Below, piece by piece: positions 1 through 15,175 of a DNA stretch of 15,175 nucleotides (position 1 is its first letter; the number at the start of each line of letters is the position of its first letter). The DNA is from Oscillospiraceae bacterium (GTDB lineage Bacteria > Bacillota > Clostridia > Oscillospirales > Oscillospiraceae): assembly GCA_009786775.1 (NCBI GenBank), contig WQRL01000004.1, positions 1 to 15,175 on the forward strand. The letters run 5' to 3'. A program made the position numbers and the translations under genes. The notes under the pieces were generated by a model. The model worked only from the letters and a program-made list of their open reading frames with translations, was not told the origin of the DNA and made no database searches.

Positions 1-501
1 TTTGAGCTCACGAATTCCGTGGGGGTCAAGGCCAACCAGAGGCTCGTCGAATATAACCACTTTGGGGTCGGGCAAAATGGCACAGCATACACTGACTTTC
101 TGCTGCATACCCTTGGAGAGTTCCTTGCCCAGCTTATTTCTCTTATCATCCAGCTCAAAGCGCTCCAAAAGCGAGTCCGCCCTGCCGCGCCAGTTTTCAA
201 GTTTGTACGCCCGCGCCACAAATTCCAGATGTTCCTCTACTGTTAGCATTGGAAAAGGTGTGGGAAATTCAGGAACATAGCCCAGCATTTTTTTGGCTTC
301 CGTAGTGCGGTTGTCAATACCATCTATTGTAACCTCGCCATCAAAGCGCAAAAGCCCACATATTGACTTAATCAAAGTAGACTTACCCGCTCCGTTGGGC
401 CCCAACAAAATCGCTATTTCTCCTGAGTTAACCGTAAGGTTGATGCCGTCATTGGCAGTTAGTTTGCCATACTTTTTTACTAAATTTTTAACAATTACCA
501 T
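1..501 (-). CDS. ABC transporter ATP-binding protein, partial (C-terminus beyond window edge)
   Basis: This reading frame is open from an ATG at 501 to the window edge and gives 167 residues of a nucleotide-binding subunit. The Walker A motif GPNGAGKST lies at residues 34-42, the signature LSKGMQQK at 128-135, and Walker B VVIFDEP at 148-154, followed by the D-loop GLD. The LSKGM form of the signature and the 'GYVPEFPTPFPMLTVEEHLEF' type Q-loop region resemble the CcmA/ABC-2 exporter ATPases (drug, lantibiotic or polysaccharide export) rather than uptake ATPases. An AGGGG ribosome binding site lies about 8 bases upstream of the ATG. The partner permease would be expected to the left, outside the window. 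Substrate cannot be told. It is divergent from the zinc operon and shares its upstream region. Confidence 0.93.
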   Translation of the reverse strand, partial: MVIVKNLVKKYGKLTANDGINLTVNSGEIAILLGPNGAGKSTLIKSICGLLRFDGEVTIDGIDNRTTEAKKMLGYVPEFPTPFPMLTVEEHLEFVARAYKLENWRGRADSLLERFELDDKRNKLGKELSKGMQQKVSVCCAILPDPKVVIFDEPLVGLDPHGIRELK

Positions 502-536
502 GTGTTCTATCCCCTATTTACATAATGTCTTGATAG

Positions 537-566
537 AATATACCATACAATTGGATACATATGCAA
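537..566 (-). promoter_or_regulatory. Candidate sigma-A promoter for the leftward ABC ATPase gene
   Basis: On the minus strand a TTGCAT -35 box (566-561) is separated by 18 bases from a TATATT -10 box (542-537), about 36 bases upstream of the ATG at 501. This is read from sequence only. The AT-rich surroundings make chance matches possible. Confidence 0.45.
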
Positions 567-606
567 GCAGGCCAGGCAGAGCACACCATTTTAATTGAAT
601 TTTTCA

Positions 607-635
607 TTGAGAATTTCTACAGTTGCGTGTATAAT
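607..635 (+). promoter_or_regulatory. Sigma-A promoter of the zinc transport operon
   Basis: TTGAGA at 607-612 and a perfect TATAAT at 630-635 are separated by exactly 17 bases. The start codon of the znuA-type gene follows at 667, with an AAGGAG ribosome binding site at 655-660. I looked for a Zur-like dyad over this promoter and found only weak short inverted repeats, so zinc-dependent control is expected from the family but not shown here. Confidence 0.75.
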
Positions 636-666
636 GATTTGATTCCATTTATTTAAGGAGAACCCT

Positions 667-2244
667 ATGAAACGTATAATTGCTTTAATGCTATCTTTGC
701 TTATTCTCGCCGTGGTCACATTAGGCTGCGGAACTCCGGCTGCACAGGACGAAGCTAGAGGGGAAAGACTCAGCATTGTTTCGACAATTTTTCCGCAGTA
801 TGACTGGGTGCGTGAAATTCTTGGCGATGCCGCTGACGACTTCGACTTGACTCTAGTTATAAACAACAGGATTGATATGCACAGCTTTCAGCCATCTGTT
901 AGCGACATGGTCCGCATTTCAACCGCCGACCTGCTCATCTATGTTGGAGGCCACTCCGACGGCTGGGTGACTGACGCGCTGGCGCAGGCGGCAAATCCAG
1001 ATATGATTGTTATAAATCTGATGGACTTGCTGGGCCCTGATGCGCAGATTGAGCATCCTCACCACCACCATCACCATGATTGCGATGATGAGGATTGTGA
1101 ATATGATCATCACGGGCATCACCACCACGGACACCATCATGGACATCATCACCACCATGATGACGACTGCGACGATGAGGATTGCGACCACGAACACCAC
1201 GGGCATCATCATGGGCACCATCACCACCATGATGACGACTGCGACGATGAAGATTGCGACCACGAACACCACGGGCATCATCATGGACATCATCACCACC
1301 ATGATGACGACTGCGACGATGAAGATTGCGACCATGAGCATCATGGGCATCATCACGGACACCATCACCACCATGATGACGACTGCGATGACGAGGATTG
1401 CGACCACGAACATCACGGGCATCACCATGGACACCATCACCACCATGATGACGACTGCGACGATGAGGATTGCGACCATGAGCATCACGGCCATCACCAT
1501 GGACACCACCATCATCACCATGATGACGACTGCGAAGACGAGGATTGCGACCATGAGCATCACGGCCATCACCATGGACACCATCACCACCATGATGACG
1601 ACTGCGACGATGAAGATTGCGACCACGAGCATCACGGGCATCACCATGGACACCATCATCATCACCACCATGATGACTGTGACCATCACCACCATCACGG
1701 CGAAGCTGATGAACATGTCTGGCTTTCACTGCGTAACGCTCAGATTTTCACAACCGCCATCGCTGATGCGCTCACTACCCTATCACCAAGTCACGCCGAA
1801 GTGATTGCCGAAAATGTTACGGCTTACAATGCGCGGCTCCACGCACTGGATTTAGAGTATATCGCTGTTGTAAATGCAGCTGCGACAAACACTTTGCTTT
1901 TTGCCGACAGATTTCCGTTCCGCTACATGGTTGAGGACTATAATTTGAATTACTATGCGGCATTCCCCGGCTGCCACGCCGAGACCGAGGCCAGTTTTTC
2001 CACTATAATTTTCCTCGCTGGCAGAGTTGATTACTTGGGTCTGCACTCAGTCGTCGTAACAGAAAGCGCAAATCCGGCCATCGCAAATACCATAATCGAC
2101 AACTCAGGCTCCAATGCAGATAATGTGCTCGTCTTGGTTATGGATTCCATGCAGTCGAGCAACTCCGCCGACAGGGCCGCCGGCATTACCTATTATTCAA
2201 TTATGAGAGGTAACCTCACTGTACTTGCGGCAGCGCTGGGTTAG
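667..2244 (+). CDS. znuA: Zinc-type ABC transporter substrate-binding lipoprotein with hugely expanded His/Cys-rich metal-binding insert
   Basis: The product (525 residues) is a cluster A-I metal receptor (ZnuA/AdcA/TroA family) that delivers zinc or a similar ion to the permease encoded downstream. A lipoprotein signal peptide ends with TLGC, making Cys21 the likely lipid anchor. The N-lobe starts 'SIVSTIFPQYDWVREI', and the first metal ligand is His72 in MHSFQPS. Residues 130-344 form a low-complexity insert of about 215 residues with about 106 His and 17 Cys in seven near-identical units. Each has a core DDDCDDEDCDHE flanked by His/Gly runs. After it, His350 in DEHVWLS is the second ligand. 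The usual third His (FHDxF) is Ala413 in FADRFPFRY, as in a clostridial subgroup, and a GCHAETEAS motif carries Cys436-His437. Asp493 matches the C-lobe acidic ligand. Family members are usually about 300 residues with a His loop of some 20-30. Zinc is most likely; nickel, copper or manganese cannot be excluded. Confidence 0.93.
   Translation: MKRIIALMLSLLILAVVTLGCGTPAAQDEARGERLSIVSTIFPQYDWVREILGDAADDFDLTLVINNRIDMHSFQPSVSDMVRISTADLLIYVGGHSDGWVTDALAQAANPDMIVINLMDLLGPDAQIEHPHHHHHHDCDDEDCEYDHHGHHHHGHHHGHHHHHDDDCDDEDCDHEHHGHHHGHHHHHDDDCDDEDCDHEHHGHHHGHHHHHDDDCDDEDCDHEHHGHHHGHHHHHDDDCDDEDCDHEHHGHHHGHHHHHDDDCDDEDCDHEHHGHHHGHHHHHHDDDCEDEDCDHEHHGHHHGHHHHHDDDCDDEDCDHEHHGHHHGHHHHHHHDDCDHHHHHGEADEHVWLSLRNAQIFTTAIADALTTLSPSHAEVIAENVTAYNARLHALDLEYIAVVNAAATNTLLFADRFPFRYMVEDYNLNYYAAFPGCHAETEASFSTIIFLAGRVDYLGLHSVVVTESANPAIANTIIDNSGSNADNVLVLVMDSMQSSNSADRAAGITYYSIMRGNLTVLAAALG
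1144..1650 (+). repeat. In-frame tandem repeat, seven units of 72-75 bp, inside znuA
   Basis: Unit boundaries are 1144, 1216, 1288, 1360, 1432, 1504 and 1579. Six units are 72 bp and the sixth is 75 bp, with one extra His codon and one Asp-to-Glu change. A degenerate leading copy (1054-1143) and a truncated trailing copy (1651-1698) flank the array. Units differ mainly at third positions (CAT/CAC, GAT/GAC, GAG/GAA), so the DNA is nearly but not exactly repeated. All unit lengths are multiples of three, which keeps the frame whatever the copy number. Confidence 0.97.
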
Positions 2245-2259
2245 GAGGAAGGTTAGAAT

Positions 2260-2973
2260 ATGCCCCAATTAAGTTGTACTGACTTAACCCTTGGATATGA
2301 AGGCAAGCCAGTTATTTCCAATATAAATTTTGATGTGAATGCCGGCGACTATCTGTGCATTGTCGGCGAAAACGGCTCAGGTAAGAGCACACTGATGAAG
2401 TCCATACTAAGGCTCATCCCCCCGCTATCAGGGCAAATAACCGCCGGCAGCGGGCTGGCCGCAAACGAAATTGGCTACATGCCTCAACAGACTGCCGCAC
2501 AGAAGGACTTTCCGGCCTCTGTGCGGGAAGTCGTCCGCTCAGGCACGTTAAACCGAATCGGTTTCCGCCCATTTTACTCCACATGCGAAAAACATGCTGC
2601 CGATGCAAACATGAAAAGACTTGGGATCTCCCACCTCGCCGGGCGCTGCTACCGAGAACTCTCAGGCGGGCAGCAGCAGCGGGCACTTTTAGCCAGGGCG
2701 CTCTGTGCCACGCAGAAAATCCTTCTGCTTGACGAACCTGCGTCCGGCTTAGACCCCAATGCCTCATCTGAAATGTATGAGCTAATAAAAGGCCTCAACG
2801 ATAGCGGCATCACTATTATCATGATTTCCCATGATATCGAAGCCTCCGTCAAGTATGCCTCCCACATTTTGCATATCGGCAGCCAGTCCTCACTTTTCTT
2901 CGGAAGTATTTCCGACTACCGAGAAAGTGACGCAGGCCGCATTTATGCTGCGCAGCAAGGAGGTACAGCATGA
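2260..2973 (+). CDS. znuC: Zinc ABC transporter, ATP-binding subunit
   Basis: This 237-residue ATPase powers metal import by the adjacent permease. Walker A GENGSGKST is at residues 36-44, the Q-loop YMPQQ at 73-77, the signature LSGGQQQR at 134-141, Walker B ILLLDEP at 154-160, and the H-loop His in MISHD near 193. The LSGGQQQR signature and overall length match the ZnuC/AdcC/MntB group. The start codon has a strong GGAGGAAGG ribosome binding site just after the znuA stop, 15 bases upstream. The stop overlaps the ATG of the permease gene by ATGA at 2970-2973, so the two are translationally coupled. It could serve manganese instead of zinc, but the receptor upstream argues for zinc. Confidence 0.95.
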   Translation: MPQLSCTDLTLGYEGKPVISNINFDVNAGDYLCIVGENGSGKSTLMKSILRLIPPLSGQITAGSGLAANEIGYMPQQTAAQKDFPASVREVVRSGTLNRIGFRPFYSTCEKHAADANMKRLGISHLAGRCYRELSGGQQQRALLARALCATQKILLLDEPASGLDPNASSEMYELIKGLNDSGITIIMISHDIEASVKYASHILHIGSQSSLFFGSISDYRESDAGRIYAAQQGGTA

Positions 2974-3824
2974 TCGGAATGCTTAACCAATTGTCGGCGT
3001 ATTTCCAGTTCCCCTTCGTCCGCTATGCTATGATAGTCGGCGTTTTGATTGCCATGTGCTCATCGCTCTTAGGGGTTACTCTGGTACTAAAAAGGTACTC
3101 TTTCATCGGCTCAGGGCTTTCACATGTAGCTTTCGGCGCAACTGCAATAGCTGCTGCCATGAACCTTACAAACAATGTCCTGTTCGTGCTGCCTGTCACT
3201 ATTATCTGTGCCATTTTGCTGCTCCGCACGGGGCAAAACACCAAGATAAAGGGAGATGCTGCCATCGCCATGATTTCAGTCGGCACTTTGGCTATCGGCT
3301 ATCTCATAATGAATGTTTTCGCCGCATCGGCAAACCTCGCAGGTGATATCTGCACCATACTGTTCGGCGCTCTTTCAATCTTGACTCTCACGAGAACCGA
3401 AGTCTGGCTTAGCCTGGTGCTATCACTGGTTGTTATCGCTGTGTTTGTGCTGTTTTACAACAAGATATTCTCTGTGACCTTCGACGAGGACTTCGCCGCC
3501 GCCACAGGGAACAGGGCGAAGCTGTATAATCTTATACTGGCTGTAATCATAGCTCTTGTCATAGTGCTGGCTATGAATCTTGTAGGAGCACTGCTCATCT
3601 CCGCGCTGGTGATTTTCCCTGCAATGTCCGCCATGCGTGTATTCAAGACGTTTAAGGCTGTCACGGTTTGCAGCGTGATAGTTTCTGTGGCCTGTGCATC
3701 GCTGGGCATGCTGGCATCCATCCTCGCAGGAACGCCTGTCGGCTCAACCGTTGTGGCTGCAAATGTTTTGATTTTCATACTGTTTTGTATTGCAGGCCTG
3801 CTCACAAGGAGGGCAAAATCATGA
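2970..3824 (+). CDS. znuB: Zinc ABC transporter, membrane permease subunit
   Basis: This 284-residue protein of the ABC-3 family is strongly hydrophobic, with about eight or nine predicted membrane helices, and forms the metal channel with the ATPase. Family hallmarks visible are the N-terminal LGVTLVLKRYSFIGSGLSHV segment, which contacts the ATPase, and the 'NLVGALLISALVIFPAMSAMRV' segment near residues 196-217. The ATG lies in the ATGA overlap with the ATPase gene, with AAGGAGG a few bases upstream. Its own stop overlaps the start of the next lipoprotein gene in the same manner. Length is normal for the family. Confidence 0.95.
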   Translation: MIGMLNQLSAYFQFPFVRYAMIVGVLIAMCSSLLGVTLVLKRYSFIGSGLSHVAFGATAIAAAMNLTNNVLFVLPVTIICAILLLRTGQNTKIKGDAAIAMISVGTLAIGYLIMNVFAASANLAGDICTILFGALSILTLTRTEVWLSLVLSLVVIAVFVLFYNKIFSVTFDEDFAAATGNRAKLYNLILAVIIALVIVLAMNLVGALLISALVIFPAMSAMRVFKTFKAVTVCSVIVSVACASLGMLASILAGTPVGSTVVAANVLIFILFCIAGLLTRRAKS

Positions 3825-4387
3825 TTAAAAAATACACTTACTTACTTGCACCGCTGCTTCTCGTCCTGTTTCTCGCAGGATGCTCCGCAGACGCTGCTGC
3901 CACAGGCGAAGATGCCGTTGGCGCAGGAAATGCTGGCGCGCCTGCGGCTGCTGAAAACACCGGCAGCACAGGAAATGAAACCACTGCTATAGCTGGCGAA
4001 AACCCCGGTAATGCGGGAAGCGAAACCACGTCTGCGGCAAATGTGGATATTGATCTGACTGAGCTCAGCACCACAATGATGCAGGCGAGATTTCACCATA
4101 TCTTGTCCAATGCCGAAGATTACTTAGGTCAAACTATACGTGTCCGCGGTCAGTATCACAACATGCCTTTTGGAGATGAATACCTGCATTTTGTAATGAT
4201 TATCCCCGGGGATGAGTGCTGCCGCATGGGTTTTGAGTTTATGCGCGCGGGGGATTATGTTTATCCCGATGACTTCCCTGCCCAGTATGGAGCTCTTGAA
4301 ATCAAGGGTGTGCTCACCCGTGGCTTCGACGGTACATTCGGAAATTTCCTGTACTTGGCTGTCGATGATGTATTTATCATAGGATAA
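3821..4387 (+). CDS. Small lipoprotein with Cys-Cys motif, coupled to the zinc transport operon
   Basis: The start is the ATG at 3821 inside an ATGA overlap with the permease stop. An AAGGAGGG ribosome binding site precedes it, so a longer frame opening further upstream is not used. The product has 188 residues. A signal peptide ends with LAGC (Cys21 the lipid anchor), then comes a low-complexity Ala/Gly/Asn/Thr linker to about residue 75, then a compact domain of about 110 residues. That domain carries 'YLGQTIRVRGQY' followed by 'DECCRMGFEF', a pattern like an OB-fold and reminiscent of the C-terminal half of the DUF1980/TIGR03943 (YcgQ-like) proteins that sit in zinc-regulated loci of Firmicutes. 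This resemblance is from memory of motifs and not searched. Role unknown; an accessory of zinc capture at the membrane surface is inferred from the coupling. Confidence 0.85.
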   Translation: MIKKYTYLLAPLLLVLFLAGCSADAAATGEDAVGAGNAGAPAAAENTGSTGNETTAIAGENPGNAGSETTSAANVDIDLTELSTTMMQARFHHILSNAEDYLGQTIRVRGQYHNMPFGDEYLHFVMIIPGDECCRMGFEFMRAGDYVYPDDFPAQYGALEIKGVLTRGFDGTFGNFLYLAVDDVFIIG

Positions 4388-4413
4388 GGTGCGCAAGCTC
4401 GAAAGGATTAATT

Positions 4414-5250
4414 ATGACAGTTCTTCAAGCACTTTTGGCAGGAGTTATTCAAGGCATTACTGAGTTTCTTCCAGTTTCCAGCTCCGGCCATCTAGTTATT
4501 TTTCATGCACTGTTCGGTGAAGGCGAGGAATCCAACCTCGCTTTCACAGTGTTTTTGCACTTGGCGACACTTCTCTCCGTTTTCATAATGTTCCACAAGG
4601 ATATTTGGACATTAATCCGCGAATTTTTTGCCTCTATAGGGGATTTGCTCAAAGGCAAGCCTAATTTCAAGACTCCTGAGCGAAGGTTTCTCGTAATGGT
4701 AATTCTGGCCTCCATACCGACAGCAATTGTCGGCGGGCTAATTATGCTGCTGGGGCTGGACGACATACTCGAAAATATTTTTGTCGTGGCTGTAATGCTC
4801 ATTATCACCGCAGGGCTGATGTACCTCGTAGACAAAATGAACAAGGGCAAGTTCACTCAGGCAGACGCTCCATACAAGTCGTCATGGATGGTCGGCATTG
4901 CGCAGGGTATCGCGGTGCTCCCCGGACTCTCCCGGAGCGGCACAACGATTTTTGCGGGACTGCTCGGCGGGCTTACTAAGGAATTTGCCGTCAGGTTTTC
5001 ATTTATTTTGTCCATACCGACAATTTTGGGCGCGGGCCTTATTCAAATGATTGGTGTGGTGAGGTCTGACTATATAGAGCCCGACCTTTTCAGTTGGGCA
5101 GTAGGCTTTGTTGCGGCAACTATTTGCGGAATTTTCGCAATCAAGTTTATAAAGGTGCTTATCAAAAGCAGCAAGTTTTATATTTTCAGCATTTATTGCC
5201 TGCTGGCATCTGCACTGGCGTTTTTGATTGGCTTTGGGGTTATCGGATAA
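4414..5250 (+). CDS. uppP: Undecaprenyl-diphosphate phosphatase (BacA/UppP family)
   Basis: The enzyme hydrolyses undecaprenyl pyrophosphate to the monophosphate, recycling the lipid carrier for peptidoglycan and other wall polymers, and acts in the cytoplasmic membrane. The two catalytic signatures are present: GITEFLPVSSSGH at residues 14-26, with Glu17 and the Ser cluster, and LPGLSRSGTT at 169-178, with Arg174. Length (278 residues) is normal. A GAAAGGA ribosome binding site lies 6 bases before the ATG. It lies 26 bases after the lipoprotein gene with no terminator seen between them, so read-through from the zinc operon is possible. Overproduction of this family gives bacitracin resistance in some bacteria; nothing here shows that it is more than housekeeping. 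Confidence 0.96.
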   Translation: MTVLQALLAGVIQGITEFLPVSSSGHLVIFHALFGEGEESNLAFTVFLHLATLLSVFIMFHKDIWTLIREFFASIGDLLKGKPNFKTPERRFLVMVILASIPTAIVGGLIMLLGLDDILENIFVVAVMLIITAGLMYLVDKMNKGKFTQADAPYKSSWMVGIAQGIAVLPGLSRSGTTIFAGLLGGLTKEFAVRFSFILSIPTILGAGLIQMIGVVRSDYIEPDLFSWAVGFVAATICGIFAIKFIKVLIKSSKFYIFSIYCLLASALAFLIGFGVIG

Positions 5251-5319
5251 AAACAAGATGTTCTTTTAAGGTGTTCTTTCCCCGCCGGGTAATTTAATAC
5301 TTGGAAAGGTTGTGCGCGA

Positions 5320-6708
5320 GTGACTAGGAAACAGACCTCAGGAATCGTTATAACTTTGGCAATCTTCGTCATCATGTTCTTCATCCCCGAACAGGAGGGG
5401 CTCTCCCAGACCGGTATCAGAACAATCGCAATGATGCTTTCATTTCTGGTTATGCTTATAACCGGGCCGTTCCGTATTCTGCACATAAGTTTCTTCTATT
5501 TGGGGCTCATGCCTGTGCTGGGTGTCGCCCCAACATTTGGAGCAGCTTTGACTGGCGTGTCAAACCCTGTAATCCTGTTCGTTGTGGCATCTTTTGGTAT
5601 CTCAGCCGTGTTCACCACACTCCCGCTTTCCAGCCGCATTTTGGTGACACTGCTCCGCAGGTTCGGCAAGAATATCAAGCTCATGCTACTCGCCCTAATG
5701 ACAAGCATTGTCCTGTTGTCGGGCTTTGTGTCCAGCGTGCCCACCTGCGCCGTTTTCATGGGTATCGCACTGCGTTTCCTCGATCTATATGACAATCCCG
5801 AAGACAGGAAGCGTTCAGGCAGAGCTTTTATGATTGCCGTGCCCGTGGCCACAATGATCGGCGCTTTTATGACGCCTATCGGCAGCGCAATAAACTTACT
5901 TGTGCTCAACGAGCTATACATTCATACAGGCCTCACCATCCCATTTGTACATTGGATGGCCGCAGGCATACCCATCTCACTGGCCACGCTGCCGGTCGCC
6001 TGGTGGCTAATTTACAAAATTCACAAGCCCGCTGAAATCACACCTGAAATGGTAAACAAATTCATCGTCAGCTTGGATATTCCGAAAAAAATGACCTCAG
6101 CCGAGATTATTGCACTCATAATCACAGGTGTCATGATGGCTCTTTGGATAACCTCCTCATGGGTCAGCGCCATAAATATCATGGTGGTCACTTTGCTGGG
6201 CTGCTGCGTGCTATGTATCCCCAAGCTCAAAGTTTTGGACTTTGACACTTTCGCAAAAAGCATCGGCTGGGATTCTGTGTTTTTGATTGCAACGGTTATC
6301 TCCCTAGGCAACATGATGGTGCATAATGGCGTTAGTGAATTCATCGTGTCGGTTCTGCCTGTCCTGAGTGTGCCGACTCCGCTGCTCATAGCTTTTACAG
6401 CCACCTTGGTGTTTGCCATGCTGCTCATAATCCCCGTAGCACCGTCACTTGTAGTGATAATGAGCGCACCTCTCATAGCTCTGGCCATCGGCGCAGGTGC
6501 ATCCCCTGCCGTCGTACTTCTAGTGCTGGCCATCGCAGGTTGCGCCTGCTTCCTGCTGCCTCTGGACACGGTGCCTCTGCTAACATATGCTAAGGGTTAC
6601 TATTCCATACGGGATATGTTTGTAAGTTCCCTGCCCATACAAATTTTCATGATAATCGCCCTATCTATCTGGCTTACGGTAGCCGGATATGCTCTGGGCA
6701 TGGTCTGA
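5320..6708 (+). CDS. SLC13/DASS-like membrane anion symporter
   Basis: This is a 462-residue polytopic protein with about 12-13 hydrophobic segments. The start is taken as the GTG at 5320, with a GGAAAGG ribosome binding site at 5303-5309. An earlier GTG at 5312 runs into a stop at once. The pattern of two inverted halves, the SNPVILFVVASFGISAVF segment near residues 84-101 and the ending segment 'CACFLLPLDTVPLLTYAKGYYSIRDMF' match the divalent anion:Na+ symporter family (citrate, dicarboxylate, sulfate carriers). The canonical Ser-Asn-Thr substrate motifs are not literally present: the first reads SVPT (139-142) and the second APS (374-376), so substrate and ion coupling cannot be inferred. 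It lies 69 bases after uppP in the same direction and could be the last gene of the run. Confidence 0.8.
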   Translation: MTRKQTSGIVITLAIFVIMFFIPEQEGLSQTGIRTIAMMLSFLVMLITGPFRILHISFFYLGLMPVLGVAPTFGAALTGVSNPVILFVVASFGISAVFTTLPLSSRILVTLLRRFGKNIKLMLLALMTSIVLLSGFVSSVPTCAVFMGIALRFLDLYDNPEDRKRSGRAFMIAVPVATMIGAFMTPIGSAINLLVLNELYIHTGLTIPFVHWMAAGIPISLATLPVAWWLIYKIHKPAEITPEMVNKFIVSLDIPKKMTSAEIIALIITGVMMALWITSSWVSAINIMVVTLLGCCVLCIPKLKVLDFDTFAKSIGWDSVFLIATVISLGNMMVHNGVSEFIVSVLPVLSVPTPLLIAFTATLVFAMLLIIPVAPSLVVIMSAPLIALAIGAGASPAVVLLVLAIAGCACFLLPLDTVPLLTYAKGYYSIRDMFVSSLPIQIFMIIALSIWLTVAGYALGMV

Positions 6709-6739
6709 CCTTAATTTCTTTGCCTGAAGCGCAACATAA

Positions 6740-6790
6740 CCCCCGGCCGCACCTGCACAGCGACTGCTTGCAGGCACGGCTGGGGGCTTT
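6740..6790 (+). terminator. Hairpin terminator between converging genes
   Basis: A ten-pair outer stem (CCCCCGGCCG at 6740-6749 with CGGCTGGGGG at 6777-6786, one G-T pair) encloses a six-pair inner stem (CCTGCA at 6752-6757 with TGCAGG at 6769-6774). The downstream T content is modest (CTTTACTTT), so it may be an inefficient intrinsic terminator. It sits between the SLC13-like gene and the oppositely oriented HD-domain gene. Confidence 0.6.
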
Positions 6791-6810
6791 ACTTTGCCGT
6801 AAAGAGGTTT

Positions 6811-7413
6811 TTAATTTTCTATTTCAATTAACAGCCCTTTCTCCACATTTTCCTCAATAGCACTTTCAATCCATTGCCACAGGGCGGGAATTGCCGTTTT
6901 GACGGGTAACATGCGGTCGCGCACACGCTTCGTGGTTGCGTTAAACTTCACCCAAGCACTCCCCGTGCCGCTTCGATGGATAAGCTGAAATGACTGAAAC
7001 CTATCTACAGCCGAAGCATAAATTGCATCGGGCGTGCTCATCGCATCAAACTCTTCCCAAAGGCTGCGGTACTCCTGCGCCTGCTCTGCGGGCAGCAGTG
7101 CAAACAGCCTGTCAGCCGCTTCGCGCTCACGCTCTTGCTTGCCTATATTTGCGGCCACGTCTTGCGCAGGTGTGTCCCCTGCATAAATTTCGACTAAATC
7201 ATGTACTATTGCCATTTTAACCACACGGTCAATGTCCACTCCGTCAAGCACACAATGCTCAAACAAAGTCATTGCCATGAGTGCAAAATGCCATGAATGT
7301 TCAGCATTATTTTCATAGCGCGAGCCGTCAAGCAATGTCGTCTGGCGGAAAACCTGCTTCATTCCATCGGCTATTTCTAAAAATTCGAGTTGATTTTGAA
7401 GTCTTTGTGTCAT
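6811..7413 (-). CDS. HD-domain hydrolase, YfbR-like 5'-deoxynucleotidase family
   Basis: The 200-residue protein has the metal site of HD phosphohydrolases in order: His39 in NAEHSWH, His71-Asp72 in VHDLVEI, Glu75, Asp80 in AGD, and Asp137 in AVDRFQ. The compact single-domain layout matches the HD_3/YfbR group, which dephosphorylates (deoxy)nucleoside 5'-monophosphates in the cytoplasm. The precise nucleotide specificity cannot be told from sequence. An AAGGAAGG ribosome binding site precedes the ATG. It lies 92 bases downstream of rtcB on the same strand and may be cotranscribed with it; a 7-bp inverted repeat at 7434-7459 lies in the gap without a T-run. Confidence 0.85.
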   Translation of the reverse strand: MTQRLQNQLEFLEIADGMKQVFRQTTLLDGSRYENNAEHSWHFALMAMTLFEHCVLDGVDIDRVVKMAIVHDLVEIYAGDTPAQDVAANIGKQEREREAADRLFALLPAEQAQEYRSLWEEFDAMSTPDAIYASAVDRFQSFQLIHRSGTGSAWVKFNATTKRVRDRMLPVKTAIPALWQWIESAIEENVEKGLLIEIEN

Positions 7414-7505
7414 GGCTTTTCCTTCCTTATCTGTCCGCCTTGCATCTATAACAGGCGGAGCTTAACCGTTTGAGCGGCTGTATAGGATGAGTCCCTGATA
7501 GACCA

Positions 7506-8714
7506 TCACTCCGCCGCTTTGAAGTTGTATACCGGTGTAATTTTTTTAACTATATCCACAGTATCGCCGATGTTAGAAATAATTTCATCCATAGGCTTAT
7601 ATGCAAATGGGGCTTCGTCCAAGGTGCTGCGGTTTACCGTGGAGGTGTAGATGCCCTTCATTGATTTCTCAAACTGTGACATGGAAATGCTGTTTTTTGC
7701 CTGGGTGCGGCTCATAATCCTCCCAGCACCGTGCGGGGCTGAGCAGTTCCAGTCCTCGTTGCCCTTTCCTACACAAATCAAGCTGCCATCTCTCATGTTC
7801 ATGGGAATCAGCACTCTTTCGCCCTCCTGCGCCGAGATTGCACCTTTTCGCAGTATCATAGATTTAAGGTCGATGTAGTTATGGATGGTTGTAAACTGGT
7901 CTGCTATTTTGAAGTTCATCCTTTTTTCCAGTTCCTTGACCATTGCTTTGCGGTTTAATACGGCATATTTTTGGACAATGGCCATATCATGCAGGTAGTC
8001 GTCAAATGCCGGGCCTTCAAGATATGCCAGAACCCTATCCACTTTCTTCCTCTGCTCTTTGAGGCGGTTTTTCACATCTGAAATTTCACCGGCCCGGCCT
8101 TCGCTTTTCATGTTCTCTATTGTTTTATCAATTTGCGCTTTGGATAGGCCGAGAGTTTCAACTCTGGCTTTAGCCGCAAGTTCTTGATAATAGTCACACA
8201 CCTGTTTGCCAAGATTGCGGCTCCCCGAATGGACAACCAAGTAGAGCTGCCCATCTTCATCTTTATCCAGCTCAATAAAGTGGTTGCCGCCGCCGAGAGT
8301 GCCTATGGACAGTGTAGCCCTGCGCAGGTCAACACGCCCGCCGCAACGCAGGTCAGATAGATTTATTTCACTATTGTAATGGTGCGCTTCCTTGCGTATG
8401 TTAAACCCGGCAGGAATATATTGATGAATCGCTTTGTCAAGTTGGCCCAGCTCAATTCTCTTGTCCTTTAGCAAAACTGTTTCCATGCCACAGCCTATAT
8501 CCACACCCACAAGATTTGGCACAACTTTATCTGTTATAGTCATTGTCGCGCCGACTGTGCAGCCCATGCCTGCGTGACAGTCGGGCATAACGCGGACTTT
8601 GCTGCCGTTTATGAACTCCTGGTTTAGCAGATGCTCTATTTGCGTAATCGCACTTTGCTCTGCGTTTTTAGTAAAAACTTTGGCGGTGTTGTATTTTCCT
8701 TTTAGTTCTATCAA
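7506..8714 (-). CDS. rtcB: RNA-splicing ligase RtcB
   Basis: RtcB joins RNA 2',3'-cyclic phosphate (or 3'-phosphate) ends to 5'-OH ends using GTP and manganese, and acts in RNA repair. I take the TTG at 8714 as the start: AGGAG at 8727-8723 stands 8 bases before it, and the protein then begins IELKGKYNTAKVF as is usual for this group. An earlier in-frame TTG at 8732 would include the ribosome binding site itself. Of 402 residues, the metal-site motifs are DCH at 45-47, GVDIGCGM at 70-77 (Cys75), GGGNHF, and HSGSRNLG. The guanylylated His is His328 in APHGAGR. All are present, so the enzyme looks intact. A short bacterial RtcB form. No archease or RtcA gene lies adjacent. Confidence 0.96.
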   Translation of the reverse strand: MIELKGKYNTAKVFTKNAEQSAITQIEHLLNQEFINGSKVRVMPDCHAGMGCTVGATMTITDKVVPNLVGVDIGCGMETVLLKDKRIELGQLDKAIHQYIPAGFNIRKEAHHYNSEINLSDLRCGGRVDLRRATLSIGTLGGGNHFIELDKDEDGQLYLVVHSGSRNLGKQVCDYYQELAAKARVETLGLSKAQIDKTIENMKSEGRAGEISDVKNRLKEQRKKVDRVLAYLEGPAFDDYLHDMAIVQKYAVLNRKAMVKELEKRMNFKIADQFTTIHNYIDLKSMILRKGAISAQEGERVLIPMNMRDGSLICVGKGNEDWNCSAPHGAGRIMSRTQAKNSISMSQFEKSMKGIYTSTVNRSTLDEAPFAYKPMDEIISNIGDTVDIVKKITPVYNFKAAE

Positions 8715-8722
8715 GATTAGTT

Positions 8723-8727
8723 CTCCT
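8723..8727 (-). promoter_or_regulatory. Ribosome binding site deciding the rtcB start
   Basis: AGGAG read on the minus strand, 8 bases before the TTG at 8714. It favours that codon over the upstream TTG at 8732. Confidence 0.75.
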
Positions 8728-8739
8728 GTCAAATCTTTT

Positions 8740-8770
8740 GAAGTTCCCCACTGGTGAAGTTCCCCACTGG
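8740..8770. repeat. Tandem 15-bp repeat, period 16
   Basis: The sequence GAAGTTCCCCACTGG occurs at 8740-8754 and again, identical, at 8756-8770, one base apart. It lies just upstream of the rtcB ribosome binding site, in the untranslated leader. Function unknown: a duplicated regulatory site or a recent slippage duplication are both possible. Confidence 0.9.
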
Positions 8771-8797
8771 CTCACTTAGGTAGTGTTGGCAGTCCGT

Positions 8798-8835
8798 AAA
8801 AAGTTAGTAAAATGCCCGAGTCAGCAAACCCGGGC
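8798..8835 (-). terminator. Candidate intrinsic terminator downstream of pyc or in the rtcB leader
   Basis: On the minus strand GCCCG (8835-8831) pairs with CGGGC (8818-8814) across a 12-base loop, followed by ATTTTACTAACTTTTT. The stem is short but the tail is T-rich. It could terminate the pyc transcript or act as an attenuator in front of rtcB. Confidence 0.5.
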
Positions 8836-8904
8836 TACAGCGCAGCTTGTTATGGACAGCTTAAATGTGCCATGCTGTTTTTTGCAGTTCGGCAGCCTAT
8901 TAAT

Positions 8905-8916
8905 TTTGGTACCAAA
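8905..8916. promoter_or_regulatory. Perfect 12-bp palindrome in the pyc-rtcB gap
   Basis: TTTGGTACCAAA reads identically on both strands. It lies about 40 bases downstream of the start site predicted for a leftward promoter at 8963-8992. It resembles a repressor operator in form, but I do not recognise it. Confidence 0.5.
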
Positions 8917-8962
8917 CTATTTTTGAACACGGCACTATCTTCCCTTACAGTTTCTACTACAA

Positions 8963-8992
8963 AAAATAGCACAACCCATGCATTTTAGTCAA
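8963..8992 (-). promoter_or_regulatory. Candidate leftward promoter in the rtcB leader
   Basis: On the minus strand TTGACT (8992-8987) and TATTTT (8968-8963) are separated by 18 bases. If used, the transcript would carry a leader of about 240 bases containing the palindrome, the terminator-like hairpin and the tandem repeat before the rtcB start. The remaining gap 8733-9042 holds no gene that I can support. Confidence 0.45.
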
Positions 8993-9024
8993 GTGATTTT
9001 GTGGCAGGATCCGCGCTAGCAGGC

Positions 9025-9041
9025 CGCGCTTACAGTGCGCG
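9025..9041. other. Small hairpin directly after the pyc stop codon
   Basis: CGCGC at 9025-9029 and GCGCG at 9037-9041 form a five-pair stem with a seven-base loop, starting one base past the pyc stop. No T-run follows on the minus strand, so it is more likely a 3' end stabiliser, or chance, than a terminator. Confidence 0.4.
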
Positions 9042-9042
9042 A

Positions 9043-12000
9043 TTACGGGGCAGGAGCCATCCGAATTATTAGTTCTCCTGTTTTAACAGGTTGATGTTCT
9101 TTGACGAATATCTTATCTATAATACCTGGTGCTTTGCTGACTATGACGGTTTCCATCTTCATGGCCTCAATTACGGCCAGGATATCATTTTTTTCGACCA
9201 CATCGCCAGGGGATACATGCAGCTTGCTGACCATCCCCGGGATTCCTGCACCGATTTCCATGGGGTTGTCGAAATCAGCCTCAATGAATGTTGAGTGAAT
9301 GGGGCCTTCAGTGGCATCGGCAACTAATGTTTCGCGCCTGTGCCCGTTTAGTTCAAATATTACATTGCGGCAGTTATCTTCATCAAGCTCTCCAACCCCT
9401 ATGAGCTTAATTATGAGGGTTTTGCCATCTTCGATTTCAACAGAGGTGGTTTCACCCGCTTGCAGGCCGTTGAAGAAAACCGGTGTATCCAGAGATGAGA
9501 GTGCAGAGTATTCGGAAAGATGGTTATAATAATTTTTGAGCACATTGGGGTACAGGCAGTAGGATACCACATCCCGCATTGTCGGCTTGGGACAGAACCG
9601 GTGCATTTCTTGACGTATTTCCTCGAAATTTATTTCAGGCAGGAGCTCACCAGGCCGCACGCTGATGGGCTTTTTGTCTTTGAGCACGGCTTCTTGAATG
9701 TCTTTCGGAAAGCCTCCTTGTGGTTGGCCCATCATCCCCTCAAAGTAGCTCACCACGGAGTCAGGGAATGCCAAATTTTTGCCCTTTGCAGCTATGTTCC
9801 CCGCATCTAAATCATTTTGAACCATGAATATAGCTAAGTCGCCAACCATTTTCGACGAGGGTGTCACCTTGACGATATCTCCGAGCATTTGATTTGCTTC
9901 CTTATATTTCTCTTTTACATCGCTAAATCTATGCCCCAGCCCCAGGCTTTCAACTTGGGGGCGAAGGTTTGAGTACTGACCGCCGGGAATCTCATATTTG
10001 TAGATATCGGTTGCGGGAGATGTAAGCCCTTCTTCAAACTTGACATAGAACTTACGCACATGCTCCCAATACTCCGAAATCGGCAAAATATCGTCATCTG
10101 CGATGCCTGTGTCGCGCTCATGCCCGCAAAGGGCTGTGATTACGGCGTTCATGGAGGGCTGACTCGTCAGTGAGGACATTGAGGATACCGCAGTGTCAAC
10201 TATATCCACCCCTGCTTCCGCCGCCTTTAACACCGTGGCTACGCCGTTACCCGCTGTATCATGGGTGTGCAGGTGTATGGGCAGCCCAATTTCGCCCTTT
10301 AGCACCGAAACAAGTTTCTCAGCCGCATATGGCTTTAGCAGGCCGGACATGTCTTTAATTCCCAGAATATGTGTGCCCCTGCGCTCAAGCTCTTTTGCAA
10401 GCTCTACATAGTATTTTAGATTATACTTATCCCTTGAAGGGTCGGATATGTCGCCTGTGTAACATATGTAGCTCTCGACGAGCTTGTTTTGCTTTAGTAT
10501 CTCGTCAATGGAAACCTCCATATTCGGTATCCAGTTGAGGGAGTCGAACACTCTAAACACGTCAATTCCCGACGTGGCCGCCTCCTTGATAAATTGCCTG
10601 ACAAGGTTATCAGGGTAGTTTGTGTAGCCTACTGCATTTGCGCCGCGAAATAGCATCATAAATAGTACATTTGGAATTTTCTCCCGCAGTATATCCAGGC
10701 GGTGCCACGGTGATTCATGAAGGAATCTGTAAGCCACGTCAAATGTTGCGCCTCCCCACATTTCCAGCGCAAAAACATCCTGCATTGAGCGCGCCATATA
10801 ATCGGCAATCTGTTCCATATCTTTAGTGCGCACCCTTGTCGCCAGAAGTGATTGGTGCGCATCGCGCAGCGTAGTGTCGGACAGGAGAAGTTTTGGGCTT
10901 CGTAGGCAGAAATCACGTACAGCCTCAGGGCCTTTTTCGTCAAGGAGCTGCTTTAGCCCCGGTTTAATCTCTCCATGCAGCTCAGGAATGGGCGCACTGT
11001 CATAGACTCTGACATCCAAGGTTTTGTCATTTACCGCCTTGTCGCCGAGATACTTGAGTATCTTGGAGGCTCTGTCTTTCGGCTCGGTAAATTTTGAAAG
11101 TTCGGGTGTGTCGTCGATGAATGTGGTGTGACAGTTCGCCTCCGCAAACTTCGGGTGCAGCAAGAGGTTGTTTAGAAACTGGATATTGGTTTTGACACCT
11201 CTGATTCGAATTTCATTGAGGGCGCGCACTGACTTGCGTACGGCTCCTTCAAAAGTCCTGTCAAATGTGGTTATTTTTACCAGCATACTGTCATAATACG
11301 GCGAAATCTCCGCTCCCACAAAGGCATTTCCCGCATCTAGGCGCACGCCAAACCCGCCGCCGGAGCGGTACATCGTCAGCTTACCTGTGTCCGGGGCAAA
11401 ATTATTTCTCGGGTCTTCCGTCGTGACACGGCACTGAATTGCCGCCCGGAGAAGCCTTACATCGTCTTGAGAGGATATCGCTATTTCAGGGGCGGAGAGT
11501 TTGTTCCCCTCTGCAATTAGAATTTGCGCTTGAACCAGATCGACATCCGTAGCCACTTCCGTGACGGTGTGCTCAACTTGAATTCTTGGATTCATCTCTA
11601 TGAAATAATAGTCCCCTGCCTTATCCACCAAAAACTCTACAGTTCCTGCATTGACATAGTTTACTTCTTTTGCAATCTTAATCGCCGAATCATAGAGTGC
11701 CTGTTTGGTTTCTTCGGAAATGGAAATTGCCGGGGCAAATTCAATTACTTTTTGAAAGCGCCTTTGGACAGAGCAATCTCTTTCAAAAAGATGCACTACA
11801 TTTCCGTGCTTGTCGGCGAGTATTTGAACTTCAATATGCTTTGGCTCAACCAGAAATTTCTCCATGAAAATATCGGCGTTGCCAAATGACTTCAGCGCTT
11901 CACTCTGCACCAGAGGCAGGGCGGTTCTTAAATCAGCTTCACCGTCAATGCGGCGCATACCCTTTCCACCACCGCCCGCAGAGGCTTTGAGGATTACGGG

Positions 12001-12471
12001 ATAGCCGTAACTTTGAGCCCTTTGCAGGGCATCTTCCTCACCCCTAAGGGGCTCTTTGCTGCCCGGAATAATCGGAACCCCGCATTTAATGGCAATTTCT
12101 TTGGCATTTAGTTTATTGCCCATCTTCTCCAAAACATCCGGCGGCGGACCTATGAATAATATTCCATTTTCTTCACATGCCCTCGCAAAATCCGCATTCT
12201 CCGACAGGAAGCCATAGCCGGGGTGAATCGCGTCAACTGATTTAGCTTTTGCAAGGTTAATTATTGACTTTATATCCAAATAAGCACCCAGCGGAGTGCT
12301 GTTTTTACCGATTAGATATGCTTCGTCCGCTTTGGTCCGAAATAAATTGTATGTATCCTCCTGAGAATACATCGCCACGGTTTTTAGGCCAAGCTCAGTG
12401 CAGGCGCGGAAAATCCTTATCGCAATCTCGCCCCTGTTGGCTACCAGAACCTTTTTAATTTTGCCATCCAT
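9043..12471 (-). CDS. pyc: Pyruvate carboxylase (single-chain, biotin-dependent)
   Basis: The enzyme carboxylates pyruvate to oxaloacetate using ATP and bicarbonate, feeding the TCA-derived biosynthetic routes and gluconeogenesis from the cytoplasm. At 1142 residues it is full length. Domains in order: biotin carboxylase (about 1-450, with VLVANRGEIAIRI at the start, the ATP-grasp loop AGGGGKGMRR, and EMNPRIQVEHTVTE); the carboxyltransferase domain from about 525 (SDTTLRDAHQSL with Asp532, ALEMWGGATFD, and the metal-binding HLHTHDTAGN); the central allosteric/tetramerisation part; and the biotin carrier domain at the C-terminus with EAMKME, biotinyl Lys1105. An AAAGGAG ribosome binding site lies 9-10 bases before the ATG. 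No frameshift is seen. No biotin ligase gene lies nearby. Confidence 0.98.
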   Translation of the reverse strand: MDGKIKKVLVANRGEIAIRIFRACTELGLKTVAMYSQEDTYNLFRTKADEAYLIGKNSTPLGAYLDIKSIINLAKAKSVDAIHPGYGFLSENADFARACEENGILFIGPPPDVLEKMGNKLNAKEIAIKCGVPIIPGSKEPLRGEEDALQRAQSYGYPVILKASAGGGGKGMRRIDGEADLRTALPLVQSEALKSFGNADIFMEKFLVEPKHIEVQILADKHGNVVHLFERDCSVQRRFQKVIEFAPAISISEETKQALYDSAIKIAKEVNYVNAGTVEFLVDKAGDYYFIEMNPRIQVEHTVTEVATDVDLVQAQILIAEGNKLSAPEIAISSQDDVRLLRAAIQCRVTTEDPRNNFAPDTGKLTMYRSGGGFGVRLDAGNAFVGAEISPYYDSMLVKITTFDRTFEGAVRKSVRALNEIRIRGVKTNIQFLNNLLLHPKFAEANCHTTFIDDTPELSKFTEPKDRASKILKYLGDKAVNDKTLDVRVYDSAPIPELHGEIKPGLKQLLDEKGPEAVRDFCLRSPKLLLSDTTLRDAHQSLLATRVRTKDMEQIADYMARSMQDVFALEMWGGATFDVAYRFLHESPWHRLDILREKIPNVLFMMLFRGANAVGYTNYPDNLVRQFIKEAATSGIDVFRVFDSLNWIPNMEVSIDEILKQNKLVESYICYTGDISDPSRDKYNLKYYVELAKELERRGTHILGIKDMSGLLKPYAAEKLVSVLKGEIGLPIHLHTHDTAGNGVATVLKAAEAGVDIVDTAVSSMSSLTSQPSMNAVITALCGHERDTGIADDDILPISEYWEHVRKFYVKFEEGLTSPATDIYKYEIPGGQYSNLRPQVESLGLGHRFSDVKEKYKEANQMLGDIVKVTPSSKMVGDLAIFMVQNDLDAGNIAAKGKNLAFPDSVVSYFEGMMGQPQGGFPKDIQEAVLKDKKPISVRPGELLPEINFEEIRQEMHRFCPKPTMRDVVSYCLYPNVLKNYYNHLSEYSALSSLDTPVFFNGLQAGETTSVEIEDGKTLIIKLIGVGELDEDNCRNVIFELNGHRRETLVADATEGPIHSTFIEADFDNPMEIGAGIPGMVSKLHVSPGDVVEKNDILAVIEAMKMETVIVSKAPGIIDKIFVKEHQPVKTGELIIRMAPAP

Positions 12472-12505
12472 TATTATGCGCTCCTTTGTATTTGAGTTGA
12501 AAGCT

Positions 12506-12534
12506 ATTATATAGGCAAAATTGGTTATAGTCTA
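12506..12534 (-). promoter_or_regulatory. Sigma-A promoter of pyc
   Basis: On the minus strand TAGACT (12534-12529) and a perfect TATAAT (12511-12506) are separated by 17 bases, about 35 bases upstream of the pyc start codon. The -10 box is consensus, the -35 box matches four of six. Confidence 0.65.
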
Positions 12535-12543
12535 CGGCAATAG

Positions 12544-12584
12544 TATTGCAATATCATTTCATTGTTCTTGCATTTTTGTTGCAA
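12544..12584. promoter_or_regulatory. Twin TTGCAA-type dyads upstream of the pyc promoter
   Basis: A perfect 10-bp palindrome TATTGCAATA (12544-12553) lies 9 bases upstream of the -35 box. A second dyad, TTGCA (12568-12572), 7 bases, TGCAA (12580-12584), follows. The position suits an activator or repressor site. The cognate regulator is not recognised. Confidence 0.4.
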
Positions 12585-12661
12585 ATTAGTTAATTTTTGT
12601 TGTCATGCAGAGATTTTTTGAATATTTTGCATTTCCGCATTTCATTTCTGGGCAAATTTTT

Positions 12662-12694
12662 GGCCTGCCGCACGGGGTGCAGCAGACCGTTTTT
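12662..12694 (+). terminator. Strong hairpin with T-run, rightward, without an evident gene
   Basis: GGCCTGCCGCAC (12662-12673) pairs over 12 positions with GTGCAGCAGACC (12677-12688), with two G-T pairs and a three-base loop, followed by GTTTTT. The T-run is on the plus strand only, whereas both flanking genes are transcribed leftward. It therefore does not fit as their terminator. The rest of 12472-12804 holds only the pyc promoter region and no gene I can support. Confidence 0.55.
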
Positions 12695-12804
12695 ATGTAG
12701 TTTGGGGTTTGGGGATGCCGATGCCATGAAGCTGGGCAAACTGCTAACTCACCTGCAAGTTGCTTTTATTATCTGTCAGTTTTAGATGAAAATATTGCCG
12801 GTTT

Positions 12805-13716
12805 TCATTGCGCGTAAGTACGCTCGTCTGTTTCTTCAAGCGCACCTGCTTCTTCGAGCACATCCTTTTCTTCAAGCCCGTCTACATCTTCGATAACAAC
12901 ATCTGAAAAATCAACATCTATAACATCCTTGCCATCGGTTAAATCGCTATCGGTAGGATTATCATAAAAATCAACACTCGCTATCGGAAGTGTAATGAGA
13001 TGCTTTTTCAGTTTGTTTGACATGGGCTTAAACAGCGCAAATGTTATACCGCCTGACACGACAGCTCCTACAACCGGTATCGCTTTGCCGACCGCTTGCG
13101 AAAAAACAGGCTTCGTCATTTTCACACCTACCGCCTTAAATACCGTTTTGATTATGGGATATAAGGTTCCATGTGTTAGCGCCTGCCTCATAAGATGCTT
13201 TGGTATGCCTTGCGCCGCCAAATTTGCAATTTTCGATAAAGCTGCATTTGCTGCATTAACACCAAACATAACCCCTACAAATAGGGTTAGCTGGTTTGAT
13301 AAGCCATCATCAAGTTCATCATCCTCGCTGTTTTTGAACATTTCTTGCCATCCATATATATAAGCGAGTTTTTGCAATATCCTCAAAATATGCCCAAAAA
13401 ATTGCAACAAATCAGCGGGCACCGTCACTGCCATAGCCTTAAATCCAGGTATACCCGCGGCAGCGGATAAACCGGCAACTTTTGAGGTTTCGTAAGTTAT
13501 GCTAGATTTCGCAAAGCGTTCAAGCTCTTGGGCACTGATGCCTGCCTGAGCCGGATTTAAGCCTATAGCCTTAGCGACAATGTCAGCTGAGTAGTGCTTT
13601 GAGAGTGTTTTTTCAAGAAACTTTGCACGGTTTATTCTAATTCCCGGTAATTCCATCGCCGAACGCAGAAGCTTTTCAAAGTTGCTGCTTTGAGTAGTTA
13701 GGTCTTTCGGTGACAT
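12805..13716 (-). CDS. EcsC-like protein with acidic C-terminal tail
   Basis: This 303-residue protein matches the pattern of the EcsC family: 'AAGIPGFKAMAVTVPADLLQFFGHILRILQKLAYIYGW' at about residues 86-122 and a glycine-rich hydrophobic stretch 'AVGKAIPVVGAVVSGGITFALF' around 209-230. Members are membrane-associated proteins of unknown biochemical role, first named from the ecs locus of Bacillus subtilis. The last 55 or so residues are strongly acidic (Asp/Glu-rich) and probably disordered. A GGGGGAG ribosome binding site is 8 bases from the ATG. Divergent from an XRE-type regulator whose candidate operator covers this gene's -35 box. Family assignment is from remembered motifs. Confidence 0.75.
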   Translation of the reverse strand: MSPKDLTTQSSNFEKLLRSAMELPGIRINRAKFLEKTLSKHYSADIVAKAIGLNPAQAGISAQELERFAKSSITYETSKVAGLSAAAGIPGFKAMAVTVPADLLQFFGHILRILQKLAYIYGWQEMFKNSEDDELDDGLSNQLTLFVGVMFGVNAANAALSKIANLAAQGIPKHLMRQALTHGTLYPIIKTVFKAVGVKMTKPVFSQAVGKAIPVVGAVVSGGITFALFKPMSNKLKKHLITLPIASVDFYDNPTDSDLTDGKDVIDVDFSDVVIEDVDGLEEKDVLEEAGALEETDERTYAQ

Positions 13717-13750
13717 AATCTATCTCCCCCATTCAAAATATATTTAAGGG

Positions 13751-13779
13751 ATTATATCAGAAAAACAACACTTGGTCTA
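13751..13779 (-). promoter_or_regulatory. Sigma-A promoter of the EcsC-like gene
   Basis: On the minus strand TAGACC (13779-13774) and a perfect TATAAT (13756-13751) are separated by 17 bases, about 35 bases upstream of the ATG. The -35 box lies inside the operator-like repeat at 13775-13789. Confidence 0.65.
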
Positions 13780-13789
13780 TATAAAGTCC
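13775..13789. promoter_or_regulatory. Operator-like 15-bp repeat, copy 1
   Basis: GTCTATATAAAGTCC, part of an imperfect palindrome (13774-13789, 12 of 16 positions symmetric). It overlaps the -35 box of the leftward EcsC-like gene. A second copy with three T/A changes lies at 13819-13833. Confidence 0.5.
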
Positions 13790-13818
13790 ATGAACTTTTT
13801 CTTTTACTGTTACTCTTA

Positions 13819-13833
13819 GACTAAATAAAGACC
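13819..13833. promoter_or_regulatory. Operator-like 15-bp repeat, copy 2
   Basis: GACTAAATAAAGACC, matching copy 1 at 12 of 15 positions; the three differences are T/A swaps. It ends a few bases before the AAGGG ribosome binding site of the XRE-type gene, where the start of its transcript would be expected. Centres of the two copies are 44 bases apart, about four helical turns. Confidence 0.5.
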
Positions 13834-13847
13834 ATAAGGGTGAGCAA

Positions 13848-14090
13848 ATGGATACTAGAGCAGCGGTAAAAGAGCGGATTGTGGAGCTATGCAAGGAGAA
13901 AAACCTTGCATTTAATGCACTTGCAATAATATCCGGTGTCCACCCCTCGACAGTCAAAGGCATCATAAATGGGGCAAGTCAAAACCCGGGCATTGTGACC
14001 ATAAAAAAGCTCTGTGACGGTCTTGACATCACATTGCCGGAGTTTTTCGACAGCGAAATGTTCCAGAGCTTAGAGCAGGAAATAAGATAG
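13848..14090 (+). CDS. Small XRE-type helix-turn-helix regulator
   Basis: This 80-residue protein is a single Cro/C1-type DNA-binding domain. Residues about 18-42 form the helix-turn-helix ('LAFNALAIISGVHPSTVKGI', recognition helix around PSTVKGIING). It is followed by the 'NPGIVTIKKLCDGLDITLPEFF' segment usual for this group in Firmicutes. No sensing or multimerisation domain is present. An AAGGGTGAG ribosome binding site precedes the ATG. It probably controls itself and the divergent EcsC-like gene through the repeats between them; this is inferred from layout. Confidence 0.9.
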   Translation: MDTRAAVKERIVELCKEKNLAFNALAIISGVHPSTVKGIINGASQNPGIVTIKKLCDGLDITLPEFFDSEMFQSLEQEIR

Positions 14091-14122
14091 CTTTCCCAAA
14101 AAACTTGTGTGTCTGATGGCGT

Positions 14123-14188
14123 TGATGTGAAATCGCTAATTGACCTCACAACCTCAGAGTGTGAGAAAACATCATCTTTTCTTTTTTT
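14123..14188 (+). terminator. Candidate terminator of the XRE-type gene
   Basis: CTCACA (14145-14150) pairs with TGTGAG (14160-14165), enclosed by a second stem TGATGT (14123-14128) with ACATCA (14169-14174), followed by a T-rich tract TTTTCTTTTTTT at 14177-14188. The rest of the 239-base gap up to 14329 holds the toxin-antitoxin promoter and otherwise nothing I can support. Confidence 0.45.
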
Positions 14189-14266
14189 GTGTAACTTTCT
14201 CCAAGCAATCAGTTTTAGCAACGGTGCAAACTTGAGCAAAATATTCATATAAAGCAAAAGGAATAC

Positions 14267-14304
14267 TTGATATCCCTCCAGCAGAGTGATACAATATGTA
14301 TCAC
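14267..14304 (+). promoter_or_regulatory. Toxin-antitoxin promoter with overlapping operator dyad
   Basis: TTGATA (14267-14272) and TACAAT (14290-14295) are separated by exactly 17 bases. A perfect inverted repeat, GTGATACA-ATA-TGTATCAC (14286-14304), sits over the -10 box. In this family the antitoxin, alone or with its toxin, represses its own promoter through such a dyad. The antitoxin ATG follows at 14330. Confidence 0.75.
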
Positions 14305-14329
14305 AAAATAAAAAATAGGGGTTGATATT

Positions 14330-14614
14330 ATGTTTTCTACTCATGTCAAAGCTGTTCGGGATTTGCGCAATAACTATCCCGAGATTGCATCAATCATCAA
14401 AGAGCGTAATAACGTAATCATAACCAATAACGGCAAGAGCGAAGCCGTCATAATACCCTATGAGGATTTCAGCAAGTACGAAGAATACTTGCATATCCGC
14501 TATGTAAAAGAAAAATTAGCCGAAGCGGAATCCATAGCCGACAATCCCGATGAGTGGACAAGTGCTGATGACCTATTCAAAGAGTGGGATAATTGGGGCG
14601 CAGTCAAGCTATGA
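14330..14614 (+). CDS. Antitoxin of the Phd/YefM type
   Basis: The 94-residue protein has the Phd/YefM fold pattern: an N-terminal DNA-binding and dimerising part ('STHVKAVRDLRNNYPEIASIIKERNNVIITNNGKSEAVIIPYEDF'), followed by an acidic helical C-terminus with Trp residues (DEWTSADDLFKEWDNW, about residues 73-88) that would wrap the toxin. An AGGGG ribosome binding site lies 8-9 bases upstream. Its last codon and stop overlap the toxin start by ATGA. The antitoxin neutralises the toxin and represses the promoter upstream. Confidence 0.9.
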   Translation: MFSTHVKAVRDLRNNYPEIASIIKERNNVIITNNGKSEAVIIPYEDFSKYEEYLHIRYVKEKLAEAESIADNPDEWTSADDLFKEWDNWGAVKL

Positions 14615-14904
14615 GGTTATCGGTACTAAGCCTTGCCAAGAGTGATTTGAAAGAGATACATTTGCGCTTGTCGGAATACGGCGAAGCTCCTACAAAGAAA
14701 TTTCGTGAGAGCTTCGAGAAATTTTGCGCCCAAGTTATGGATATGCCCTTTATGTTTGGACAATGCGAGTATCTCCCAAGTTACCGCAGGGCTGTGATCA
14801 TTTATGATTATCTTGTTTTTTACAGGGTGGACGAGAGCAAGGGTGTTGTCAAGGTTTACCGTGTTCTGCATGGCAAGCGCAGTATTGTACCGTTATTGGA
14901 TTAA
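14611..14904 (+). CDS. Toxin of the RelE/ParE superfamily
   Basis: I place the start at the ATG at 14611, in the ATGA overlap with the antitoxin, rather than an upstream TTG at 14593. The 97-residue product has the RelE/ParE core: an N-terminal strand (LSVLSLAKSDLKEI), two helices, then strands with 'YRRAVIIYDYLVFYRVD' (58-74) and the ending 'VYRVLHGKRSIVPLL' (82-96). Members either cut mRNA on the ribosome (RelE type) or poison gyrase (ParE type). Arg59, Arg60, Arg84 and Arg90 are visible. The sequence does not allow a decision, although the ending and the Phd-type partner are shared by both. Length is normal and no frameshift is seen. Confidence 0.88.
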   Translation: MRLSVLSLAKSDLKEIHLRLSEYGEAPTKKFRESFEKFCAQVMDMPFMFGQCEYLPSYRRAVIIYDYLVFYRVDESKGVVKVYRVLHGKRSIVPLLD

Positions 14905-14992
14905 TAGAATTTTTATGAAATATACGCTACACCAGTTATACATTAAATCTCTGATATATGAGATATAGACCTCAAAAAAACAGTCATCAACC
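14905..14992. other. Short spacer between toxin gene and IS66 element
   Basis: AT-rich. A five-pair stem (ATCTC...GAGAT, about 14947-14965) is visible without a T-run. Nothing else is supported. Confidence 0.5.
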
Positions 14993-15175
14993 GTAAGCGG
15001 TCAAGATAAAAAAGAGTTAGAAGTTATGAATATTCCACGGCATAAGTTTGTCGAGGATGTCGTTAGGTGGAGTTTTTCCAACCAAAGGAAGAAAAGACAA
15101 TAATCTAAGCAAGTATCTGTAGGGCTCAACCCCATTTGCCTTTGCCGTTTCGACCAGGCTGTAAACAATAGCACT
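14993..15175 (-). mobile_element. End of an IS66-family insertion sequence, continuing past the window
   Basis: The element carries the C-terminus of an IS66 transposase and, 24 bases beyond its stop, a terminal sequence GTAAGCGGTC that fits the GTAAGC-type ends of this family. Its outer border is taken as 14993. The 8 bases outside (CATCAACC, 14985-14992) would be the target duplication if the family rule of 8 bp applies. The other end is outside the window. Confidence 0.75.
15017..15175 (-). CDS. IS66-family transposase, C-terminal fragment
   Basis: Fifty-two residues before the stop at 15017 are open to the window edge. They contain 'SAIVYSLVETAKANGVEPY' and 'YLLRLLSFLPL', then 'DILDKLMPWNIH' to the end, the standard IS66 transposase C-terminus (IS66_C domain) that carries no catalytic DDE residues. 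The stop lies 24 bases from the element end, as usual for the tnpC gene. Whether the gene is intact upstream cannot be seen. Confidence 0.85.
   Translation of the reverse strand, partial: SAIVYSLVETAKANGVEPYRYLLRLLSFLPLVGKTPPNDILDKLMPWNIHNF

Follow-up and report, generated by a model that had tools for sequence, protein, structure and literature searches.

This locus raises the question of why a metal-uptake lipoprotein should carry, between the two lobes of its fold, a 215-residue tandem array rich in histidine, cysteine and aspartate. The window analyzed here, a stretch of 15,175 bp, is an entire contig. The draft genome to which it belongs comprises 2.06 Mb in 345 contigs and is 69% complete. 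The gene at 667..2244 on the forward strand encodes a 525-residue cluster A-I metal substrate-binding lipoprotein of the ZnuA family. The first-pass annotation had reported about 106 His and 17 Cys among residues 130-344 (1054..1698, forward strand), and our recount of this segment gave the same numbers: 106 His, 56 Asp, 17 Cys, 17 Glu, 17 Gly, one Pro and one Tyr, that is, 49% His and 8% Cys. The sequence, its location in the fold, the operon, the predicted disorder, the excess of silent changes among the units and the reappearance of such arrays in relatives are observed; metal binding, the identity of the metal, the number of ions, their transfer to the core and the benefit to the cell are inferred. 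The array probably serves as an accessory loop for gathering and buffering zinc. Further interest comes from similar arrays in COG0523 proteins, from a difference in copy number between two forms of the protein and from an unusual core.

The array, delimited by residue counts, tandem repetition and low pLDDT, is built on a unit of 24 residues (25 in two units and 29 in the first). The regular C-x4-C pairs in acidic cores described earlier were found to be eight, seven CDDEDC and one CEDEDC, with starts at residues 139, 168, 192, 216, 240, 264, 289 and 313; on the forward strand these 18-bp stretches begin at 1081, 1168, 1240, 1312, 1384, 1456, 1531 and 1603 (1081..1620 overall), and seven of them were also recovered by a DNA pattern. 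Cys338, the last cysteine of the array, is unpaired. Tandem Repeats Finder describes a 72-bp unit in 7.4 copies (91% matches, score 836), a repeat far outside chance expectation, and in the predicted structure the array has a pLDDT mostly below 50 and contains no helix or strand. The label "metallothionein-like" was not retained. Metallothioneins are Cys-dominated and use C-x-C or C-C motifs; the array shares with them the concept of a multi-ion store containing thiolates, but it is dominated by His, spaces its cysteines as C-x4-C with no C-C or C-x-C, and matched no metallothionein family profile in Pfam. A match of residues 160-180 to the fungal Pheromone family of Pfam (22.1 bits, cut-off 22) was taken as an effect of composition. 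Long reading frames that overlap the array or run antisense to it were discounted, since its low-complexity codons would generate them.

The host protein belongs to the ZnuA family (PF01297, 72.5 bits against a cut-off of 29, residues 37-523), and its best solved relative by sequence profile is AdcA of Streptococcus pneumoniae (E 1.9e-55). The predicted model has two lobes and a linking helix, and the array, unstructured in the model, is inserted between the lobes of this known metal-binding fold, where alignment and pLDDT place it as a disordered His-rich insert ahead of the strand carrying His350. A lipoprotein signal was judged by eye to run from the start of the frame to Cys21 (667..729, forward strand; helix 2-18 in the model), and this cysteine is kept in at least 90% of 53 aligned proteins. 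As in cluster A-I systems, genes for an ABC transporter ATPase (2260..2973; Pfam ABC_tran) and an ABC-3 family metal permease (2970..3824; Pfam ABC-3, 153.4 bits) adjoin that of the binding protein on the same strand, their nearest NCBIfam models being AztA and AztB, respectively, both below cut-off. Among 23 related loci that extend 1.7 kb or further downstream, 18 contain both. Next to the permease gene and overlapping its stop, the forward-strand frame 3821..4387 encodes a small lipoprotein that matched no family in Pfam or NCBIfam; relatives of it occur in 15 of 82 related-locus rows (13 of 79 places once three repeat rows are dropped), many of these stretches being too short to include one.

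How unusual the array is was estimated by a survey blind to it, in which the C-terminal lobe served as the sole query (E at most 1e-20) against 400 genomes of the same family. Matches were obtained in 141 genomes, the present one included, and none in the other 259; all 144 matches were read, and 143 relatives were counted once the window was excluded. Their loops have a median length of 24 residues, a 90th percentile of 46 and a maximum of 206, which bears out the ordinary loop size assumed earlier, as does the range of 12-50 residues given for zinc-specific cluster A-I proteins in PMC4542158. At least two Cys were found in seven of the loops, a C-x2-5-C pair in six and at least four Cys in three; a Cys pair enclosing only Asp or Glu was found in none of the 143, and the highest His count was 55 (L191), against 106 in the window. 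Commonplace arrays would have counted against the first-pass annotation; in this neutral count Cys-bearing ones are rare. They are not unique, as a Cys pair is present in 37 of 176 rows (170 different cores) of a second collection. The latter leans towards arrays because its searches scored about 8,000 candidates each, all of which had to share exact words with the query, and one of them yielded the best 120 of 575 matches; the collection omits two COG0523 proteins, two repeats of the window locus and any locus with a frame lacking a match to either lobe. Two of its rows, P0010 (18 Cys) and P0017 (21 Cys), exceed the window in Cys, none equals its His count (the runner-up, P0002, has 65), and 18 of the 176 loops lack His altogether. 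In the open-access literature we found no description of Cys-pair arrays in a substrate-binding protein.

The relatives also show what else this loop can hold. Four loops of about 200 residues (L111, L122, L180 and L190) contain a ZinT domain (PF09223), which is found at the same place in P0022, P0068, P0090 and P0106, hence in eight relatives in total; short His stretches flank the domain, which in AdcA lies at the C-terminus instead. Like the ZnuA/AdcA loop, the array lies between the lobes, is disordered, combines His with acidic residues and sits beside the metal cleft; unlike it, the array has about 215 residues versus 12-50, tandem units and eight acidic Cys pairs. The array is thus best placed at the far end of the range of a loop that is already known and highly variable.

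The core beside the array is itself divergent. According to PMC7858048, zinc in AdcA is bound by His63, His140, His204 and Glu279. The first two are kept as His72 (880..882) and His350 (1714..1716), each present in all 143 relatives, and the other two are replaced: His204 aligns with Arg415 of an Asp414-Arg415 pair (1906..1911) of which both residues are invariant in the 143 relatives, and Glu279 aligns with Gln496 (2152..2154), where the relatives have Gln (83), His (58) or a gap (2). Cys436 (1972..1974), a candidate metal ligand, is present in 143 of 143; Pro417 is likewise invariant in all of them. The scores remain below the NCBIfam cut-offs for AdcA (103.5 versus 700), AztC (86.9 versus 350) and ZnuA (57.7 versus 268). 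The window protein shares with AdcA its fold and, presumably, the possession of accessory zinc-recruiting elements, and differs in having no C-terminal ZinT, two of the four ligands replaced and an invariant Cys436. The invariant Cys and a core without two of the AdcA ligands point to a putative uncharacterised group of metal-uptake proteins, matched in the 141 family genomes mentioned above; another genome of the genus, G001, encodes a binding protein whose core is identical to that of P0035. Of the earlier description as a zinc-uptake lipoprotein, metal uptake and the position of the His-rich loop were upheld, and zinc can be called no more than likely because two of the four AdcA ligands are replaced in the core.

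The alternative that survives best follows from these replacements, namely that the array serves a metal other than zinc, for instance nickel, cobalt or copper, by way of a core site whose chemistry differs. The Arg and Gln/His at the positions of AdcA His204 and Glu279, with the invariant Cys436 and Asp414 instead, speak for it, and so does general chemistry, as His/Cys/Asp sites bind many metals. Against it, the eight relatives with ZinT in the loop link the group to zinc, ABC-3 permeases serve zinc, manganese and iron, and the NCBIfam models nearest to the ATPase and the permease, sub-cut-off as both are, belong to the zinc Azt system. We consider another metal rather unlikely.

In the favored reading, tandem duplication of the 24-residue unit would have given rise to a giant form of the His-rich, disordered loop found in cluster A-I proteins, offering many exchangeable sites in its His runs and acidic Cys pairs. 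Anchored outside the membrane, the array would capture Zn(II) or a similar ion, several at once, and act as a surface antenna and buffer that raises the local metal concentration and hands ions to the adjoining core cleft and from there to the ABC-3 permease; it would be most important under metal scarcity, as an accessory separate from the transport site. An analogy for capacity is offered by ZrgA, whose 61-residue His-rich loop accounts for 4-5 Zn sites, most of them weak, and is non-essential (PMC9820375). By this analogy a multi-ion surface reservoir is plausible, and a very rough extrapolation would give about 15 or more ions per array. The accessible text of three sources (PMC9820375, PMC4671568 and PMC2770081) describes His-rich segments that bind several ions in ZrgA, Hpn and HypB, which resemble the array in this respect and differ in being shorter, in having other folds and in that repeated acidic Cys pairs are not described for them there. 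In AdcA, the His-rich loop and the ZinT-like domain jointly aid zinc recruitment: zinc-restricted growth was not significantly altered when one or the other was deleted, and was affected when both were (PMC7858048). The contents of the relatives' loops, be it a ZinT domain, a His array, a His/Cys array or a short acidic stretch, fit a set of optional, interchangeable zinc-recruiting add-ons. The gathering and buffering of zinc is further favored by the ZnuA/ABC operon, the AdcA-loop position and the ZinT domain in eight loops and, as described below, by the silent bias between units, the repeats of P0003, the COG0523 arrays and the Cys pairs throughout the window's clade. Weighing against it are the absence of the array from most relatives, the His-free loops in 18 of 176 rows, the Cys-less arrays of the genus, the want of a convincing zinc-regulator box, the two unconserved AdcA ligands and the dispensability of the ZrgA loop.

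The same composition, which suggests a high capacity, could serve the opposite purpose: the array might bind surplus metal at the outer surface and so protect the cell, or dampen uptake in times of plenty. A regulatory role for the ZnuA loop was reportedly proposed by Wei et al. in 2007, and would agree with such a function. So would the sequestration of nickel by the His-rich protein Hpn of Helicobacter, reported in PMC4671568. This is, in our view, unlikely, since the host is an uptake protein within an uptake operon, the ZinT recruitment domain occupies the same loop in eight relatives, and the AdcA loop data (PMC7858048) favor recruitment.

A query with the array alone returned, from 7,999 scored candidates, seven proteins, five of the ZnuA family (P0001 among them) and two COG0523 GTPases, P0123 and P0124. 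With the array of P0124 as query, 50 proteins including itself were obtained, all of them with a CobW domain and, in the three cases with a source name, from Clostridia. A Cys pair within a His-rich stretch is present in 45 of the 51 COG0523 proteins examined, a proportion from which the frequency of such arrays in COG0523 cannot be read because the search method favors look-alikes; a single stretch can reach 75 His and 19 Cys. In many of these proteins (P0123, P0124 and P0126-P0174) tandem His/CDDPDC arrays precede the C-terminal domain. Members of COG0523 are regarded as putative metal chaperones, some of them tied to zinc, and His stretches are common among them, the maximum being 29 His in the survey of PMC2770081. 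Their arrays resemble the window array in combining His runs with CDDEDC or CDDPDC; they differ in their unrelated GTPase fold, in having no signal peptide by eye and in often adding Cys after the pair (CDDPDCCC). As the two hosts have unrelated folds, the arrays look like a convergence on one chemistry. The COG0523 protein of the window's own genome, a 309-residue frame, has no His/Cys array. Extending this, it is conceivable, if doubtful, that a portable zinc-handling repeat, combining His runs with acidic Cys pairs, arose independently in the lipoprotein and in cytosolic COG0523 proteins, that in the lipoprotein repeat number sets its capacity via recombination, and that it feeds a cleft of a new type in which Cys436 replaces the usual His, so that zinc would be relayed from thiolate to thiolate into the transporter.

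Searched across the order, CDD(E/D)DC was found in 30 of 394 genomes, the window's own included. One locus was read in each of the other 29, a further site on another contig of G361 being excluded, and none resembled the lobes of the binding protein or the COG0523 query; many encode small zinc-ribbon-like proteins with a Cys/Asp stretch, and some are isolated, chance-like frames. By eye, the small proteins at L067, L071-L081, L088, L091, L092 and L095 begin with a helical-looking segment, continue with a Cys/Asp-rich stretch (CDDDDCDCC, for example) and in most cases end like a zinc ribbon.

The units of the array were also compared with one another at the DNA level. Aligning seven of them, with one codon dropped from each of the two 25-residue units, gave 16 variable columns, of which 14 are silent; random changes would make 13-27% so (P at most 8e-7 for transition weights of 1 to 8, a value that assumes independent columns and is only indicative, as they are not strictly so), and one of the two residue-changing columns stems from the last unit merging into the terminal His run. 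The residue pattern has therefore been retained during DNA drift. In a quick tree with long branches, the supported clade of the window (10 rows, P0001 included) has Cys pairs in all 10, and presence of the pair changes at least eight times on supported branches, so that pairs were gained and lost repeatedly. P0003 carries CDDEDC with His four times, and its best local alignment is 57% identical to the window protein. P0002, the nearest different relative among the matches listed, keeps a single CDDEDC beside the similarly built hexamers HDDEDH and RDDENR, and hence Cys appears dispensable in some units. Within the genus, L039 (53 His) and L049 (48 His) have long His arrays with no loop Cys, and the codon pattern for CDDEDCDH occurs in one of 19 genomes, that of the window. 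Mostly neutral growth, in which slippage expanded a low-complexity His/Asp stretch that is tolerated as disordered and outside the core, would account for the wide variation of the relatives' loops in length and composition and for the five-unit difference from P0001, which matches the spacing between the copies of the longest exact repeat; set against the silent columns, the recurrence of the His and acidic Cys-pair design in COG0523 proteins and the Cys pairs in every row of the clade, it is quite improbable.

P0001 also bears on the length of the array. This protein of 404 residues is the same letter for letter except for 121 absent residues (363 bp), and it may come from another assembly of the same material. 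Such an exact gap in an otherwise identical protein implies either that the repeat number is variable or that the assemblies differ. The longest exact repeat of the array, 50 bp, occurs at 1216..1265 and 1579..1628 (forward strand), and the shift of 363 bp between the copies is exactly the length missing from P0001; recombination or slippage at this repeat could have removed five units to give the short form, or an assembler could have made the same step. With exact repeats of 50 bp at most, the long form is the harder of the two to create by error. That the 525-residue length is false through misassembly, the real protein having 404 residues or another length, is very unlikely in spite of the otherwise identical P0001 lying on a longer contig (54,135 bp), given that the array units compared all differ in DNA and exact repeats reach at most 50 bp, so that ordinary reads resolve the long form, that collapse at the 50-bp repeat would yield precisely the short one, and that even the 404-residue form keeps 50 His and 7 Cys in its loop. 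The concern about an assembly artefact raised in the first-pass annotation therefore applies to copy number, which may differ between cells or assemblies, and the array itself is real. With three and eight Cys pairs, respectively, the short and long forms of one protein make a ready dose series for relating loop capacity to metal uptake.

Signs of zinc control were sought upstream. Across 168 upstream regions, the best matches to zinc-regulator boxes averaged 11.49 of 20, versus 11.35 in shuffled sequence. A Zur-like match at -184 of the window gene (15 of 20, the best of the 168) was rejected, as it coincides with the beginning of the neighbouring upstream gene, which is read from the opposite strand. 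The sole match to Zur/Fur in the window's own genome (24.2 bits, barely above cut-off) lies in a 403-residue frame that by eye resembles an unrelated ATPase and was rejected; with the genome 69% complete, a regulator may yet be encoded in it. Elsewhere on the contig, two small, mutually overlapping genes at 14330-14614 and 14593-14904 resemble by eye a Phd/YefM-type antitoxin and a ParE/RelE-type toxin. A frame at 7506-8770 on the minus strand looks by eye like an RtcB-like RNA ligase, and an exact 16-bp tandem repeat (8739-8770) lies just upstream of it.
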